Assembly: GCA_900318115.1 (NCBI GenBank) | Contig: ONJJ01000031.1 | Location: 1-64,000 of the forward strand | Direction of reading: 5' to 3' | From: an uncultured Prevotellaceae bacterium | GTDB taxonomy: Bacteria > Bacteroidota > Bacteroidia > Bacteroidales > Bacteroidaceae | Length of the DNA stretch: 64,000 nucleotides | Shown: piece by piece, positions 1 to 64,000 of the stretch | Layout: the number at the start of each line of letters is the position of its first letter | Numbering within the stretch: the stretch's first letter is position 1 | Position numbers and translations under genes: made by a program | Notes under the pieces: model-generated | Seen by the model: only the letters and a program-made list of their open reading frames with translations | Told to the model about the DNA's origin: nothing | Databases searched by the model: none

Positions 1-38
1 TCTATCAGTTGGGCGAATACATATTTGTTCTTGTTCAT
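1..38 (-). CDS. IS4-like transposase, N-terminal fragment cut by the window edge
   Basis: Reading leftwards from the ATG at 36-38 gives MNKNKYVFAQLI and then the window ends. This opening is, from memory, the N-terminus of a Bacteroidota transposase group with a DUF4372 N-terminal domain and an IS4-type DDE catalytic domain. Only 12 codons are visible, so the catalytic core cannot be seen and intactness is unknown. No alternative gene start fits this segment. Confidence 0.6.
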   Translation of the reverse strand, partial: MNKNKYVFAQLI

Positions 39-165
39 CTTACAGTCAATCTGATTGGCTGCAAAATTACAAATTCAAATCGTCGCGCTCTCAAAATTTA
101 TCGTAAAAGACTTTATTTCAGTGATTTCAAAGAACGATTAGTCCACTTTAACGGGACAGTAGTGA
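1..165 (-). mobile_element. Probable end of an IS4-like insertion sequence
   Basis: The 5' part of a transposase gene (1-38) is followed outward by about 125 bases of AT-rich non-coding sequence, ending in a GC-richer stretch near 150-162 (TTTAACGGGACAGTAGTG) that could be the terminal inverted repeat. The other end lies outside the window, so neither the inverted-repeat pair nor a target duplication can be confirmed; the boundary is an estimate. Confidence 0.35.
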
Positions 166-227
166 CATTTCTTTAGATGTCAAGTGCACACGACAGAACT
201 TATCCTGACAGGAATGCAGAAAGGACG

Positions 228-1448
228 TCAAAGGTCGCGGGTCATGCGGCGGACAGGAAGCCAGACGGCGAGGAGACCAACGAGGAGGACGGTGAGGAAG
301 GTGAGGAGGACGTCGGTGGCCTGAATGCTGACGGGGTAGGCATCGACGACGAAGCTGCCCTCGCTGGCACCGAGTTTGATGAAGCCGAAGCGAATCTGAG
401 CCCAGCACAATGCCAGGCCACCTACGATGCCCAACAGGGCTCCAATGCCGGAGATGAGCCACCCCTCGAAAAGGAAGATCTGACGAATCTGGCTGTCGTT
501 GGCTCCGAGGGCGCGCAGGGTGGCGACATTCTCTTGCTTCTCAATCATCAGCATGGAGAGGGAGCTGATGATGTTGAAGGAGGCCACGAGGAGAATGAAC
601 GAGAGGAAGAGGTAGGCAATGAACTTTTCGATCTGCATAATGCGGAAGGTGTCTGCCTGTTGCTCATAGCGGTCCTGTACGAGGTAGCGCTGGCCGAGGA
701 GCTGACGGATGGTGGCTTTTGCGTTACGGAGGTTGGTGCCTGGCTTCAGCTTCAATTCCACGGCAGAGAGGCGTCCCTGCTGGTCGAAGAGTCGGCGGGC
801 GAAGGTCAGGGAGGTGAGGATATAGGTGGCGTCGTACTGAGCCTGGTTGGTGTTGAAGACGACTCCGGGGGAATAGAGTTCGTCGCTGTTGAAACTCTGC
901 ATGGGATTGCCCATGTTCACTCGCTCGCCGCGGCGAGGCGCATAGATGGGCAGACCGCCTTCGTAGTTGGTGCCCAGTCCCAGGGCCGAGGCGAGACGTA
1001 TGCCCATGACGCCGTACTCGAGGACGTCGGCGTGGAGGCAGAACTCTCCGTCGCCATAGAGGATGGCATCGAGGTCTGCCTGCCGGGCAAAGCTGTCGCT
1101 GACGCCCTTGATGTTGACCACCCACTGCCGTTCGTTGCCCACGATGAGTGCCTGGTCCTGCAGCGTCTCGGTATAGACGTCGATGCAGTCCAGGGCCTTG
1201 AGGTCGGCCAACGGCGGGTCGTCGGCAGCAAAGGTCTTTCCGTCGGCGGGCGTGACCTTGAGTTCGGGGTCCAGCGCCGTGAAGAACGATGCTACCATGT
1301 CGCGGAAACCGTTGAAGACAGAGAGCGTGACAATCAGCGCAGCAGTGGCCAGCGCCACCCCACAGACGGAGATGACGGAGATGATGCCCGTGGTGAGATG
1401 GCGCTTGCGGGCAAAGAGATAGCGGCGCGCGACGAAGAGGGGGAACAT
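228..1448 (-). CDS. FtsX/LolC-LolE-type ABC transporter permease
   Basis: This 406-residue inner-membrane protein matches the FtsX/LolE permease layout: one N-terminal membrane segment (about residues 18-45), a large periplasmic domain (about 50-265), then three C-terminal membrane segments (about 270-300, 325-350 and 370-395) forming the FtsX domain. The family length is about 400-415. In the family such permeases work with a LolD-type ATPase to move lipoproteins out of the inner membrane or drive related envelope tasks. No ATPase gene is present here, so the partner must be elsewhere. It lies downstream of rbfA on the same strand, separated by a 290-base spacer holding a purine-rich array and a hairpin. 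The lipoprotein-release role is inferred from family only. Confidence 0.8.
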   Translation of the reverse strand: MFPLFVARRYLFARKRHLTTGIISVISVCGVALATAALIVTLSVFNGFRDMVASFFTALDPELKVTPADGKTFAADDPPLADLKALDCIDVYTETLQDQALIVGNERQWVVNIKGVSDSFARQADLDAILYGDGEFCLHADVLEYGVMGIRLASALGLGTNYEGGLPIYAPRRGERVNMGNPMQSFNSDELYSPGVVFNTNQAQYDATYILTSLTFARRLFDQQGRLSAVELKLKPGTNLRNAKATIRQLLGQRYLVQDRYEQQADTFRIMQIEKFIAYLFLSFILLVASFNIISSLSMLMIEKQENVATLRALGANDSQIRQIFLFEGWLISGIGALLGIVGGLALCWAQIRFGFIKLGASEGSFVVDAYPVSIQATDVLLTFLTVLLVGLLAVWLPVRRMTRDL

Positions 1449-1612
1449 GAAAAGGGAAAAATTAAAAATTAAAAGAGAAAAGTGAAAAGTGAAAAATTAA
1501 AAATGAGAAGGGAAAAGGGAAAAGAAAGAATTAAAAATTAAAAGAGAAAAATTAAAAATGAAAAGGGATAAATTAAAGGGGAAAAGGGGAAAGGGAAGGA
1601 TGAGTGTTGCTT
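1449..1612. repeat. Purine-rich low-complexity array in the spacer upstream of the permease gene
   Basis: About 160 bases consist almost only of A and G on the plus strand, with irregular repeats of GAAAAATTAAAAATTAAAA and GGGAAAAGGG. It lies immediately upstream of the permease start on the opposite strand, so the transcript of that gene would carry a long pyrimidine leader. No promoter or ORF is evident in it. Confidence 0.6.
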
Positions 1613-1652
1613 CGATTAAGTAATCAATCAAAATTAACTGACACAATCTTTA

Positions 1653-1714
1653 GGACACAGAGGCACGGAGACACAGAGTATATATATTTTCTGTGACTCT
1701 GCGTCTCTGTGTCT
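1653..1714. repeat. Imperfect inverted repeat; dispersed hairpin family, copy 1
   Basis: An arm beginning GACACAGAGGCACGGAGAC (about 25 bases) is followed by an AT spacer and a second arm pairing with it at about 20 of 25 positions. A closely similar element is at 58881-58948. It sits between rbfA and the permease gene and could act as an attenuating hairpin, but lacks a clean T-run. Confidence 0.6.
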
Positions 1715-1738
1715 GAAATGTAAACTAATTGTGTCCAT

Positions 1739-2077
1739 CTACTTATCATTCAGTAGCTTGTCGATGTTCTCGGCGTAGTCGAGGCTGTCGTCGACGAAGA
1801 ACTTGAGCTCTGGAATGATGCGCAGCTGGTGGCGTGTGCGTTGTCCGAGTTCGTAGCGGATTTGACTCACGTTGGCGTTGATGTTATCGCAGATCTCCTG
1901 GGCACGTTCGCTGGGGAAGATGCTAAGGTAGCCGCGGCAGACACTCATGTCGGGGCTGATGCGGCAGACGCTGACGCTGACGAGCACGCCGTGCGTGGCC
2001 TGCGTCTGGCGCTGGAAGATGTCGCTGAGTTCCTTCTGGATGAGGCGCGCGATTTTATTCTGGCGGGTTGTTTCCAT
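1739..2077 (-). CDS. rbfA: 30S ribosome-binding factor A
   Basis: The 112-residue product has the size and composition of RbfA, a single KH-like domain protein that binds the small ribosomal subunit late in assembly and helps 16S rRNA 5'-end maturation. The start METTRQNKIARLIQKELSDI matches the family N-terminal helix, and the central segment with DMSVCRGYLSIF matches the strand-turn-strand of the KH fold. The gene lies 33 bases downstream of sufE and upstream of the permease gene on the same strand. The ATG at 2077 gives a full-length family protein. Confidence 0.9.
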   Translation of the reverse strand: METTRQNKIARLIQKELSDIFQRQTQATHGVLVSVSVCRISPDMSVCRGYLSIFPSERAQEICDNINANVSQIRYELGQRTRHQLRIIPELKFFVDDSLDYAENIDKLLNDK

Positions 2078-2110
2078 TGTGGAAATAGAGAGATTTATGG
2101 ATTTGCGGAT

Positions 2111-2542
2111 TTACGAATTTTCGGATTTGGCCTTGAAGGCGAGGGCGTACATCTTCATCTGCTTGAGCATGGCGAGGAGGCCGTTGCTGCGGGTGGGGGA
2201 GAGGTGCTCGCGCAGGCCTATGCGCTCGATGAAATAGAGGTCTGCATCGAGGATTTCCTGCGGCGTGTGGTCGCTGAGCACCTGAATGAGGAGGGTGACG
2301 ATGCCCTTGACGATGAGTGCGTCGCTCTCGGCCTCGAAATGTATGAGGCCCTCGGGGGTGAGGTCGGCGGTCAGCCAGACGCGGCTCTGGCATCCGTCAA
2401 TGAGGTTCTGCTCCGTCTTGGCGCTGGCGGGCAGGGGCTGCTGCTCCGAGCCGAGGTCGATGAGCAGCTGGTATTTGTCCATCCAGTCGTCGAAGTCGGA
2501 GAATTCTTCGATGATGGAGTCTTGGATTTCGTTAATGGTCAT
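2111..2542 (-). CDS. sufE: SufE-family cysteine desulfurase activator
   Basis: This 143-residue cytoplasmic protein has the SufE fold signature: an N-terminal helical segment, then NLIDGCQSRVW with the sulfur-accepting cysteine in the G-C-Q-S context (about residue 70), followed by the conserved KGIVTLLIQVL helix and a C-terminal helical end. SufE takes persulfide sulfur from SufS and passes it on for Fe-S cluster assembly. Its start codon overlaps the stop of the upstream M28 peptidase gene by four bases (ATGA), suggesting translational coupling. The stop codon lies inside a spacer of AAATCCG-type repeats. No other suf genes are in the window. Confidence 0.85.
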   Translation of the reverse strand: MTINEIQDSIIEEFSDFDDWMDKYQLLIDLGSEQQPLPASAKTEQNLIDGCQSRVWLTADLTPEGLIHFEAESDALIVKGIVTLLIQVLSDHTPQEILDADLYFIERIGLREHLSPTRSNGLLAMLKQMKMYALAFKAKSENS

Positions 2543-3576
2543 TTTTGGTTGTCGTTATATAGGAGTTGGAGTAGTGTCTGTCCCACGGCCTTCAGGACGG
2601 CGGGGTCAATGGCTTCGGGGGTGTCGTTGACGGTGTGCCACGTGGGGCCGAAGCTGGAGCGTCCGTCCTGCTGGTGGGGTATGATGTCGATGGCGGGGAT
2701 GTGTGCCAGCTGGTTTACGGGCACGTGGTCGTCGGTGACGTAGCCGGACTGGTGGAGCGGGAAGTATTCGCCATAGCCCAGTTGGTCTGCCAGATGCCAC
2801 ACCATGTTCACGAGCGGGGTGGCGTAGTACATGGAGTAGCTTTCCATCTCGAAGCGCGCACCGCGGCCTCCGACCATGTCGAGGTTGATGCCATAGCGGG
2901 CGGTGTAGCCCGTGGCAAAGGCTGTCTCGGCCCAGTAGCGCGAGCCGAGGCACCAGTAGTCGCCTTCGTCCACGAGCTCGTCGTCGCTCATCTGGGCCTC
3001 TGCCCATTGGGGTGTGCCCTGGTCTTCGAGGTCAAAGCAGACGAAGTCCACTCCGCAGACCAGTTCCTGCGAGGTCAGTGCGCGTGCAATCTCCATCATC
3101 ACGGCAACGCCGGAGGCTCCATCGTTGGCTGCCATGACGGGTTTGCGGTGGTTGGCCTCGTCGGGGTCATTGTCAGCCCAGGCACGGCTGTCCCAGTGGG
3201 CGGTGATGAGGATGCGGTCGGCGTGTTCGGGAAACATGCTGGCCGTGATATTGCGGCAGGGCAGGAGTTGTCCGTCGTAGCCGCGTAGCTGTGTGCGCTG
3301 TTCGGCCACGGTGGCTCCGAGCTGACGGAATTTGGCGGCAATCCAGTCGCCGCAGGCATCATGGGCGGCACTGCCGGGAACACGGGGGCCGAAGCTGCAC
3401 TGCGCCTGGATGTAGCTCATGGCGGAGTCTGCCGAGAACTCGGGCGCGGGAGCGATGGCGATGGTGTCGGGGCCTTCGGTCTTCTGGGTGCGGCCGTTGC
3501 AGGAGGCGAGGAGGGTGGTTGTTGCGGCAATGCCGCAACCTACACAAAGCAAGAGAATGCTATGTAATTTCTTCAT
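2539..3576 (-). CDS. M28-family zinc peptidase / glutaminyl cyclase-like lipoprotein
   Basis: The product begins with a lipoprotein signal (MKKLHSILL, hydrophobic core, lipobox LLASC), so it should sit in the periplasm or outer membrane. The body is an M28 metallopeptidase fold of the glutaminyl-peptide cyclotransferase-like branch: zinc ligand candidates are in ITAHWDS, AANDGASG and FDLEDQG, in the family order. Members either trim N-terminal residues or cyclise N-terminal glutamine; sequence alone does not decide. I chose the ATG at 3576 because the frame extends upstream only to a TTG with no signal-peptide character. It overlaps sufE by four bases and follows a 148-base tandem repeat. Confidence 0.8.
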   Translation of the reverse strand: MKKLHSILLLCVGCGIAATTTLLASCNGRTQKTEGPDTIAIAPAPEFSADSAMSYIQAQCSFGPRVPGSAAHDACGDWIAAKFRQLGATVAEQRTQLRGYDGQLLPCRNITASMFPEHADRILITAHWDSRAWADNDPDEANHRKPVMAANDGASGVAVMMEIARALTSQELVCGVDFVCFDLEDQGTPQWAEAQMSDDELVDEGDYWCLGSRYWAETAFATGYTARYGINLDMVGGRGARFEMESYSMYYATPLVNMVWHLADQLGYGEYFPLHQSGYVTDDHVPVNQLAHIPAIDIIPHQQDGRSSFGPTWHTVNDTPEAIDPAVLKAVGQTLLQLLYNDNQK

Positions 3577-3603
3577 TTCTAATGTGCGTTGATTATTTTC
3601 CAA

Positions 3604-3751
3604 TTTTGGGGCTTTGGCTTCGCAGGCTTTTGGGGGGCTTCGGTGGCTTTTGGGGGCTTCGGTGGCTTTGGGGGGCTTCGGTGGCTTTGGGGGACTTCGG
3701 TGGCTTTTGGGGGCTTCGGTGGCTTTGGGGGGCTTCGCTGGCTTTCAGTTC
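3604..3751. repeat. Intergenic G/T-rich tandem repeat, about 18-bp unit
   Basis: About eight imperfect copies of a unit close to GGCTTCGGTGGCTTTGGG fill the whole gap between the dipeptidase fusion gene (stop at 3752) and the M28 peptidase gene. The unit length varies between 17 and 20 bases, so the frame is not kept and coding use is unlikely. The array would be transcribed as a C/A-rich spacer between two minus-strand genes. Confidence 0.8.
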
Positions 3752-5536
3752 TCAGTTTGCCGCGTCCTGCACCTGCTGCATTACTCGCAGGAAGTTGCCT
3801 CCCCAGATGAGGCGGAGGTCGTCTTCGGAGTAGCGCTCGCGCAGGAGGCGGCGGGTGAAGTTGATGAGTTCTGAGGCAGAGGCGAGGCCGGGCACGCCGC
3901 CGTCGCCATCGAAGTCTGTGCCGATACCGACGTGCTCAATACCCATCACCTTCACCATGTGGTTGAGGTGCTCCACGGCATCGAGGATGCTGGCCTGGCC
4001 GTCCGAGCGCAGGAAACCGTTGTAGAAGGTGACCTGTGCGACACCGCCTTTTGCAGCGAGGGCGCGCAGTTGGTCGTCGGTGAGGTTGCGCGGGTGGTCG
4101 CAGAGGGCACGGCTGCTGGAGTGTGAGCAGACGATGGGCATGTCGCTGATGTCCAGTGCATCGTAGAAGCTGAGTTCGCTGGCGTGCGAGAGGTCAACCA
4201 TGATGCCCAGTTCGTTCATCTTGCGGATGACGTCTGCACCGAAGTCCGAGACGCCTTGCAGCTGCTCGCCTTCGCGTGGCTTTGCCGAACCGCAGATGTC
4301 GTTGTTGCCGTTGTGGCAGAGCGTCATGTAAACGATGCCGTGGTCCTGCTTGAAGCGGTGCAGCAGCGAGAGGTCGCGTCCGATGGCGTAGCCGTTTTCG
4401 ATACCGAGCATGATGGCCCGTTTGCCTTCGGCCTTCAGACAATAGAGCTCTTTGGGAGAGCGTGCTATGGCGACAGCGGCGGAGTTCTCGGCAGCCAGCT
4501 GCTCCACGCGTAGGAGCTGGCTGTGGGCGTACTCGCCGGCGGCAGTGCGCCCCTCTGCAGTCAGGGGGCCTTGGGGTATGTAGGCCACCATGATACTGGC
4601 ATCGAGTCCGCCTTCCTTCATTTTGTGCAGGTCCACGAGGATTTTAGGGTCGCGCTGGTTGAAGTGTATGTCCTGGTCAAAGAACATGGGAGTATCGCAG
4701 TGGCTGTCGAGGGAGAGAACGCGGTTGTGCACCTCGCGTGCAGCACGGTAGTTGGCAGCCTCATCCTTCAGCCATCGGAATAAGGGCATCATGGACTCGT
4801 CGCCGGCGAGGCAGAAGCATTCCGGATGCCATTGCACACCCAGAATACTCTTGTGCTCTGATGATTCCACGGCTTCGACGACGCCGTCGGGCGCTGTCGC
4901 TGAGACGCGAAGGTGCGGGCCGGCCTCGCGCACAGCCTGATGGTGGAAGCTGTTGACAAAGAGCGTCTCGGCCCCTCCCATAATCTGGCGCAGCAGGGAA
5001 CCCTCTGCCGTGCGCACGGTGTGGGAAGCCACGGCGCGGTCGAGTGTCTGGGAGTGCTTGAGCAGGGAGGTCGGGGCGCCGGACTCTCCGGGGTGGTCGG
5101 AGGCATAGCCCAGGTCCTGCCAGATGCTGCCGTCGAGGGCGGCCACGAGCATTTGAATACCCCGGCAGATGCCGAGAATGGGTAGCTGGCGGTCGTAGGC
5201 CAGACGGACGAGCAGGAGCTCGCATAGGTCGCGGCGCGGGTTGATGCCGCCCAAGGCGGGAATGGGTTCTTCGCCCACATAGAGTGGATTGAGGTCTGCG
5301 CCGCCGGAGAGGAGCAGGCCGTCGATGCGGTCGAGGGCAGAGGTCAGTGCATCGGCATCTGTTGTCGGCGGCAGGACAACGGGAGTGGCTCCGGCACGAA
5401 GGACACTCTCGAAGTAGCCCTCGGCCAGCTCACAGCCCTTCTCGCCGAAGTTGCCCGTGATGCCGATGAGGGGAGTGCGCCGGCTTCCGGGGAAGGTAGC
5501 GTGCAGGGCGTCGTAGGAGGATTTCCAGTTGAACAT
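3752..5536 (-). CDS. Fusion: class I glutamine amidotransferase (C26) + membrane dipeptidase (M19)
   Basis: The 594-residue product joins two hydrolases. Residues about 20-255 are a C26 gamma-glutamyl hydrolase of the PuuD type: GICRG with nucleophile Cys124, and WHPE with His237 and Glu239. Residues about 270-594 are an M19 renal-dipeptidase-like barrel: DSHCD (His279, Asp281), then VDLSHASE, CSHSSSRAL and IGTDFDGDGG as metal and substrate sites. There is no signal peptide, so it is probably cytoplasmic. The pair suggests sequential breakdown of gamma-glutamyl compounds and dipeptides; this is inference. The gene is 13 bases downstream of the Lrp-type regulator on the same strand. Confidence 0.88.
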   Translation of the reverse strand: MFNWKSSYDALHATFPGSRRTPLIGITGNFGEKGCELAEGYFESVLRAGATPVVLPPTTDADALTSALDRIDGLLLSGGADLNPLYVGEEPIPALGGINPRRDLCELLLVRLAYDRQLPILGICRGIQMLVAALDGSIWQDLGYASDHPGESGAPTSLLKHSQTLDRAVASHTVRTAEGSLLRQIMGGAETLFVNSFHHQAVREAGPHLRVSATAPDGVVEAVESSEHKSILGVQWHPECFCLAGDESMMPLFRWLKDEAANYRAAREVHNRVLSLDSHCDTPMFFDQDIHFNQRDPKILVDLHKMKEGGLDASIMVAYIPQGPLTAEGRTAAGEYAHSQLLRVEQLAAENSAAVAIARSPKELYCLKAEGKRAIMLGIENGYAIGRDLSLLHRFKQDHGIVYMTLCHNGNNDICGSAKPREGEQLQGVSDFGADVIRKMNELGIMVDLSHASELSFYDALDISDMPIVCSHSSSRALCDHPRNLTDDQLRALAAKGGVAQVTFYNGFLRSDGQASILDAVEHLNHMVKVMGIEHVGIGTDFDGDGGVPGLASASELINFTRRLLRERYSEDDLRLIWGGNFLRVMQQVQDAAN

Positions 5537-5549
5537 AGGGCGTAGGGTG

Positions 5550-6083
5550 TCAGTCTTCTGCCGTGTCGGCGGTGAGTCCCGCTTTCCTGGCAGTCAATGC
5601 CTTGATGGCAGCGACGTCTTTTTCCGAAAGTCCGATGGGCACCTCGGTCTTGATACTCTGCTTGAGCGAGATGAGGGTCTCTGTGGCGATGACCCCGGGT
5701 ATTTCCTGGAGGCGGTCGTTCAGGAGCGACATCAAGTGGGCGTTGTCGCGTGCGTAGAGTTTGATGAGCATGGTGTATGGACCCGTGGTGAAGTGGCATT
5801 CCACGATTTCGGGAATCTTCTCGAATTCCGATACGACGTGCTTGTACATCGATCCTCGTTCCAGGGTGATGCCGACATAAGTGCAGGTGTTGTAGCCGAG
5901 CGATGTGGGGTTCACGTGGTAGCCGGAACCCGTGATGACACCAATGTCCACCAGACGCTGCACGCGCTGGTGGATGGCAGCGCGCGAGACGCCGCATTCT
6001 GCCGCCACATCTTTAAAAGGTATGCGCGCGTTGCGCGTGATAATCTCCAGGATTTTCTTGTCCAGGCTGTCTATCTTTTCCAT
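5550..6083 (-). CDS. Lrp/AsnC-family transcriptional regulator
   Basis: The 177-residue product starts with an AsnC-type winged helix-turn-helix (SLDKKILEIITRNARIPFKD, recognition helix around VSRAAIHQRVQRL, residues about 5-55) and continues with the RAM ligand-binding domain (about 70-145) and a short extra C-terminal tail. Such proteins form octamers or dimers that respond to amino acids. It is immediately upstream of, and probably cotranscribed with, the amidotransferase-dipeptidase gene, which makes peptide or amino-acid control of that gene a reasonable inference. The gene starts about 70 bases downstream of a terminator belonging to the FKBP genes. Confidence 0.9.
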   Translation of the reverse strand: MEKIDSLDKKILEIITRNARIPFKDVAAECGVSRAAIHQRVQRLVDIGVITGSGYHVNPTSLGYNTCTYVGITLERGSMYKHVVSEFEKIPEIVECHFTTGPYTMLIKLYARDNAHLMSLLNDRLQEIPGVIATETLISLKQSIKTEVPIGLSEKDVAAIKALTARKAGLTADTAED

Positions 6084-6151
6084 AATATTCTTATTTCTTA
6101 GCGTTGTGCTTGCAAAAGTAGGTAAAAACTTTCAAAGCGCAAGCCTTTTGC

Positions 6152-6190
6152 CGAAAAAAATGACACCGAAAGGTGCTTTCGGTGTCATTT
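6152..6190 (-). terminator. Rho-independent terminator after the FKBP gene cluster
   Basis: A perfect 14-bp stem (AATGACACCGAAAG with its complement) and a 3-base loop lie at 6159-6189. Read on the minus strand it is followed by a run of seven T, and it begins 22 bases after the FKBP stop at 6212. On the plus strand the T-run is shorter. Confidence 0.88.
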
Positions 6191-6211
6191 TGTTGGATAT
6201 AGGGGTCAGGA

Positions 6212-7102
6212 CTACTTCACAATCTCCAAAAGTTCAACCGTAAAGATGAGTGTGGAGAAGGGAGGTATTTTCCCGGACTCGCGGTCGCCGTAAGCCAGTT
6301 CCTGAGGGATATAGAGTTCCCACTTGGAACCTGCGGGCATCATCGTCAGCGCCTCAGTCCATCCCTTGATGACCTGGTTGCAGGCGAAGGTGGCAGGCTG
6401 GTTGCGCTTGTAGCTGCTATCGAAGACGGTGCCGTCGATGAGGCGTCCTTCGTAGTTCACTTTCACCTTCTGCGAGGCTGTGGGCACCTCGCCGGTGCCA
6501 GCGCGTAGAACCTTGTACTGGAGGCCGCTGGGGGTGACTTTGACGCTGTCCTTCTTGGCATTGGCTGCCAGAAATTCCACGCCGGCCTTGCGGTTGGCAC
6601 CGAACTTGGTCTCCATCTTCACGCGGTGGTAGTACTCCAGCTGCTTGCTGGCGACAGCCTGCGCGCTATCCTGCGTCATCCGGCCGTTGTTGTGTATTCC
6701 GGCGCGGAACCCTTCGAGGAAGGCTTCCTTGTCGATGAGTTCCAGGCTGTCGTTGACCTGTCGGTTGGCCTGGGGCAGCAGCTGGGTCTCCAGCTGCTTT
6801 CGGATTTCCGTGCCCTGGACCCATGCCTTGAGTTTCTTCACCTCGGGTGTCTCCTCGGCGTGCTCGAAACCCTGCATGAAATCCTCGAGGTAAGCCATGT
6901 CGATACCCGCGCGCTGGGAGAGGTAGTTCAGCAGCCCGTTGGTCTGAGCGATGCCATAGGCATAGCTGAAGTCCTTCATGGGCACCGTGTCAACCTTCTC
7001 CTCTGCGGGCTTCTGGGCTTTCTTGCTCTTCCGCTTGTCTGCATTCACATTGACACAGAGCAGAAGGGCAAGAGCCAGAAAGATGTATTTTACGTATTTC
7101 AT
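6212..7102 (-). CDS. FKBP-type peptidyl-prolyl isomerase, exported
   Basis: The 296-residue product has a signal peptide (MKYVKYIFLALALLLCVNVNA), then a lysine-rich stretch, an FKBP N-terminal dimerisation domain (about 45-170, as in FkpA/FklB) and a C-terminal FKBP domain (about 200-296). Recognisable FKBP pocket elements are NYEGRLIDGTVFDSSY, IKGWTEAL and IPQELAYGDRESG. It should speed proline isomerisation of exported proteins in the periplasm. It is the last of three consecutive FKBP genes and ends at a strong terminator. Confidence 0.9.
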   Translation of the reverse strand: MKYVKYIFLALALLLCVNVNADKRKSKKAQKPAEEKVDTVPMKDFSYAYGIAQTNGLLNYLSQRAGIDMAYLEDFMQGFEHAEETPEVKKLKAWVQGTEIRKQLETQLLPQANRQVNDSLELIDKEAFLEGFRAGIHNNGRMTQDSAQAVASKQLEYYHRVKMETKFGANRKAGVEFLAANAKKDSVKVTPSGLQYKVLRAGTGEVPTASQKVKVNYEGRLIDGTVFDSSYKRNQPATFACNQVIKGWTEALTMMPAGSKWELYIPQELAYGDRESGKIPPFSTLIFTVELLEIVK

Positions 7103-7128
7103 TACGTCGGTACTATACTATCGAAGTA

Positions 7129-7995
7129 TTACTTCTCGATGCTGATGAGATCGATGGTGAAGATCAGCGCGCTGAAGGGCTTGATGGTGCCCATGTCCTG
7201 TGCGCCATAAGCCTGGTCCTGAGGAATGTAAACCTTCCACTTGGAACCTACGGGCATGGTGGTCAGGGCTGCCTTGAAGCCGGGGATTACCTGGCTTGCG
7301 CCGAAGACGGTGGGATCGCGCTCGAGGTTGCTGTCGAAGACGGTGCCATCGATGAGTGTTCCCTCATAGTGCACCTTTACACGGCTGGTGTCGGCAGCCA
7401 CTTCGCCGGTGCCCTCGGTCAGTACTTCATAGTACACGCCGTTGCCGAGTTCCTTCACGCCGTCCTTCTTGGCAATCTCTGCCATGAACTTCTCGCCCTT
7501 CTCCTTGTTCTCGCCGAACTGCTTTTCCTTGGCAGCCTTCTGGATGGCATCCATGTGGGTCTGGACGTAGTTGTTGGCGGAGTCAAGATCCATAAGCTCG
7601 AAGTTGCCGGCAACGGCAGCCATGAAGCCTGCATAGATATTCTTCTCGTTGACGGTCTGGGTGCTGTCCTCGCCGAAGATCATTTGGTTGATGTTCTTGA
7701 CCATGCCCTGGCTGACCTGCTGACCGATCTGGATACCAGCATAGTAGGCGGTCTTCTTGGGATCCTTGCTTGCCTGAGCGCTCTCGTAGAAGCCCTTCAG
7801 GAACTCATCGACGTAGGTCGTGTCGACGCCCATTCGCATGACGAGGTAGTCTTTCAGACCCTGAGTCTGGCTCATGCCGATAGCGTAGCTGAGGGTGTCG
7901 AGGTCGCTCTTCAGGCTTGCGGTGGGAGCGGACTGGTTGCAGGAGGTCATGATCACAGCCATGGCCACTGCGAGAATAAGAGAAATCTTTTTCAT
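7129..7995 (-). CDS. FKBP-type peptidyl-prolyl isomerase, lipoprotein
   Basis: The 288-residue product opens MKKISLILAVAMAVIMTSCNQ, a clear lipoprotein signal with lipobox MTSC. An FKBP N-terminal domain covers about residues 30-170 and the catalytic FKBP domain about 195-288 (HYEGTLIDGTVFDSN, VIPGFKAAL, IPQDQAYGAQDMG). A Phe replaces the usual Trp in VIPGF, which may alter the active pocket. It is the middle of three FKBP genes, 26 bases upstream of the next, and probably shares its transcript. Confidence 0.9.
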   Translation of the reverse strand: MKKISLILAVAMAVIMTSCNQSAPTASLKSDLDTLSYAIGMSQTQGLKDYLVMRMGVDTTYVDEFLKGFYESAQASKDPKKTAYYAGIQIGQQVSQGMVKNINQMIFGEDSTQTVNEKNIYAGFMAAVAGNFELMDLDSANNYVQTHMDAIQKAAKEKQFGENKEKGEKFMAEIAKKDGVKELGNGVYYEVLTEGTGEVAADTSRVKVHYEGTLIDGTVFDSNLERDPTVFGASQVIPGFKAALTTMPVGSKWKVYIPQDQAYGAQDMGTIKPFSALIFTIDLISIEK

Positions 7996-8033
7996 TTTGC
8001 TTTAATTTTTTTATTGTTTTTGGGTTAAACGTT

Positions 8034-8077
8034 TTAATGGGGTTAATGGGGTTGATGGGGTTAATGGGGTTGATGGG
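8034..8077. repeat. 9-bp tandem repeat (TTAATGGGG) between two FKBP genes
   Basis: About five copies of TTAATGGGG or TTGATGGGG lie between the stop of the first FKBP gene and the start of the second. The period of nine keeps a reading frame open on both strands, but no gene uses it. Confidence 0.75.
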
Positions 8078-8082
8078 CTGGA

Positions 8083-8667
8083 TTAGAGTACCTTGATGAG
8101 CTCCACGTCGAATACCAGGGTGGAGTAGGGGGGTATGCTGCTGCCGGCACCACGTTCGCCGTAGCCCAGGAGATAGGGGATGAAGAAACGGTACTTGGCG
8201 CCTTCCTTCATCAGCTGCACGCCTTCGGTCCATCCGGGAATGACTCCGTCGAGGGGGAAGTCGGCGGGTTCGCCGCGCTTGTAGCTGCTGTCGAAGACGC
8301 TGCCGTCGATGAGCCATCCTTCGTAGTGGCAACGCACTTTGTCCGTGGCCTTCGGGCTGCGCCCTGTACCTTCGGTGAGCACCTGGTACTGCAGGCCGCT
8401 CTTGGTGGTGACGACTCCGGGTTTCTGGGCATTCTCCTTGAGGAAGGCAGCGCCGGAGGCGATGGTTCCTTCTGCCTGCTTACGGGCCTGCTTGTCGAAA
8501 TACTCATTCAGGAGGGCTTGAGCCTCGCGGTGAGAGATGGCAGGTTCGGCGTCTGACAGCACATCACAGATGCTGCGTGTGAAGTCCTCGACACTGAAAT
8601 CTTCGATTCCCATACTCTTCAGCTGTTGTCCGATGCCCAATCCGAGGGCGTAACTGATCTTATTCAT
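8083..8667 (-). CDS. FKBP-type peptidyl-prolyl isomerase, cytoplasmic
   Basis: This 194-residue FKBP lacks a signal peptide, unlike its two downstream neighbours. Residues 1-85 form the helical FKBP N-terminal domain and about 95-194 the isomerase domain (HYEGWLIDGSVFDSSY, GVIPGWTEG, IPYLLGYGERGAG). It probably acts in the cytoplasm as a folding helper. It is the first gene of the FKBP run; a -7-like element TACCTTTG is at 8703-8710 on the minus strand, though without a well-spaced -33 box. Confidence 0.88.
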   Translation of the reverse strand: MNKISYALGLGIGQQLKSMGIEDFSVEDFTRSICDVLSDAEPAISHREAQALLNEYFDKQARKQAEGTIASGAAFLKENAQKPGVVTTKSGLQYQVLTEGTGRSPKATDKVRCHYEGWLIDGSVFDSSYKRGEPADFPLDGVIPGWTEGVQLMKEGAKYRFFIPYLLGYGERGAGSSIPPYSTLVFDVELIKVL

Positions 8668-8763
8668 GCTATTTTTTGCTTTTCCTTTTACTAAATCGCG
8701 CGCAAAGGTACTGCTTTTTGTTCAAAGTGCGCCTTTTTTTATCTTTTTTAGCGCAGAATAGTG

Positions 8764-8792
8764 TTGTCTTACGCGTTTTTTGCTTACTTTTG
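8764..8792 (+). promoter_or_regulatory. Bacteroidota-type promoter for the sirtuin gene
   Basis: TACTTTTG at 8785-8792 matches the TAnnTTTG -7 element, with TTG at 8764-8766 eighteen bases upstream as a partial -33 box. The start codon follows 29 bases later. Confidence 0.6.
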
Positions 8793-8821
8793 CGTAGTTT
8801 TTCACTTCAAAAGTACCTTTT

Positions 8822-9526
8822 ATGAAGAAAATTGTTGTGCTGACGGGAGCCGGAATGTCGGCAGAAAGCGGTATCAACACCTTCCGCGATTCGGGAGGTC
8901 TGTGGGAGCAGTATCGGGTGGAGGACGTGGCCAGTATCGAGGGTTACATCCGCAATCCCGAACTCGTGATTAATTTCTACAACGAACGTCGCAAACAACT
9001 GCTCACCGTGAAACCCAACCGCGGGCACGAACTGGTGGCTGCGCTGGAACGGTACTTCGACGTGACCGTGGTCACCCAGAATGTCGATGATCTGCACGAG
9101 CGCGCGGGTTCCTCAAATATTATCCATCTGCACGGTGAACTGATGAAGGCGACCTCCACCCGTTCGCCCAACGACCCCACGCAGATTCAGACACTGACGC
9201 CCGACCGAATGGAAATTCATATGGGCGACAAGGCTGCCGACGGCAGTCAGCTCCGCCCCTTCATCGTCTGGTTCGGCGAGGCGGTGCCGAAGATAGAGGA
9301 CGCTGTGGAGGAAGTGATGCAGGCAGATATCTGCATTGTCATCGGCACGAGCCTCAACGTCTATCCGGCTGCGGGACTGGTTCGCTACGTGCCCGAGGAT
9401 TCGCCCATCTACCTCATTGACCCTGCCGACGTGGCCTGGACAGCCATGCGCCCTTACACTCATATCAAGAAAGGGGCTTCGGCTGGGATGGAAGAACTGT
9501 TTGACAAACTTAAAGTTCATTGCTAA
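8822..9526 (+). CDS. cobB: Sirtuin NAD-dependent protein deacylase (class III type)
   Basis: The 234-residue protein has the sirtuin core: NAD-binding GAGMSAESGI near the start, TQNVDDLH, the catalytic histidine in HLHGEL, and GTSLNVYPA. The segment FYNERRKQL carries the Tyr and Arg, three residues apart, that in CobB and SIRT5 recognise acidic acyl groups, so desuccinylation or demalonylation is likely besides deacetylation. The usual zinc-binding four cysteines are absent: between HLHGEL and the next core strand no Cys occurs. The gene has its own promoter and precedes the nucleoside kinase gene by 15 bases. Confidence 0.88.
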   Translation: MKKIVVLTGAGMSAESGINTFRDSGGLWEQYRVEDVASIEGYIRNPELVINFYNERRKQLLTVKPNRGHELVAALERYFDVTVVTQNVDDLHERAGSSNIIHLHGELMKATSTRSPNDPTQIQTLTPDRMEIHMGDKAADGSQLRPFIVWFGEAVPKIEDAVEEVMQADICIVIGTSLNVYPAAGLVRYVPEDSPIYLIDPADVAWTAMRPYTHIKKGASAGMEELFDKLKVHC

Positions 9527-9541
9527 TACACATTTTAAGAT

Positions 9542-10531
9542 ATGAAAAGTGCAAAACTTGAAGCCCTCGTGGCAGAGCAACGCCGTTGGCAGGAAATAGT
9601 TGGAATGCGAACGGTGGCTGAACTCAATTCCGCCATCCGAGGCGGTCATGCCACGGAAATCATCAACGTAAGCGAAGCGCTGCAGGAACGTAAGATTGCC
9701 CGGGCGGCAGATGAGATTTGCGACCTGGGGCGTCGTCTGGTCCTGCTGGCAGGACCCAGCAGCAGCGGCAAGACCACGACGAGCAAGCGCCTGGCTATCC
9801 AGTTGGCAGCCTGCGGCCTGCGCCCGCTCACGATTTCCATGGATGATTATTTTGTCAATCGCGTGAACACTCCCTTGGACGAGAACGGGGAGTACGACTA
9901 CGAGTGCCTGGGCGCACTCGACGTGCCTTACTTCAACAAGCAGCTGACGCAGCTGCTGAACGGCGAGACCGTGGAACTGCCGCGCTATGACTTCGTCTCC
10001 GGCGAGCGCGTGCCCAGCGGCAAGCGTCTGGCTATGAACAAGAACGATGTGCTCATCATTGAGGGTATTCACGCTCTCAACCCCGACCTGACACCTCAGA
10101 TTCCGCAAGATGCGAAGTTCCAGATCTATGTTACTGCCCTGACCACTATCCAGCTGGATGAGGAACGAAAAATATCGACTTCCGATGCCCGCTTGCTTCG
10201 CAGGATGCTGCGCGACAAGAACTTCCGTAACTACTCTGCCGAGGAGACCATTCACCGTTGGCCCAGCGTGCGAGCCGGCGAGGAGAAGTGGATATTCCCC
10301 TTCGAGAACAACTGCGACATGATGATCAACACGGCGTTGCTCTACGAGCTCTCAGTCCTGCGTGTGCATGTGCTGCCCATCCTGGAGGAAGTGCCCACCA
10401 ATGCGCCGGAGTACGAGGAGGCTTTCCGTCTGCGCCAGTTCATAGGTTTCTTCGAACCCATTTCCAGCAAGCAGATACCTCCGACCTCGCTGCTTCGCGA
10501 GTTCTTGGGCGGTTCCAGCTTCCGCTACTGA
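9542..10531 (+). CDS. Uridine kinase-like nucleoside kinase, short form
   Basis: The 329-residue product carries a Walker A loop (AGPSSSGKTTTSKRLA, about residues 70-85), DDYFVNR and an EGIHALNP segment, as in Bacteroidota uridine/cytidine-kinase-like proteins (PRK/URK family), which would phosphorylate nucleosides with ATP. The family members I know in this phylum are about 550 residues with an N-terminal TGS and tRNA-synthetase-editing-like part; here that part is missing and the protein begins in the linker just before the kinase. The preceding gene ends 15 bases upstream, leaving no room for it. Confidence 0.8.
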   Translation: MKSAKLEALVAEQRRWQEIVGMRTVAELNSAIRGGHATEIINVSEALQERKIARAADEICDLGRRLVLLAGPSSSGKTTTSKRLAIQLAACGLRPLTISMDDYFVNRVNTPLDENGEYDYECLGALDVPYFNKQLTQLLNGETVELPRYDFVSGERVPSGKRLAMNKNDVLIIEGIHALNPDLTPQIPQDAKFQIYVTALTTIQLDEERKISTSDARLLRRMLRDKNFRNYSAEETIHRWPSVRAGEEKWIFPFENNCDMMINTALLYELSVLRVHVLPILEEVPTNAPEYEEAFRLRQFIGFFEPISSKQIPPTSLLREFLGGSSFRY

Positions 10532-10544
10532 TACATTATAATTT

Positions 10545-12002
10545 ATGATAAACTGGAGAATCATCTGGAAAATCATCGGCCAGCTGTTGGTTATCGAGGC
10601 TGGTATGATGGCGCTGTGTATGCTCCTGTCGTTCCTTTACCAAGAGGACGACACTCCGGCATTCTTCATCGCCGTCGTGGCCACCATCGTCGGAGCCTGC
10701 GTGATGCACTACGCAGGCCGCGGCTCCTCGAACACGATGTACCGGCGCGACTCGTTCCTGGTCGTGACGCTCGTCTGGGTTATCTTCAGTTTCTTCGGAG
10801 CCATACCTTTCGTGGCAAGCGGCTATGTGTCCAGCCCTACGGACGCCTTCTTTGAGACCATATCCGGTTTCACGACCACGGGGGCCAGCCTCATTGACGA
10901 CGTCGAACGGCTGCCTCATGCGTTGCTCTTTTGGCGCAGCCTGACGCAGTGGGTGGGCGGACTTGGCATTGTATTCTTCACCGTCGCCACCTTGCCGTCG
11001 CTCGTCGGCGGCTCTGTGAAGGTCTTCTCTGCCGAGGCCACAGGACCCATGCGCGTGAAGATGCATCCCCGGCTGAGCACTACGGGCCGCTGGATTTGGG
11101 GAATCTATTCCACACTTACTCTGGTCTGCGCAGCCTGCTTCTATTTGGAGGGGATGGGGTTGTTCGACTGCATCAATTATGCTATGACGGTCACTGCAAC
11201 CGGAGGTTTTGCCACCCACAACTCCAGCACGGGCTACTTCCACAATCCGGCCATCGACTACACTGCCATTGCGTTCATGTTCCTTTGCGGCAGCAGCTTC
11301 ACGCTCCTCTATACGACCCTCTTCAAGCGTAAGTTCCGCGAGTTCTTCCGTAACTCTGAGTTCCGGCTTTACTTGGGCATGGTGGTTGTCTGCACCGTTG
11401 CCATCATGGGAGTGCTCATGGTCCGTTGTGACTATGGCATCTCAGATGCATTCCGGTCATCGCTCTTCCAGGTCGTGTCCTTCCTGACCACCACCGGCGT
11501 CTTCAACGACGATGCCGGCCAGTGGCCCCATATCACGTGGGTGGTGCTGTCCGTCTGTATGTTTGTGGGCGGTTGTGCAGGTTCCACCAGCGGTGGTTTC
11601 AAGTGTATCCGTGCTGTCATGCTTTGGGAGATTGTGCGGAACGAATTCCGGCGGCTGCTGCATCCGAATGCCGTTCTCCCCGTGCGTGTCGGCAGCACCA
11701 CGGTGTCCTATTCCCACCAGCTCTCGCTCTTTGCTTTTCTTGTGATGTATATATCGCTGTCCATGGTAACCTATTTCATTATGATTATCAGTGATGTAGA
11801 TAGTACCAATGCCATCACCATAGCCCTCAGTTGTGCCAGCAACGTAGGTCCCACCCTCGGTCTGGAGATCGGTCCTACGATGTCCTGGAATGTGTTGCCG
11901 GACCTTGTCAAGTGGCTACTTTCGCTGCTGATGCTCATGGGGCGTCTGGAAATCCTCAGCGTGGTTGTCCTCTTCACTCCCTCTTTCTGGCGCGATAAGT
12001 AG
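10545..12002 (+). CDS. trkH: TrkH-family potassium uptake membrane subunit
   Basis: The 485-residue membrane protein has the Trk/Ktr/HKT pattern of repeated M1-P-M2 units with selectivity-filter-type glycines (SGFTTTGAS, VTATGGFATH, LTTTGVFN, ALSCASNVGP). It should move potassium across the inner membrane together with a TrkA gating subunit, which is not in this window. It begins 13 bases after the nucleoside kinase stop and probably shares the upstream transcript. The full length matches the family. Confidence 0.92.
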   Translation: MINWRIIWKIIGQLLVIEAGMMALCMLLSFLYQEDDTPAFFIAVVATIVGACVMHYAGRGSSNTMYRRDSFLVVTLVWVIFSFFGAIPFVASGYVSSPTDAFFETISGFTTTGASLIDDVERLPHALLFWRSLTQWVGGLGIVFFTVATLPSLVGGSVKVFSAEATGPMRVKMHPRLSTTGRWIWGIYSTLTLVCAACFYLEGMGLFDCINYAMTVTATGGFATHNSSTGYFHNPAIDYTAIAFMFLCGSSFTLLYTTLFKRKFREFFRNSEFRLYLGMVVVCTVAIMGVLMVRCDYGISDAFRSSLFQVVSFLTTTGVFNDDAGQWPHITWVVLSVCMFVGGCAGSTSGGFKCIRAVMLWEIVRNEFRRLLHPNAVLPVRVGSTTVSYSHQLSLFAFLVMYISLSMVTYFIMIISDVDSTNAITIALSCASNVGPTLGLEIGPTMSWNVLPDLVKWLLSLLMLMGRLEILSVVVLFTPSFWRDK

Positions 12003-12117
12003 TCTCCGGTGCTCGTCAGCCGCTCTCTTTTCTTGGCTCCCGCCTCAAAAAGCCTGAAAAGAAAGCTCTGAAGACCAAAAAGACCGGAATTATGCGTCTG
12101 TGTTCCGTGCTTTTTCG

Positions 12118-12125
12118 TACCTTTG
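12118..12125 (+). promoter_or_regulatory. -7 element upstream of the histidine kinase gene
   Basis: TACCTTTG lies four bases before the ATG at 12130, so the transcript would be nearly leaderless. This supports the ATG at 12130 over the upstream GTG at 12100. No good -33 box is seen. Confidence 0.5.
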
Positions 12126-12129
12126 CGCC

Positions 12130-14109
12130 ATGCTTACTAAAAGAATCATACTTTCATGGGCGTTGCTGTTGCTGCTTGCCACGGCAGCCATGGCCTACCA
12201 GGACCATCGCGGAGTGAATATCGACTCGCTGGAGGCAATACTGGCAGGGCCGCATCCTCCCCGCGGGAAGGAACTGATGAGGGTTTATCTGCCGCTGATG
12301 CGCGCTTATCAGGTGCGCGACAATGACCGCTGTGTGTACTACGCCCGGAAGGCGCTGGCGCTGTCCTATGAAATCAATGGCCTCAATGCGCGCGAGTCGG
12401 CTCTCTACAACCTGGGGCTGATGGCCTACGGCCGTGACGAATGGGACCTGGCCATCGACTACTTCCAGCAGGCTCTGGCCGTGACCGATTCCATGCGCAG
12501 CGACCGGCGCTATACGCCCGCGGACGTGGACGACAACCTCTCGCAGCTATATGGTGCTATAGGTAATGTCTATAATATGCAGGACCAGTTGCTGCTGGCC
12601 ATAGAATATTACCAGCGCGCACTGCCTATCTTCGAGCGCAACCATTGGTCACAGAGCCTGACTATCCTGCACCACAACGTAGGGGAACTATACTTGATGA
12701 TCGGCAATGCGGAGAAGGCGGAGCGTCATTACCTCCAAGCCCTGAACTGCGGCACAGAGAGTGGCGACTCACTGATGATGGCCCTGGCACGCAAGGGACT
12801 GTCGAAGATTTACCTCGACCGCGGCGATTACGAGCAGCTACAGCGGACGCTCTTGCCCGCCTATGACTACTACCATGCTCACCGCGAAGAGGAACTCGGC
12901 GACTACAGCGAGATACTGGTGTGCATGGCGCGCATGAACCTTCAGGAGGAACATCGCAACGTGGAGGCTGCGCAGGCATATACCGACGAGGCCTTGAGCT
13001 ATGTGGGTGCCGACATGATGAGCGAGCAGCGGGGTGATGTCTATGCGGCAGCTGCCGAGGTGGCCATGGCTCGTAGGCAATGGCCGCGTGCCCTGGAGCT
13101 GGCGCTGCAGAGCGTGCATCCGGACTCCGTCGCTACCTATGGTGATGTCAGTTGCTACGTGTTGCTGGCACACATCTACGCGGAACTGGGTGAGCTGGAC
13201 CTCGCGCACGCATATATTAATAAGGTGTATCGGATGATGGAACGATTCGCCACGGAGCACTACCAATCTGGTCTCTCGCAGATGGAGGTGCTCTATGAGA
13301 CAGAGAAGAAGCAAGCTGCCATCGAGCGATTGCAGGAGCAGCGCCGATGGATGACTTGGGGGGCCGCCTTGGGAGGATTGCTGCTTCTGCTTACGGCTCT
13401 GCTGTTCTTTCTTCTCTGGCGCAGCGTTCGTCTCAGCCGTCGTTCTGCTCTGGTCAAGGCCAAACTCGACGGAGAACTGGAGGAACGGGTGCGCCTGGCT
13501 CGCGACTTGCACGACCGCTTGGGCGGAATCCTCACGGCATTGAAGCTCATTGTCTCAGATCACTCCGATAATTCAGATTACTCCGATAATTCAGATAACT
13601 CCGATTACTCCGATAACTCCGCCGCCACGCTGGTGGACGATGCCATTCGTGAGATGCGCAACGTCTCGCACCATCTGCTGCCCGACTCGCTGTGCCGCTA
13701 TGGCCTGCGCACCGCCCTGCGCGACTATTGCCAGACGATGCCCCGCGTGCGCTTCGCCTTTATGGGTGAGGAACAGCACGTGGAGCATGAGGAGGCTATC
13801 TACTGCATCGTCCACGAACTGGTGAACAATGCTGTCAAGAGCTCCGGGGCGACACAGATTGACGTCCAGCTTATGGCCCATAGGGGCCATACGACCATCG
13901 TCGTGGCAGACAACGGACGGGGAATGGTCGCGTCCGGGGAGAGCTGTGGGGACTGCAGCTCGCAAAATCCAGAGCGTGAAGTGCGGAGCGAAGGTGCCGG
14001 ATTGACAAATATCCGCGAGCGTCTGGCAGCCATCGGAGGCTCAATCCTCGTGGATTCCCGCCCAGGACAAGGCACGGAAATACACATAGAAATACAGTCT
14101 CAAGCCTAA
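12130..14109 (+). CDS. TPR-containing sensor histidine kinase (HisKA_3 / HATPase)
   Basis: The protein of about 659 residues begins with a signal or membrane segment (IILSWALLLLLATAAMA) followed by tetratricopeptide repeats (about 60-390), a membrane helix (about 410-435), a NarX-type dimerisation domain with phospho-acceptor His in LARDLHDRLGG, and a HATPase domain (HELVNNAVK, VADNGRGM, GAGLTNIRERL). The TPR part is probably periplasmic. Directly after the H-box helix there is a 22-residue Ser-Asp-Asn/Tyr repeat encoded by 9- and 18-bp tandem repeats. The NarL-type regulator 0.6 kb downstream is the likely partner. Confidence 0.9.
   Translation: MLTKRIILSWALLLLLATAAMAYQDHRGVNIDSLEAILAGPHPPRGKELMRVYLPLMRAYQVRDNDRCVYYARKALALSYEINGLNARESALYNLGLMAYGRDEWDLAIDYFQQALAVTDSMRSDRRYTPADVDDNLSQLYGAIGNVYNMQDQLLLAIEYYQRALPIFERNHWSQSLTILHHNVGELYLMIGNAEKAERHYLQALNCGTESGDSLMMALARKGLSKIYLDRGDYEQLQRTLLPAYDYYHAHREEELGDYSEILVCMARMNLQEEHRNVEAAQAYTDEALSYVGADMMSEQRGDVYAAAAEVAMARRQWPRALELALQSVHPDSVATYGDVSCYVLLAHIYAELGELDLAHAYINKVYRMMERFATEHYQSGLSQMEVLYETEKKQAAIERLQEQRRWMTWGAALGGLLLLLTALLFFLLWRSVRLSRRSALVKAKLDGELEERVRLARDLHDRLGGILTALKLIVSDHSDNSDYSDNSDNSDYSDNSAATLVDDAIREMRNVSHHLLPDSLCRYGLRTALRDYCQTMPRVRFAFMGEEQHVEHEEAIYCIVHELVNNAVKSSGATQIDVQLMAHRGHTTIVVADNGRGMVASGESCGDCSSQNPEREVRSEGAGLTNIRERLAAIGGSILVDSRPGQGTEIHIEIQSQA
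13555..13620. repeat. In-frame 9/18-bp tandem repeat inside the kinase gene
   Basis: Copies of CAGATYACTCCGATAATT and shorter 9-base units encode an (S-D-N/Y/H) repeat in the linker after the H-box. Because the unit is a multiple of three, copy-number change would lengthen or shorten the linker without a frameshift. Confidence 0.85.
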
Positions 14110-14137
14110 AAACCCACAATTGGGGGTGCTCTGTTGC

Positions 14138-14168
14138 TTTGTGATTTGGGAAAAAGGTTTTACCTTTG
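14138..14168 (+). promoter_or_regulatory. Strong Bacteroidota promoter for the small lipoprotein gene
   Basis: TTTG at 14138-14141 and TACCTTTG at 14161-14168 are separated by 19 bases, the consensus arrangement. The start codon is 45 bases downstream, leaving a short leader. Confidence 0.8.
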
Positions 14169-14212
14169 CCCCCGATTCCTATTTATTAACCCAATAAATA
14201 ACTAAGAAAGCA

Positions 14213-14665
14213 ATGAAAAAGTACCTCTATCTGCTCTTGCTGGCACTGGTGCCTGCAATGACCTTCACTGCCTGTGGCGACGACAAGGATGAAGTCTTGG
14301 ATCCTAAGAGTCCAGATAATCCCGGTGTGACTGTCAAAGATGCTTCCTTCAAGGAGAGTGGTAATAAACTCATCCTGACTTATAATGTTTCAGGTTCTAC
14401 CCTCGAGGGCGACGTCTTCACCTTTGAGGACGAATGGACCTGTGAATTCAACGGCGAACAGCTGACGCGCTCCAGCCACGTCTATACAATGCCTTCCTCC
14501 GCCATCGCAAAATCCGTGGCAGCAGAGTTGAAGGACAAGGCAAAACCAGGCTACTCTGTCAGTTATAGTGGCAGCAAAGTCACATACGTGGACACCCCGG
14601 AGTGGTCGGACATGAGCAAGACGGAAATCCGTTATGTAATGAAAGCCATGATTGGCAAGAAATAA
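14213..14665 (+). CDS. Small lipoprotein of unknown function
   Basis: The 150-residue product has a lipoprotein signal (MKKYLYLLLLALVPAMTF, lipobox FTAC followed by GDDKDE), so it should be anchored in the cell envelope. The mature part, about 130 residues, is predicted by eye to be mostly beta strands with a helical C-terminus (TEIRYVMKAMIGKK). I recognise no family. It lies between a sensor kinase and a response-regulator gene, with its own consensus promoter, so it could be a target or accessory of that two-component system; this is inference from position. Confidence 0.75.
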   Translation: MKKYLYLLLLALVPAMTFTACGDDKDEVLDPKSPDNPGVTVKDASFKESGNKLILTYNVSGSTLEGDVFTFEDEWTCEFNGEQLTRSSHVYTMPSSAIAKSVAAELKDKAKPGYSVSYSGSKVTYVDTPEWSDMSKTEIRYVMKAMIGKK

Positions 14666-14698
14666 TCCTGTAAGACACATCGTGAGAAAAGAAAACGC

Positions 14699-15310
14699 AT
14701 GACTCGCATCCTCATCGCAGACGACCATCGCGTGGTAGCCGAAGGCATAGCACGCATCATCAACGAGAGCCCCGCAGCGCAAGTGGTGGCCATTGCCATT
14801 TCCATTGCCGACGCGGTGCGACTGACGGGGGAGCACCGACCCGACGTGCTGCTCCTGGATGTCGCCCTGCCCGATGGCGATGGCATCGATGCCATCCCCC
14901 GGTTGCGTGCGGCTTGCCCTGCGGCTCGCGTGGTCATCTTCACTATGTACGCCGAGCCTGCCGTCATTCAGCGAGCCTGCGATGGCGGTGCCGACGGCTA
15001 TCTGCTCAAGAGCGTGTCTGCCGACGAGCTCCTGGAGGGCCTCCACGCAGTGGTCTCCGGAAGGAAATACCTCTGCCGCGAGGCCGGCGAACTCATGAAG
15101 GGCTACACAGAACAAGCGCCCGTCCTCACCTGCCGTGAACGTGAAGTACTGGTGCGGCTGGTTCAGGGAAAGACCATCAAGGAAATCGCCAACGAACTAT
15201 TCCTCGGATTCGAGACCGTGCACAGCTATACCAAGTACCTACGGGAGAAATTGGGATGCCCGAACACCGCCGCATTGGTTCGGGTGGCCATCGAGCAACA
15301 TCTGGTCTGA
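14699..15310 (+). CDS. NarL/LuxR-family response regulator
   Basis: The 203-residue product has a receiver domain (residues 1-120: acidic pair DD at 8-9, phospho-acceptor Asp in LLLDVALPDGDG, Thr in IFTMY, Lys in LLKSV) and a LuxR-type helix-turn-helix (about 138-200: LTCREREVLVRLVQGKTIKE, then FETVHSYTKYLREKLG). It most likely receives phosphate from the TPR histidine kinase encoded upstream and regulates transcription. It is followed by a rho-independent terminator. Confidence 0.92.
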   Translation: MTRILIADDHRVVAEGIARIINESPAAQVVAIAISIADAVRLTGEHRPDVLLLDVALPDGDGIDAIPRLRAACPAARVVIFTMYAEPAVIQRACDGGADGYLLKSVSADELLEGLHAVVSGRKYLCREAGELMKGYTEQAPVLTCREREVLVRLVQGKTIKEIANELFLGFETVHSYTKYLREKLGCPNTAALVRVAIEQHLV

Positions 15311-15345
15311 CGAGCGTTCAGACGATGTTTTTTCCCTCGTTTGTG

Positions 15346-15377
15346 AAGGCACAAGACACGCTTCTTGTGCCTTTTTG
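15346..15377 (+). terminator. Rho-independent terminator after the response regulator gene
   Basis: AGGCACAAGA and its exact complement form a 10-bp stem with a 6-base loop at 15347-15372, followed by TTTT. It begins about 36 bases after the regulator stop codon. Confidence 0.8.
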
Positions 15378-15442
15378 GCGTTTTTATATGTCTATGCAGC
15401 AAAAAACTATAGACTCTAAACTCATAACTCTAAACTTTTTTG

Positions 15443-15450
15443 TACCTTTG
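15443..15450 (+). promoter_or_regulatory. -7 element for typA
   Basis: TACCTTTG matches the TAnnTTTG consensus 30 bases upstream of the typA start and downstream of the preceding terminator. A clear -33 TTTG is not seen. Confidence 0.5.
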
Positions 15451-15479
15451 CACCCGTTTTCAAAGAGACACAAAAAGTT

Positions 15480-17285
15480 ATGAAGCAGAATATTAGGAAT
15501 ATTGCGATTATCGCTCACGTGGACCACGGAAAGACCACACTGGTGGACAAGATGTTGCTGGCAGGAAATCTCTTCCGCGAAAATCAGCAGACGGGCGAAC
15601 TTATGTTGGATAACAATGAACTGGAGCGCGAGCGCGGAATCACCATCCTCTCCAAGAACGTCAGTATTAACTACAAAGGTACAAAGATCAACATCATCGA
15701 CACTCCGGGTCACTCGGACTTCGGAGGAGAGGTGGAGCGTGTGCTGAATATGGCCGACGGCTGCCTGTTGCTGGTCGATGCGTTCGAGGGACCGATGCCG
15801 CAGACACGGTTCGTGCTACAGAAAGCACTGCAAATTGGACTGAAACCCATCGTGGTTATCAATAAGGTGGACAAACCCAACTGCCGTCCGGAAGAGGTCT
15901 ATGAGATGGTCTTCGACCTCATGTGTGACCTTGATGCCACAGAGGAGCAGCTGGACTTCCCCGTCATCTACGGCTCGGCCAAGCAGGGCTGGATGGGCGA
16001 GGACTGGCAGACACCCACGGACAATATCTTCTACCTCCTGGACCAGATTCTGGAGCACATTCCGGCTCCAGAGCAACTGGACGGCACACCCCAGATGCTC
16101 ATCACCTCACTCGACTACTCGACCTACACGGGCCGTATTGCCGTGGGGCGCGTGCATCGCGGAACCCTGCGTGAGGGCATGGCCATCACCATCGCTCATC
16201 GCGACGGTTCGAAGGAGAAGACCAAAATCAAGGAACTGCACACCTTCAGCGGAATGGGACATCAGAAGACCGATGCTGTCAGCAGTGGCGACATCTGTGC
16301 GATCATCGGTCTGCCTGCCTTCGAAATCGGCGACACCATTTGCGATGCCGAGGAACCCGAAGCTCTGCCCACCATCTCGATTGACGAGCCCACGATGTCT
16401 ATGCTCTTCACCATCAACGATTCGCCCTTCTTTGGCAAGGAAGGCCGCTGGTGCACCAGCCGGCATATTCACGAGCGCCTGCAAAAGGAGCTGGAGAAGA
16501 ACCTGGCACTGCGGGTGGAGATTCCCGAGGGATACAACGACCGCTGGATCGTCAGCGGACGCGGCGTGCTGCACCTCTCCGTACTTATCGAGACCATGCG
16601 TCGCGAGGGCTATGAACTGCAGGTCGGACAGCCACAGGTAATCTACAAGGAAATTAACGGCCAGCGTTGCGAACCTATTGAGGAACTGACGATTAATGTG
16701 CCCGAGGAGTTCGCCTCCAAGATGATTGACATGGTCACACGGCGCAAGGGTGAGATGACCTCCATGGAGAGCCAGGGCGAACGTGTGAACATCGAGTTCC
16801 TCATCCCCTCGCGAGGCATCATCGGACTGCGCACAAACGTCCTCACTGCCTCTCAGGGCGAGGCCATCATGGCACATCGCTACAAGGAGTACCAGCCCTA
16901 CAAGGGTGAAATCATTCGCCGTACGTCGGGCTCCATGATTGCCCTGGAGAGTGGAACGGCCTTTGCCTATGCCATCAATAACCTGCAGGACCGCGGCAAA
17001 TTCTTCATCGAGCCACAGACTGAGGTCTATGCAGGTGAGGTCGTGGGCGAGCACATACATGAGAACGACCTCGTCGTCAACGTGACGAAGAACAAGCAGC
17101 TGACTAATATGCGCGCAAGTGGTTCGGACGAGAAAGCACGCATCATCCCGGCAACGCTCCTCTCTCTGGAGGAAGCGCTGGAGTACATCAAGGAGGATGA
17201 GTACGTGGAGGTCACGCCGAAGTCCATGCGCATGCGCAAGATCATCCTTGACCATCTGGAGCGCAAGCGTGCCAATCGCGACTAA
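15480..17285 (+). CDS. typA: Translational GTPase TypA/BipA
   Basis: The 601-residue protein carries all G-domain motifs at the expected places: AHVDHGKTT (G1, about 12-20), the RGIT segment (G2), [16 protein letters not shown] (G3) and NKVD (G4), followed by EF-G-like domains II, III and V and the TypA-specific C-terminal domain. It binds the ribosome in the EF-G site and supports ribosome assembly and growth under stress. Length agrees with the family (about 600). It has its own promoter region and is separated by 62 bases from the aminopeptidase gene downstream. Confidence 0.96.
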
Positions 17286-17347
17286 GACGGCAGATGCCAT
17301 AACTTCCTATAAAAAAACTATAGCAAACGATAGCTCCCGTTACGACA

Positions 17348-18736
17348 ATGAGAAAGCAACTGACCCTTCTGGCATGGTGCCTGCTGAGTGCAGGCCTTTG
17401 CGCCCAAAAGACCGCCGGCGGCGGAATCACAGCAGCTATGCTGGACCAGATGCGCCAGAGCGCAGGGCAGACGCGCACCCATCGTGCGCTGCAGAATGCC
17501 ATGGCAGGTCTCTCCATCGATGACCTGGCCAAGAACTATGCGAGTGCTGCCACTCCGCTGGACACTCGTTTCAGCGTCGAGACTCCCAAACAGAGCATCA
17601 CCGACCAGAAGAGCAGCGGCCGTTGCTGGATGTTCTCTGGACTGAACGTGCTGAGGGCTGATTTCTCTGCACGCCATGCCGACTCACTGACGGTGGAGTT
17701 CTCGCAGGACTACCTCTTCTTCTACGACCAGCTGGAGAAGGCTAACCTCTTCCTGCAAGGCGTCCTGGACACGGCCCGGGAGCCTCTGGAGTCGGAGCGC
17801 GTCCGCTTCTTCTTCCAACACCCCATCAACGACGGAGGCACCTTCTGCGGCGTGGCTGACCTCGCTCCCAAGTACGGGCTGGTGCCGGCCAGCGTGGCGC
17901 CTGAGACCTTCAGCGCAGAGAACACTGCGAGGATGAGGGCGCTGGTGGCTTCGAAACTGCGTGAGTTCGGACTGCAGCTGCGGCGCATGGTGGCCGAGAA
18001 ACAGAAAGCAGAGGCCATTCAGGCGCAGAAGACACGCCAACTGGGAGAAATATACCGCTTGCTGTCCCTCGCTCTGGGCGAACCCGTCAAGGAGTTCACC
18101 TATGCCTTCAAGGACAAGGACGGACAGGTGCGCACGGCACCACAGACCTTCACACCTCAGCAGTTCTACAACTTCGTCGTGGGCCGGGAACTCAAGGGCA
18201 GTTTTATCATGGTCATGAACGATCCCCGCCGGGAGTACCATAAGACCTACGAAGTGGAGTGGGACCGCCATAGCTACGACGGCACCAACTGGCGTTACCT
18301 CAACCTGCCGATGGAGGACATCGAACAGCTGGCCATCGCCCAGCTCACTGCCGGGCGCAAGCTCTATAGTTCCTATGACGTAGGCAAGTTCCTCGACCGC
18401 AAGCGCGGCTATGCCGACCTGAAGAACTTCGACTATGCCAGCCTGCTGGACACCTCCTTCCCGATGGACAAGGCGGAGCGCATTTCCACCTTCGACAGCG
18501 GTAGCACCCACGCAATGACGCTCACTGCCGTGGACCTGGATGCCGCCGGGAAACCTCTGAAGTGGAAGGTGGAAAACTCCTGGGGCACAGCCTCCGGACA
18601 GGCCGGTTATCTCATCATGACGGCCGAGTGGTTCCGCGAATATATGTTCCGGCTGGTGGGTGACAGGGAGGGCCGAGCAGAAGCCGGTGCTCGTCATGCC
18701 CGAAGACCCTCTCTTCCAATTCGACGAATGATATGA
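17348..18736 (+). CDS. pepC: Aminopeptidase C (C1B bleomycin hydrolase family) with frameshifted C-terminus
   Basis: The 462-residue frame starts with a signal peptide (LLAWCLLSAGLCAQ) and has the papain-like triad in order: QKSSGRCWMFSG (Cys), STHAMTLTAV (His) and VENSWG (Asn). It should trim peptides in the periplasm. The last about 28 residues are out of frame: removing one G from the GGG at 18658-18660 gives a family-like ending (MFRLVV, EQKPVLVMPEDPLFQFDE) and a stop at 18729-18731, two bases before the next gene. The annotated stop at 18736 instead overlaps the acyltransferase start. In this family the C-terminal tail lines the active cleft, so activity may be altered if the shift is real. 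Confidence 0.88.
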   Translation: MRKQLTLLAWCLLSAGLCAQKTAGGGITAAMLDQMRQSAGQTRTHRALQNAMAGLSIDDLAKNYASAATPLDTRFSVETPKQSITDQKSSGRCWMFSGLNVLRADFSARHADSLTVEFSQDYLFFYDQLEKANLFLQGVLDTAREPLESERVRFFFQHPINDGGTFCGVADLAPKYGLVPASVAPETFSAENTARMRALVASKLREFGLQLRRMVAEKQKAEAIQAQKTRQLGEIYRLLSLALGEPVKEFTYAFKDKDGQVRTAPQTFTPQQFYNFVVGRELKGSFIMVMNDPRREYHKTYEVEWDRHSYDGTNWRYLNLPMEDIEQLAIAQLTAGRKLYSSYDVGKFLDRKRGYADLKNFDYASLLDTSFPMDKAERISTFDSGSTHAMTLTAVDLDAAGKPLKWKVENSWGTASGQAGYLIMTAEWFREYMFRLVGDREGRAEAGARHARRPSLPIRRMI

Positions 18737-19800
18737 AACAGCGATTGGAGTGGCTGGACGCACTGCGCGGATTCACGATGCTGCTGGTGGTGACGAACCA
18801 TGTCTATGACATGAGTTTCGAGACGAACCCCAAGTATTCGATGTTCATGTCGCTCTGCCTGCTGTTTCGCATGCCTCTCTTCTTCTTCATCAGCGGCTTC
18901 CTGGCCTATAAGCCTACATTCGCCTGGCAGCCGGGCGAGACCGTTGCCCTCGTGGGCAAGAAGTTCCGAGTGCAGGTCGTCCCGACGTTGGTCTTCATGA
19001 CCGCCTTCATCGCCCTCTCTACCAAGCCCTTCTGGTCGTTCATGGAAACGGCCTGGACCAATTCCCTGAAGGCGGGCTATTGGTTCACGCTTGTGCTGCT
19101 GGAGATGTTTCTCATCTATTATGCCGCCTGCTTCATCTGCGTCCGTCTGGAGCGGCGGTTCCCCAAGACGCACTTCCAGACTCCGGTGCTGCTCGTCCTG
19201 TGGCTGCTGTCCCTCCTGGCCTACGTCACGCTCTACTTGCCCGGTATCACCTCGTGGCGCCTGGATCTCTGGGCACGCATCAGCAGCATCACGGAGGTGG
19301 CGCGCTATTTCCAGTTCTTCTTGCTCGGGAACCTCTGCCATCGCTACTGGTCGCAGGTTCAGCGCCTGCTGGACTCCCCGTGGCTGTTTCCCCTGCTCGT
19401 GGCTGTGGCCTTCCTTGGGGCTGGCGACTACCTGCGCTGGCACAACCTGCGCCTCTACTGGGCCAACCTGCCTCGCACCTTAGCCATGTACTCGTTGGTG
19501 ATGATTATCGTGGCGTTCTTCCGCTATTATAAAGAATGGTTCACGCGCGAGCGGCGCGTGGGTGCAGCCCTTCAGTATGTGGGTGTCAGGACCCTCGATG
19601 TCTATCTCCTCCACTACTTCTTCCTGCCGGTCCTGCCTGCCGTGGGCAAGTGGTTCCGGGCCAACCCGCATAACTTCGTCCTCGAGGGCACCATAGCCCT
19701 GGCCCTCGCGTTGGTTGTGGTTGCTTTCTGCCTCCTCACCAGTCACGTCCTGCGCGTCAGTCCTTTCCTCAAGAAGTGGCTCTTCGGCAGAGAGAAATAA
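18733..19800 (+). CDS. Membrane acyltransferase, Acyltransferase_3 family (first copy)
   Basis: The 355-residue multi-pass protein begins LEWLDALRGFTMLLVVTNHV and MPLFFFISGFL, the motifs of the OafA/WecH acyltransferase-3 family, which transfers acetyl or similar groups to surface polysaccharides or other envelope carbohydrates at the inner membrane. About ten hydrophobic segments are visible. It is coupled to the end of the aminopeptidase gene and followed by a second acyltransferase and a glycosyltransferase, so a role in modifying a glycan is plausible. The substrate is unknown. Confidence 0.85.
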   Translation: MKQRLEWLDALRGFTMLLVVTNHVYDMSFETNPKYSMFMSLCLLFRMPLFFFISGFLAYKPTFAWQPGETVALVGKKFRVQVVPTLVFMTAFIALSTKPFWSFMETAWTNSLKAGYWFTLVLLEMFLIYYAACFICVRLERRFPKTHFQTPVLLVLWLLSLLAYVTLYLPGITSWRLDLWARISSITEVARYFQFFLLGNLCHRYWSQVQRLLDSPWLFPLLVAVAFLGAGDYLRWHNLRLYWANLPRTLAMYSLVMIIVAFFRYYKEWFTRERRVGAALQYVGVRTLDVYLLHYFFLPVLPAVGKWFRANPHNFVLEGTIALALALVVVAFCLLTSHVLRVSPFLKKWLFGREK

Positions 19801-19833
19801 ATAATCCAGAAATCCGTAAATCCCGATATCCCC

Positions 19834-20997
19834 TTGGCTGTTCAGATAGGAAATAGAACTCGTGTGGAGTGGGCCGACTTGGCTCGCGGCATTGCCATAC
19901 TCCTCGTGTTGCTGGGGCACACCTGCCCGCCCCCCTACACCACGGCGTTCATCTATGCCTTCCACATGCCCCTCTTCTTCGTCCTCTCGGGCCTTTTCCT
20001 GCGTGTGGACGAGCCCTTGGGACAGTTGCTGCGCAAGAAAACGAGGACGTTGCTGGTGTCCTTCGTCATCTACAACCTCGTCCTCCTCTTCGCTGACTGG
20101 TGCCTCGTTGCCCTCTCCCCCAACAAGCATGACCCTGTGGACATCATTAGTCGATTGCTGGGCACCCTGACGGGTTGGCACGGTGGCCTCTGGAACAGTT
20201 CCCTCTGGTTCCTCCCCTGTCTGTTCATGGCTCAGCTGTTAGTCGTCGGCAGCTATCACCTCTCCCTCCGCCTTCCCCGTCTTCTGTGTCGCGACATCGT
20301 TGCAGCCAATTCCCCCTCCCCCTCCTCGCTTGCCGTCTTCTTCTGGGTGCTTCTCTCCCTCGCAGGTGTCGCCTACTGCCATTGGGTAGGCTATTCGCTG
20401 CCGATGAGCCTGGATTCCGCCCTCATAGCTACTGGCTTCCTGCTGATGGGCCGGCAGGTGATGAAGCTGAATCTGAAGCGCGAGGCCTGGTGGTACTGGG
20501 CAATCACAGCCATCATCTTCGTTTCCACCACCCTGGACAACTACTACACCTTGGGCGCAGGCAACAATCATGTGGATCTTTCCACTGATACCCTTGGCCG
20601 GCCCCTGAACTTCTACCTCGCTGCCTGTGGCGGTTCCCTGCTGCTCATCCGCGGCTGTCAGCTCATAGGAGAGTCTTCTAAATTCCGTCCGACCTCTGCT
20701 GGCTTCGGCACCTCGGAGAACTCTCGCCTTTTAACCTCCCTCCTTTGGTTGGGGCGCAATTCCCTCATCATCTATTGCCTTCATCGCATACCGATGAATA
20801 TGGGTATCGGTATCTGGAATGCTACGGCGCACCGCCTTCTGCCAGCCTCCCTCCTTGCCACAGAGCCGGCAGCCACAGCCCTGCGCTCCTTCCTTCTCCT
20901 CCTCTTCACCCTCCTCCTGCTTATCCCCGCCGTCTATATTGTCAACCGCTGGCTGCCCTGGACTTTGGGCAAAACACGCAAATCCGTAAATTCATAA
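19834..20997 (+). CDS. Membrane acyltransferase, Acyltransferase_3 family (second copy)
   Basis: The 387-residue multi-pass protein shows VEWADLARGIAILLVLLGH and FHMPLFFVLSGLFLR, the N-terminal hallmarks of the acyltransferase-3 family. It differs clearly from the preceding copy, so this is not a recent duplication. The start is uncertain: the frame opens at a TTG (19834), and a GTG at 19864, just before EWADLARG, gives a more typical N-terminus. The spacer before it contains AAATCCGTAAAT-type repeats. It is probably cotranscribed with its neighbours and may modify the same glycan. Confidence 0.82.
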   Translation: MAVQIGNRTRVEWADLARGIAILLVLLGHTCPPPYTTAFIYAFHMPLFFVLSGLFLRVDEPLGQLLRKKTRTLLVSFVIYNLVLLFADWCLVALSPNKHDPVDIISRLLGTLTGWHGGLWNSSLWFLPCLFMAQLLVVGSYHLSLRLPRLLCRDIVAANSPSPSSLAVFFWVLLSLAGVAYCHWVGYSLPMSLDSALIATGFLLMGRQVMKLNLKREAWWYWAITAIIFVSTTLDNYYTLGAGNNHVDLSTDTLGRPLNFYLAACGGSLLLIRGCQLIGESSKFRPTSAGFGTSENSRLLTSLLWLGRNSLIIYCLHRIPMNMGIGIWNATAHRLLPASLLATEPAATALRSFLLLLFTLLLLIPAVYIVNRWLPWTLGKTRKSVNS

Positions 20998-21008
20998 ATC
21001 CGTAAATC

Positions 21009-21791
21009 ATGGTCAAGTTCACCATCGCCACCGTCACCTTCAACGCCGAGTCCACCATCACACGGACCCTCTACAGCGTAGCCTCCCAGACCTACGAGGC
21101 TGTGGAGCATCTCATCGTGGACGGCTGTTCGCAGGACAGGACCATGGGCGAGATTCAGCGGTATATCGAGCGCAACTGCGACGCTCATCATCCCCACACC
21201 ATACGCCTCATCCGCGAACCCGACGAGGGGCTCTACGATGCCATGAACAAAGCCATCGCGCAGGCCAAGGGCGATTACATCATTTTCCTCAACGCCGGCG
21301 ACAAGTTCCACACGGACACCACCCTGGCCGACGTTGCCGCGCAGCTTCTGCGCTACAACCCTTCACGCCTGCCTGCCGTGCTCTATGGCGAGACGGACCT
21401 CGTGAACGATGAAGGCCAGTTCCTGCGCCACCGTCGCCTCTCGGCGCCAGAGCGTCTGACTTCCGATAGTTTCCTCAGCGGCATGCTTGTCTGCCACCAG
21501 AGCTTCTACGCCCGCACAGACCTCGCCCGCACCAATTCCTATGACCTTCGCTACCGCTTCTCGGGCGACTATGATTGGTGCATTCGCATCATGCGTCGTG
21601 CCGAACGGCGCACCCTCGTGTTTCATAATACCCGGCTCATCCTCACCGACTACCTTGCTGAGGGAATGACCACGCGCAACCACCGCCGTTCCCTCTTCGA
21701 GCGTTTCCGCATCATGGCTCACCACTTCGGCTGGTTCCGCACCGTCCTCTCTCACATCTGGTTCATCTTCCGCGCCGTCATCAAACGCTAA
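21009..21791 (+). CDS. Family 2 glycosyltransferase
   Basis: The 260-residue cytoplasmic protein has the GT-A fold of family 2: a nucleotide-sugar-binding start (FTIATVTFNAESTITRTL), DGCSQDRT as the first Asp motif, DEGLYDAMNKAI, and GDYDWCIRIMRR in the acceptor part. This pattern resembles colanic-acid WcaE-like transferases. It should add one sugar to a lipid-linked or surface glycan. It follows the two acyltransferase genes by 11 bases of repeat-like spacer, suggesting one envelope-carbohydrate transcription unit. Confidence 0.9.
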   Translation: MVKFTIATVTFNAESTITRTLYSVASQTYEAVEHLIVDGCSQDRTMGEIQRYIERNCDAHHPHTIRLIREPDEGLYDAMNKAIAQAKGDYIIFLNAGDKFHTDTTLADVAAQLLRYNPSRLPAVLYGETDLVNDEGQFLRHRRLSAPERLTSDSFLSGMLVCHQSFYARTDLARTNSYDLRYRFSGDYDWCIRIMRRAERRTLVFHNTRLILTDYLAEGMTTRNHRRSLFERFRIMAHHFGWFRTVLSHIWFIFRAVIKR

Positions 21792-21878
21792 TTCGCAGTT
21801 TGCAGAATCCTTCCTTGCAGCCTGCCCTAATGCCAGCATCTGCCCAATAGCTTGCTGTGTCAGCTCCTGGGGCAGGTA

Positions 21879-21907
21879 TAGACAAGCGCCAATGACGCTT
21901 TGTCTGT
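21879..21907. terminator. Possible terminator between convergent genes
   Basis: GACAAGCG and CGCTTTGTC can pair (one bulge) around a 7-base loop at 21881-21904, in the gap between the converging glycosyltransferase and murI genes. The T-run is poor on both strands, so this is a weak call. Confidence 0.35.
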
Positions 21908-21921
21908 CTATCAAGTCATGT

Positions 21922-22761
21922 TTAGAGGTCTATGTGCTCTGCTTCTACGGGCTGCCCGACAAATATGGTGGCGGCTGCGGAGAAGGAGGTGGGTTGTTCG
22001 GTGGTAAGGTAGCGGACGGAACCACCGCGAGTGAGAGGGCTGTCGATGGCCGGATGGCGGCGTAGGTAGTCGCCAAGGCTGCGGGCGACGTACTCGCCTT
22101 GGGAGATGAGGCGCACGTGCGCAGGCGCGTAGGCGCGAACCTTATTTAATAAGAGGGGGAAGTGCGTGCAGCCGAGGATGATGGTGTCGATGAGCGGGTC
22201 GGCCTGCATCAGTCGCTGTATGTCGCGCTGCACGAAGTAGTCCGCACCGGGGCTGTCGAACTCATGGTTCTCCACCAGTGGCACCCACATGGGGCAAGCC
22301 TGGGCAGTGACCTTCACATCGGGACTGAGCTTGGCTATCTCGAGTTCGTAGGTCCGGCTGCTGACTGTGCCTTGGGTGGCCACGATTCCGATGTGGCGTG
22401 TGTGGGTGAGCTCGCCCACGATTTCAGCTGTGGGGCGGATGACACCCAAGACGCGGCGTGAGGGCAGTGTCTCACCCTCGGCGGGAGGGAAGAGGTGCGG
22501 GAGATCGCGCTGCTGGATGGTGCGCAGTGCTTTGGCGGAGGCGGTGTTGCAGGCCAGGATGACCAGCGGGCAACCCATATCAAAAAGACGCCGCACAGCT
22601 TGAAGCGTGAATTCATAAACACGCTCGAAGCTGCGCGGACCATAGGGCGCACGGGCATTGTCGCCCAAGTAGAGGTAGTCGTACTCAGGCAGGTGGCGTC
22701 GTATCTCCCGGAGTACCGTCAGGCCACCGTAGCCGCTGTCAAAGATGCCAATGGGTGTCAC
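21922..22761 (-). CDS. murI: Glutamate racemase
   Basis: The 279-residue enzyme converts L-glutamate to D-glutamate for peptidoglycan precursors. Both catalytic cysteines are visible in the right context: ILACNTASA (about residue 73) and ILGCTHFPLL (about 190), and the N-terminal IGIFDSGYGGLTV is a family signature. Its start overlaps the stop of the upstream OmpH gene by four bases (ATGA), tying it to the bamA-ompH unit. Size agrees with the family. Confidence 0.95.
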   Translation of the reverse strand: MTPIGIFDSGYGGLTVLREIRRHLPEYDYLYLGDNARAPYGPRSFERVYEFTLQAVRRLFDMGCPLVILACNTASAKALRTIQQRDLPHLFPPAEGETLPSRRVLGVIRPTAEIVGELTHTRHIGIVATQGTVSSRTYELEIAKLSPDVKVTAQACPMWVPLVENHEFDSPGADYFVQRDIQRLMQADPLIDTIILGCTHFPLLLNKVRAYAPAHVRLISQGEYVARSLGDYLRRHPAIDSPLTRGGSVRYLTTEQPTSFSAAATIFVGQPVEAEHIDL

Positions 22762-23324
22762 GGCTCAATGCGTTCTTCGGGAACTTCCACCTTCTCGATG
22801 CCCAGTTTGCTGAGAACGGGGCGGGTGATGTCCACGCCCACCTGGGGATGAACGAAGGGGAGTGAGTTGCCATCGGTGTTCAGTACGAAGATGAGTCCAA
22901 GCTCAGCACCCACGGCTTTGATGGCTTCATCGAGTTTTTGGGCCACGGGGCGCTGCAGTTCAGCTTCGGCCTGGCGGAGCAGTTTGCGTGACTCGCGTCG
23001 GAAATTCACGCTCTTGTCCATCAGTTCCTGAAGCTCTGCCTGGCGTTTCTGAAGGATGCTGGGCGGGAAGTCCTTCTGCCCCTGGAGGAACTCTGCGAAC
23101 TTGCGCTGGAACTCGTCTTCGGAGCGGGTGGTCTCGGCGTCGTATTTGGCTTTCAGGGCTGCAAAGTCTTCCTGTGCCTTCTGGTATTCGGGCATCTGCT
23201 GGAATACTTCATTGTAGCTGATGTAGCCGAATTGCGGCACACGCACACCCTCGTCCTGCGCACTCACTCCCAGAAAGGGGAGGAGTGCCAGGAGCAGAGT
23301 GATGAGCGATTTCATCTTAGTCAT
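22758..23324 (-). CDS. OmpH/Skp-family periplasmic chaperone, third copy
   Basis: The mature protein is dominated by a long charged coiled coil (about residues 50-150 of the product), as in Skp/OmpH, which holds unfolded outer-membrane proteins in the periplasm. A signal peptide (MKSLITLLLALLPFLGVSA) precedes it. I chose the ATG at 23324; the frame continues upstream to 23381 but that part has no signal-peptide character. It is the last of three tandem ompH-like genes downstream of bamA and is translationally coupled to murI. Its C-terminal tail after the coil is longer than in the other two copies. Confidence 0.85.
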   Translation of the reverse strand: MTKMKSLITLLLALLPFLGVSAQDEGVRVPQFGYISYNEVFQQMPEYQKAQEDFAALKAKYDAETTRSEDEFQRKFAEFLQGQKDFPPSILQKRQAELQELMDKSVNFRRESRKLLRQAEAELQRPVAQKLDEAIKAVGAELGLIFVLNTDGNSLPFVHPQVGVDITRPVLSKLGIEKVEVPEERIEP

Positions 23325-23394
23325 GAGCTGATCTTTTTCGAGATTTCGTGATTCCGAGGTATCGAAAAAACTAATCGTCATCTAAGGGTTTCTT

Positions 23395-23895
23395 TTAGAG
23401 TCCGAGTGCTTTCTTGATCTCGGGGGAGACGTCGGTGCTCAGCTTTTCGTTGATGTAAGGCACTGCGCCGGAGGAGGTGTCCATGAGGTACACGTAGCCG
23501 CCTTCTTCACCAACCTTCTTTACGGCTGCCATCACCTTCTCCTGAATGGCCTGGAGCTTCTCCATCTGAGCCTTCTGGAAAGCCTGCTGGTTGTCTTGAA
23601 CGCTCTGCTGCATGCGCTGGTAGAGGTCGTTGAGTTCCTGTTCGCGGCGAGCCTTCATATTGTCGAGCAAGTTGGCCTGTTCCTTCTGGTACTCATCGGC
23701 TTTCTTCTGGAGTTCGTCCTGCATACGTTTCTGGTCGTCTTCATAGACCTTGGCCAGAGCCTGAAGCTCGGTGCGCATCGTAGCGGTCTCGGGCAGGGCT
23801 TCCATGATCTCGTTGGCATTGAAGTGACCGAACTTCTGTGCCGAAACGGCAAGGGGGGCAAGCAGCATCAGAGCTGCAAAGAGAATCTTTTTCAT
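23395..23895 (-). CDS. OmpH/Skp-family periplasmic chaperone, second copy
   Basis: The 166-residue product has a signal peptide (ILFAALMLLAPLAVSAQ), a short strand (FGHFNANEIMEALPE) and a long coiled coil rich in Gln, Glu and Lys (about 40-125), then a small beta end (GGYVYLMDTSSGAVPYINE). This is the Skp layout: a trimer whose coiled-coil arms clamp outer-membrane clients. It lies between the other two ompH genes; spacing of about 70 bases either side is consistent with one transcript. Confidence 0.9.
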   Translation of the reverse strand: MKKILFAALMLLAPLAVSAQKFGHFNANEIMEALPETATMRTELQALAKVYEDDQKRMQDELQKKADEYQKEQANLLDNMKARREQELNDLYQRMQQSVQDNQQAFQKAQMEKLQAIQEKVMAAVKKVGEEGGYVYLMDTSSGAVPYINEKLSTDVSPEIKKALGL

Positions 23896-23964
23896 TGTCT
23901 TTTGTTGTTGGGGTTTGTTATTGTTCTTAATTTATTCTCGATTTGGGATATTTGATGTCCAAGG

Positions 23965-24492
23965 TTATTGTCCGTAGCCTAACTTCTGAAGGACTTCGGA
24001 GGAGATGTCAATCTTGGGTGATGCGAAGATGATGCCGGCATCGGAGGCTCGGTCGAGGACGAGGCTGTAGCCTTTGTTCTCGCAGATTTCCTTCACGGCG
24101 GTGTATATCTCGTCGTTGATGGGAGTCATCAGGCTCTCGCGTTTCTTGAAGAGCTCGCCCTGCGGTCCGAAGTATTTCTTCTTCAGCTCGGCTGCCTCTT
24201 TCTCCTTGGCCACGATGTTACCTTCGCGCTCCTGCTTCTGCTCTGCGCTGAGGAACACGGCCTCGGCCTGGTAGGTCTTGTAGAGTTGTTTCGCTTCGGC
24301 GTTCAGGGCTTCGACCTCAGCCTGCCACTTGCGGGAGATCTGGTTGAGCTGTTCGTTGGCGCGCTCGAAGGCGGGGATATTTTTCAGGATATATTCCATA
24401 TCGACGAGCACAAACTTCTGAGCCGCTACGGGCTGGCTGGCACCCAGGGCGCACATGGCCAGCAGCAAGATTAATAGTTTTTTCATATCCAT
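23965..24492 (-). CDS. OmpH/Skp-family periplasmic chaperone, first copy
   Basis: The 175-residue product has a signal peptide (MKKLLILLLAMCALGASQPVAAQ), the Skp start KFVLVDMEYILKNIPAFERA and a coiled-coil body with a C-terminal beta end (GYSLVLDRASDAGIIFASP). It should chaperone beta-barrel proteins to the Bam machinery. It follows bamA by 33 bases on the same strand, the gene order usual for this phylum. Two ATGs (24492 and 24486) are both acceptable starts. Confidence 0.92.
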   Translation of the reverse strand: MDMKKLLILLLAMCALGASQPVAAQKFVLVDMEYILKNIPAFERANEQLNQISRKWQAEVEALNAEAKQLYKTYQAEAVFLSAEQKQEREGNIVAKEKEAAELKKKYFGPQGELFKKRESLMTPINDEIYTAVKEICENKGYSLVLDRASDAGIIFASPKIDISSEVLQKLGYGQ

Positions 24493-24525
24493 TTTAATTA
24501 TTCAAGTTCTCAATAATCAGTTTCT

Positions 24526-27144
24526 TTAGAATTCCTGTCCGAGGATGAAGTGGAACTGGCTGCCTCCATAGCTCTTGCTGCCGAAGACCTTGTCGAAGCC
24601 ATAAGCCCAGTCGATGCCGAGTAAGCCGACCATCGGGAGGAAAATACGTACGCCGGCGCCGGCGGAGCGTTTCATGTCCAGTGGGTTGAAGTCCTTGATG
24701 TCGGTCCACGCGTTACCTCCTTCGATGAATGCGAGGCCGTAGATATTCGTGGAGTTGGTCAGGATGAACGGATAGCGCAGTTCGAGGGTGAATCGGTCGT
24801 AGGCGTAGCCCGTGTAGCCGCGCGGGGTGAGCGATCCATTGTCGTAGCCGCGCAGGCCGATGGTCTCCGTGGCATAGTTGTAGCTGTAGCCGCTCATGCC
24901 GTCGCCGCCGACGTAGAAGGTCTCGAAGGGTGACTTCTTATCCTTGCTGTAGCTGCCGAGCAGTCCGAATTCCACGCGCGTCATCAGCACGGGGCACTTG
25001 ACTCCACGCGAGAGGGCAGTGAAGGTACGGTACTTCAGCTTCCATTTGTGATACTCGATGAAGCGGTACTTCTTCTGCAACTCGCTCATATAGGTGCTGG
25101 AACTGGAATTGGTGCCGAGGTTGGCATAGTCCACGCCATCCCAGAGTGAGTAGGGAGGTGTCAGACCCACAGAGAAGATGAGTTCCGAGCCGCTTCGCGG
25201 ATAAATGGGACTCAGGGTGGAACTGCGGGAGAGGGTCAGGTTGAGGCTGATGTTGTTGCAGTTACCGTTGGAAATCATGAAATATTCCCAGTCTTTGAGG
25301 CTGTAGCGCGTGTAGCTGAGGTTGGCAGAGAACGAGAAATAGTCATCCGGCCAGCTCAGGCGCTTGCCCCATCCGAGGGAGAAACCGTAGATCTTCACGT
25401 ACTTGTCGGGGTCGTAGAAGTTTTCGTAGTAGTTGCCGTAGTTGGAGCCGTAGCCGTAGAGGTAGTTATAATAGGAGTTGTAGTAGCTGCTGTTATAGTA
25501 CCGGTCGCTGACGTCGGTCTGCTTGGAGAAGAATGCCGAGAAGGAGAGCGAGTTGGGTCGCTTGCCGCCGAACCAGGGGTTCAGGTAATTGATGCTGTAG
25601 GCCTGGTAGTATCGTCCGTTGGTCTGACCGCTGATACTGAAGGTCTCGCCGTTGCCCTGCGGCATCACCCCGCGGCGGAGACCGTTCTTGTTGAAAAGGT
25701 TGGCGAGCGAGAAGTTGCTGAACTTCAGGCCGATCTTACCGATGACACCCGTCTGTCCATAACCGAGCGAGAATTCTATCTGGTCGTTGGACTTCGGCTG
25801 CAGGTTCCAGGTGAGGTCCACGGTGCCGTTGTCGGGGTCCGGGTCCAGTTTATAGTCGATGGCTTCCGGGTCAAAATGTCCCATGGACGCGATTTCGCGA
25901 TAGGAGCGCTCCAGGGCCTCCTTGGAGAAGAGGTCGCCGGGCTTGTTGCGCAGTTCGCGGCGGACAACGTTCTCATAGACACGGTCGTTGCCGTTGATGC
26001 GCACATGGCTGATGTAGGCTTGCTGGTTCTCCTCGATACGCATTTCGAGGTCCACACTGTCGCCCACGATGTTCACCTCCACGGGGTCCAGCTGATAGAA
26101 GAGGTAGCCGTTGTTGTAATATTCGTTGCCCACCGCATCCTCGTCGGTACTGAGACGTTTCTTCAGCAGGGTCTGGTCGTAAACGTCACCTTTCTTCATG
26201 CGTAATTTCTCATTGAGGTAGGCGGTGGGGTAGAGGGTGTTGCCCACCCATTCGATGTTGCGGATGTAGTACTTTTGGCCTTCCTCCACGCGGATGACGA
26301 TATCCACGGAACTCTCGTCGTGGGGGCTCACGCTGTCATAAACGATGCGGGCATCGCGGAAGCCGAGCTCGTTGTATTTCTCAATCAGACGTTCCTTGTC
26401 CTCCGTCCATTTCTTGTCCACGAACTTCTTGGAACGGAACCAACTGCTGATCTTTCCGCGTTCGTGGGTCTTCTTGAAGGCACCGTTACGGAACAGCGTT
26501 CCCTTGATCTTCTTCAGGGGCAGGACATCGTTGCCAAGCACGTTGATGCTGTTGACCTTGACCTTGTCTTTCTTATCAACATTCACATCGATGATGACCT
26601 TGCCCGGGTCGCTGACATCATCGTGCTGCACGAATTCGATTTCAGCATTCTTGTAGCCCTTGTCGTCGAAGTATCGCTTACCCCAGATGCGTGCTGTCTG
26701 AAGTGATGTGGGCAGGAGCTGCATGTCCTTCACCAGGCCCAGCTTGCTCTCGAGGTCTTCGCGTTCGCTCTTCTTGACACCATAGTAGTTGATCTGTGAG
26801 ATGTGGGGGCGGGTGGCGAGCACGATGCGCAGGTAGATACTGTCGCCCACGATGCTGTCGGCTTTGATTGAGACGTTGCTGAAGAGGCCGTGCTTCCAAT
26901 AGCGCTGGGCGGCGCGGGTGATTTCCTCGCCAGGAACGGTGATGCGCTGTCCCTTCTGGAGTCCGGACAGACCGATGAGTACGAAGTCTTCGTAGTTCTT
27001 CACTCCTTCCACCGCGATGTCGCCGATATAGTATTTCTGGGGCGTTCGCTGGTAGTCTATGACGGGGTTGACGATGCGTTCCTTAACCTGAGCAAAAGCA
27101 CTCAGCGGTAGCAGTAAGAATAATATGTAGAGTATTCTTTTCAT
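24526..27144 (-). CDS. bamA: Outer membrane protein assembly factor BamA
   Basis: The 872-residue protein has a signal peptide ([19 protein letters not shown]), five POTRA domains (about 35-430) and a C-terminal 16-strand barrel (about 450-872) ending in HFILGQEF, with the terminal Phe typical of outer-membrane barrels. BamA inserts beta-barrel proteins into the outer membrane. A Tyr/Asn/Ser-rich loop of about 30 residues (around residue 560, many Y-G-S-N-Y motifs) is an extracellular-loop expansion. The start overlaps the uppS stop (ATGA-type coupling), and three skp-like genes follow. Confidence 0.95.
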
Positions 27145-27881
27145 TCTTGTTCTTTTACTTGTTCACTGGTCTTGCCGAATCGGCGCTCGCGGTGCTGGTA
27201 GTCTGCTATGGCCAGATGTAGAGCTTCCTCGTCGAAGTCCGGCCAGAAGGTGTCGCAGAAGTACAGTTCGGAGTAGGCAATCTGCCAGAGCAGGTAGTTA
27301 CTCACGCGCTGCTCGCCTCCCGTGCGGATCAGCAGTTCCGGATCGGGCATGAAGCTGGTCTGCAGGTAACTGGCAACCATGCTCTCGTTGATGTCCCATT
27401 CGCACTTGCCGCTGTTGCAGGGTGCCTGCATGTCCACATAAATCTGTCGGCAGGCATTGGCGATTTCCCATCGTGCGGAGTAGCTGAGTGCAACGACCAT
27501 GGTCATCTTGTCGTTCTCGCAGGTGTTGCGCTCCACTTCTTCCAGGCGCCGGCGAACCTCCTGTGGCAGGCGTGCGCGGTCGCCGATGGCGCGGAAGCGG
27601 ACATTGTTCTTCTGGAAGATCTCTTCCTCGAGATTCTTCAGGAACAGGTCCATCAGCGCTGCCACCTCCTCGGCGGGGCGGTTCCAGTTCTCGGTGGAGA
27701 AGGTGTAGAGGGTCAGGTATTTCACACCCAGACGCGTGCATTCTTCCGTGATGCGTTTCACGGTCTCCACGCCCTGGACATGGCCTGCAGTGCGGGGTAG
27801 CCCTCTCTGTTTTGCCCAGCGGCCATTGCCGTCCATGATGATAGCGATGTGCTGGGGTATGCGGTTTCTATCTAATTCCAT
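27141..27881 (-). CDS. uppS: Undecaprenyl diphosphate synthase (cis-isoprenyl transferase)
   Basis: The 246-residue enzyme extends farnesyl diphosphate with isopentenyl units to make the C55 carrier lipid for peptidoglycan and O-antigen synthesis. The catalytic Asp is in [19 protein letters not shown] (about residues 12-30); the STENWNRP segment and the late [18 protein letters not shown] and FWPDFDE motifs complete the family set. It is coupled to bamA downstream and 11 bases from the DUF6089 gene upstream, in the envelope-biogenesis unit. Confidence 0.95.
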
Positions 27882-27892
27882 GTTGCAGGAGT

Positions 27893-28615
27893 TCAGTTGT
27901 TACATTTTCTATATTTGGGCGAGATGTCGTAGGTCAGGAAGACGAAGAGCATCTGGTAGCAGTCTTTATTCTTGAACATTCCGCTCGTTATGCCGAGGGG
28001 ATCTTTGAGTTTGGTCACGTCGGGGGTGTCGTCCAGCCGGTCGTTGGTGGTGAACCTGACGCTCCATTCAAGTCCGATGTTCAGGCGCTTGCGCAGCTTG
28101 TAGCGGAATCCCAGGCCGATGGGGATATTCAACCCCGCAGCAACGCTGCAGCCTCCGCCGAGTGCTACGGTCACGCCCGCGCCCGCCATCAAATAAGGAG
28201 TCCATCGCGAGAGTCCCTTGTAGCCAGCTCCCACTCCATACGCGAGGAAGTTGAACTCGAACTGCGCTCCGACGTCCACGATGTTGCGGCCAAAGTGGAT
28301 GGGGGCCGCTGCAGCACCTCCCTCTGCGCTATGGCTGAGCGCGTCGGTGGGCACGAACTGCCCCTCGGTGTTTCCGCTGATGCGACCGAAGGCCGCGTTG
28401 GTCTTTATGACCATGCGCTGGTTGAGGTTCCTGCGCCAGATGAGTGTCCCGAGCACGCCGGGGTGAGTCATGAATCCTCCTCCGGCATCGCCGAGATAGC
28501 TGTCGATGCCCACGCCTCCACCTATCTCCTGCTGGTATTCCAGCAGGTCGCCCTCTTGAGCCTTAGCGGCGCAGACGACCAGGCAGGCGGTCAGTATGGC
28601 GAGCAGGCGTTTCAT
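27893..28615 (-). CDS. DUF6089/PorG-like outer membrane beta-barrel protein
   Basis: The 240-residue product has a signal peptide ([19 protein letters not shown]) and alternating amphipathic strands with many Gly residues ([50 protein letters not shown]), as in small outer-membrane barrels. By memory of gene order, the DUF6089 or PorG-like protein regularly precedes uppS and bamA in Bacteroidales; PorG is linked to type IX secretion in some members. No other T9SS gene is in this window, so that role is not supported here. Confidence 0.75.
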
Positions 28616-28645
28616 CCTTGGTGCATCGTTTTCTGTGCGAGGTCA

Positions 28646-30019
28646 TCACTCGCCGATACTGTTCTTTTTGGCACACCACACTTGATTGCCGGCCACGACC
28701 CAGATGAATTCAGCCCTGCGGGCAACAGCCACAGCGCCTGTGGTGCCCTGGATGGCTGTGGGCGGCACGAAGTCGCTGCTGGTTTTCCAGGTGATGCCGT
28801 TGTCGTGGCTGACATAGGCTTTCTTCAGTGCTGTGGAGGTGTCGCTGCCGAGGAGGCTGCCCCCCATGGCCACGAGGCTGTTATAGTATTCGACGATGGT
28901 CAGATGGTGCTGTGCGGGCAGCAGATAGTCGTTGTCTCCTGCTTGGGCAAAGAGTGTCCATGGCTCGTTGGATCCTTCGAGCAAACTCCATACCGAGAGG
29001 GGTGCCGCGCCGCCAGAGACATTGTCCAGCAGTATCACGCGGCGGTTGCCGTTGTCCTGCTCGTAGGCCAAGGCGGCTGCGGGATGACCGGTGAAGCCAC
29101 CTGCCTCCACTTCTATCGGTGTCCAGAATGTCCCGTCGGCGGAAGAGGCAATGATGGGTGCGCCGTCGGCATCGGTCGTGGTGACATAGAGGGCGGTCTC
29201 ACTGGCAGCTATAAGATGTATAGGAGTGATTCCCTCCGTGCTCGCATCCTGCCAGGCTACGCCATCGCTGGAGGTGTAGAGCTTCTGGTCGCAACTCATC
29301 CAGAACTTGCCGAGGAAGTCGTGAATCGTTTTCACTTCTGGTGCAGCGCCCAGTCCTGTGCATTCCAGTTCCGTCCACGTCTCCGCGTAGTACGAATTGG
29401 CTTTCTCGACAAAGACCTTGCCCGTGGCATCCTTGAAGAACACCATGGGTCCCTGTTCTACAAACAGCAGGCGCGCCTCGTCAATCGCATCGCTGGACGG
29501 GCGGATATCAGCCATTCGAGTCCAAGAGAAGCCTTCGGGGTTGGAGGTGCGGACGTTCAGCTTCAGGGTGTAGTCGCGCGACGTCTTGCCGCTCGAGGAA
29601 AACACCCGGAAGAGAAGGGGCTCGGTGAAGTTGATGCTGTCTTTGGTGGAATAGGTCTTCCAACTGGTGGTGTCGGCCACGGGAGCATAGACCAGGTTGC
29701 CCGTTCCGGTAACGGTCGCCAACACGGATTCCAGACGTGTGCCGATGGGCAGCGAGTCGCGGTTGGTGATGGTCTGTGCCCGCTGGTCGATGAGCAGTTT
29801 GTACAGCGAGCCGCTGAATGCCACGTGGTAGGTGCTGTCTTTGCCGTCAGACGCAGTCGCATGCAGGACGCGCTTCATCTGTCCGAGGCTGAATGCGCTG
29901 ATGTAGCATTGCTCGCTGAGCACCACTTCTTCGCTGTCGCTGCTCCCGCAGGAGGCGACGCCGAGGCAGAGGGTCAGCAGCGCTGCCAAGATATAGTGAG
30001 TTCTTTTCATTTTCTTCAT
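28646..30019 (-). CDS. DUF6242 surface-type lipoprotein
   Basis: The product of about 457 residues has a lipoprotein signal ending in GVASC-GSSDSEE, which should place it in the outer membrane. The N-terminal part (about 30-150) looks like an all-beta, Ig-like domain; the remaining part contains repeated strand motifs with Trp (FSWTRM, VAWQDAST, GITWKTSSD) like a seven-bladed propeller, the layout I associate with the DUF6242 family of Bacteroidales. The upstream in-frame ATG at 30049 is rejected because a -7 element (TACTTTTG) would lie inside the coding part. Function is unknown. Confidence 0.75.
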   Translation of the reverse strand: MKKMKRTHYILAALLTLCLGVASCGSSDSEEVVLSEQCYISAFSLGQMKRVLHATASDGKDSTYHVAFSGSLYKLLIDQRAQTITNRDSLPIGTRLESVLATVTGTGNLVYAPVADTTSWKTYSTKDSINFTEPLLFRVFSSSGKTSRDYTLKLNVRTSNPEGFSWTRMADIRPSSDAIDEARLLFVEQGPMVFFKDATGKVFVEKANSYYAETWTELECTGLGAAPEVKTIHDFLGKFWMSCDQKLYTSSDGVAWQDASTEGITPIHLIAASETALYVTTTDADGAPIIASSADGTFWTPIEVEAGGFTGHPAAALAYEQDNGNRRVILLDNVSGGAAPLSVWSLLEGSNEPWTLFAQAGDNDYLLPAQHHLTIVEYYNSLVAMGGSLLGSDTSTALKKAYVSHDNGITWKTSSDFVPPTAIQGTTGAVAVARRAEFIWVVAGNQVWCAKKNSIGE

Positions 30020-30038
30020 TTGTTGCTGAAAACGGACG

Positions 30039-30046
30039 CAAAAGTA
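30039..30046 (-). promoter_or_regulatory. -7 element for the DUF6242 lipoprotein gene
   Basis: TACTTTTG on the minus strand lies 19 bases upstream of the chosen ATG (30019). No consensus -33 box is seen. Confidence 0.5.
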
Positions 30047-30106
30047 CATCTTTTCTTTCCACGCGCGAAATATCGCGGTCTGAAAAGTGACGAAAAACCT
30101 TGTTAA

Positions 30107-31006
30107 TTAGGCAAAATTAACGTGAACAGGGCGCCCTTTAGGTTCTGTTTTCAATTCAGGAGCCCTTACTCCGCAGTCCAGAAGTAGTTCTGAACGTTCG
30201 ATGAACGCCTCGTCCCAGAGGTCTGCATCGATGAAGGATTGCAGTGTCCGGGCACCGCCTTCGACGAGGATGGACTGGTAGCCGGCGATTTTTTCTTCCA
30301 GGGGCACGTCGTCCGAAGTGAGTACGATGCGCTCGGGGTTCTTGCCCGGCCACAGCCTGGTGGTCAGGCTCGGCTGATCCAGTTCCCAGGTGCGGCGTCC
30401 CACGAGAATAGCTTCGTGTGAGGCACGCAGCCGGTGCACCAGCGTCTGGGTCCAATCCGTGGAGAAGCGGACAGCCTCGCCGTCGGCTCTGCTCTGTCGC
30501 TCGCGGTCGATATATCCATCGGCGCTTTGTGCCCATTTCAGGGTGATAAAGGGGCGGTGCTTGGTGTGGAAGGTCATGAATTTACGGTTCAGCCACCAAC
30601 ATTCTCGTTCCAGCACGCCAACCACGACCTCCGCTCCGGCCTCGCGCAGTCGGCGAATGCCACGACCGGCCACTTTCTCGTTGGGATCCAGGCAACCGAC
30701 AACCACCCTGCGGAATCCTTTTTCCACAAGCAGTTCGGCACATGGAGGGGTCTTCCCCCAATGGGAGCAGGGCTCCAGACTGACATAAATCGTGGCTTCG
30801 CGCAGTAGCGATTCGTCCTCAGGACGCACGCTCCGGACTGCGTTTACCTCGGCATGAGGGCCGCCATACTGCCTATGCCAGCCCTCGCCAATGATCCGTC
30901 CTTCATGCACAATGACGGCTCCGACCTGGGGGTTGGGGGCTGTGGTGAATTCGCCGTGACGCGCCAATTGCAGGCAGCGCGACATGTATTTCTCGTCTTC
31001 TGTCAT
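30107..31006 (-). CDS. ribD: Bifunctional riboflavin biosynthesis deaminase/reductase
   Basis: The 299-residue protein combines a cytidine-deaminase-like zinc domain (residues about 1-145: HAEVNAV and PCSHWGKTPPC give the His and two Cys ligands and catalytic Glu) and a reductase domain (about 150-299: ITLKWAQSADGYID, ILVGRRTWELDQP, ILVEGGARTLQSF). It catalyses the second and third steps after GTP cyclohydrolase II in riboflavin synthesis. It is somewhat shorter than the usual 330-370 residues, mainly at the C-terminus. No FMN riboswitch is evident upstream. It is divergent from prmC. Confidence 0.93.
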   Translation of the reverse strand: MTEDEKYMSRCLQLARHGEFTTAPNPQVGAVIVHEGRIIGEGWHRQYGGPHAEVNAVRSVRPEDESLLREATIYVSLEPCSHWGKTPPCAELLVEKGFRRVVVGCLDPNEKVAGRGIRRLREAGAEVVVGVLERECWWLNRKFMTFHTKHRPFITLKWAQSADGYIDRERQSRADGEAVRFSTDWTQTLVHRLRASHEAILVGRRTWELDQPSLTTRLWPGKNPERIVLTSDDVPLEEKIAGYQSILVEGGARTLQSFIDADLWDEAFIERSELLLDCGVRAPELKTEPKGRPVHVNFA

Positions 31007-31103
31007 TTCCTAAATTCTGGTGCCGTGAGGCAAAATTACTACTTTCTACTCTCTATGCTACATTTTGTAGCTCAATACTTGGAGAACTCTCAAATTTAAT
31101 CGC

Positions 31104-31111
31104 TATCTTTG
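31104..31111 (+). promoter_or_regulatory. -7 element for prmC
   Basis: TATCTTTG matches the consensus and ends four bases before the prmC ATG; a TTG at 31079-31081 is 22 bases upstream. The transcript would be almost leaderless. Confidence 0.55.
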
Positions 31112-31115
31112 CGCC

Positions 31116-32000
31116 ATGAATTATCGTGAACTCATCGCACAACTCACTCCGCAACGGGGAGTCGGCGAGGCCCGAGCCATCGTCCGAATGGTTATGGAAG
31201 AGCGCTTTGGACTCTCGCAAATGGATCTTTTGCTCGGCAAAGATACAACATTATCCGCAGATGACCGCAAAGATTTCGAAAAAATTGCGGTCCGACTGCT
31301 TCGTGGGGAGCCTGTTCAGCACGTTTTAGGCTTCGCTGACTTCTGCGGCCACCGGTTTCGTGTCAATAACGATGTCCTCATTCCGCGTCCCGAGACGGAA
31401 GAACTGGTGCGGCGGGCTATAGCGGCGCTCGCAGATGCAGATTCTGCAAAGAAGGGGAGGGAACATACCGCTATCCTCGACCTGTGCACGGGCAGTGGCT
31501 GCATCGCCACCAGCCTGGCTCTTGCCTTCCCTCAAGCCCGCGTCGTCGGTGTTGACATCAGTGTTCAGGCACTGGCCGTGGCCCGGGCGAACGCAGCGCG
31601 TCTGGGTGCCTCGAATGCCGAATTTTTACAACAAGACATACTTCGCTGCTCCGAAGCCGATTCTGCATTTCCCTCTTCTCCCTTCGCCGTCATCACAGCC
31701 AATCCTCCATACGTCCGTGTTTGCGAATCCTCTGAAATGGAGCCCACGGTGTTGGATTTTGAGCCTCATTTAGCACTTTTTGTCCCTGACGATGATCCGC
31801 TGCTTTTCTATCGTGCCATAGCTTCCATCGCTCGTGGGCAATTACTGCCGGCAGGTCAGCTCTTTGCGGAGATTAATGCTGCACTTTGTGAAGAAACCCG
31901 ACAGCTTTTCCTTTCTTCCGGCTTTGGCGACGTCCGCGTGCTTCACGACCAATTTGGCCGCCCTCGCATCTTGAGCGCAGCCTTTCAAGGGTCTATTTAA
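31116..32000 (+). CDS. prmC: Peptide chain release factor N5-glutamine methyltransferase
   Basis: The 294-residue enzyme methylates the Gln of the GGQ motif in release factors RF1 and RF2. It shows the helical N-terminal domain (1-90), the SAM-binding loop LDLCTGSGCIA (about 125-135) and the catalytic NPPY motif (ANPPYVRVCESSEME, about 195). Length agrees with the family. It has its own promoter, is divergent from ribD, and converges with the uxuA gene, leaving a 7-base gap without an obvious terminator. Confidence 0.95.
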   Translation: MNYRELIAQLTPQRGVGEARAIVRMVMEERFGLSQMDLLLGKDTTLSADDRKDFEKIAVRLLRGEPVQHVLGFADFCGHRFRVNNDVLIPRPETEELVRRAIAALADADSAKKGREHTAILDLCTGSGCIATSLALAFPQARVVGVDISVQALAVARANAARLGASNAEFLQQDILRCSEADSAFPSSPFAVITANPPYVRVCESSEMEPTVLDFEPHLALFVPDDDPLLFYRAIASIARGQLLPAGQLFAEINAALCEETRQLFLSSGFGDVRVLHDQFGRPRILSAAFQGSI

Positions 32001-32007
32001 GAGCCGG

Positions 32008-33201
32008 TTATTGTGCTATCGCAGCCAGCACTCCCTGCACTTGTGCCAGGGCAAAGGCACGTCCGAGGAAACTGTAGCCTGCATTATAGCCTCGCGCCTC
32101 GTCGCCGAGCATGGTCTTTCCGTGGTCCACGCGCATGGGTAATGCGGGATTCTCATGCTGGAAGATACGGCATAGCTCGGGCACATTGGCGCGACCGCCG
32201 AGGTGGCTGGCTTCCGTGAAGTCGCCGTTGGGGAAGATGTGGCAGGACCGCAGGTGGACGAAATGGGTGCGGCCCGCGAACTCGCGAGCCATGGCGACCA
32301 CGTCGTTGTAGGCTCCTGCAGAGAGGCTTCCGGCACAGAACGTGAGGCCATTGTGGGGATTGTCCACGGCCGAGAGGAACCAACGGATATCCTCTGCCGT
32401 GCGGACAATGCGAGGCAAGCCCAGGATCTCAATAGGCGGGTCATCGGGGTGAACACACATATTGATGCCACATTCCTCGCATACGGGCATGATGGCCTCG
32501 AGGAAATATTTCATATTCGCACGGAGCTGCGTCTTGTCGATACCCTCGTACTTGGCCAGCAGCTGATGGAAGAGCTCCAGCGGGTGTTCGTCGCCTTCGT
32601 GGAAATTACCGCTGACGAAGCCTTGGGTCTTGATGACGATGTTCTCCACGAGCTGGTGGTCACGTTCGGGGGAGCTGGTGCGCGCCAGTTCATCGACTTC
32701 AGCCAGGATGTCACGTCCCGTGCCCACCCCCTCCGGGAAACGGAAACGGGCCCATTCCTCGCGGGCGCCAGGGCGCTTGAGGATGCAGATGTCGAAGTAT
32801 GCAAATTCGGAGTAGGAGAAGTAAAGGTTGTAGGTGCCGTCGGGGTTGGGATGCATGAGGTCTGTGCGCGCCCAGTCGAGGACGGGCATGAAGTTGTAGC
32901 AGACCGTGTGTATCCCTTCTGCAGCGAGGTTGCGCAGGCTTTGCTTGTAGATAGCAATCTGCTCATCGCGGTCGGGACCGCCGTATTTGATGGTTTCGGT
33001 GACGGGCAGACTCTCTACCACGCTCCAGCGCAGCCCCGAGGCCTCGATGTATTCGCGGAGGTCGCGTATCTGCTCGCGCGTCCAGACCTCGCCGAGAGGT
33101 ACGTCGTGCAAGGCGGTGACAATGCCTTCGACGCCAATTTGCCGGAGCATTCCGAGGGTTATCTTATCGTTCTTTCCGAACCAACGCCAAGTGAGTTCCA
33201 T
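32008..33201 (-). CDS. uxuA: Mannonate dehydratase
   Basis: The 397-residue enzyme converts D-mannonate to 2-keto-3-deoxygluconate in glucuronate breakdown. The start MELTWRWFGKNDKITLGML, the LPVTETIKYGGPDRD segment, and metal-site segments MCVHPDDPP and FVHLRSC fit the UxuA TIM barrel. It is the last gene of a minus-strand cluster with exuT and uxaC, all acting in the same pathway. The intervening fructuronate reductase (uxuB) is absent from the window. Confidence 0.95.
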   Translation of the reverse strand: MELTWRWFGKNDKITLGMLRQIGVEGIVTALHDVPLGEVWTREQIRDLREYIEASGLRWSVVESLPVTETIKYGGPDRDEQIAIYKQSLRNLAAEGIHTVCYNFMPVLDWARTDLMHPNPDGTYNLYFSYSEFAYFDICILKRPGAREEWARFRFPEGVGTGRDILAEVDELARTSSPERDHQLVENIVIKTQGFVSGNFHEGDEHPLELFHQLLAKYEGIDKTQLRANMKYFLEAIMPVCEECGINMCVHPDDPPIEILGLPRIVRTAEDIRWFLSAVDNPHNGLTFCAGSLSAGAYNDVVAMAREFAGRTHFVHLRSCHIFPNGDFTEASHLGGRANVPELCRIFQHENPALPMRVDHGKTMLGDEARGYNAGYSFLGRAFALAQVQGVLAAIAQ

Positions 33202-33223
33202 TTTTTTGTTTAGGGTTTAGGGT

Positions 33224-34651
33224 TCAAACTTCTACCTTCTTATATCGTGGCACGAGACTCTTCATGCATGACCATGCGATGAGATAGGCTACAGCACAAT
33301 AGCAGAAGACCATCATATAGCCAGCTTCCTTGCCTTCGAATCCGAGGAACTGGAAAGCAGCACCTTGGGCATCGCTGTAGTCGAAGAGCCAACCGGCACC
33401 TTTGTTGATGATGAACGAGGCGATGCCTCCGGTCATGGTTCCAATTCCGGTAATGGTGGCCACGGCAGACTTGGGGAACATATCACCCACCGTGTTGTAG
33501 AGGTTGGCAGACCACGACTGATGACCCGCACCGGCCAAACCGATAATGATGGCAGGCCACCACGCGCTCAGTTGTCCCAGAGGTTGTGCAAAGAGTGAGA
33601 AGACTGGCAGGAACGCAAAGAGTAGCATGGCGCGCAGGCGGCCGGAGTAAGCTTCCATTCCGCGACGCTCCATGAAGTATTTGGGCAGATAGCCTCCGGC
33701 GGCGATGCTGACAATGGTCACAATCAGATAGACAATGAAGATGAGCGTGGCGCCCATCGTGGAATCCGAGCGGTACCCGTACTGGTCGCTGAAGTAGGCG
33801 GGTGCCCAAAAGAGGAGGAACCACCAGACGCCATCCGTGAAGAACTTACCGCAGATGTATGCCCAGGTCTGGCGGAAGGTGAAGCAGCGGAAGAGGGAGA
33901 TTCCTGCGGACTCCGAGGCTGGGGCGGAGGGAACTTCAGCCTCATCTTGGTTGATATATTCCAACTCTGCCTGGTTCACGTGGCTACTCTTCTCCGGCTT
34001 CTCGTACATCGTGCCCCAGAAGCCCATCCATAAGAAGCCGAGGGCACCGATGATGATGAAAGCCCATTCCCAGCCGTAGGCTCGGGCCAGGAACGGAATC
34101 GTGACGGGAGCGACAAGGGCTCCCACGGAAGCACCGGAGTTGAAGATGCTGGTGGCCAGCGCGCGGTCTTTTTTAGGGAAATACTCCGTGGTTACCTTGA
34201 TGGCGGCGGGGAAGTTGCCGCTCTCGCCAACGGCCAGTATCACACGGCAGGCCATGAATAGCCACACCGAGGTCGAGGAGATGGCCAGTGCCATAGCGGA
34301 ACCGCTCTCCACCAGGCGCATGGCTTCCAGACTCTCCAGCCCATGAATGTGCATGGTTAGCCAACCGCAGCTGGCGTGCAGGCAGGCCCCCAGGCTCCAG
34401 ACAAAGATGGCGATGAGGTAACCGCGTCGGGTGCCCACCCAGTCGATGAACTTGCCGGCAAAGAGGCTGACGAAAGCATAGAAGATGGAGAACGCGGCAG
34501 TGATGGTGCCGTAGTCAGAGTTAGACCAATGGAATTCGGGCGCGATGAAGTCCTTCCATGTCAGGGAGAGGACTTGACGGTCGAGGTAGTTGACCGTGGT
34601 GGCGAAGAAGAGGAGTGCGCAGAGGTACCAACGCCAATTACTCTTGTTCAT
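33224..34651 (-). CDS. exuT: MFS hexuronate transporter
   Basis: The 475-residue inner-membrane protein has about 12 membrane segments and the anion:cation symporter branch signature NYLDRQVLSLTWKDFI near the start, with FGKFIDWVGTRRGYL-type MFS loop (residues about 65-80). In the ACS/ExuT group such proteins import glucuronate or galacturonate with protons. Its position 22 bases upstream of uxuA and about 40 downstream of uxaC supports hexuronate as substrate. A short spacer with AAATCCGTAAAT-type repeats precedes it. Confidence 0.88.
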   Translation of the reverse strand: MNKSNWRWYLCALLFFATTVNYLDRQVLSLTWKDFIAPEFHWSNSDYGTITAAFSIFYAFVSLFAGKFIDWVGTRRGYLIAIFVWSLGACLHASCGWLTMHIHGLESLEAMRLVESGSAMALAISSTSVWLFMACRVILAVGESGNFPAAIKVTTEYFPKKDRALATSIFNSGASVGALVAPVTIPFLARAYGWEWAFIIIGALGFLWMGFWGTMYEKPEKSSHVNQAELEYINQDEAEVPSAPASESAGISLFRCFTFRQTWAYICGKFFTDGVWWFLLFWAPAYFSDQYGYRSDSTMGATLIFIVYLIVTIVSIAAGGYLPKYFMERRGMEAYSGRLRAMLLFAFLPVFSLFAQPLGQLSAWWPAIIIGLAGAGHQSWSANLYNTVGDMFPKSAVATITGIGTMTGGIASFIINKGAGWLFDYSDAQGAAFQFLGFEGKEAGYMMVFCYCAVAYLIAWSCMKSLVPRYKKVEV

Positions 34652-34693
34652 ATCTATAGATTTACTTATTTACGGATTCGCGAGGAAGTGACA

Positions 34694-36121
34694 TCACATG
34701 CCGAAGTAGCATTTGGCATTATTGTAGCAGATGTCCTCCACCATTTGGCGCACGCGCTGTTCTTCGTAACCGGTGAAGGGCATCAAGCCCTGTTCTATAT
34801 CGTTGCCCAGCAGGTTGCACAGGGTACGGCGGAAGTATTCGTGGCGAGGGTAGGAGAGGAACGAGCGTGAGTCTGTGAGCATACCCACAAAACGACTGAG
34901 CAGTCCCAGCAGGGAGAGGGCGTTCATCTGGCGTTCCATACCGTCCTTCTGGTCGAGGAACCACCAACCGGAGCCCCATTGGATCTTGCCTGCAACGGAA
35001 CCGTCCTGGAAGTTCCCAAGCATCGTGGCTATCATCTCGTTGTCTGCCGGGTTGAGGTTGTAGAGAATCGTCTTCGCCAATCGTTCTTCGCTGTCCAGCA
35101 GGTCGAGGAAACGCGAGAGCTCGCGCGCTGTCTGCCACTGCCCGATACTATCGAAACCGGTGTCGGGACCCAGCTGCTGCATCATCCGGCTGTTGTTGTT
35201 GCGGAGTGCACCGTAGTGATATTGCTGCACCCATCCGGCCTCGGCATCCTGCACGGCGAAGAAGTAGAGCATGGCACTCTTGAACTTACGGATTTCCGTG
35301 GCCGAAAGTTCGTCTCCGTCATACACCTTATTAAATATTACGTCAATCTCTGTGTCCGTATAGGGGGTTGCATAGAATTCTTCCAGTCCGTGGTCGCTCA
35401 GTCGGCATCCTTCGGCGTGGAAGAAGTCATGGCGACGCTGCAGGGCATCGGTGAAATCACCGAAAGTGCGGATATCGATGTCAGCAGCTTCTGCAAGTCG
35501 GTTCACGTATTTGCGGAATGCTTCCGGCGACTCCACAGCCATCGCCTTATCAGGGCGCCAAGCGGGCAGCATCCGAGGTGAGTCGTTGCCAGACGATTTC
35601 GTTTGCTCCTTATACGCACGGTGGTGGTGAAGGTCATCTACGGGATCGTCCGTGGTGCAGACCACTTCCACGTGGTAGTGGCGCATGAGTCCACGAGCCG
35701 TGAATGCGGGGTCGTTCTGCAACCTGTCGTTGCAGCGGTCGTAGATTGAACGGGCGGTCTGCGGGCTAAGGCAATCGTTGATGCCAAAGGCAGTCTTCAG
35801 TTCCAGATGTGTCCAGTGGTACAGCGGGTTGCGCAGGGTGTAAGGCACCGTGGCCGCCCATGCCTCGAATTTCTCCCAGTCCGAGGCATCGCCTGTGATG
35901 AGGCGCTCCGGCACGCCGTTGGTTCTCATGGCACGCCATTTGTAATGATCGCCGCCCAACCACAGCTCCGTGATGCTGCGGAAGCGATGGTCCTCATCCA
36001 CCATGGCCGGATCGAGGTGGCAGTGGTAATCGATAATCGGCTGCGAGGCAGCGTGGCGATGATAGAGCTCCCGTGCGGTGTCTGTCTGCAACAGGAAGTC
36101 ACGATCCATAAATGTCTTCAT
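34694..36121 (-). CDS. uxaC: Glucuronate (uronate) isomerase
   Basis: The 475-residue amidohydrolase-fold enzyme isomerises D-glucuronate to D-fructuronate (or galacturonate to tagaturonate). DYHCHLDP near residue 32 provides the metal-binding HxH, ELWLGGDHYKWRAMR is a family block, and VVCTTDDPVDDL follows. I use the ATG at 36121 (MKTFMDRDFLL); the longer frame starts at a TTG without family similarity. It is the first pathway step and lies upstream of exuT and uxuA on the same strand. Confidence 0.95.
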   Translation of the reverse strand: MKTFMDRDFLLQTDTARELYHRHAASQPIIDYHCHLDPAMVDEDHRFRSITELWLGGDHYKWRAMRTNGVPERLITGDASDWEKFEAWAATVPYTLRNPLYHWTHLELKTAFGINDCLSPQTARSIYDRCNDRLQNDPAFTARGLMRHYHVEVVCTTDDPVDDLHHHRAYKEQTKSSGNDSPRMLPAWRPDKAMAVESPEAFRKYVNRLAEAADIDIRTFGDFTDALQRRHDFFHAEGCRLSDHGLEEFYATPYTDTEIDVIFNKVYDGDELSATEIRKFKSAMLYFFAVQDAEAGWVQQYHYGALRNNNSRMMQQLGPDTGFDSIGQWQTARELSRFLDLLDSEERLAKTILYNLNPADNEMIATMLGNFQDGSVAGKIQWGSGWWFLDQKDGMERQMNALSLLGLLSRFVGMLTDSRSFLSYPRHEYFRRTLCNLLGNDIEQGLMPFTGYEEQRVRQMVEDICYNNAKCYFGM

Positions 36122-36199
36122 TGTTGTATGCGGATTAACAATTAGCAATATCTTGATTCTCCCGAGGTCGCGAGTCCACGAAACGACGCGCGGAGGCGG

Positions 36200-37828
36200 T
36201 TATCGCTGTGGGTCGTCGTACTGAATCTGCAGTGCTTCGAGTCGGCGATGGAGCTGGCGCTGGAGTTCCTCATAACCGGGCTGGCCGTAGAGGTTGTGCA
36301 GTTCGTGGGGATCGTTCTTCAGGTCAAAGAGTTCCCAAGCGTTGACGTCATGCCCATAGAAGTGTATGAGTTTGTAGCGATCGGTTCGCAATCCGTAGTG
36401 GCGGCGCACCTGGTGTTCTGCAGGATATTCGTAGTAGTGGTAGTAGATGGCATCCCGCCAGTTGCGGATAGCCTTCTTGTCTTGTTCGGTAGCGGCCTTG
36501 CCTTTCAGCAGCGGCACCAACGAGACGCCTTGGATATCATCTGGAATCGTTGTTCCCGCCAGCTCGAGGAAGGTGGGCGCGTAGTCGATATTCTGCACCA
36601 TCTCATCGATGTCTCCGCGACGTTCATAGCCCGCAGGCAGTCGCATCACGAGGGGCGTGCTGAGCGACTCCTCGTACATGAAACGCTTGTCGAACCAGCC
36701 GTGCTCGCCCATGTAGAAACCTTGGTCAGAGGTATAGACCACCAAGGTGTTGTCCAGCAGATGGCGGTCGCGCAGGTAGTCCAGCACGCGCCCCACCTGC
36801 ACGTCGAGCTCGTGGACCACCTTGGCATAGTCGCGCATGTAGCGCTGGTATTTCCATTCCAGCAGTTCTGCATCCTTGGTTCCTGCCACGCTGCTGCAGG
36901 ATTGCTTGGGCAGGAAGTCGTAGTCCGTGCCCCACTTCTGATAGAACTCGCGGCTCATGGGGACATAGAACTCGTCGTAGCGCTGGCGCTCGGCCTTGGA
37001 GAGGCGGCCTATCATATTTTGGTAGGAACCCGACAGGCGGGTGCGTGGCGTCTCCTCGGGCGAGACGAACATCTTGGTGTCATAGACGATGTCCATATCT
37101 TTGCCTATTTCCATCTCGGTCTTGGCTGCTGCCTCGCGGGTGGCGTAGTTGTCGTGGAATGCTGCAGGCAGGTCGAAGGTCTTGTCCTCGTACAGGCGCA
37201 GGTCCTCCAGTGCTGGTAGCCAGGCGCGGTGGCACGCCTTGTGGTGGATGAAGAGGGCAAAGGGCTTGGAACTACCGGCGGCGGAGGCACTGGGGCGCTT
37301 CTCCAGCCATTCCAGTGCCTTGTCCGTGACGATGCGGGTGACATAGCCGCTGTCCGCGCTGCGAGTGCCGTCCATGTGAATGAAATCAGGATTGTAGTAG
37401 TCGCCCTGCCCTGGTAGGATTTCCCAGTAGTCGAAACCTGTTGGCTTGCTGACGAGGTGCCACTTGCCGATGAGGCACGTCTCGTAGCCTGCTGCCTGCA
37501 GCAGCTTGGGCATCGTCTGCTGCGAACCGTCGAAGATACCGTGTTCGTTGTTCGTGAAGCCGTTCTTGTGGCTGTGCTTACCGGTAATCATGCAGGCGCG
37601 GCTGGGACCCGACAGCGAGTTGGCGACATAGCTGTGGGTGAAGCGCACCCCATCCCGTGCTATACGGTCGAGGTTGGGCGTTTCCACAAAACGGGTGTCG
37701 TAGCACGACATCATCTGTGCCGTGTGGTCGTCCGTCATGATATAGACGATATTCGGACGCGCTGCTTGCTGAGCCCAGGCGGAGGCATTGGCAGCCGCTA
37801 AAAGGAAAAGGGAAACATTTCTTTGCAT
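36200..37828 (-). CDS. S-type (Ser) sulfatase, family S1
   Basis: The 542-residue exported enzyme has a signal peptide (VSLFLLAAANASAWA) and the sulfatase N-terminal metal-site motif IVYIMTDDH. The formylglycine motif is S-G-P-S-R (Ser73 to Arg77), i.e. serine rather than cysteine, which in anaerobes needs an AtsB/anSME-type radical SAM maturase, not seen here. It would remove sulfate from a carbohydrate. It is located between GH16 and the glucuronate genes, suggesting a sulfated, glucuronate-bearing polysaccharide; the exact substrate is unknown. Confidence 0.9.
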   Translation of the reverse strand: MQRNVSLFLLAAANASAWAQQAARPNIVYIMTDDHTAQMMSCYDTRFVETPNLDRIARDGVRFTHSYVANSLSGPSRACMITGKHSHKNGFTNNEHGIFDGSQQTMPKLLQAAGYETCLIGKWHLVSKPTGFDYWEILPGQGDYYNPDFIHMDGTRSADSGYVTRIVTDKALEWLEKRPSASAAGSSKPFALFIHHKACHRAWLPALEDLRLYEDKTFDLPAAFHDNYATREAAAKTEMEIGKDMDIVYDTKMFVSPEETPRTRLSGSYQNMIGRLSKAERQRYDEFYVPMSREFYQKWGTDYDFLPKQSCSSVAGTKDAELLEWKYQRYMRDYAKVVHELDVQVGRVLDYLRDRHLLDNTLVVYTSDQGFYMGEHGWFDKRFMYEESLSTPLVMRLPAGYERRGDIDEMVQNIDYAPTFLELAGTTIPDDIQGVSLVPLLKGKAATEQDKKAIRNWRDAIYYHYYEYPAEHQVRRHYGLRTDRYKLIHFYGHDVNAWELFDLKNDPHELHNLYGQPGYEELQRQLHRRLEALQIQYDDPQR

Positions 37829-37848
37829 TGACTGTGCATTCAGAGTTC

Positions 37849-38772
37849 TTATGGTTTTTGGAAGACACGGACGTAGTCCACCTCCATCGTCACGGGCAGT
37901 GCCGACTCATCGACACCGTGCATACCGCCCCAGTCGCCACCCCAAGCCAGGTTGAGGATGAGGTAGAAGGGGTAGTGGAAGGGCCACTGATTGTGGAGGC
38001 TGCCCAACTGTTGCTTGGTAACAGCCAGTTGCTGTTGGCCGTCCACGTAGGTGGTGATGGCATCGGCCGTCCAGAGCAGGGCATAGACGTGAAAGTCACC
38101 CTCGGCGCGTGTGATGGTCATCGCATGGGTCTTCTGGGTGTTCTTGGTGTGGTTGTAGTCTTGTGTGTGAATACTCGAGGAGACTTCGTTGGGCACGACG
38201 CCCACCTCCTCCATGATATCGATCTCACCGCACTTGGGCCACGGGTTGGTGACCCAGTCGTTGTCCACAGGCATCATCCAGAATGCGGGCCAGGTACCCT
38301 TGCCGGCTGGCAGCTTGAGGCGTGCCTCGAAATAGCCATACTGCCACCCTTGATGCTCGTGGGCATAGACTCGCCCGGAGTACACCTTGCCATTTTCCTT
38401 GAAGCAGTGGATCTGCAACGTCCCGTTGGTGACCTCTGTGACCAACTTTCCCGCAGGTGACTTGTGGTTGACGTAGTTCTGCAGTTCATTGTTCACCCAG
38501 TGGTCAGCCTGTACCTCATGGCTCCAGTCGCGGCTGTTGAGTTCAGAGCCCGTGTTGAATTCGTCGTTCCAGACCAATTTGTATCCTTCGATGGGGCATT
38601 TGATATCCTCGCCGCTCAGGGTGTCGGTCGGTTGGCTTTCTTCCTCCTCGGGCGTAGTGGGAGTATTGGGCAGGGTGCGCTCCTCGTCGTCGCCTCCACA
38701 GGCAGCGAAGGAGCAGCACCCCAGCACAAATGCCAACAAAGTTGTCATGAAGCGGATGTTCATTGCATTCAT
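37849..38772 (-). CDS. GH16 endo-beta-glucanase-like lipoprotein
   Basis: The 307-residue product has a lipoprotein signal ending in FAAC-GGDDEE and an acidic linker (to about residue 55), then a GH16 jelly-roll domain. The catalytic motif GEIDIMEEVG carries the nucleophile and acid/base Glu residues in the E-x-D-x-x-E spacing typical of laminarinases and lichenases. It would cut a beta-1,3- or mixed-linked glucan at the cell surface, with GH3 finishing the oligosaccharides. Carrageenan- or porphyran-type substrates are also possible in this family. Confidence 0.92.
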   Translation of the reverse strand: MNAMNIRFMTTLLAFVLGCCSFAACGGDDEERTLPNTPTTPEEEESQPTDTLSGEDIKCPIEGYKLVWNDEFNTGSELNSRDWSHEVQADHWVNNELQNYVNHKSPAGKLVTEVTNGTLQIHCFKENGKVYSGRVYAHEHQGWQYGYFEARLKLPAGKGTWPAFWMMPVDNDWVTNPWPKCGEIDIMEEVGVVPNEVSSSIHTQDYNHTKNTQKTHAMTITRAEGDFHVYALLWTADAITTYVDGQQQLAVTKQQLGSLHNQWPFHYPFYLILNLAWGGDWGGMHGVDESALPVTMEVDYVRVFQKP

Positions 38773-38776
38773 CTAT

Positions 38777-41158
38777 TTACTTGTTGGGAGTGTCCCAGAC
38801 CTTGGTCTCTGTGCAGCGTAGTTCTGCCTTCAGACCTCCAATGGAGGCCACGAAGTCACCTTCTTCCAGACGCCACTTCATGTCAGCACCCACGAAGGCC
38901 AGGTCGCTGGCAGCCACTTGCAAGGCGACGGTTTGTTGCTCGCCGGGTTGCAACTCTACTTTCTCGAAGCCGCGCAGGCGGGCGTTGTCCGGAGTGAGGC
39001 TGGCCACGAGGTCGCTCACGAAGAGCAGTACGGCTTCCTTGCCCACGCGCTCGCCCGTGTTCTTCACGTCCACGCTGATGACGAGGCTGTCGGCTGCCGT
39101 GAACTCAGGTTTGTCCACGCGCAGGTTGGAGTATTCAAAGGTGGTGTAGGAGAGCCCGTGGCCGAAGGGATATTGCACGTCCATCACGGCGTCGTAGTTG
39201 TAGTTGCCGCCCATCTGACCCATGTTCTCGCAGGGCTTGTAGTCGTAGGTGACCAGCGCTCCTGCGTGCTTGGGATAGGTGAATGGCATACGGCCGCTGA
39301 AGTTGGCATCGCCAGCCAGCAGACGGGCCAGGGCTGTGCCGCCGTAGTTACTGGCGAGGAAGGTGTGGACGACGGCCTTGGCCTTAGGCTCGATAGCCTT
39401 GATGAGCCGCGGGCGTCCCTCGGCCAGTACGAGGACGATGGGTTTTCCTGTGGCGGCCAGGGCTTGTACCAGCTGTTGCTGGTTCTGGCTGAGGCTGAGG
39501 TCGTCGATGTTTCCCACCGTCTCGCAGTATGAGTTCTCACCCACGAACGCCAGCACGACGTCAGCTGCGCGTGCGGCAGCCACGGCGGCCGGGATGCTGG
39601 TGACCTCGTCTTCGTCGAAGTTCTGCTGGTTCCAGTGTACCCCCTCCACATAGTTTACTCGATCTTCGCCGAAGCGCTCGCGCAGGGCGGCGAGGAAGGT
39701 CTTGTAGTTACCCATCTGAGGAGCGAGCTCATTGGTGCGGTCGCCCTGCCAGGTATAGCTCCATCCTCCGTTCTGGCCGCGCAGGTTGTCGGCGTTGGGA
39801 CCGGTGACCAGGATGCGTGTGCCTTCCTTCAGGGGCAGGATGCTGTCCTCGTTCTTCAGCAGCACCATGCACTCCTCGGCCATCGCCGTTGCCTCATCCG
39901 CAAATTTCTGGCAGGCAAAGTCGGGGAACTGCTGTGCCAGCTGCGCGGGATCGAGGTCCCACGTCTGCTTGTCCAGCATCCCCAGACGCACCTTCAGGCG
40001 GAGGATGCGGCGAACGGCATCGTCGATGCGCGCCATGGACACGCGGCCCTCGTCCACCAGCTCGCGCAGGTAGTCGCAGAACTCCACTTCATAAGGCACC
40101 ATCGACATATCGATGCCGGCGTTGATGGCCAGCTCCACGGCGTCCTTCTTCGTGGCGGCGATGTGGTCACGCGTGCAGAGGTTGTTGATGTCGGCCCAGT
40201 CCGTGACAATCATGCCATCCCAATTCAGTTCGTCCTTGAGCCAGGTGGTCAGCAACTCGTAGTTGGCGTGGAAGGGCACACCGTCGTTCACGCTGGAGTT
40301 GACCATCACGCTGAGAGCTCCTGCCTCGATGGCTGCGCGGAAGGGTTGGAAGAATTTCTCGCGTAGCTCGCGGCGGGTGATGCTGCTGGGAGTGCGGTCC
40401 TTGCCCGTGCGGGGAACGCCGTAGGCCATGTAGTGCTTCAGGCAGGCTGCCACCTGCTGCGGACCGATGTGGTTGGGGTCGTCGCCTTGGTAACCGCGCA
40501 CGGCTTCCACGACCATCTGCTCGTTCAGATAGACGTCCTCGCCGTAGCTTTCCCACATACGGCTCCACAGAGGATTGCGCCCGAGGTCCATCACGGGTGA
40601 ATAGACCCATGGAATCAGGCATGCCCGGCTCTCGTAGGCCGCAATCTCACTGACGCGGCGAGGAATGGCACGGTTGAATGACGCGGCCTGTCCCACTTCC
40701 TGCGGAAACAGCGTGGCGCCCCACGTGTAAGAGGCACCGTGGATCTGGTCCACGCCGTAGATCTGCGGCACTCCGGCACAGGCTTCCATGGACATCTGGT
40801 TCAGCCGGCGGATGAGTGATGACCATACTTCCGGACGCTGGGCCACGCCCTTGGGCACATTCAGGATGGAGCCCACTTTATATTTATTGAACACGCGCGA
40901 GAGCGCTTCCTCATTCAGGGCGAAGGTGTCCTGACGGCTCATGTCCGTGATGACATCAATGGTCAGTTCGCACATCTGTCCGATTTTCTCGTCCAGAGAG
41001 AGTGCCTTCAGTGCCTCTTCCACGCGGGCTTCGACGTCCTTGTCCTGAGGAATGGCAGGATTCGAGGTGCGGCTCTGGCTCGGTTGGCAGCCGCAGAAGA
41101 GAGCCCCTGCTGCAACCATGGCGGCTGCGGCAGAGAGCAGGTGCAGGGAGTTCTTCAT
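38777..41158 (-). CDS. GH3 beta-glucosidase-type lipoprotein
   Basis: The 793-residue product has a lipoprotein signal (lipobox LFCGC, Cys24) and the GH3 architecture: TIM-barrel domain (about 45-390) with nucleophile Asp in MIVTDWADI near residue 320 and KH motif LKHYMAYG, alpha/beta sandwich (about 430-640, [12 protein letters not shown] region) and a fibronectin-III-like end (about 690-785). It should release glucose or a similar sugar from beta-linked oligosaccharides. The stop is four bases before the GH16 start, so the two are surely one transcript. Confidence 0.93.
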
Positions 41159-41179
41159 TTGTGCTTGTATTTTGGGGGA

Positions 41180-42568
41180 TTACTTGGTCATCGAGTACAC
41201 CACGTCCATGATTTCCTTGCCGATGGCGTCGGCAGCTTCCATCGTGGCAGCTTCGGAATAGACGCGGATGATGGGCTCGGTGTTGGACTTGCGCAGGTGA
41301 ACCCATTTGTCGGGGAAGTCGATCTTTACGCCGTCGATGTCGTTCACCTCCTCGTCCTTGTAGAGTTCCTTCACGCGGGCGAGGATGGCATCGACGTCCG
41401 TCTCGGGAGTGAGGTCTATGCGGTTCTTGGCGATGGCATAGGCGGGGTAGGTGGCGCGCAGCTCACTGGTCTTCACGCCCTTCTTGGCCAGATAGGTCAG
41501 GATGAGGGCGATGCCTACCAGGGCGTCACGGCCGTAGTGGGCGGCGGGATAGATCACTCCGCCGTTGCCCTCGCCGCCGATGACGGCGTTTGTGGCCTTC
41601 ATCTTCGTGACGACGTTGACCTCGCCCACGGCAGCGGCATTGTACTCGCAGCCATACTTACGGGTGACATCGCGCAGGGCGCGGGTGCTGGAGAGGTTCG
41701 ACACGGTGTTGCCGGGGGTGTGCTGCAGGATGTAGTCGGCCACGGTGACCAGCGTGTACTCCTCGCCGTACATGGTGCCGTCCTCGCAGAACAGGGCCAG
41801 ACGGTCCACATCGGGATCCACGACGAAAGCGATGTCGTAGCCGCCCTTCTGCATCAGTGCCTTGATGTCGCCCAGGTTCTTCTCCAGCGGTTCGGGGTTG
41901 TGCTGGAAGTCGCCCGTAGGCTCGCCGTAGAGGCAGGTCACGGTCTCCACTCCTAACTGCTTCAGCAGCTTGGGCAGGATGATGCCTCCCACGCTGTTCA
42001 CGGTGTCCAGGGCCACGCGGAACTTGCGGGCCTTGATGGCCTCGACGTCCACCAGCTCCAGGGCTTTCACCAGATCGATGTGGCGCTGGTCGTAGCTGTC
42101 GTCCTCGCGGTACTTGCCGAGGTGGTCCACGTCGGCGTATTCAAAGTCCTCGGCAGCAGCGATGCTCAGCACCTCTGCGCCCTCGGCAGCGTTCAGGAAC
42201 TCGCCATCCTGATTCAGTAGTTTCAGGGCATTCCACTGGCGGGGGTTGTGGCTGGCGGTCAGGATGATACCTCCGCAGGCACCTTCCATCGTCACCGCCA
42301 ACTCCGTGGTCGGAGTGGTGGCCAGCCCGATGTTCACTACATCGAAACCCATACCCATGAGGGTGCCGCAGACGACGTTCTTCACCATCTCGCCCGAGAT
42401 GCGGGCATCGCGACCGACCACAATCTTGTTGCTGTCCACCTTCGTGGTCCTGCGAATCAGGGTTGCGTAGGCCGAGACGAACTTGACGATGTCCAGAGGG
42501 TTCAAAGTGTCACCTGCGCGGCCACCTATGGTGCCGCGGATGCCGGAGATTGATTTGATGAGAGTCAT
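41180..42568 (-). CDS. glmM: Phosphoglucosamine mutase (phosphohexomutase family)
   Basis: The 462-residue enzyme belongs to the alpha-D-phosphohexomutases; the phospho-serine loop is TASHNPRQWN (about residue 103), the metal loop DPDVDRLALF (about 240) and the sugar loop GGEGNGGVIY (about 325). The start LIKSISGIRGTIGG is typical of the Bacteroidota GlmM, which makes glucosamine-1-phosphate for peptidoglycan and LPS. A phosphomannomutase function cannot be excluded from sequence. It lies 21 bases upstream of the GH3 gene, so read-through into the polysaccharide cluster is possible. Confidence 0.88.
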   Translation of the reverse strand: MTLIKSISGIRGTIGGRAGDTLNPLDIVKFVSAYATLIRRTTKVDSNKIVVGRDARISGEMVKNVVCGTLMGMGFDVVNIGLATTPTTELAVTMEGACGGIILTASHNPRQWNALKLLNQDGEFLNAAEGAEVLSIAAAEDFEYADVDHLGKYREDDSYDQRHIDLVKALELVDVEAIKARKFRVALDTVNSVGGIILPKLLKQLGVETVTCLYGEPTGDFQHNPEPLEKNLGDIKALMQKGGYDIAFVVDPDVDRLALFCEDGTMYGEEYTLVTVADYILQHTPGNTVSNLSSTRALRDVTRKYGCEYNAAAVGEVNVVTKMKATNAVIGGEGNGGVIYPAAHYGRDALVGIALILTYLAKKGVKTSELRATYPAYAIAKNRIDLTPETDVDAILARVKELYKDEEVNDIDGVKIDFPDKWVHLRKSNTEPIIRVYSEAATMEAADAIGKEIMDVVYSMTK

Positions 42569-42663
42569 TTTGATTACGATTTAAAGATTTACTATTTACG
42601 ATTTTTATGTTTACTATTCATCATTATACGATGTGTGAAGCTCATTTCACACATCTTTTGGGG

Positions 42664-42671
42664 CAAAGGTA
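42664..42671 (-). promoter_or_regulatory. -7 element for glmM
   Basis: TACCTTTG on the minus strand lies about 96 bases upstream of glmM; a TTG is found 23 bases further upstream at 42695-42697. The leader between contains AT-rich ATTTACGATTT-type repeats. Confidence 0.45.
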
Positions 42672-42714
42672 GCGATTTTTTGTAACTAAACGTACAATGA
42701 TGCGAAAAAAACAC

Positions 42715-42722
42715 TATCTTTG
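42715..42722 (+). promoter_or_regulatory. -7 element for the MG2-like protein gene
   Basis: TATCTTTG matches the consensus 27 bases before the start at 42749, back to back with the glmM promoter on the other strand. Confidence 0.55.
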
Positions 42723-42748
42723 TCGCCAGAAAACTGCATTTTGTCGTT

Positions 42749-45562
42749 ATGATACATCAAATCTTGCGTACGCGCGCGCTTCTTATTATATTTTTCTTCC
42801 TTCCTATCGTCGCTGCAGCGCAATCTGCTGCCACAGCAACTCCACCCACGACCGTGGAAGGGTGGGCGGAGCGCCTCACCCGATTCGGAAAGGCCATCCC
42901 CCAGGAGAAGGTCTATGTCCACATGGACAACACCTGCTACTTTCTGGGCGACACCATCTGGTATGCTGCCTACACCCGCCGCACCGACAAGGACCTGCCC
43001 TCCGGCATCAGCCGGGTGCTCTACGCCGAGCTCTACAACCAGGACGGATACCTCGTGGAGCGCCAGCTGGTAGAGATGAAGGGAGGGCGCGGCAACGGCT
43101 GCTTCGCGCTGCCCGATACGCTCTACAGCGGCTACTATGAACTGCGGGCCTACACCCGCTGGCAGCTGAACTGGGGCCAGACGCAGCACCCCCACACGAA
43201 GTATGCCGAGGAGTGGTTCTTCAGTCGGGCTATGGCGCGTGAGTACTACCGCGACTACGACAAACTCTATTCACGCGTGTTCCCGGTTTACGACCATCCC
43301 AAGAAAGCTGGAGAATACTACCACGACATGACCGTCCGTCCCCTGCGCCGCAACTACAAGGAGGATCAGGAGGGCAAGGACGTGGTCATCGCTCTCTACC
43401 CCGAAGGCGGGCGACTGGTGGGCGGAGCAGAGTGCCGGGTTGCTTTCGAGGCCACGGACGACCGCGGTATGTGGCTGGAAGGCACCATGCAGCTGCGCGA
43501 CAAGGACGGACAGACCATCTGCGAGGCACCCGTCGTCAACCGCGGACGCGGACTGCTGACTTTCACCCCGCTTCCGGGCGCGAAATACGAAGCCCTCTTC
43601 ACTGCGAAGGACGGGCGCACCGCACGAGCTACCGTCAACCGTGTGGCGGCCGATGGGGTTGCACTCTCTGTCCAGCGGCAGGCCGACGCCTTCCAGGTGA
43701 AGGTTCAGGCGCAGGGCGAGGCTGGCAGTCGGGAACTCGGACTGACCATCATGCGTGAAGGCGTGGTTGAGGAGTTCCGCCCCGTTCAGAATGGCTCTGC
43801 CAATGAGTTTGCCAATCTCCCCATAGGCATCCACCAGGCCACGGTCTTCGACTCCAGCGGCCGCGTGTGGGCCGACCGTCTCTTCTTCGTCACCTCTTCC
43901 TCCCTCACCCAGCCCTCACTCGTCGTCGATGGCGTCAAGGCGCAGTACGCTCCCTTCGAGCAAGCCCGCCTCGACGTCGCGTGCCCGGCGGTCTCCCCGT
44001 CGGGAACGACTTCCCTCTCCCTCGCCATCCGCGATGCCGCCACGCAGGACTACACCTACGACAACGGCAACATCCTGACCGAGATGCTCCTCTCGTCGGA
44101 AATCAAAGGCTTTGTGCCCCAGCCAGGCTACTTCTTCGAGCGCGATGACGATGAGCACCGTCAGGCTCTCGACCTGCTCATGCTCACTCAGGGGTGGCGC
44201 CGTTTCGACTGGCACACCATGGCCGCCCCCAAAGCCTTCGCCATCAGTCATCCTGCCGAGACACAGACACCCATCCTCACCGGTGTGGTTCACAACTACA
44301 CGGCCCAACTGGGGGAGGATGAGTTGCGTGATGCGGCACTGGCCGAGCACCAGCGTTTCATGGAAGAAGGCACGGGCGAGGACTCCGGCGAGGATTCCGA
44401 CGATGGAGCACCCATGGAAGAAGGGGGCTTCAATAACGACGAGGTGTTCCAGGCCGCAGTCGAAAGTTCCAAGCACGACATCATCCGCAAAACCCAGTAT
44501 GCGGCCAACGGCGAACTGGCCTCCAGCCGCTACTTCGAGGACGAGGGACGCCTGAAACGTGAGGTGCGCGTGCATGCCGAATTCGTACAAGAAGGCAGCC
44601 AGGGTATCATCGGCGACGCCGACACCCAGAAAGGACGCTTCCGCCTGCAGACACCTTATTTCTATGGTCAGTGTGTGTTCTTCCTCGCTGCCTCCGACAC
44701 CACCAAGTGGAAGGACGGACGCGAACCCGACTGGGTGACCGTGAATCCCGGCGAAGAGGACCTCTATCCTGACTTCTACGTCCGCCTCAGTTTCCCTTAT
44801 CCGCGCTTTGTCAAGCCCTACGCCTTCTATCAGACACAACTCGCACCGGCTCCCGAGGGAATCACCCAGGAACTGGACTTCCTGACCGAGGGCACCACCA
44901 CGATGAAGGCTGTCAACGTCAGCGGGCGACGCCGTGGACTGCGACGTTTCGATGCCTCCAAGCCTGCCTTTGTCATCGATGCCTACCAGGCCTTCAACGA
45001 GGTGGCCGACGCTGGACTCAGCGTGGCTTGGTACCAGGGCCACAGCCACTTCATCAACGATGTCGCCCGCACCTACATCGGCGATATGAACATGAACCGT
45101 GCCTATCGTATTGAGCCCCGATACAACAGCCGCAACAGCTCCTACTACCATACCAGTGGCACCATCGATACCTACAACCACCTGACCAACCTCGACAAGG
45201 TCTATGTTTACACCGACTACGCTCCGCGTCGCGAGGGGCTCAGCGCCTTCAGTCAGGACAACCAGCCCACCGTCAGCATCGATCTCCGCCGCTATGAGGA
45301 CCAGAGCCAGCGTGTCACCTACCGCGACCGCCGCTACATCCTCCAGGGATTCAATATCGCTGAGGACTTCTACCATCCCAACTACAGCAACCCGCCGGCC
45401 GAGGGCCGCAAGGACTACCGCCGCACCCTCTACTGGAACCCGGACCTCCAGCTCGATGCCAACGGCCGGGCCCACGTTCAGTTCTACGTCGGCAGCAAGC
45501 CCACCACCATCGCTGTGGACGCACAGGGGCAGGCTGCGGACGGCACCCTCCTGACGAATTAA
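42749..45562 (+). CDS. Large exported MG2-like protein
   Basis: The 937-residue product has a signal peptide (LLIIFFFLPIVAAAQS) and a first domain like the macroglobulin MG2 fold (EKVYVHMDNTCYFLGDTIWYAAY, about residues 50-140), followed by several beta-sandwich segments and a C-terminal one ending in Q-F-Y-V-G-S. A strongly acidic insert (about residues 545-565, many E, D and G) interrupts the middle. Proteins of this kind are widespread in Bacteroidota, probably periplasmic or outer-membrane associated, with unknown function. It has its own promoter and is followed by a kinase-like gene after 68 bases. Confidence 0.7.
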   Translation: MIHQILRTRALLIIFFFLPIVAAAQSAATATPPTTVEGWAERLTRFGKAIPQEKVYVHMDNTCYFLGDTIWYAAYTRRTDKDLPSGISRVLYAELYNQDGYLVERQLVEMKGGRGNGCFALPDTLYSGYYELRAYTRWQLNWGQTQHPHTKYAEEWFFSRAMAREYYRDYDKLYSRVFPVYDHPKKAGEYYHDMTVRPLRRNYKEDQEGKDVVIALYPEGGRLVGGAECRVAFEATDDRGMWLEGTMQLRDKDGQTICEAPVVNRGRGLLTFTPLPGAKYEALFTAKDGRTARATVNRVAADGVALSVQRQADAFQVKVQAQGEAGSRELGLTIMREGVVEEFRPVQNGSANEFANLPIGIHQATVFDSSGRVWADRLFFVTSSSLTQPSLVVDGVKAQYAPFEQARLDVACPAVSPSGTTSLSLAIRDAATQDYTYDNGNILTEMLLSSEIKGFVPQPGYFFERDDDEHRQALDLLMLTQGWRRFDWHTMAAPKAFAISHPAETQTPILTGVVHNYTAQLGEDELRDAALAEHQRFMEEGTGEDSGEDSDDGAPMEEGGFNNDEVFQAAVESSKHDIIRKTQYAANGELASSRYFEDEGRLKREVRVHAEFVQEGSQGIIGDADTQKGRFRLQTPYFYGQCVFFLAASDTTKWKDGREPDWVTVNPGEEDLYPDFYVRLSFPYPRFVKPYAFYQTQLAPAPEGITQELDFLTEGTTTMKAVNVSGRRRGLRRFDASKPAFVIDAYQAFNEVADAGLSVAWYQGHSHFINDVARTYIGDMNMNRAYRIEPRYNSRNSSYYHTSGTIDTYNHLTNLDKVYVYTDYAPRREGLSAFSQDNQPTVSIDLRRYEDQSQRVTYRDRRYILQGFNIAEDFYHPNYSNPPAEGRKDYRRTLYWNPDLQLDANGRAHVQFYVGSKPTTIAVDAQGQAADGTLLTN

Positions 45563-45630
45563 ACTTCCGGCGACGCGCAATCCCGAAACATCGAAATCCC
45601 GAATAACCTTTAATTAAAATAAATTACCTC

Positions 45631-46719
45631 ATGGACCAGAAACTTCTTACCATCGTCGGCCAGTTCGCCATCCGTGGCACGGTCGCAGAAATCCGCCCTC
45701 TGGGCGAAGGCCTCATCAATGACACCCTGCTCGTCAAAACCGCTCAGACCGAAGCTCCTGACTACGTGCTCCAGCGCGTAAACACCAATGTCTTCCCTGA
45801 TGTGGACATGCTGATGAACAATATCCGCGCCGTCACGGGGCACATCCGCCAGAAGCTGCAGGCGCGCGGCGAAGAGGACATCGACCGCAAGGTCCTCACC
45901 TTCGTTCCCCTGAAGAGCAACCCCGCCAAGCTCTACACCACCGTTGATGGCGAGCCCTGGCGACTCATGGTCTTCATTGCCGATGCCGTCACCAAGCAGG
46001 CTGTCAACCCCGAGTCCAGCGAAGCTGCCGGCGAAGCCTTCGGCGACTTCCAGGCCATGCTCGCCGACATTCCTGTACAGCTCGGCGAGACCATCAAGGA
46101 CTTCCACAATATGGAATTCCGCCTCCAGCAGCTGAAGGAAGTCATCGCTCTCGACCCCGTTGGTCGCGTCGCCTCCGTGCAGCCCATCATCGATGAACTG
46201 CTCAGCTATGCCGACGAGATGACCCTTGCCGAACGCCTCGGGCGCGAGGGACGTCTGCCCAAGCGCATCTGCCACTGCGACACCAAGGTCAACAACATGA
46301 TGTTCGACAAGCAGGACCGTGTGCTCTGCGTCATCGACCTCGACACCGTCATGCCCAACTTCATCTTCTCCGACTACGGCGACTTCCTTCGCACCGCCGC
46401 CAACTTCACCGCTGAGGACGACCCCGACCTCTCCAAGGTGGGCTTCAACATGGAGATCTTCAAGGCCTTCACCCGCGGCTACCTCCGCTCCGCCAAGAGT
46501 TTCCTCACGCCTGTCGAGAAGGAATTGCTGCCCTACGCCGCCACCCTCTTCCCCTACATGCAAGCCGTCCGCTTCCTCTGGGACTACATCAGTGGCGACA
46601 AGTACTGGAAGTGCAAGTACCCCGAGCACAACCTCGACCGTGTCCGCAACCAGCTCGCCCTCTTCAAGAGCGCCTATGCCCTCAAGGACCAGATGGCCGC
46701 CTTCATCGCCGAGCAATAA
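45631..46719 (+). CDS. Phosphotransferase-family kinase, NahK-like
   Basis: The 362-residue cytoplasmic protein belongs to the aminoglycoside-phosphotransferase/choline-kinase fold: a glycine loop PLGEGLINDTLLV (about residues 24-36), catalytic HCDTKVNNMMF (about 212-222) and the metal motif VIDLDTVMP. The overall length and the early YVLQRVNTNVF segment resemble N-acetylhexosamine 1-kinase of the lacto-N-biose pathway, so a sugar-1-kinase is my best guess; homoserine kinase-like activities are possible. It ends at a strong terminator. Confidence 0.8.
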   Translation: MDQKLLTIVGQFAIRGTVAEIRPLGEGLINDTLLVKTAQTEAPDYVLQRVNTNVFPDVDMLMNNIRAVTGHIRQKLQARGEEDIDRKVLTFVPLKSNPAKLYTTVDGEPWRLMVFIADAVTKQAVNPESSEAAGEAFGDFQAMLADIPVQLGETIKDFHNMEFRLQQLKEVIALDPVGRVASVQPIIDELLSYADEMTLAERLGREGRLPKRICHCDTKVNNMMFDKQDRVLCVIDLDTVMPNFIFSDYGDFLRTAANFTAEDDPDLSKVGFNMEIFKAFTRGYLRSAKSFLTPVEKELLPYAATLFPYMQAVRFLWDYISGDKYWKCKYPEHNLDRVRNQLALFKSAYALKDQMAAFIAEQ

Positions 46720-46738
46720 TCGAGGTCCTGCCCCCCAC

Positions 46739-46777
46739 CGCTGCCTGCATCGCGTTCTGGTGCAGGCAGCGTTTTTT
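46739..46777 (+). terminator. Rho-independent terminator after the kinase gene
   Basis: CGCTGCCTGCA and TGCAGGCAGCG form a perfect 11-bp stem around an 11-base loop, followed by six T. It starts 20 bases after the kinase stop codon. Confidence 0.92.
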
Positions 46778-46862
46778 CTTCGCCCCGAAGTAGATTCCGA
46801 GGGCTTTTTTGAGGCAAATATAGATGCTTCGGAGGGTGAAGAGTGATTTTTTTGCCATTTTG

Positions 46863-46894
46863 TTTGGTGGAATGAAATAAAAGCCCTACCTTTG
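46863..46894 (+). promoter_or_regulatory. Consensus promoter for the tRNA pair
   Basis: TTTG at 46863-46866 and TACCTTTG at 46887-46894 are separated by exactly 20 bases, matching the Bacteroidota consensus. The first tRNA begins 47 bases later. Confidence 0.85.
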
Positions 46895-46940
46895 CGCCGT
46901 CAAAAAGCCAAAAGGCGTACATCTGCCGCCTAAAACTGCT

Positions 46941-47022
46941 GCGCTTGTGGTGGAATTGGTAGACACGCCAGACTTAGGATCTGGTGCCGCGAGGCGTGTA
47001 AGTTCGAGTCTTATCAGGCGTA
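46941..47022 (+). tRNA. tRNA-Leu (anticodon UAG)
   Basis: The 82-base sequence folds as a cloverleaf with acceptor stem GCGCTTG/CAGGCGT, D arm, anticodon stem CCAGA/TCTGG around loop CTTAGGA (anticodon UAG), a variable arm of the leucine type, and a T arm with TTCGAGT. The 3' CCA is not encoded. It is followed after 20 bases by tRNA-Val in the same transcript. Confidence 0.93.
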
Positions 47023-47042
47023 CATCTTTGACATATTATCGA

Positions 47043-47116
47043 GTCGGCATAGCTCAGCTGGTTAGAGTATCACCTTGACATGGTGGGGGTCCTTGGTTCG
47101 AGTCCAAGTGTCGACA
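47043..47116 (+). tRNA. tRNA-Val (anticodon GAC)
   Basis: The 74-base sequence has acceptor stem GTCGGCA/TGTCGAC, anticodon stem TCACC/GGTGG around loop TTGACAT (anticodon GAC) and T loop TTCGAGT. The 3' CCA is not encoded. It shares the promoter upstream of tRNA-Leu and ends just before a strong hairpin terminator. Confidence 0.93.
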
Positions 47117-47122
47117 CAACAA

Positions 47123-47167
47123 AAATCCGCCGCAGACATCATTCAGTGTCTGCGGCGGATTTCTTTT
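47123..47167. terminator. Bidirectional terminator between tRNA-Val and nhaA
   Basis: A perfect 16-bp stem (AAATCCGCCGCAGACA and complement) with an 8-base loop lies at 47123-47162. It has T-runs on both strands, so it can end both the tRNA transcript and the converging nhaA transcript. Confidence 0.92.
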
Positions 47168-47190
47168 GTCGGAGACCTTGCCGGAACTCC

Positions 47191-48558
47191 TTATTTCGCC
47201 ACCTGCTTGGGCAGCGTGTAGTTCAGCATCAGGCTGCCCACGATGGCAGAGGCAATGGTGCCGCAGAGAATGCCCAGCTTGGCCTCGTTCAGCATGTCAG
47301 CAGCCTCCTGACCCAGATGTACAGGATAGCTCAGAGCAGCAATGAACATCGACACCGTGAAGCCGATGCCGCAGAGCATACACACACTGGCGAACGAACG
47401 CCAGTTGGCACCTTCGGGCATCTGGCACCAGCCAAGCTTGATGCTCAGCCACGAGAAACTCAGCACACCAGTGAACTTACCAATCAGCAGACCCAGGAAC
47501 ACACCCAGTGCCACGCCGTGGAACAGACTCATGAAGCTCAGGTCCGTGAAGTCTACACCGGCATTCGCGAAGGCGAACAGCGGAATCACGGCGTAGTTGA
47601 TGGGGAGCGTCAGCTGGTCCTCGATGTCCTGCAGCGGAGAAATCAGGTAGTCTGATGCACTCTCGATGCGGCGCAGGATCTGCAACTCGGCCTTGTCGAT
47701 GACCACCGGCTTGTTCTTGTCGGCCTCCGTGACCTCAATCTCGGGATAGCGGTTCACCAGGCTGCGGATGCGCTGGGCGTAGTAACGAGTGCCCTTGACC
47801 AGGTTGGCCGGGATGCAGAAGGCGAGCACCACACCGGCGATGGTGGCGTGGATTCCGGAGTTCAGGACCATATACCAGAGCACCATACCCAAAGCCATAT
47901 AGAACGCCTTCAGGCGCACGCCCTTGAAGTTTCCATAGAGCAGGATGGCAACCACCGCGGCGGCTCCGATGAGGTACTGCCAGGCCAGGCCCTGCGAGTA
48001 GAAGATTGCAATGACGATGATGCCGCCGAGGTCATCCGCCACAGCCAGTGCTGCGAGGAAAATCTTCAGACCTGCCGGCACACGTTTGCTGAAAATCGAC
48101 AGCACGCCCAGCGAGAACGCGATATCCGTGGCCATGGGGATGGCACAGCCGCGCTCCATCATCGGATGACCCAGACAGACGCAGAAGAACACCACCACGG
48201 GAAGCAGCATACCGCCGCAGGCACCGATGATAGGCAACAGCGCCTTCTGCCGCGACGATAACTCGCCGCACAGCACCTCGCGCTTGATCTCCAGACCCAC
48301 GCTGAGGAAGAAGAAGAACATCAGGTAGTCGTTGATGAAATCCAACAGCGACATCGGATGACCACCATGGCTGAACACATTAAACGAACCGATGCTCAGC
48401 GACACAGGCTGTTCCCACAGCCAGGCGTAAAAGTTGCGCGTGGCGGGGAGGTTGGCGAAGACCAGTGCCAGCACTGTGGCGCTAATCAGCAGGGCACTGG
48501 CACTCACATAACGGCGGATGAGGCCGCCTAAAGAAGAATCTTGTAAACTATCTGCCAT
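47191..48558 (-). CDS. nhaA: Na+/H+ antiporter NhaA
   Basis: The 455-residue inner-membrane protein has the NhaA pattern, with the GLEIKRE loop after the second helices and the essential adjacent Asp pair in ALAVADDLGGIIVIA. It exports sodium in exchange for protons. Between helices VIII and IX it has an expanded hydrophilic segment (VNRYPEIEVTEADKNKPVVI), as in other Bacteroidota NhaA. The start at 48558 (MADSLQDSS) is preferred since the longer frame would contain the -7 promoter element. Confidence 0.94.
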   Translation of the reverse strand: MADSLQDSSLGGLIRRYVSASALLISATVLALVFANLPATRNFYAWLWEQPVSLSIGSFNVFSHGGHPMSLLDFINDYLMFFFFLSVGLEIKREVLCGELSSRQKALLPIIGACGGMLLPVVVFFCVCLGHPMMERGCAIPMATDIAFSLGVLSIFSKRVPAGLKIFLAALAVADDLGGIIVIAIFYSQGLAWQYLIGAAAVVAILLYGNFKGVRLKAFYMALGMVLWYMVLNSGIHATIAGVVLAFCIPANLVKGTRYYAQRIRSLVNRYPEIEVTEADKNKPVVIDKAELQILRRIESASDYLISPLQDIEDQLTLPINYAVIPLFAFANAGVDFTDLSFMSLFHGVALGVFLGLLIGKFTGVLSFSWLSIKLGWCQMPEGANWRSFASVCMLCGIGFTVSMFIAALSYPVHLGQEAADMLNEAKLGILCGTIASAIVGSLMLNYTLPKQVAK

Positions 48559-48592
48559 TTCTTTAAAAACTTTGTTTGAATGAATTTGGGCG

Positions 48593-48600
48593 CAAAGATA
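48593..48600 (-). promoter_or_regulatory. -7 element for nhaA
   Basis: TATCTTTG on the minus strand is 34 bases upstream of the chosen nhaA start. No good -33 box is seen. Confidence 0.55.
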
Positions 48601-48676
48601 CACTTTTTTTCCGTTCCTTGTTCCTTTCGGCACCGGAATTTAAGTATCTTTTCACTTTCGCATCCACTTCGCGCAT

Positions 48677-48806
48677 GCAAAACAGAATTCCAAAAACCTT
48701 GCTAACCTTGCTAATTTCCTTAATTTCTGTTAAGGCGGCAGGCGCAGTGGCTTCGACAGACCTTGCCCGCCCGGCCCTTGTGCCGCTTGACAGTTCAAGA
48801 AGTCTC
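48677..48806 (-). repeat. 3'-end repeat module, copy A
   Basis: A 130-base element beginning 22 bases downstream of the phosphoribosyltransferase stop (minus strand). It is about 80 percent identical by eye, with equal length, to copy B at 49783-49912, and its distal 60 bases match copy C at 61551. It contains the small hairpin CTTGACAGTTCAAG and the doubled 9-mer ACCTTGCTA. Unlike B and C it has no adjacent GACCGCG terminator. Confidence 0.85.
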
Positions 48807-48828
48807 AGGCGGTATCTTCGGAGCTGCT

Positions 48829-49632
48829 TCAGAAGGCATCAGCCATGAGGTCGTGGCGACCGATGAGGCTGAAGATGCTGATGCGGTTGTCCTCGTTGAG
48901 GATGCGCAGGGTGCGCAGAATCTCACCGAGGGTGCTTCCGCTGGTGGTGACGTCGTCGATGATGAGCACGTTCTGCTGGCGGATGGTGGCGCACAACTCC
49001 TCGTCAGCCTTGGTCGCAAAGCGAAGGAACTGGGTCATGTAGGGGCGGAAGCGGCTTTTCTTGACGTCGCGTGCGATGGTGAAGTAGTCCTTGTGGTGGA
49101 TGAGGTCAAGCATCTGCTGGATGCTGTCGCGTACCTGCTGCTTCTGTGCCTCGGTGTAGCGGGGCCGCCCATTCTCAAGCACATCGTTGAGATATTGTTT
49201 TTCGTATGCCTGCATGTCGAACGAGATGTTCGTGGGCAGGTTTTTCAGCAGCTCGACCTCCTGCAGCATCGGCTGCGCGAAGCGGTAGATGTAGCGGAGC
49301 ATGTATTGGTTGACCTGGCTCGACGACTCGGGCATGACCACGAGGTTGAAGTCGTAGAGGTTGATGCGACGGTGGAGGCAGTCCACGGCTTTCTTGATGA
49401 ACTGAGTCAGGTCGGGCTGGTCCTGCAGGCGGTCCGTGAACTTGACGTGATGGATGAAGGCGGTGCGGAGGGCGCCGCTTACCTCGTCGCCGAACTCATA
49501 GCCGTAGTAGAAGCAATGGCCGAAGGCCTCCACTTGATAGCCGTCGCCGGTGAGGCTGACGAGGTCGTCAACACCATCGTGCTCAAAGTCGAACACGAAT
49601 CGCTGTGTCTCGTTGTCGAAGCTTACACCCAT
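48829..49632 (-). CDS. Phosphoribosyltransferase-domain protein
   Basis: The protein of about 267 residues ends in a PRTase-type domain whose PRPP loop VLIIDDVTTSGSTLGEIL (about residues 220-237) is the clear type I signature. The N-terminal two thirds (QPDLTQFIKKAVDCLHRRINLYDFNLVVMPESSSQVNQY) include a split PRTase core with inserted helices. Its substrate cannot be told; ComF-like or regulatory roles are possible. I use ATG 49632, since the longer frame includes the -7 element TACTTTTG at 49663-49670. It lies between nhaA and the restriction island. Confidence 0.8.
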   Translation of the reverse strand: MGVSFDNETQRFVFDFEHDGVDDLVSLTGDGYQVEAFGHCFYYGYEFGDEVSGALRTAFIHHVKFTDRLQDQPDLTQFIKKAVDCLHRRINLYDFNLVVMPESSSQVNQYMLRYIYRFAQPMLQEVELLKNLPTNISFDMQAYEKQYLNDVLENGRPRYTEAQKQQVRDSIQQMLDLIHHKDYFTIARDVKKSRFRPYMTQFLRFATKADEELCATIRQQNVLIIDDVTTSGSTLGEILRTLRILNEDNRISIFSLIGRHDLMADAF

Positions 49633-49662
49633 ATCTTGATGACTTTGATGTCGTTTCCGCCA

Positions 49663-49670
49663 CAAAAGTA
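49663..49670 (-). promoter_or_regulatory. -7 element for the phosphoribosyltransferase gene
   Basis: TACTTTTG on the minus strand is 30 bases upstream of the chosen start at 49632. Confidence 0.55.
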
Positions 49671-49744
49671 CATAAAATCGTGGAGATGACAAAAGAAATG
49701 CTGTTTTTTTCGTCGGAGGCGGGGCTGAAAAGGTTTTTTTCATC

Positions 49745-49785
49745 GAAAAAGACCGCGCCGTTAAGAGGACGCGGTCTGTTTTGCA
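49745..49785 (-). terminator. Terminator hairpin of repeat module B (end of the hsdR transcript)
   Basis: GACCGCG and CGCGGTC pair (49751-49776) around a 12-base loop; on the minus strand the stem is followed by TTTTT. A near-identical hairpin at 61511-61550 goes with repeat copy C. Confidence 0.85.
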
Positions 49786-49912
49786 AAACAGAATTTCAAA
49801 AACCTTGCTAACCTTGCTAATTTCCTTAAAATGTGTTAAGCAGACAAGCCAGACTGCTTCAGCAGACCTTGCACGCTCGGCGCTTGTGCCGCTTGACAGT
49901 TCAAGAAGTCTC
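49783..49912 (-). repeat. 3'-end repeat module, copy B
   Basis: A 130-base element starting 54 bases downstream of the hsdR stop and running into the terminator at 49745. It has the same length as copy A and similar sequence. With the terminator it forms a direct repeat with copy C, and the two bracket the whole restriction island. Confidence 0.88.
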
Positions 49913-49966
49913 TGGGAGAGGGGGAATCAAAGGGCTGTGGTAGGTGATTGGACCTGAGAGTTGACA

Positions 49967-52900
49967 TCATTCTTCCAAGTGACTATCCGCTTTATATTCC
50001 ACTTCTTCTTCTGCTGCCATGCTATATGACCTCTGCTGCATTTCGATGATATTTGTCGCGGGCTGCTTGGCGGCTTCTCGGACCATGGGTGTATAGCTTC
50101 CAATGATGCGCTTCCAGTCCATGATGCCCATATCCGGATAGCGCTCGCCGAATTGTTCCATCACCTCGCGCTGAAGTTCTGCATCGGAGGTCGCTGGGTT
50201 CAGTTGCAGGCGGTTGTAGATGAGGTTGCGCACGTCGCGGTCATCTTCGATGCTGGCTAGCTTACGCTCCACATAGTTCTCATCATCGTCAGCCCACTTG
50301 TTGCACTGAGCCATGACTGTTTCCAGGGCCTTCTCCTGTCCTTCGGGCGGATATTGGTATTTCTTTAGCAGTCGTTTTACCAATACGCGCATCTTCGCAC
50401 GGGCAGACTCCTTGCGGTTCCAGTCGATGGTGCGATTGCGGCGAAGTTGTTCTGTCAGCTCACAGGTGAGTGCCACAAACTGTTCGTCGGTATAAGCCTC
50501 GCGGATGCCTTCTGGCGAAGACAAAGCATCGTAGAAAGCTTTTTCTTCAATGGTCAGTCCTAGTTTGTTGCTTTCTTCCTCGTTCCGCTTAATGTCCTCA
50601 GCCATCTTCAGCAGTTCCTCAATGACCTCCTCGTTGGTCAACATCCCTTTCAGGTAGTTGGAGAGAGCCATATTCAGCAGGTCGGAGAATTTCTTGCTCT
50701 GCACCACGTTGGTACGTTCAAAGCTGTGGATGCGTTCCTTCAGCAGGCGTTCCAGCAGTTTCACGGCCAGGTTCTTCTCCTTCATTTTCCGTATCTCCTT
50801 CTGGAATGCTTCCTCAAAGAGCGAGAAGTTGGCTCCTTCCGACTTGAAGAGGTTGATGACCCCCTGGCTTTGGATGCTCTGCTCCAGGAGATGGCTGATG
50901 CGCTCGTTGATGTCCTGTTTGGTAATCTTCCCTTTCTGCGCCAGACGTGACAACAGCACACGCACGGCATCCATGAAGGCCACTTCCTGTTTCTCTTGTG
51001 GCTCGGCCAACGAACGGCAAAGGGTCAGTGCATTGTGCAGCAGTTGACTCTCCTTCATGAAGTCCTTCATCTGCTCCGCACGCCCGGGAGCCAGCATGAA
51101 GTTGACGCCACCTTTGATTAACTGCGCTCTCTCTGGGTCTGTGCCAGCATAGAAGCCACTATAATCAAAGCCGTACATCAGGTCACGGCATATCTCCAGC
51201 TTCTCTTGGAACTTTACTCGCGCCGTCTTGTTGATATCCGGGTCTCCAAACTGCTGACGGTCGCGCTGCGTGTAGTCCTGCATAGCCTGTTTCAGTGCTC
51301 CGGCAATACCTACGTAATCGACGATGAGACCGCCCTCCTTTTCAGGGAACACTCGATTGACACGGGCGATGGCCTGCATCAGGTTATGTCCCTTCATCGG
51401 CTTATAGACATACATCGTTGCCAGCGACGGCACATCGAAGCCTGTCAGCCACATATCCACCACGATGGCAATCTTCATGGGCGACGCATCCTCTTTGAAC
51501 AAGGCTGCATACTCCTTGTTCATCTTGGGCTGTATCACATCGTGCCACTCTTCCTTGTCCGTATTGGCAGCACTGGCCACCACATGCACTTTCTCCGTCC
51601 ATTCGGGGCGCAGTTCCAGTATCTTACGATATATCTTCACCGCCGCCTCCTTGTTATACGCCACAATCATAGCCTTGCCCGTCAACTCCTGTTGGCGGTT
51701 CTTTTCATAGTGCTCTATGATATCGCGGCAAAGGCTGTCGATGGTATCAGGATGACAGAGTATCTGCTTGATGCCGCTGTTGTCCTGCCGTGCCTTATTG
51801 ATTTGTTCTGGTGAGGCTCCTTCCTCTGCCAGTCGGTCAAACTCATCATCCAGTTTCTTTAGTACCTCCTCATCCAGTTTCAGATTGACCACACGACTCT
51901 CGTAATAGACTGGTCGTGTGGCACCATCCTCCACGGCTTGCGTCATGTCATACACATCGATGTAGTCGCCGAATACCTCCTTGGTGTCGCGGTCGGCTTC
52001 ACTGATAGGCGTACCCGTAAAACCGATGAACGACGCATGAGGCAGCGCCTCACGCATCAACAGCGCATAGCCTTTCTTCATGCGCTCGGCTTTCACGTCC
52101 CAATGTTCGTCACCATACTGTGAGCGGTGGGCTTCATCGGTGATGACGATGATGTTCTCGCGTTCTGATAGTAAGCCAGTTTCTTCCTCAAACTTCTGTA
52201 TCGTCGTAAAAATGATGCCGCCCGTCTGCAGGTCTTTCAGTTTGCGCACTAGGTCCTCGCGTCCGGCAGTCTTGGTCAACTTACCTTTTTCGTTCAGGTC
52301 GAAGCCTACGCGCTGCGGCTCCTGACGCAGGAACTTCTGGCAACCGGCAAACTGCTCATACAGTTGCTGATCCAGGTCGTTGCGGTCGGTCACCACCACG
52401 ATGGTGCACTGCGGGAACTGCTGAATCAGCCTGTGGACATAGAACACCATCGACAGCGACTTGCCGCTGCCTTGTGTGTGCCAGAACACACCAATCTTCC
52501 CATTGCCTCCAATCGCTTCGTGCGTCTTGGCAACAGCCTTGTTGACGGCAAAGTATTGGTGATAGGCTGCCATTATCTTTGCCGTGCGACCGTCTTTATG
52601 GTCGAAGCAGATGAAGTTCTGCAGGATGTCGATGAACCGTTCCCTGCGGAAGATGCCTTCAAAGAAAGTCTCGTAGTCAATGACCTCTGCCGATTCCGTC
52701 TTACCATCTCTCGACTTCCATTCCATATAGCGGTTCTGCTTGGCAGTGAGTGTTCCGGCTTTCGTGGTCAGCATGTCGCTGGTCACGGAGAAGGCGTTAT
52801 AGACAAACAGCGAGGGACATTTCTGCTGATACTGCTTGATTTGCAGATAGGCATCATCTTCCTCCACATGATCGTTGGCAGGTGATTTCAGTTCTATCAC

Positions 52901-53341
52901 CACCAACGGCAAACCATTCACAAAGACAATGATGTCGCAGCGTATCTTCTCTTTCTCTACGACGCGCCACTGGTTGCATACTTTGAACAAGTTCTGAGTG
53001 GGATGTTCGAAGTTCATCAGCCGCACAAGTGCCGTCTGGTTACGTCCATCAGCCACATACTTCACCTCAACACCGTTTTGCAGGTAGTCCATCATCTGCT
53101 CATTGCGCTGTTCCAGCGTGCCCTCATTCACATGCGTCACAATGCGGTATGCCTCTGTCAGCACCTCGTCGCTCATCTTCGAGTTCAGTTTGCGTAACGC
53201 CCGTTGCAGGTCAGCCCCATACCACGGTTCGCGGAAGTCTCGTTCCACGTCGTAGCCGCATTCATACTGGTAGCCCATCCGCTTGAATAGGTCTATCAGC
53301 GTCTGCTCATAGCTGTCTTCTGTGAATTGGTTGATGCTCAT
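49967..53341 (-). CDS. hsdR: Type I restriction enzyme, motor/nuclease subunit HsdR
   Basis: The 1124-residue protein has the type I R-subunit order: a PD-(D/E)xK nuclease core with Asp136 and V-I-E-L-K (Glu150, Lys152), then a superfamily 2 translocase with Walker A HTQGSGKS (about 289-296) and DEAH at 402-405, RecA domain 2 (VDMWLTGFDVPS and ARVNR segments) and a helical C-terminus. It translocates and cuts unmethylated DNA with HsdM and HsdS. Length is normal and no disruption is visible. Its start overlaps the hsdS stop (ATGA). It is the last gene of the operon. Confidence 0.95.
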   Translation of the reverse strand: MSINQFTEDSYEQTLIDLFKRMGYQYECGYDVERDFREPWYGADLQRALRKLNSKMSDEVLTEAYRIVTHVNEGTLEQRNEQMMDYLQNGVEVKYVADGRNQTALVRLMNFEHPTQNLFKVCNQWRVVEKEKIRCDIIVFVNGLPLVVIELKSPANDHVEEDDAYLQIKQYQQKCPSLFVYNAFSVTSDMLTTKAGTLTAKQNRYMEWKSRDGKTESAEVIDYETFFEGIFRRERFIDILQNFICFDHKDGRTAKIMAAYHQYFAVNKAVAKTHEAIGGNGKIGVFWHTQGSGKSLSMVFYVHRLIQQFPQCTIVVVTDRNDLDQQLYEQFAGCQKFLRQEPQRVGFDLNEKGKLTKTAGREDLVRKLKDLQTGGIIFTTIQKFEEETGLLSERENIIVITDEAHRSQYGDEHWDVKAERMKKGYALLMREALPHASFIGFTGTPISEADRDTKEVFGDYIDVYDMTQAVEDGATRPVYYESRVVNLKLDEEVLKKLDDEFDRLAEEGASPEQINKARQDNSGIKQILCHPDTIDSLCRDIIEHYEKNRQQELTGKAMIVAYNKEAAVKIYRKILELRPEWTEKVHVVASAANTDKEEWHDVIQPKMNKEYAALFKEDASPMKIAIVVDMWLTGFDVPSLATMYVYKPMKGHNLMQAIARVNRVFPEKEGGLIVDYVGIAGALKQAMQDYTQRDRQQFGDPDINKTARVKFQEKLEICRDLMYGFDYSGFYAGTDPERAQLIKGGVNFMLAPGRAEQMKDFMKESQLLHNALTLCRSLAEPQEKQEVAFMDAVRVLLSRLAQKGKITKQDINERISHLLEQSIQSQGVINLFKSEGANFSLFEEAFQKEIRKMKEKNLAVKLLERLLKERIHSFERTNVVQSKKFSDLLNMALSNYLKGMLTNEEVIEELLKMAEDIKRNEEESNKLGLTIEEKAFYDALSSPEGIREAYTDEQFVALTCELTEQLRRNRTIDWNRKESARAKMRVLVKRLLKKYQYPPEGQEKALETVMAQCNKWADDDENYVERKLASIEDDRDVRNLIYNRLQLNPATSDAELQREVMEQFGERYPDMGIMDWKRIIGSYTPMVREAAKQPATNIIEMQQRSYSMAAEEEVEYKADSHLEE

Positions 53342-54012
53342 ATTGCGTTTTCTATTTCGTTTACTTTTAGTTCGCCTGACATCAAGCGAGGAAGAAGGGT
53401 GTCGCGGAGTTGTGCAAGGCGGCGGGATTCTTTAAGCATATATCTTATTTCTTCAAATAGGGGCTTTGTAATTTTACTGAAGTCTGATATTACACTCGTT
53501 GGAGGCATAAGCAACTTCATCCCTTTTATCGTCTTTGAATTAACAGCTGTTGCAATAGATGAAGTGCTACCAAGATTTTCATATTTGTATTGCTTTAGAT
53601 ATAAATATAAAAACTCACGGTAATATTCGGCAGGAAGAATAAACCTTGCTATAGCTTCATTGCTAGTTAGCCGAGTATCGGCTATAGCAACCCTTCCAAC
53701 AGTTAGTTTAAAACTAAGCAAAACTGTATCCTTTTCAACCATAATAATATTAAATCTATCTATCGCTTTATCTGTTAGATATACGCTGGAATCAGATATA
53801 AACATACCACATGAGCCCATATCAGCTATGGATACCCATACATTGTCTTTGTTAGAATCAGAAAACCATTCTTGTTCTTTTCGTGGAGGTGTTTTCCCGA
53901 TGTTTATTTCAAAAACGTCATTTGCTGTTTGTATGCTCCAAGTTCTAGGAATCATCCCCACTTCCGACTCCACAAAAGGTTGGTCACGGAAAGGCTCAAA
54001 GTCAACAACCAC
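53338..54012 (-). pseudogene. hsdS: HsdS specificity subunit, C-terminal half (frameshifted off)
   Basis: This 224-codon frame holds the second target-recognition domain (from EVGMIPRTWSIQTANDVFEI, about residue 20) and the final conserved helix (LRDTLLPRLMSGELKV). It opens in the central conserved region at V-V-D-F-E-P-F, which in intact HsdS continues directly from the F-K-S-W of the upstream half. The only start is a GTG at 54012 without its own leader. Restoring one T at 54007-54008 joins both halves. Its stop overlaps the hsdR start. Confidence 0.88.
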
Positions 54013-54602
54013 GACTTAAACAGAGCCTGTGCCTGCTGCTCTAAATTATCGTTTATCCGCCTGTTCACCTCGATTTTGTCATCAAGGGAATGAAGTATTT
54101 CCATAATTGCAGTTTGTACTTCCATTTTGGGAACAGGTACAAGAACCTCCTTAAATGTAGATGTCGGTCTTGCTAATGCAGGAACACCGACTTGTGAAGC
54201 ATTTGCTAATAGCCTATACTGCCCCATCCTTGTATGGAAGTAGTATACAAAGAAATCAGGCCTGATTACCTTACTTTTGACTGTTAAACGAAACTGACTG
54301 TTCCCTGTTAGGTATCTCTCATATTTAGAATCATTTGGGATATATGAGATTTGGCCAATTGTTCCTCTATGTGTAACTATTATGTCCCCCCTTTTGGCAA
54401 CGCATCTTCCAAGACTCTCTGCCTTTTCTTTTGTAACATAATTGAAAGAATCCTCATTAAGTTTATATGAGTTTAAATTAGACCCATTTAAGTATGGAAC
54501 ACCAGAATCAACATAATTGTCTCTTTTGATGTTTGATCCAAATGGCCCCATTGAAATATCTTCAATAACTTCTGCGACTTTATATTCTTTCCACTCTTCC
54601 AT
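53952..54602 (-). pseudogene. hsdS: HsdS specificity subunit, N-terminal half (frameshifted)
   Basis: This frame holds the first target-recognition domain (about residues 1-175, MEEWKEYKVAEV to the VPVPKMEVQTAIMEIL helix) and the central conserved helix LDDKIEVNRRINDNLEQQAQALFKSW. After that it runs out of frame (LLTLSLSVTNLL) and stops at 53952. The expected continuation is encoded one frame away. A single-TRD half-subunit can in some systems dimerise, so partial function is conceivable. The ATG at 54602 is preferred to the start at 54629, which would overlap the nuclease gene. Confidence 0.88.
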
Positions 54603-54606
54603 AAGC

Positions 54607-55641
54607 TCACTCTCCTTTGTTTTGCGCAAGGCGTTTCACCTCATTGATTTCTTGAATCAGCTGTTCTTGGGTTGGGAGGTATAGTTGATACTCGCTGGCA
54701 AGAATAGTTTTGTTATCTTCGGGCAATGTCATGCGTACAACCGTGTCGTTTTTGGCTGTGCAAAGAAGTATGCCGATAGTGGGGCTCTCATCGGGTAATT
54801 TAACGTTACGGTCGTAGTAGTTAACGTACATCTGCAGCTGCCCTAAGTCTTGATGGGTTAATTCGCCCGTTTTCAGTTCAATGACTACATGGCAGCGTAG
54901 CAGACGATTGTAGAACACCAGGTCGGCAAAGAATTCATCGTCTTCGAGCAAGAGTCTCTTTTGTCGGGCTACAAACGAAAAACCTTTACCCATTTCCAAT
55001 AGGAAATCAGTGAGATGAGTGATGATGGCACCCTCTAAGTCCTTTTCATAGTAGCTGGCTTCTCGGTGCAAACCAAGGAATTCCAACACCATCGGGTCCT
55101 TAATGATTTCAGTTGGCTCCTCTGGTATGCGTTGCTGGCGTGCCACAGCTAGAACGCTCTCCTTGTCATTGCTCATGAGCAGACGTTCATAGAGCATAGA
55201 GTTAATTTGACGTTCCGTTTCACGTGCTGTCCAGGCGTTGTTTACGGATTCCAGTTCATAATACTCGCGTTTGTCGGGGTCTGATATGGAAATAAGTAGC
55301 TTATACTGAGACCAATTCAATTGCGACCGCACTGTGGACGCAATTGGATAAGTCCTATAAAATTGACGTGCTCGCTCTAATTGCCGTACACCAAAACCAG
55401 TACCAAATTCTGGTTCAAGACGGTTGGCCAGCGTTCGAGTCAAGTAAGCACCATAGTCGGCGCGTTCCTTACCGTGTTGCTCTTCTTCAAAGATACGTTG
55501 TCCCAAGTGCCAATACATCTGAACACGACAGAAATCCACACTACGCACAGCATTACTACGGGCTGATTCTATAATCTGCCTGGCATCCGCATACAAGGAT
55601 TCCAACTTTTGTTCGTTATTTATTATTTTCTTCTCTTCCAT
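54607..55641 (-). CDS. DUF1016/YhcG-type PDDEXK nuclease
   Basis: The 344-residue protein has a DUF1016 N-terminal helical domain (about 10-165: QMYWHLGQRIFEEEQ, YGAYLTRTLANRLEPEFG, FSVRQLERARQFY-like helix) and a C-terminal PD-(D/E)xK nuclease domain (DLVFYNRLLRCHVVIELKTGE, with the catalytic Asp, Glu and Lys). YhcG-like proteins are often carried inside type I restriction loci; their task is not settled (DNA ends or recombination have been proposed). It sits between the unknown gene and hsdS, five bases from hsdS. Its 5' junction is identical over 26 bases to that of the rhuM relic at 61128. Confidence 0.9.
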   Translation of the reverse strand: MEEKKIINNEQKLESLYADARQIIESARSNAVRSVDFCRVQMYWHLGQRIFEEEQHGKERADYGAYLTRTLANRLEPEFGTGFGVRQLERARQFYRTYPIASTVRSQLNWSQYKLLISISDPDKREYYELESVNNAWTARETERQINSMLYERLLMSNDKESVLAVARQQRIPEEPTEIIKDPMVLEFLGLHREASYYEKDLEGAIITHLTDFLLEMGKGFSFVARQKRLLLEDDEFFADLVFYNRLLRCHVVIELKTGELTHQDLGQLQMYVNYYDRNVKLPDESPTIGILLCTAKNDTVVRMTLPEDNKTILASEYQLYLPTQEQLIQEINEVKRLAQNKGE

Positions 55642-55651
55642 AAATGAGAAT

Positions 55652-56623
55652 TTATAGCATTATTTCACAAGAGCCGGTATGGCTCAGTTCTTGTATCTTG
55701 GTTTTCACATCTTCATTCCATTTAACAATGTCGGGACGATGTTCATCATCGAAGCAGGCTAATATCTCATCCCGCATTTTAGGAACAAAGAGACCTTCTA
55801 AGATGTATAATTGTTCCTTTGCGAAGAACGACAAAGTATATTTATGAAGCCTCCGAATCAGCATAAGAGCTTCGCTGACTACGCCATTGACGTTCTGCTC
55901 GTTCATATTCATTATAAGATTACTCATGCTTAACCCATGAGCATACTGCGAAATGTATGAGAGCAAATCAAAACCATTACAAGCATCTATCAGTTCATAG
56001 AGGTCTTGCCATTTATACTGATTACTTCCTTTTTTCTTGTAATATTTAAAATCTTTGAATTTCCAGTTTCGATCCTCTACTATTTTGTCGAATGCAGCTT
56101 TGTCTTGCTGTTCTAAAGGGGAGGCATCAAGCAAGTCCCGTGCTTCGCGAATCATGCGACGCCTGAGTTCTTGGTTGAAACGCGTTGCTTCGCCCAATGC
56201 CTCTAATTCCTCATCTGGTAGACAGCCCTCATTAATATTCTTGTCTGGCAGAACTTCTAAATTTCTTTCGCAACCATCTATCACATAGAGCGCATGACGC
56301 AGGATAAGGAGATCTTTATCGGGCTCTCTATAGATTAATTTGAATATAGCTACACAATCTCCCAGCATTCTTAAAATGCAATTAGCTGTAACATAGTCCT
56401 TGTGCTCTACAACAACTTTGAGAAAGGTGTCGAACGACTTCAGGCGTATATAACAGAAATGAGCCACGTAACCTTTCAAATCCTGAACGGAGGCATACCT
56501 ATATAAATCGGTAATTCTCTTTACCGTATTCATATACATGTAAAAAGAATATAAGAACCGGTTAATAGTTATATAACCGAATTCCTCTGTTCCGTCTATA
56601 TGATATTTAGGCCCCATGTCCAT
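55652..56623 (-). CDS. Unknown 323-residue protein in the restriction operon
   Basis: I do not recognise the family with confidence. The product is cytoplasmic and looks mostly helical, with a helix-rich core (YVAHFCYIRLKSFDTFLKVV, LRMLGDCVAIFKLIYREPD) that recalls DUF5677-like HEPN-related or AbiV-like folds, but without a clear R-x4-6-H catalytic motif that I can point to. It is full length, low in GC, and coupled by a one-base stop-start overlap to the gene upstream. The DUF1016 gene starts 10 bases downstream. Position suggests a defence-associated accessory; this is inference. Confidence 0.75.
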   Translation of the reverse strand: MDMGPKYHIDGTEEFGYITINRFLYSFYMYMNTVKRITDLYRYASVQDLKGYVAHFCYIRLKSFDTFLKVVVEHKDYVTANCILRMLGDCVAIFKLIYREPDKDLLILRHALYVIDGCERNLEVLPDKNINEGCLPDEELEALGEATRFNQELRRRMIREARDLLDASPLEQQDKAAFDKIVEDRNWKFKDFKYYKKKGSNQYKWQDLYELIDACNGFDLLSYISQYAHGLSMSNLIMNMNEQNVNGVVSEALMLIRRLHKYTLSFFAKEQLYILEGLFVPKMRDEILACFDDEHRPDIVKWNEDVKTKIQELSHTGSCEIML

Positions 56624-57006
56624 TACTTCTTTTTTGCTGCCTCAACAGCCTTCTCAAACTCTTCCTTCGAGCATGGCTTACGCAGAATCCAGTATGAACT
56701 GGTTTGAGAAGAACCAGTCCCTTGAAATGATGAGCCTTTAGACGTTGCACCATTTAAGTACATCTCCCAACCTTGAGAAATAAAATACATCAATGCGCCT
56801 GCGGGTGTTGAGAATCTCGCCTTTTCACCTTTATCATTACGCATTCGTTTTACTTCTATCCCATCGTCATAATAAACTTTAAAGTCTTCTTTAGTAAAAT
56901 CACCTTCAAAAGATACAATGTTGTAGAGGTAATACTGTTTCTCCTCCGACTGACAGAACCCAGCCAGGGGAATAAACAGTAAAAACATTAATAACAATTT
57001 CTTCAT
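56623..57006 (-). CDS. Small exported protein of unknown function in the restriction operon
   Basis: The 127-residue product has a signal peptide (MKKLLLMFLLFIPLAGFCQ) without a lipobox, so it should be periplasmic. The end (QGWEMYLNG, SSYWILRKPCSKEEF) resembles a family of small exported Bacteroidales proteins with a W-E and Y-W-x-L-x-K pattern of unknown role. An exported protein is unusual inside a restriction operon. Its stop codon overlaps the start of the next gene by one base, so the pair is likely translated together. Confidence 0.75.
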   Translation of the reverse strand: MKKLLLMFLLFIPLAGFCQSEEKQYYLYNIVSFEGDFTKEDFKVYYDDGIEVKRMRNDKGEKARFSTPAGALMYFISQGWEMYLNGATSKGSSFQGTGSSQTSSYWILRKPCSKEEFEKAVEAAKKK

Positions 57007-57069
57007 AACTTCGTAATTATTGATTATAGTATAAATCGATAAATGGGTATTTATTCTTCTTTATCAGCA

Positions 57070-57249
57070 CTATCTGGCAACAAATTTTGAACGCACTGCG
57101 TACAAAATTGTCTGAACGTTTGCAGTCTCGCCATTTCCCTTCAAGAAATGGTAAGCGTAGGCTTGCGCCTGGTCAATTATCAGACATGCATCATGAAACA
57201 GCACATTATTTTGCTGTTTAGCCATTATTATATTCTTGTCCTCTTCCAT
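57070..57249 (-). CDS. Short 59-codon ORF directly after hsdM
   Basis: It starts six bases after the hsdM stop (ATG at 57249) and reads MEEDKNIIMAKQQNNVLFHD, then ACLIIDQAQAYAY and stops at 57070. The QAQAYAY region looks like the start of a DUF1016 or related accessory gene, after which the sequence diverges, so it may be a remnant. It shares the MEE start with the DUF1016 and rhuM genes. An imperfect palindrome (CAAATTTTGAACG with its partner) lies within it at about 57083-57110. Confidence 0.45.
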   Translation of the reverse strand: MEEDKNIIMAKQQNNVLFHDACLIIDQAQAYAYHFLKGNGETANVQTILYAVRSKFVAR

Positions 57250-57255
57250 ACCTTA

Positions 57256-58767
57256 TCAAACATTGAATCCAATACTCCCTAACTGCTTTCGGATCTCCTC
57301 CTCCAGTCGGTGGCTCTCGGCAAAGAGTCCGCTCAGCTCCGATGTCAGCCGTTTCATCTTGTCCTCAAACGGCTCGCCGTCGTCTTCCTGCTCGGCAATG
57401 CCTACATATCGGCCAGGCGTGAGGATGAAGTCCTGCGCACGGATGTCGTCGGTGGTACGCACGGCGCAGAAGCCTTTCTCGTCTTCGAGTGTACCACTGC
57501 GGAACTGATTGAAGGTGTCTGCGATACGGGCGATGTCCTCCTGCTGCAACTCGCGCACGGCACGGGTCACCATCGTTCCCATCTGGCGAGCATCGATAAA
57601 GAGCGTCTTGCCGGGTTGCTGCTTGTTGCGCGTAAGGAACCAGAGTGATACGGGAATGCCCGTAGAGTAGAACAGCTGCGACGGCAGGGCGATGATGCCT
57701 TCCACCAAGTCGGCCTCAATAATACGCTGACGAATGTCTCCCTCGCCACCAGTCTGCGATGACAAGGCACCGTTTGCCAATACCAGACCAATGCGACCCG
57801 TAGGCGAGAGGTGGTGAATCATGTGCTGCATCCAGGCGAAGTTGGCGTTGCCGGCAGGCGGCAACCCGAATTTCCAGCGTGGGTCTTTCTCCAACTTGTC
57901 CGCTCCCCAGTCGCTGAGGTTGAACGGCGGATTGGCCATGATGAAGTCGGCCTTCAGCGTGGGGTGCTGGTCGTTGAAGAACGTGTCGGCATACGACTGT
58001 CCGAGGTTGGCTTCCAACCCACGGATGGCCACGTTCATGTGCGCCATCTTCCAGGTGGAGGGGTTGGCCTCTTGGCCATAGACACTGATACCCGACAGTT
58101 CCTTCTGGTGGTTTTTGATGAACTTGGCACTCTGCACAAACATTCCGCCCGAGCCGCAGCAGGGGTCATAGACACGGCCTTGGAAGGGCTGCAGGATCTC
58201 AACGATGGTGCGTACGATGCAGCTGGGCGTATAGAACTCGCCAGCATTCTTACCTTCCATCGAAGCGAATTTCTGCAGGCAGTATTCATAGACGCGCCCC
58301 AACAGGTCTTTTTCATCGCCAGAGGCATACATCTCGATGTTGGAGAAGAGGTCAACCACATCGCCCAGGCGTCGCTTGTCCAACTCCGGACGGGCATAGT
58401 TGCCAGGCAGCACACCCTTCAACTTCGGGTTCTCGCGCTCGATGGCCAGCAGGGCATCGTCGATGATTCGTCCAATCTCAGGTGTATGTGCCGACAGGCT
58501 GATGACATTCCATCGGGCTTCCTGCGGTACGAAGAACACGCCGTCAGCTTCATACTCGTCCTTATCCTCCACATCGGCGTATTCATCTTCAGACAGTTCC
58601 TTGAACTTCACTTCAAACTTGTCGCTGATATACTTTAGGAAAATCAGGCCGAGCACCACACCCTCATACTCCGAGGCATTCAGGTTACCACGCAGTTTGT
58701 CGGCTGCTCGCCAAATCACCTCTTCAAACCCTATCGAGGTCGTATTTTCGTTCTTTTTCTTTGCCAT
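57256..58767 (-). CDS. hsdM: Type I restriction-modification DNA methyltransferase subunit HsdM
   Basis: The 503-residue adenine methyltransferase has an N-terminal helical domain (about 1-160), the SAM-binding motif DPCCGSGGMF (201-210) and the catalytic NPPF (279-282). It methylates the host sequence recognised by HsdS and is part of the restriction complex. It is the first gene of the operon and looks intact. Its leader (58768-58841) is repeated at 61343-61416, but the promoter found in the second copy is missing here because the similarity stops just before it. Confidence 0.96.
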   Translation of the reverse strand: MAKKKNENTTSIGFEEVIWRAADKLRGNLNASEYEGVVLGLIFLKYISDKFEVKFKELSEDEYADVEDKDEYEADGVFFVPQEARWNVISLSAHTPEIGRIIDDALLAIERENPKLKGVLPGNYARPELDKRRLGDVVDLFSNIEMYASGDEKDLLGRVYEYCLQKFASMEGKNAGEFYTPSCIVRTIVEILQPFQGRVYDPCCGSGGMFVQSAKFIKNHQKELSGISVYGQEANPSTWKMAHMNVAIRGLEANLGQSYADTFFNDQHPTLKADFIMANPPFNLSDWGADKLEKDPRWKFGLPPAGNANFAWMQHMIHHLSPTGRIGLVLANGALSSQTGGEGDIRQRIIEADLVEGIIALPSQLFYSTGIPVSLWFLTRNKQQPGKTLFIDARQMGTMVTRAVRELQQEDIARIADTFNQFRSGTLEDEKGFCAVRTTDDIRAQDFILTPGRYVGIAEQEDDGEPFEDKMKRLTSELSGLFAESHRLEEEIRKQLGSIGFNV

Positions 58768-58841
58768 ATCTGGTAGTTCTTATCTTTAGGAATCATCCCG
58801 CAGGAAGACGGGTAAGTCCCGCGTTTTCTGCGTGTCACGCG
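58768..58841 (-). repeat. hsdM leader, copy next to the intact gene (promoter lost)
   Basis: This 74-base leader, including an inverted repeat around CCCGCAGGAAGACGGG, is nearly identical to 61343-61416. The match ends at CACGCGC, three bases before the -7 element that the other copy retains; here the palindrome GCCCCTTTGGGGC follows instead. So how the intact operon is transcribed is not obvious. Confidence 0.9.
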
Positions 58842-58880
58842 CCCCAAAGGGGCAGCAAGCATTAGGGCATGGATTATTTT

Positions 58881-58948
58881 AGGACACAGAGGCACAAAGA
58901 CACAGTGCCGATTATTTTTTTTCTCTGTGCCTCTGTGTCTCTGTGTCT
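58881..58948. repeat. Imperfect inverted repeat; dispersed hairpin family, copy 2
   Basis: The arm GGACACAGAGGCACAAAGAC and the downstream complementary arm (CTGTGCCTCTGTGTC) flank an AT-rich centre with eight T. It resembles the element at 1653-1714. It lies between the hsdR relic and the intact hsdM leader and could terminate the relic operon on the minus strand. Confidence 0.65.
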
Positions 58949-59026
58949 AATAAAGTGGACTCACACTTCCAGAAGTCACTGGCAAGCATTGGAGGCGGAG
59001 GATTTGCCATATTGGCAGCCCCTCCG

Positions 59027-59086
59027 CTATGACTGGTCTGTCAGCGTCTGCTCATAGCAGTTTTCTGTGAACTGGTTCGTGCTCAT
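59027..59086 (-). pseudogene. hsdR: hsdR relic (first 19 codons only)
   Basis: Reading leftwards from 59086 gives MSTNQFTENCYEQTLTDQS and a stop, matching the start of the intact HsdR (MSINQFTEDSYEQTLIDLF) with four or five changes. Its start overlaps the fic stop in the same ATGA manner as intact hsdS-hsdR. The rest of the gene is gone. Confidence 0.85.
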
Positions 59087-60120
59087 ATCCCGTCTATCAT
59101 TACTTTCCAATAGCCCGTCTTGTTGCTGCCGACACGTTCGATGAGTCCTACACCTCGAAGTACAGAGATGTGTTTGCGGGCCATACGGTCACTAATTCCT
59201 AATGTTTCTCCCAATTCTTGAGATGTTATGCCGGGTTTGCGTTTGATGCTCATAAACACATCCCACACAGCATCCGACAACTCAGGGAATTTCCTCTTTA
59301 TTTTATTAGGAACTTTATTAGGAACTTTATTAGGAATATTCGTGGGAACTTTATCAGGAAGGGGCTCCCCTTGGTGAGCCTTCAGCGTATGGAATATCTC
59401 CTTCAGCATGAAGTCGATGAACGGTCCCGACTGACCTGCGTTTGTGCTGGCAGTGATGGCATCGTAATAGGCTTGCTGATTGGCATAGACCATATTCTCT
59501 ACAGGCAGGTGTTCAAACAGCGGATGCAGTTTGCCAAGAATCAGAGATTGCCACAGTCGTCCTGTACGACCATTGCCATCGATGAACGGATGGATAAACT
59601 CAAACTCATAGTGGAACACGCATGAACGGATGAGCAGATGATCCTTTGAATGCTTCAACCAGTCGAACAGGTCGCCCATCAGCAATGGTACTCGGTCGGC
59701 AGGAGGTGCCATGTGTACCAACCCCTTCTCGCCAAACACGCCCACGCCTCCGCGCCGATAGCGTCCTGCATCATCCACCAATGCCTGCATCATCACGCTG
59801 TGCGCCTTCAGTAGGTCTTTCTCTTTGAAGGCATCAAGTGTGGAGTAAAGCTCATAGGTAGCGATGGCATTCTTTACCTCCTGAATCTGGCGGATTGGAG
59901 CCACCACGTTCTTGCCGTCGATGATGTCGCGCACCTCATCCTCGCTCAGTGTGTTGCCTTCTATGGCCAGCGACGAGTGGATGGTCTTGATGCGGTTCGC
60001 CTTGCGGAGCCGAAGCCCGTCTTCCTGCTCCAGCCGGATGGCATAGCGCTCTATCTGACCGGAAATCTCCGCTATCAGATTGATGGCTTCTGTACTTACT
60101 GTAAATGGCGGTATATACAT
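59083..60120 (-). CDS. Fic-domain protein with winged-helix tail (class II)
   Basis: The 345-residue protein has the Fic core motif HPFIDGNGRTGR (177-188), the catalytic loop of AMP- or other nucleotide-transferring enzymes, and a class II-type inhibitory helix (S-L-A-I-E-G, about 50-55) upstream. After residue about 250 there is a short tandem linker of repeated P-N-K-V units, then a winged helix-turn-helix (about 275-340). It is intact, lying between an hsdS tail and an hsdR start in the decayed restriction locus. A DNA-linked regulatory or toxin-like function is possible. Confidence 0.9.
   Translation of the reverse strand: MYIPPFTVSTEAINLIAEISGQIERYAIRLEQEDGLRLRKANRIKTIHSSLAIEGNTLSEDEVRDIIDGKNVVAPIRQIQEVKNAIATYELYSTLDAFKEKDLLKAHSVMMQALVDDAGRYRRGGVGVFGEKGLVHMAPPADRVPLLMGDLFDWLKHSKDHLLIRSCVFHYEFEFIHPFIDGNGRTGRLWQSLILGKLHPLFEHLPVENMVYANQQAYYDAITASTNAGQSGPFIDFMLKEIFHTLKAHQGEPLPDKVPTNIPNKVPNKVPNKIKRKFPELSDAVWDVFMSIKRKPGITSQELGETLGISDRMARKHISVLRGVGLIERVGSNKTGYWKVMIDGI
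59305..59358. repeat. 12-bp tandem repeat in the Fic gene linker
   Basis: About 4.5 copies of ATTAGGAACTTT encode the P-N-K-V-type linker between the Fic domain and the winged-helix tail. The unit is a multiple of three, so copy changes keep the frame. Confidence 0.8.
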
Positions 60121-60139
60121 ATTCTGTCCTTTCTTTATA

Positions 60140-60205
60140 TTATAACGTTACATCCCCCACTTTTATTTTACCAGACATCAAGCGAGGAAGAAGAGAGTCT
60201 GCCAA
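60140..60205 (-). pseudogene. hsdS: hsdS relic (last 21 codons)
   Basis: The minus-strand frame reads LADSLLPRLMSGKIKVGDVTL and stops, matching the C-terminal end of the intact HsdS (LRDTLLPRLMSGELKVNEIE). The upstream part is replaced by the REP-bounded transposase element. It lies 19 bases before fic. Confidence 0.88.
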
Positions 60206-60300
60206 CGGCCTGAAAGGCCAAAGAGCAGTCAGCCCAGGGCACCGCCCTGGGTATCTGTAATGACGCGCAACCTTCGCCCTGAAAGGGCAAAAGCATTCTG
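60206..60300. repeat. REP array, left flank of the RAYT gene
   Basis: Three palindromes in a row: CGGCCTGAAAGGCCAA, CCCAGGGCACCGCCCTGGG and CGCCCTGAAAGGGCAA. The same three units occur in inverted orientation at 60781-60892 on the other side of the transposase gene. Confidence 0.88.
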
Positions 60301-60311
60301 CCCCGATGGAA

Positions 60312-60767
60312 TCAATCCGAAAACACATATTTCTCATCATATTCAATGTTATACAACTTCAAAAAACTGATGTATTCATCGCGGAACGACACCTTCTTGT
60401 GGTGCTCCGTCTGATTCATCACATATTGCCTCGTCTTCTCCACAACAGACTGACTGACAGAAATTGCCGCATAGCCGCTCTGCCAAGCAAAACGATCATA
60501 TTTCGGCGATAACGTTTTCACCCACCGGCTACTGTTACGTTTCATTTCTTCAACGACGTGCGCCACCGATTCTGTTTTTGAAAACATCAGCAATACATGC
60601 ACATAATTGCCAATACCACCAACGCACAGCACCTGACAACCGGTAGAGTTGACGAGCGACCCGATATATTGATGCAGGCGCGGCAGATGCTCGTTCTCTA
60701 TCTCTGGACTTCCCGTTTTTATATGGAAGATGATGTGAAGATATATCTTACATAATGATTGTGCCAT
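60312..60767 (-). CDS. REP-associated tyrosine transposase (RAYT, Y1/IS200-like)
   Basis: The 151-residue product belongs to the Y1_Tnp/REP family: start MAQSLCKIYLHIIFHIKTG, the late R-Q-Y-V-M-N-Q-T-E-H-H motif carrying the catalytic Tyr, and the end YISFLKLYNIEYDEKYVFSD common in this phylum. The expected His-hydrophobic-His motif appears as N-Y-V-H-V-L, i.e. the first His is Tyr (TAT instead of CAT), so metal binding and activity may be lost. I use ATG 60767; the longer frame would extend into the REP array. Confidence 0.88.
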   Translation of the reverse strand: MAQSLCKIYLHIIFHIKTGSPEIENEHLPRLHQYIGSLVNSTGCQVLCVGGIGNYVHVLLMFSKTESVAHVVEEMKRNSSRWVKTLSPKYDRFAWQSGYAAISVSQSVVEKTRQYVMNQTEHHKKVSFRDEYISFLKLYNIEYDEKYVFSD

Positions 60768-60780
60768 ATTGATATTGCTA

Positions 60781-60892
60781 CAGGGCGTTACCCCGGGCTG
60801 GTTGCTTTTGCCCTTACAGGGCGGTTTTGTTTGATACGTGTTTTGACCTAGGGCGCTGCCCTGGGCTAACCGCAAATTGGCCTTTCAGGCCG
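60781..60892. repeat. REP array, right flank of the RAYT gene
   Basis: It contains inverted copies of the three left-flank palindromes (TTGGCCTTTCAGGCCG, CCTAGGGCGCTGCCCTGGG and TTGCCCTTACAGGGCG) plus a partial fourth (AGGGCGTTACCCCGGG). Confidence 0.88.
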
Positions 60893-61138
60893 TCCTTGAC
60901 GCGAAACAGACCTTTTGCCTTCCTGCTGAACTGTCAAGTATTCCTTGACTGTTGACGCCTGCTCCAGTTCACCTTCTTTAAACACATTGCTTACATGAAG
61001 GCTTACGTTTTGTTTGGTTGTCTGAAACAGTTCTACCATCTGAGCCTGTGTCAGCCACACCGTGTCATTCTCCAGTCGGACATCTATCTGTGTCTGTCCG
61101 TCCTCTGTCTGATATATGATAATGTCGTTCTCTTCCAT
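60866..61138 (-). pseudogene. rhuM: RhuM-family protein, truncated by the REP element
   Basis: The 90-residue frame matches the N-terminus of the RhuM family, often found inside type I restriction loci: ENDIIIYQTEDGQTQIDVRL, TVWLTQAQMVELFQTTKQNV (helix-turn-helix) and VKEYLTVQQEGKR. Family members run to about 330 residues, but here the match stops near K-R-S-V-S-R and the last codons come from the REP array. It is likely non-functional, though a free helix-turn-helix fragment could be made. I use ATG 61138. Confidence 0.85.
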
Positions 61139-61157
61139 AAATGAGAATTTATATGTA

Positions 61158-61342
61158 AAATCCAATACTCTCTGACTGTTTCTTAATCTCTCCCTCTAAG
61201 CGGTGGCTCTCGGAAAGAGAGCGCTCCGTTCCGTGGTCAGCCCGAACTTCCAGCATGGGCCTTTCTCCAGTTTGTCGGCTGCTCGCCAAATCACCTCTTC
61301 GAACCCTGTCGAGGTGGTATTTTCGTTCTTTTTCTTTGCCAT
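61158..61342 (-). pseudogene. hsdM: hsdM relic with two large internal deletions
   Basis: Three separate parts of the intact hsdM are joined: the first about 75 bases (61268-61342, like 58692-58767), an internal 35 bases (61241-61275, like 57865-57900) and the last about 85 bases (61158-61242, like 57266-57350). Order and strand are kept, so this is one gene eroded by two deletions. Similarity is about 85-95 percent by eye. Confidence 0.88.
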
Positions 61343-61416
61343 ATCTGGTAGTTCTTATCTTTAGGAATCATCCCGCAGGAAGACGGGTAAGTCCCGCGTT
61401 TTCTGCGTGTCACGCG
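61343..61416 (-). repeat. hsdM leader, copy at the relic (promoter kept)
   Basis: Nearly identical to 58768-58841. Here the -7 element follows directly upstream (61420-61427), showing the original arrangement of promoter, leader and hsdM. Confidence 0.9.
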
Positions 61417-61419
61417 CTG

Positions 61420-61452
61420 CAAAGATAGGCACAAATCACGTCCCTCCCAAAT
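61420..61452 (-). promoter_or_regulatory. Consensus promoter of the fossil restriction operon
   Basis: On the minus strand, TTTG at 61452-61449 and TATCTTTG at 61427-61420 are separated by 21 bases, a good Bacteroidota promoter. The -33 box lies inside a hairpin-forming sequence (61443-61481). Confidence 0.75.
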
Positions 61453-61481
61453 TTTTCATTGGAAAAATGTGGGGGAGGGGA
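61443..61481. repeat. Long inverted repeat overlapping the -33 box
   Basis: CCCTCCCAAATTTTTC and a matching downstream arm (GAAAAATGTGGGGGAGGG) pair with a short bulge around a 4-base loop. It covers the -33 element of the relic promoter, so it could be an operator. Confidence 0.6.
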
Positions 61482-61510
61482 TTATGAGACGGAAAAAACG
61501 ATGTTACTCC

Positions 61511-61550
61511 GAAAAAAAGACCGCGCCGTTGAGTGGACGCGGTCTTTTTT
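61511..61550 (-). terminator. Terminator hairpin of repeat module C
   Basis: GACCGCG and CGCGGTC (61519-61544) pair around a 12-base loop with A/T runs on both sides. On the minus strand it would end the VapE-like gene transcript; it can act in both directions. Confidence 0.88.
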
Positions 61551-61609
61551 GCAAAACAGAATTCCAAAATCCTTGCTAACCTTGCTAATTTCCTTAAAAT
61601 TTGTTAAGC
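61551..61609 (-). repeat. 3'-end repeat module, copy C (short)
   Basis: About 59 bases nearly identical to the distal part of copies A and B, including the doubled ACCTTGCTA-type unit, 48 bases downstream of the VapE-like stop codon. The proximal 70 bases are not conserved here. Confidence 0.88.
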
Positions 61610-61657
61610 GACGGGTTCAGTTGCTTCGCCCGACTCGGCTGCTCTGGAGTCCTCCGG

Positions 61658-63025
61658 CTATCCCTCGTTTAAGGGCACGGCGTAGTAGCTGTGGTTGCGC
61701 TGCCCCTCCTTGCGCTCGAATCCCAGACGGCTGAGTGCAATGCCCAGCTGCACGCGGGTGGAGCTGTTCTTGCGGACGGCGGGATACGCCTTGGCGATGA
61801 TGTCCAGGATCTCGTCGGTGCTCAGGTCGGGAGTGAACTCGTTCTCGCGAGGCAGGCGGAAGCAGGTGGTGACCATGGTCGCCAGATCCACGCTGTTCTG
61901 GTACCTGCGGTTGGCCTTCTGCAGGACCACGGACTGCTCGTCGGTCAGCCAGTAGCACTCGCCCAGAAGCAGTTCCGCGCGCAGCTGGGCGTAGAGCTGG
62001 TCGTACTCGATGGGTGTGGTGTTGTCGATGACCTTGCCGTCGGCCACCTCGATGCACAGATAGCGGCGGGAGCCCGTGGTGTCGTTCAGGGGGTGGCGGT
62101 TGTTGGTGGTGGCGGCAAAGCTGGCGTAGCGGCAGCGGTCGGTCTGGTTGGAACCCCAGATGCGGCGTCCGTTCACGCGTACCTTAGATACCATCTGCTT
62201 CAGCTCCGCCTGCTGGCTGGGGCGCACCTGGTCCAGCTCGTCGAGGTTCACCAGCAGGTTGTTGGTGAGTGCCATCTCCTTGTCGAACTTGTTGCCGAGG
62301 TTCACGTGGTCGAGGTAGTACTCGCGCAGGTGCTCCGGCAGCAGGCGGCGCAGGAAGGTGCTCTTGCCGCAGCCCTGGGCGCCGATGAGCGTCAGCACCA
62401 GCTCGTTGGCGTGGAGCTGGTTCAGCTGCAGCCAGTGGGCCACCATGGAGAGCATCCACACGTGAGCCCATGCTATCTGCTGGGCTGTGATGCCGGGGAT
62501 GCGGAGCAGCAACTGCACCACGCGGTTGCGCCCGTCCCAACGGGGTAGGTTGTGGAGATACCCGGCGATAGGATTCCAGGCGGGGGTGGCGCTGCTGTAG
62601 ATGCTGTCCTGGAGCTGGCTCTTCAGCCCTCGCTCCTTGGGCATCGCGCGGCGGGCAGCCACCACGATGGAGTTGAATTCCATCTTGTCGAGGGTGTGCC
62701 AGGCGGCATCGGCACCGTCCTTGCGTGCGCGGACCTCTATCTTATCTGCCAAGACGTTGTAGCGGAACTCATAGTGTTCGCGCAGGAAGATCTCCGCAGG
62801 CAGCAGGTCGTCCTCTGCCTCTGCCTGCGTCTGTGTGTGCAGACCGTCGGTCTGGTGGTCGTTCAGCAGGATTGCATCCTGCTCATGTTTGTGCTGGCTG
62901 GTGCTCAGTCCGTTTTCGGACAGGCTTGCGGCCTGCTCATGTTCGTTCAGGCGAGCGTCCTGCTCTGCCTGCAGATCGGGGCACCTGGTGTCGCCGATCT
63001 TGGTTACTTTTTTTTCATGCATCAT
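61658..63025 (-). CDS. Virulence-associated E-like ATPase (VirE/DUF3874)
   Basis: The 455-residue protein has an N-terminal Gln/His/Glu-rich tail (1-75), a linker domain with YLHNLPRWDGRNRV, and a VirE-type P-loop ATPase: Walker A GAQGCGKST (215-223), NLDELDQV as Walker B, and a TTNNRHPL sensor. The C-terminal part (about 395-455, STRVQLGIALSRLGFERKE) matches the DUF3874 domain. VapE-type proteins are superfamily 3-like helicases found in phages, islands and Bacteroidota chromosomes. No primase or integrase is adjacent, so its role here is open. Confidence 0.85.
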   Translation of the reverse strand: MMHEKKVTKIGDTRCPDLQAEQDARLNEHEQAASLSENGLSTSQHKHEQDAILLNDHQTDGLHTQTQAEAEDDLLPAEIFLREHYEFRYNVLADKIEVRARKDGADAAWHTLDKMEFNSIVVAARRAMPKERGLKSQLQDSIYSSATPAWNPIAGYLHNLPRWDGRNRVVQLLLRIPGITAQQIAWAHVWMLSMVAHWLQLNQLHANELVLTLIGAQGCGKSTFLRRLLPEHLREYYLDHVNLGNKFDKEMALTNNLLVNLDELDQVRPSQQAELKQMVSKVRVNGRRIWGSNQTDRCRYASFAATTNNRHPLNDTTGSRRYLCIEVADGKVIDNTTPIEYDQLYAQLRAELLLGECYWLTDEQSVVLQKANRRYQNSVDLATMVTTCFRLPRENEFTPDLSTDEILDIIAKAYPAVRKNSSTRVQLGIALSRLGFERKEGQRNHSYYAVPLNEG

Positions 63026-63412
63026 AAATGATAAAAATTTAAAAGGTTAATAAATTGTGAACTCTGACCCGACACCCGCTGGTGCCGAAATCGAGTGCAA
63101 AGATACAAAATTTTTTGGCCCTTGTCAAGTGTTTTTGAAATATTATTTTCCCTTGATGCAGAGGCTCTTACGCCTCGATGCTCGGGCGGTTTTTCCGCGA
63201 AATATAAGATTTCGGAACCCGTTCCATAAGTACTTAATTCGGGGTTTATAAGTACTTGGAAGCGGAAGAATACTTTGCAGCCATACGCGATGTATGAAAA
63301 CCGCGACGTGACGCAGAGCGTACGCGCCGTGGTTTCTGAGATTCGCGCCGTGCCATTAACATAATTTAAGTTCCTGGATTTTGTTGTCTCAGATGCTTTC
63401 CTTATATTTGCA
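63026..63412. other. Divergent intergenic region without a gene
   Basis: The 387 bases between the VapE-like start and the HU promoter contain no convincing ORF. Two AAGTACTT-centred repeats (about 63228-63258) and a GC-rich stretch of CGCG-type short inverted repeats (63300-63350) are visible. It probably holds promoters for both divergent genes. Confidence 0.6.
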
Positions 63413-63420
63413 CCGTCAAA
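63413..63420 (+). promoter_or_regulatory. -7 element for the HU-family gene
   Basis: TATATTTG matches TAnnTTTG 157 bases upstream of the HU-like start, giving an unusually long leader filled by the 22-bp repeats. No consensus -33 spacing is seen. Confidence 0.5.
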
Positions 63421-63450
63421 CCTCCTTATGCTTCCCTCCGAGGTGCCTAA

Positions 63451-63560
63451 AACGCCCCGAAGGAGGGCTTCAAATAATCCGAGGAAGGGCTTTAGACGGC
63501 CTGAGGAAGGGCTTCAGAGAATCCGAGGGATGCCTTCAAACGCCCCGAAGGAGGGCTTCA
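63451..63560. repeat. Five 22-bp tandem repeats in the leader of the HU-family gene
   Basis: Exactly five units of 22 bases run head to tail with the common core GAGGAAGGGCTTCA; the first and fifth are identical (AACGCCCCGAAGGAGGGCTT plus two bases). A degenerate half unit precedes them. They lie between the -7 element and the start codon at 63577. Confidence 0.92.
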
Positions 63561-63576
63561 AATAACGAGACAGATT

Positions 63577-64000
63577 ATGCTACAGTACTACAAACAGACG
63601 ATCAAGGACCTGCGCAACCCGGACTCCGGAAAGGTGCGCGAGGTGTACAAGGTGCTGCTCAACCGCAGCGATTCCTCCGAAGAGTTCATGAGCCATGTGA
63701 CCTACCACACCCGATTGGGAGCGGGAGTGGTGCAGGCGGCGCTGACGGAAGTGGCGGAGTGCCTGGCGGAGCGACTGGCGGAGGTGGGGAGCGTGAGCGT
63801 GCCGGGTATAGGCATCTTCAGCGTGGCCATCCGTCCGAAGGAGGGACGCGCCAAGGGGCTGAAGGACCAGACGGAGGAGGGGCGTGCCGCCACGGGAAAG
63901 GAGGCGGAGCTGAATGCGCGCAGCATAGAAGTTCATCACCTGAATTTCCGCCAGGACAAGGAGCTGCTCAATGATGTGCGCCGCCGCCTCAGTGGTGAGG
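63577..64000 (+). CDS. HU-family DNA-binding protein, cut by the window end
   Basis: The frame from ATG 63577 stays open to the window end (141 codons). The product MLQYYKQTIKDLRNPDSGKV, then VTYHTRLGAGVVQAALTEVAECLAERLAEVGSVSVPGIGIFSVAIRPKEG, fits the HU-like histone family of Bacteroidales, in which an extended N-terminus precedes the HU helices and the beta arm. It should bind and bend DNA as a dimer. The C-terminus is outside the window. The 22-bp repeats in its leader are noteworthy. Confidence 0.85.
   Translation, partial: MLQYYKQTIKDLRNPDSGKVREVYKVLLNRSDSSEEFMSHVTYHTRLGAGVVQAALTEVAECLAERLAEVGSVSVPGIGIFSVAIRPKEGRAKGLKDQTEEGRAATGKEAELNARSIEVHHLNFRQDKELLNDVRRRLSGE

What the first reader, a model, noticed from the sequence alone, without database searches (positions are those of the whole stretch)
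59027..61510. Fossil second type I restriction operon beside the intact one
Relics in the expected order and strand (promoter and leader, hsdM with two deletions, rhuM fragment, hsdS tail, fic, hsdR start) lie directly upstream of the intact operon and match it in sequence. The leaders are nearly identical, so the locus was duplicated or acquired a sister module, and one copy decayed while keeping fic intact. It is a rare readable record of restriction-locus turnover.
Basis: seen in the sequence. Interest (0 to 1): 0.85.

Follow-up and report, generated by a model that had tools for sequence, protein, structure and literature searches.

The report
Restriction-operon fragment inserted, leader duplicated
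A broken piece of a bacterial DNA-restriction operon that still carries one whole gene, fic, most likely landed in the leader of a second restriction operon and copied about 150 bases of that leader on landing; similar fic-bearing pieces occur in related bacteria.

Summary
The relics are real: hsdM pieces, rhuM start, hsdS tail, whole fic and hsdR start lie in operon order, and a complete operon with fic between hsdS and hsdR exists in a relative (L034/L138). But "near-identical leaders, so the locus was duplicated" does not follow. Leader plus hsdM start match at 147 of 150 bases; the other comparable relic pieces differ at 38 of 233. This fits insertion of a restriction-operon fragment into the resident operon's leader with a 150-bp target duplication. 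Parallels support it: in Prevotella ruminicola KHT3 a bare hsdS-tail/fic/hsdR-start piece sits between 71-bp target copies, and a same-genus genome has the empty site. Direct repeats bracket solitary fic in 7 of 54 loci against 6 of 237 control positions. No empty leader site was found for the window itself, so gene conversion between two tandem operons remains possible. Long target duplication is known for restriction systems; fic-bearing fragments as cargo look like a new variant.

The parts
61420..61451 (-). Bacteroidetes-type promoter match TTTG-N20-TATCTTTG, upstream of leader copy 1
   Evidence: Only such match, and only TAnnTTTG box, on the minus strand of 58768-61640; consensus recalled, function not tested
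61268..61417 (-). Target copy 1: 75-nt leader + first 75 nt of hsdM
   Evidence: 147 of 150 identical to 58693-58842
61238..61280 (-). hsdM internal fragment (overlaps the end of copy 1 by 13 nt)
   Evidence: 84% to 57862-57904; best hit L055, 88%
61158..61242 (-). hsdM 3' end fragment
   Evidence: 66 of 84 identical to the resident hsdM end; better match L061, 83%
60896..61138 (-). rhuM N-terminal fragment, 81 codons
   Evidence: 82% DNA over 173 nt to L094
60205..60893 (.). Inverted REP-like repeats (60205-60303, 60795-60893) around the transposase ORF
   Evidence: related copies elsewhere in own genome; REP label recalled
60312..60770 (-). IS200-like transposase ORF (RAYT type, label recalled), HUH motif broken
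   Evidence: Pfam Y1_Tnp; only match in own genome
60140..60199 (-). hsdS 3' tail, about 20 codons
   Evidence: 85% over 41 nt to resident; 94% over 63 nt to L094
59083..60120 (-). fic, 345 aa, complete; motifs SLAIEG and HPFIDGNGRTGR
   Evidence: Pfam Fic E 4e-22; PADLOC SoFic E 5e-42
59008..59086 (-). hsdR 5' fragment, 26 codons
   Evidence: 68 of 78 identical to resident hsdR start
58883..58947 (.). Palindrome, stable hairpin, no T-run
   Evidence: fold z -6.6; similar stretches in own genome
58693..58842 (-). Target copy 2: leader + start of the resident hsdM
57256..58767 (-). resident hsdM, complete
   Evidence: Pfam N6_Mtase E 5e-108 and HsdM_N
57070..57249 (-). Short ORF, start of a DUF1016 gene
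   Evidence: 22 of 33 residues identical to L102's DUF1016 protein; no Pfam family on its own
54607..57006 (-). Accessory genes: 127 aa and 323 aa (no family found), DUF1016/YhcG nuclease
53338..54629 (-). resident hsdS, split in two ORFs by one missing base
   Evidence: Methylase_S in both halves
49967..53341 (-). resident hsdR, complete
   Evidence: HSDR_N, SWI2_SNF2, T1RH-like_C
61514..61609 (.). 96-bp direct repeat, upstream end of the locus, with a terminator-like hairpin
   Evidence: about 50 bp of it is dispersed in the genome
49746..49841 (.). 96-bp direct repeat, downstream end of the locus
   Evidence: 94% to 61514-61609

Best explanation
A fragment of a different type I operon (hsdM pieces, rhuM, hsdS tail, fic, hsdR start) was inserted into the 5' end of the resident hsdM gene. 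About 150 bp of the resident leader and hsdM start were duplicated on insertion, so promoter P1 now stands before leader copy 1, followed by the insert with fic, leader copy 2 and the resident operon, which would be reached by read-through. The insert decayed (hsdM deletions, a repeat-flanked transposase where rhuM and hsdS sequence was lost) while fic stayed open. Shown here: the relics, the direct repeat, the identity contrast, the single promoter match, an empty site for a parallel case and one for the locus as a whole. Inferred: the insertion itself, the order of events, the read-through, and that fic is still used.
For: Identity contrast 3/150 vs 38/233, p 2e-6; coding bases only 3/76 vs 38/233, p 0.006. 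At two of the three mismatches all 8 rows compared (7 distinct contigs) have the base of copy 2; the third site varies and one row agrees with copy 1. No other genome matched more than the last 29 leader bases (139 genomes) or the first 17 (399 genomes; own included in both). In P. ruminicola KHT3 (L118) a 71-bp, 99% repeat of a host gene's start brackets hsdS tail-fic-probable hsdR start, with an empty site in G430. L041/L156: 126-bp, 91% repeat around 12 hsdM codons, fic and 32 hsdR codons. L161: short hsdS tail and fic within a 68-bp, 88% repeat. Solitary fic loci bracketed in 7 of 54 vs 6 of 237 control positions, p 0.004. Extra hsdR-start copies in 2 of 26 operons vs 0 of 52 controls.
Against: No empty leader site was found for the window itself. 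Gene conversion could also give near-identical leaders. The hsdR start of the relic matches the resident operon best of all, as a sister in tandem would. The missing promoter before copy 2 is weak evidence: 9 of 27 other hsdM loci also lack a TAnnTTTG box in 250 nt. 47 of 54 solitary loci show no bracketing repeat; solitary against operon loci (1 of 27) is not significant, p 0.18; control positions come from the same loci and are not independent. L153's repeat has a further copy. Draft genome, 86.97% complete.
Confidence: 0.55

Rival explanations
1. Two sister operons stood in tandem, the upstream one decayed except for fic, and the leaders were made alike by gene conversion.
For: Relic pieces are in full operon order from hsdM to hsdR; operons of that order exist; the relic's hsdR start is closest to the resident one.
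Against: Does not explain why solitary fic fragments elsewhere lie between copies of unrelated host sequence, once with an empty site. The resident operon would need a promoter of its own; no consensus match was found, though 9 of 27 other hsdM loci also lack one.
Confidence: 0.28
2. Assembly artefact: alleles of two strains joined at the 157-bp repeat.
For: Draft genome in 74 contigs.
Against: The locus is inside a 90-kb contig; the same kind of architecture occurs in P. ruminicola KHT3, whose record title names a strain.
Confidence: 0.1
3. Recent duplication of the whole restriction locus, then decay of one copy.
For: Leader 97% identical.
Against: Other shared pieces are 79-87% identical; accessory genes differ; hsdM internal, hsdM tail and hsdS tail pieces match other genomes better than the resident operon.
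Confidence: 0.05

Closest known systems
Insertion of restriction-modification systems with long target duplication (Nobusato 2000; Furuta 2010)
   Same: Target repeats of the order of 100 bp and variable length, linked to restriction genes (passages in PMC3874152 and PMC3031569).
   Different: Here the cargo is an operon fragment with one complete gene, fic. Furuta 2010 is not held; Nobusato 2000 was seen only in reference lists.
rlo/mlo ORFs in Campylobacter jejuni hsd loci (Miller 2005)
   Same: Extra ORFs between hsdR and hsdS and between hsdS and hsdM (passage in PMC5183652; Miller 2005 itself not seen).
   Different: Other bacteria; here traces of a process that adds and frees such genes. 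The passage search of that paper found no fic or rhuM.
prrC embedded in a type IC operon
   Same: A latent effector gene inside a restriction operon (passages in PMC12707154 and PMC3874165).
   Different: Fic-domain protein instead of an anticodon nuclease; here left without its restriction genes.
SoFic anti-phage protein
   Same: PADLOC SoFic E 5e-42. Sofic is described as an AMPylating abortive-infection protein (PMC12249575 passages) and is frequent in rumen genomes (PMC13356809 passages).
   Different: 57.8 bits against an NCBIfam cut-off of 550; nearest solved chain is 4rgl.

Membership tests
Insertion with long target duplication | Direct repeat of roughly 100 bp bracketing the insert | tested here: met
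   150 bp, 3 mismatches
Insertion with long target duplication | Repeat present once at an empty site in a relative | tested here: inconclusive
   No empty leader site found; met for the parallel L118 against G430
Insertion with long target duplication | Insert carries restriction-modification genes | tested here: inconclusive
   Only fragments of hsdM, hsdS and hsdR, plus whole fic
Type I restriction operon (resident) | hsdM, hsdS and hsdR all complete | tested here: not met
   hsdM and hsdR complete, hsdS frameshifted; whether the half-subunits work was not tested
Class II Fic / SoFic-like | Fic motif and N-terminal inhibitory motif (definitions recalled) | tested here: met
   HPFIDGNGRTGR at 177, SLAIEG at 50
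Class II Fic / SoFic-like | Curated NCBIfam SoFic cut-off | tested here: not met
   57.8 of 550 bits
Class II Fic / SoFic-like | Anti-phage activity | not testable with these tools
   No assay possible
RAYT/IS200-type transposase | HUH catalytic motif | tested here: not met
   NYVH; first histidine present in 21 of 21 compared relatives

The most novel reading that the evidence does not exclude
Accessory defence genes of type I restriction operons in gut Bacteroidales, fic above all, move as bare operon fragments without a transposase of their own: they insert at the 5' ends of expressed genes with target duplications of about 70-160 bp, which leaves the target gene whole and can give the cargo a promoter. 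The same process, with the hsdR start as target, builds operons with several accessory genes, and resident operons are entered by fragments of their sisters.
Probability: 0.3. Interest if true: 0.75.

Novelty: new variant of a known kind. Interest (0 to 1): 0.55.

Why it matters
SoFic is reported among the most frequent defence genes of rumen genomes (PMC13356809 passages). If part of the solitary copies are scars of restriction operons that spread by insertion with long target duplication, there is a route by which defence genes enter and leave such operons, and a signature (hsdS tail, fic, hsdR start, bracketing repeats) that can be counted in any genome set. It also warns that a near-identical leader beside diverged genes can be a footprint of insertion and is no proof of a recent operon duplication.

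Tried and rejected
Leader as a conserved regulatory RNA: its fold is no better than shuffles (z -0.96) and the leader was not found in other genomes. Palindrome 58883-58947 as a terminator: stable hairpin without a T-run; the scan listed no minus-strand terminator. Empty site for the L041/L156 repeat: G036 matches only the upstream ATPase gene, no conclusion. Closer empty site for the locus: G088 matches vapE at 83% but the match ends at the contig end. L094 (hsdM tail, whole rhuM, hsdS tail, whole fic, no hsdR found) has no bracketing repeat apart from low-complexity ones.

Rows dropped or set aside: six loci on the same contigs as others (L034, L035, L036, L037, L040, L041) were dropped, and loci with under 700 nt on a side, L151 among them, left out, so 54 of 62 solitary and 27 of 31 operon loci were tested (one search gives 62 and 31). 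'Solitary' means no tblastn hit over 400 nt to the hsdM or hsdR queries within 6 kb; distant restriction genes and contig ends may hide some. The window is in none of these counts. Partial hsdS hits in L037, L045, L052, L098 and L152 were not counted as scars because they lie in longer open frames. RM scars next to solitary fic: 5 of 62 (L094, L118, L156, L161, L162); 139 control segments gave none. Transposase motif: 19 of 31 non-own matches plus L111 and L114 were compared.

Full report
What is there. The window is bases 1-64000 of a 90-kb contig of a 3.33-Mb draft genome in 74 contigs, 86.97% complete. Six same-genus contigs have the same lengths as named records (for example G108:C2 and CAJOCU010000002.1, red deer), so the host is probably a gut Bacteroidales; this is inference. 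On the minus strand a type I operon runs hsdM (57256-58767), a short ORF, two genes without a family, a DUF1016 nuclease, hsdS and hsdR. Upstream of it lie pieces of another: hsdM fragments, a rhuM start, an hsdS tail, a complete fic and an hsdR start.

Between the rhuM start and the hsdS tail is an IS200-like transposase ORF with inverted repeats around it; it is the only match in the genome. Its HUH motif reads NYVH while 21 of 21 compared relatives have the first histidine, so it is probably inactive. The resident hsdS is split by one missing base. The ORF at 57070-57249 is the start of a DUF1016 gene: 22 of 33 residues identical to L102's protein.

Operons with fic. L034/L138 has complete hsdM, hsdS, fic and hsdR, with two short genes before hsdS and a Bro-N/Fic gene after fic. 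L102 has the order but its contig starts inside hsdM; L128 has hsdM 95% and hsdR 90% identical to the resident proteins, but its hsdR stops at codon 927. fic also lies in operons of more distant type I families, such as L097, L098, L126 and L133. So the relic descends from an operon of this order.

Why the leader is odd. The 75-nt leader is identical in both copies, and the next 75 nt of hsdM differ at 3 sites, against 38 of 233 in the other comparable pieces (p 2e-6; coding only 3 of 76, p 0.006). At two of the three sites all 8 rows compared (7 distinct contigs) agree with the resident copy; the third site varies. No other genome matched more than 29 of the leader bases. On the minus strand between 58768 and 61640 the only TAnnTTTG box, and the only full promoter match, is at 61420-61451, directly before copy 1. 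That is suggestive only: 18 of 27 other hsdM loci have such a box within 250 nt, 9 do not, and 7 have the full match. Copy 1 ends where an internal hsdM fragment begins. An insertion with a 150-bp target duplication would leave this. Pieces differ in their nearest relative: hsdM internal, hsdM tail, rhuM, hsdS tail and fic are closest to other genomes, leader and hsdR start to the resident operon.

Parallels. In P. ruminicola KHT3 (L118) a 1.27-kb stretch, 56 hsdS codons, fic and about 9 codons that look like an hsdR start (by eye), lies between two 71-bp copies of a host gene's promoter box, leader and start. In G430, same genus, the flanks are contiguous with one copy (94% and 93%): an empty site. 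In L041/L156, 12 hsdM codons, fic and 32 hsdR codons lie between 126-bp repeats. L161 has a short hsdS tail (E 0.003) and fic inside a 68-bp repeat. In one scan 9 of 91 fic loci (two of them one contig) had a bracketing repeat against 5 of 283 control positions. In a second scan with 700 nt on each side and E at most 1e-6: 7 of 54 solitary, 1 of 27 operon and 6 of 237 control positions; solitary against control p 0.004, solitary against operon p 0.18. Extra hsdR-start copies occur upstream in 2 of 26 operons (L138, L105) and in none of 52 control stretches. In L034, the same contig as L138, the extra hsdR start is followed by an hsdS tail closer to the window's type than to its own.

The locus as a whole. 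vapE (61658-63025) and a phosphoribosyltransferase gene (48829-49743) flank it; in G030 they are neighbours, about 190 bp apart. Of 16 phosphoribosyltransferase loci examined only this one had vapE next to it. In the window the 11.7 kb between are bounded by a 96-bp, 94% direct repeat. This may be an earlier insertion of the same kind, but about 50 bp of the repeat is dispersed in the genome, so recombination between dispersed copies is possible too.

Is fic kept? The frame is open with both Fic motifs. dN/dS against 15 relatives is 0.04-0.14 in the 11 with a finite dS, all with dS above 1, so the values are rough. This shows constraint in the family, not constraint since the decay. Fic of this type is described as an abortive-infection protein (PMC12249575, passages); activity here is untested.

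Limits. No empty leader site was found; the promoter is a consensus match; read-through is inferred; the assembly is a draft. Literature: ten searches of the held library listed no title on fic-bearing operon fragments with long target duplication. I saw passages of seven papers (PMC12707154, PMC12249575, PMC3874165, PMC5183652, PMC13356809, PMC3031569, PMC3874152), for the first also its section 72.

Noticed in passing
window 53338-54629: hsdS of the 'intact' operon is split by one missing base; phase variation, real decay or an assembly error are all possible.
   Followed up: partly
window 60205-60893: A single RAYT-like gene with a broken HUH motif inside the relic, with related repeats elsewhere in the genome.
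   Followed up: partly
window 54603, 55641, 57249, 61138: hsdS, DUF1016, the short ORF and rhuM all begin ATGGAAGAG, and 26 bases before and at the DUF1016 start recur at the rhuM start; a shared start block that might help gene swapping.
   Followed up: no
L105:524-3800: Two extra hsdR-start copies upstream of the true hsdR, one of them directly before fic.
   Followed up: partly
window 49746-49841 and 61514-61609: A repeat with a terminator-like hairpin; its 50-bp part recurs in the genome, in several places as inverted pairs.
   Followed up: partly
L094:7740-10032: Another relic: hsdM tail, whole rhuM (with a Fic domain), DUF1016-like scrap, hsdS tail, whole fic, no hsdR found.
   Followed up: partly
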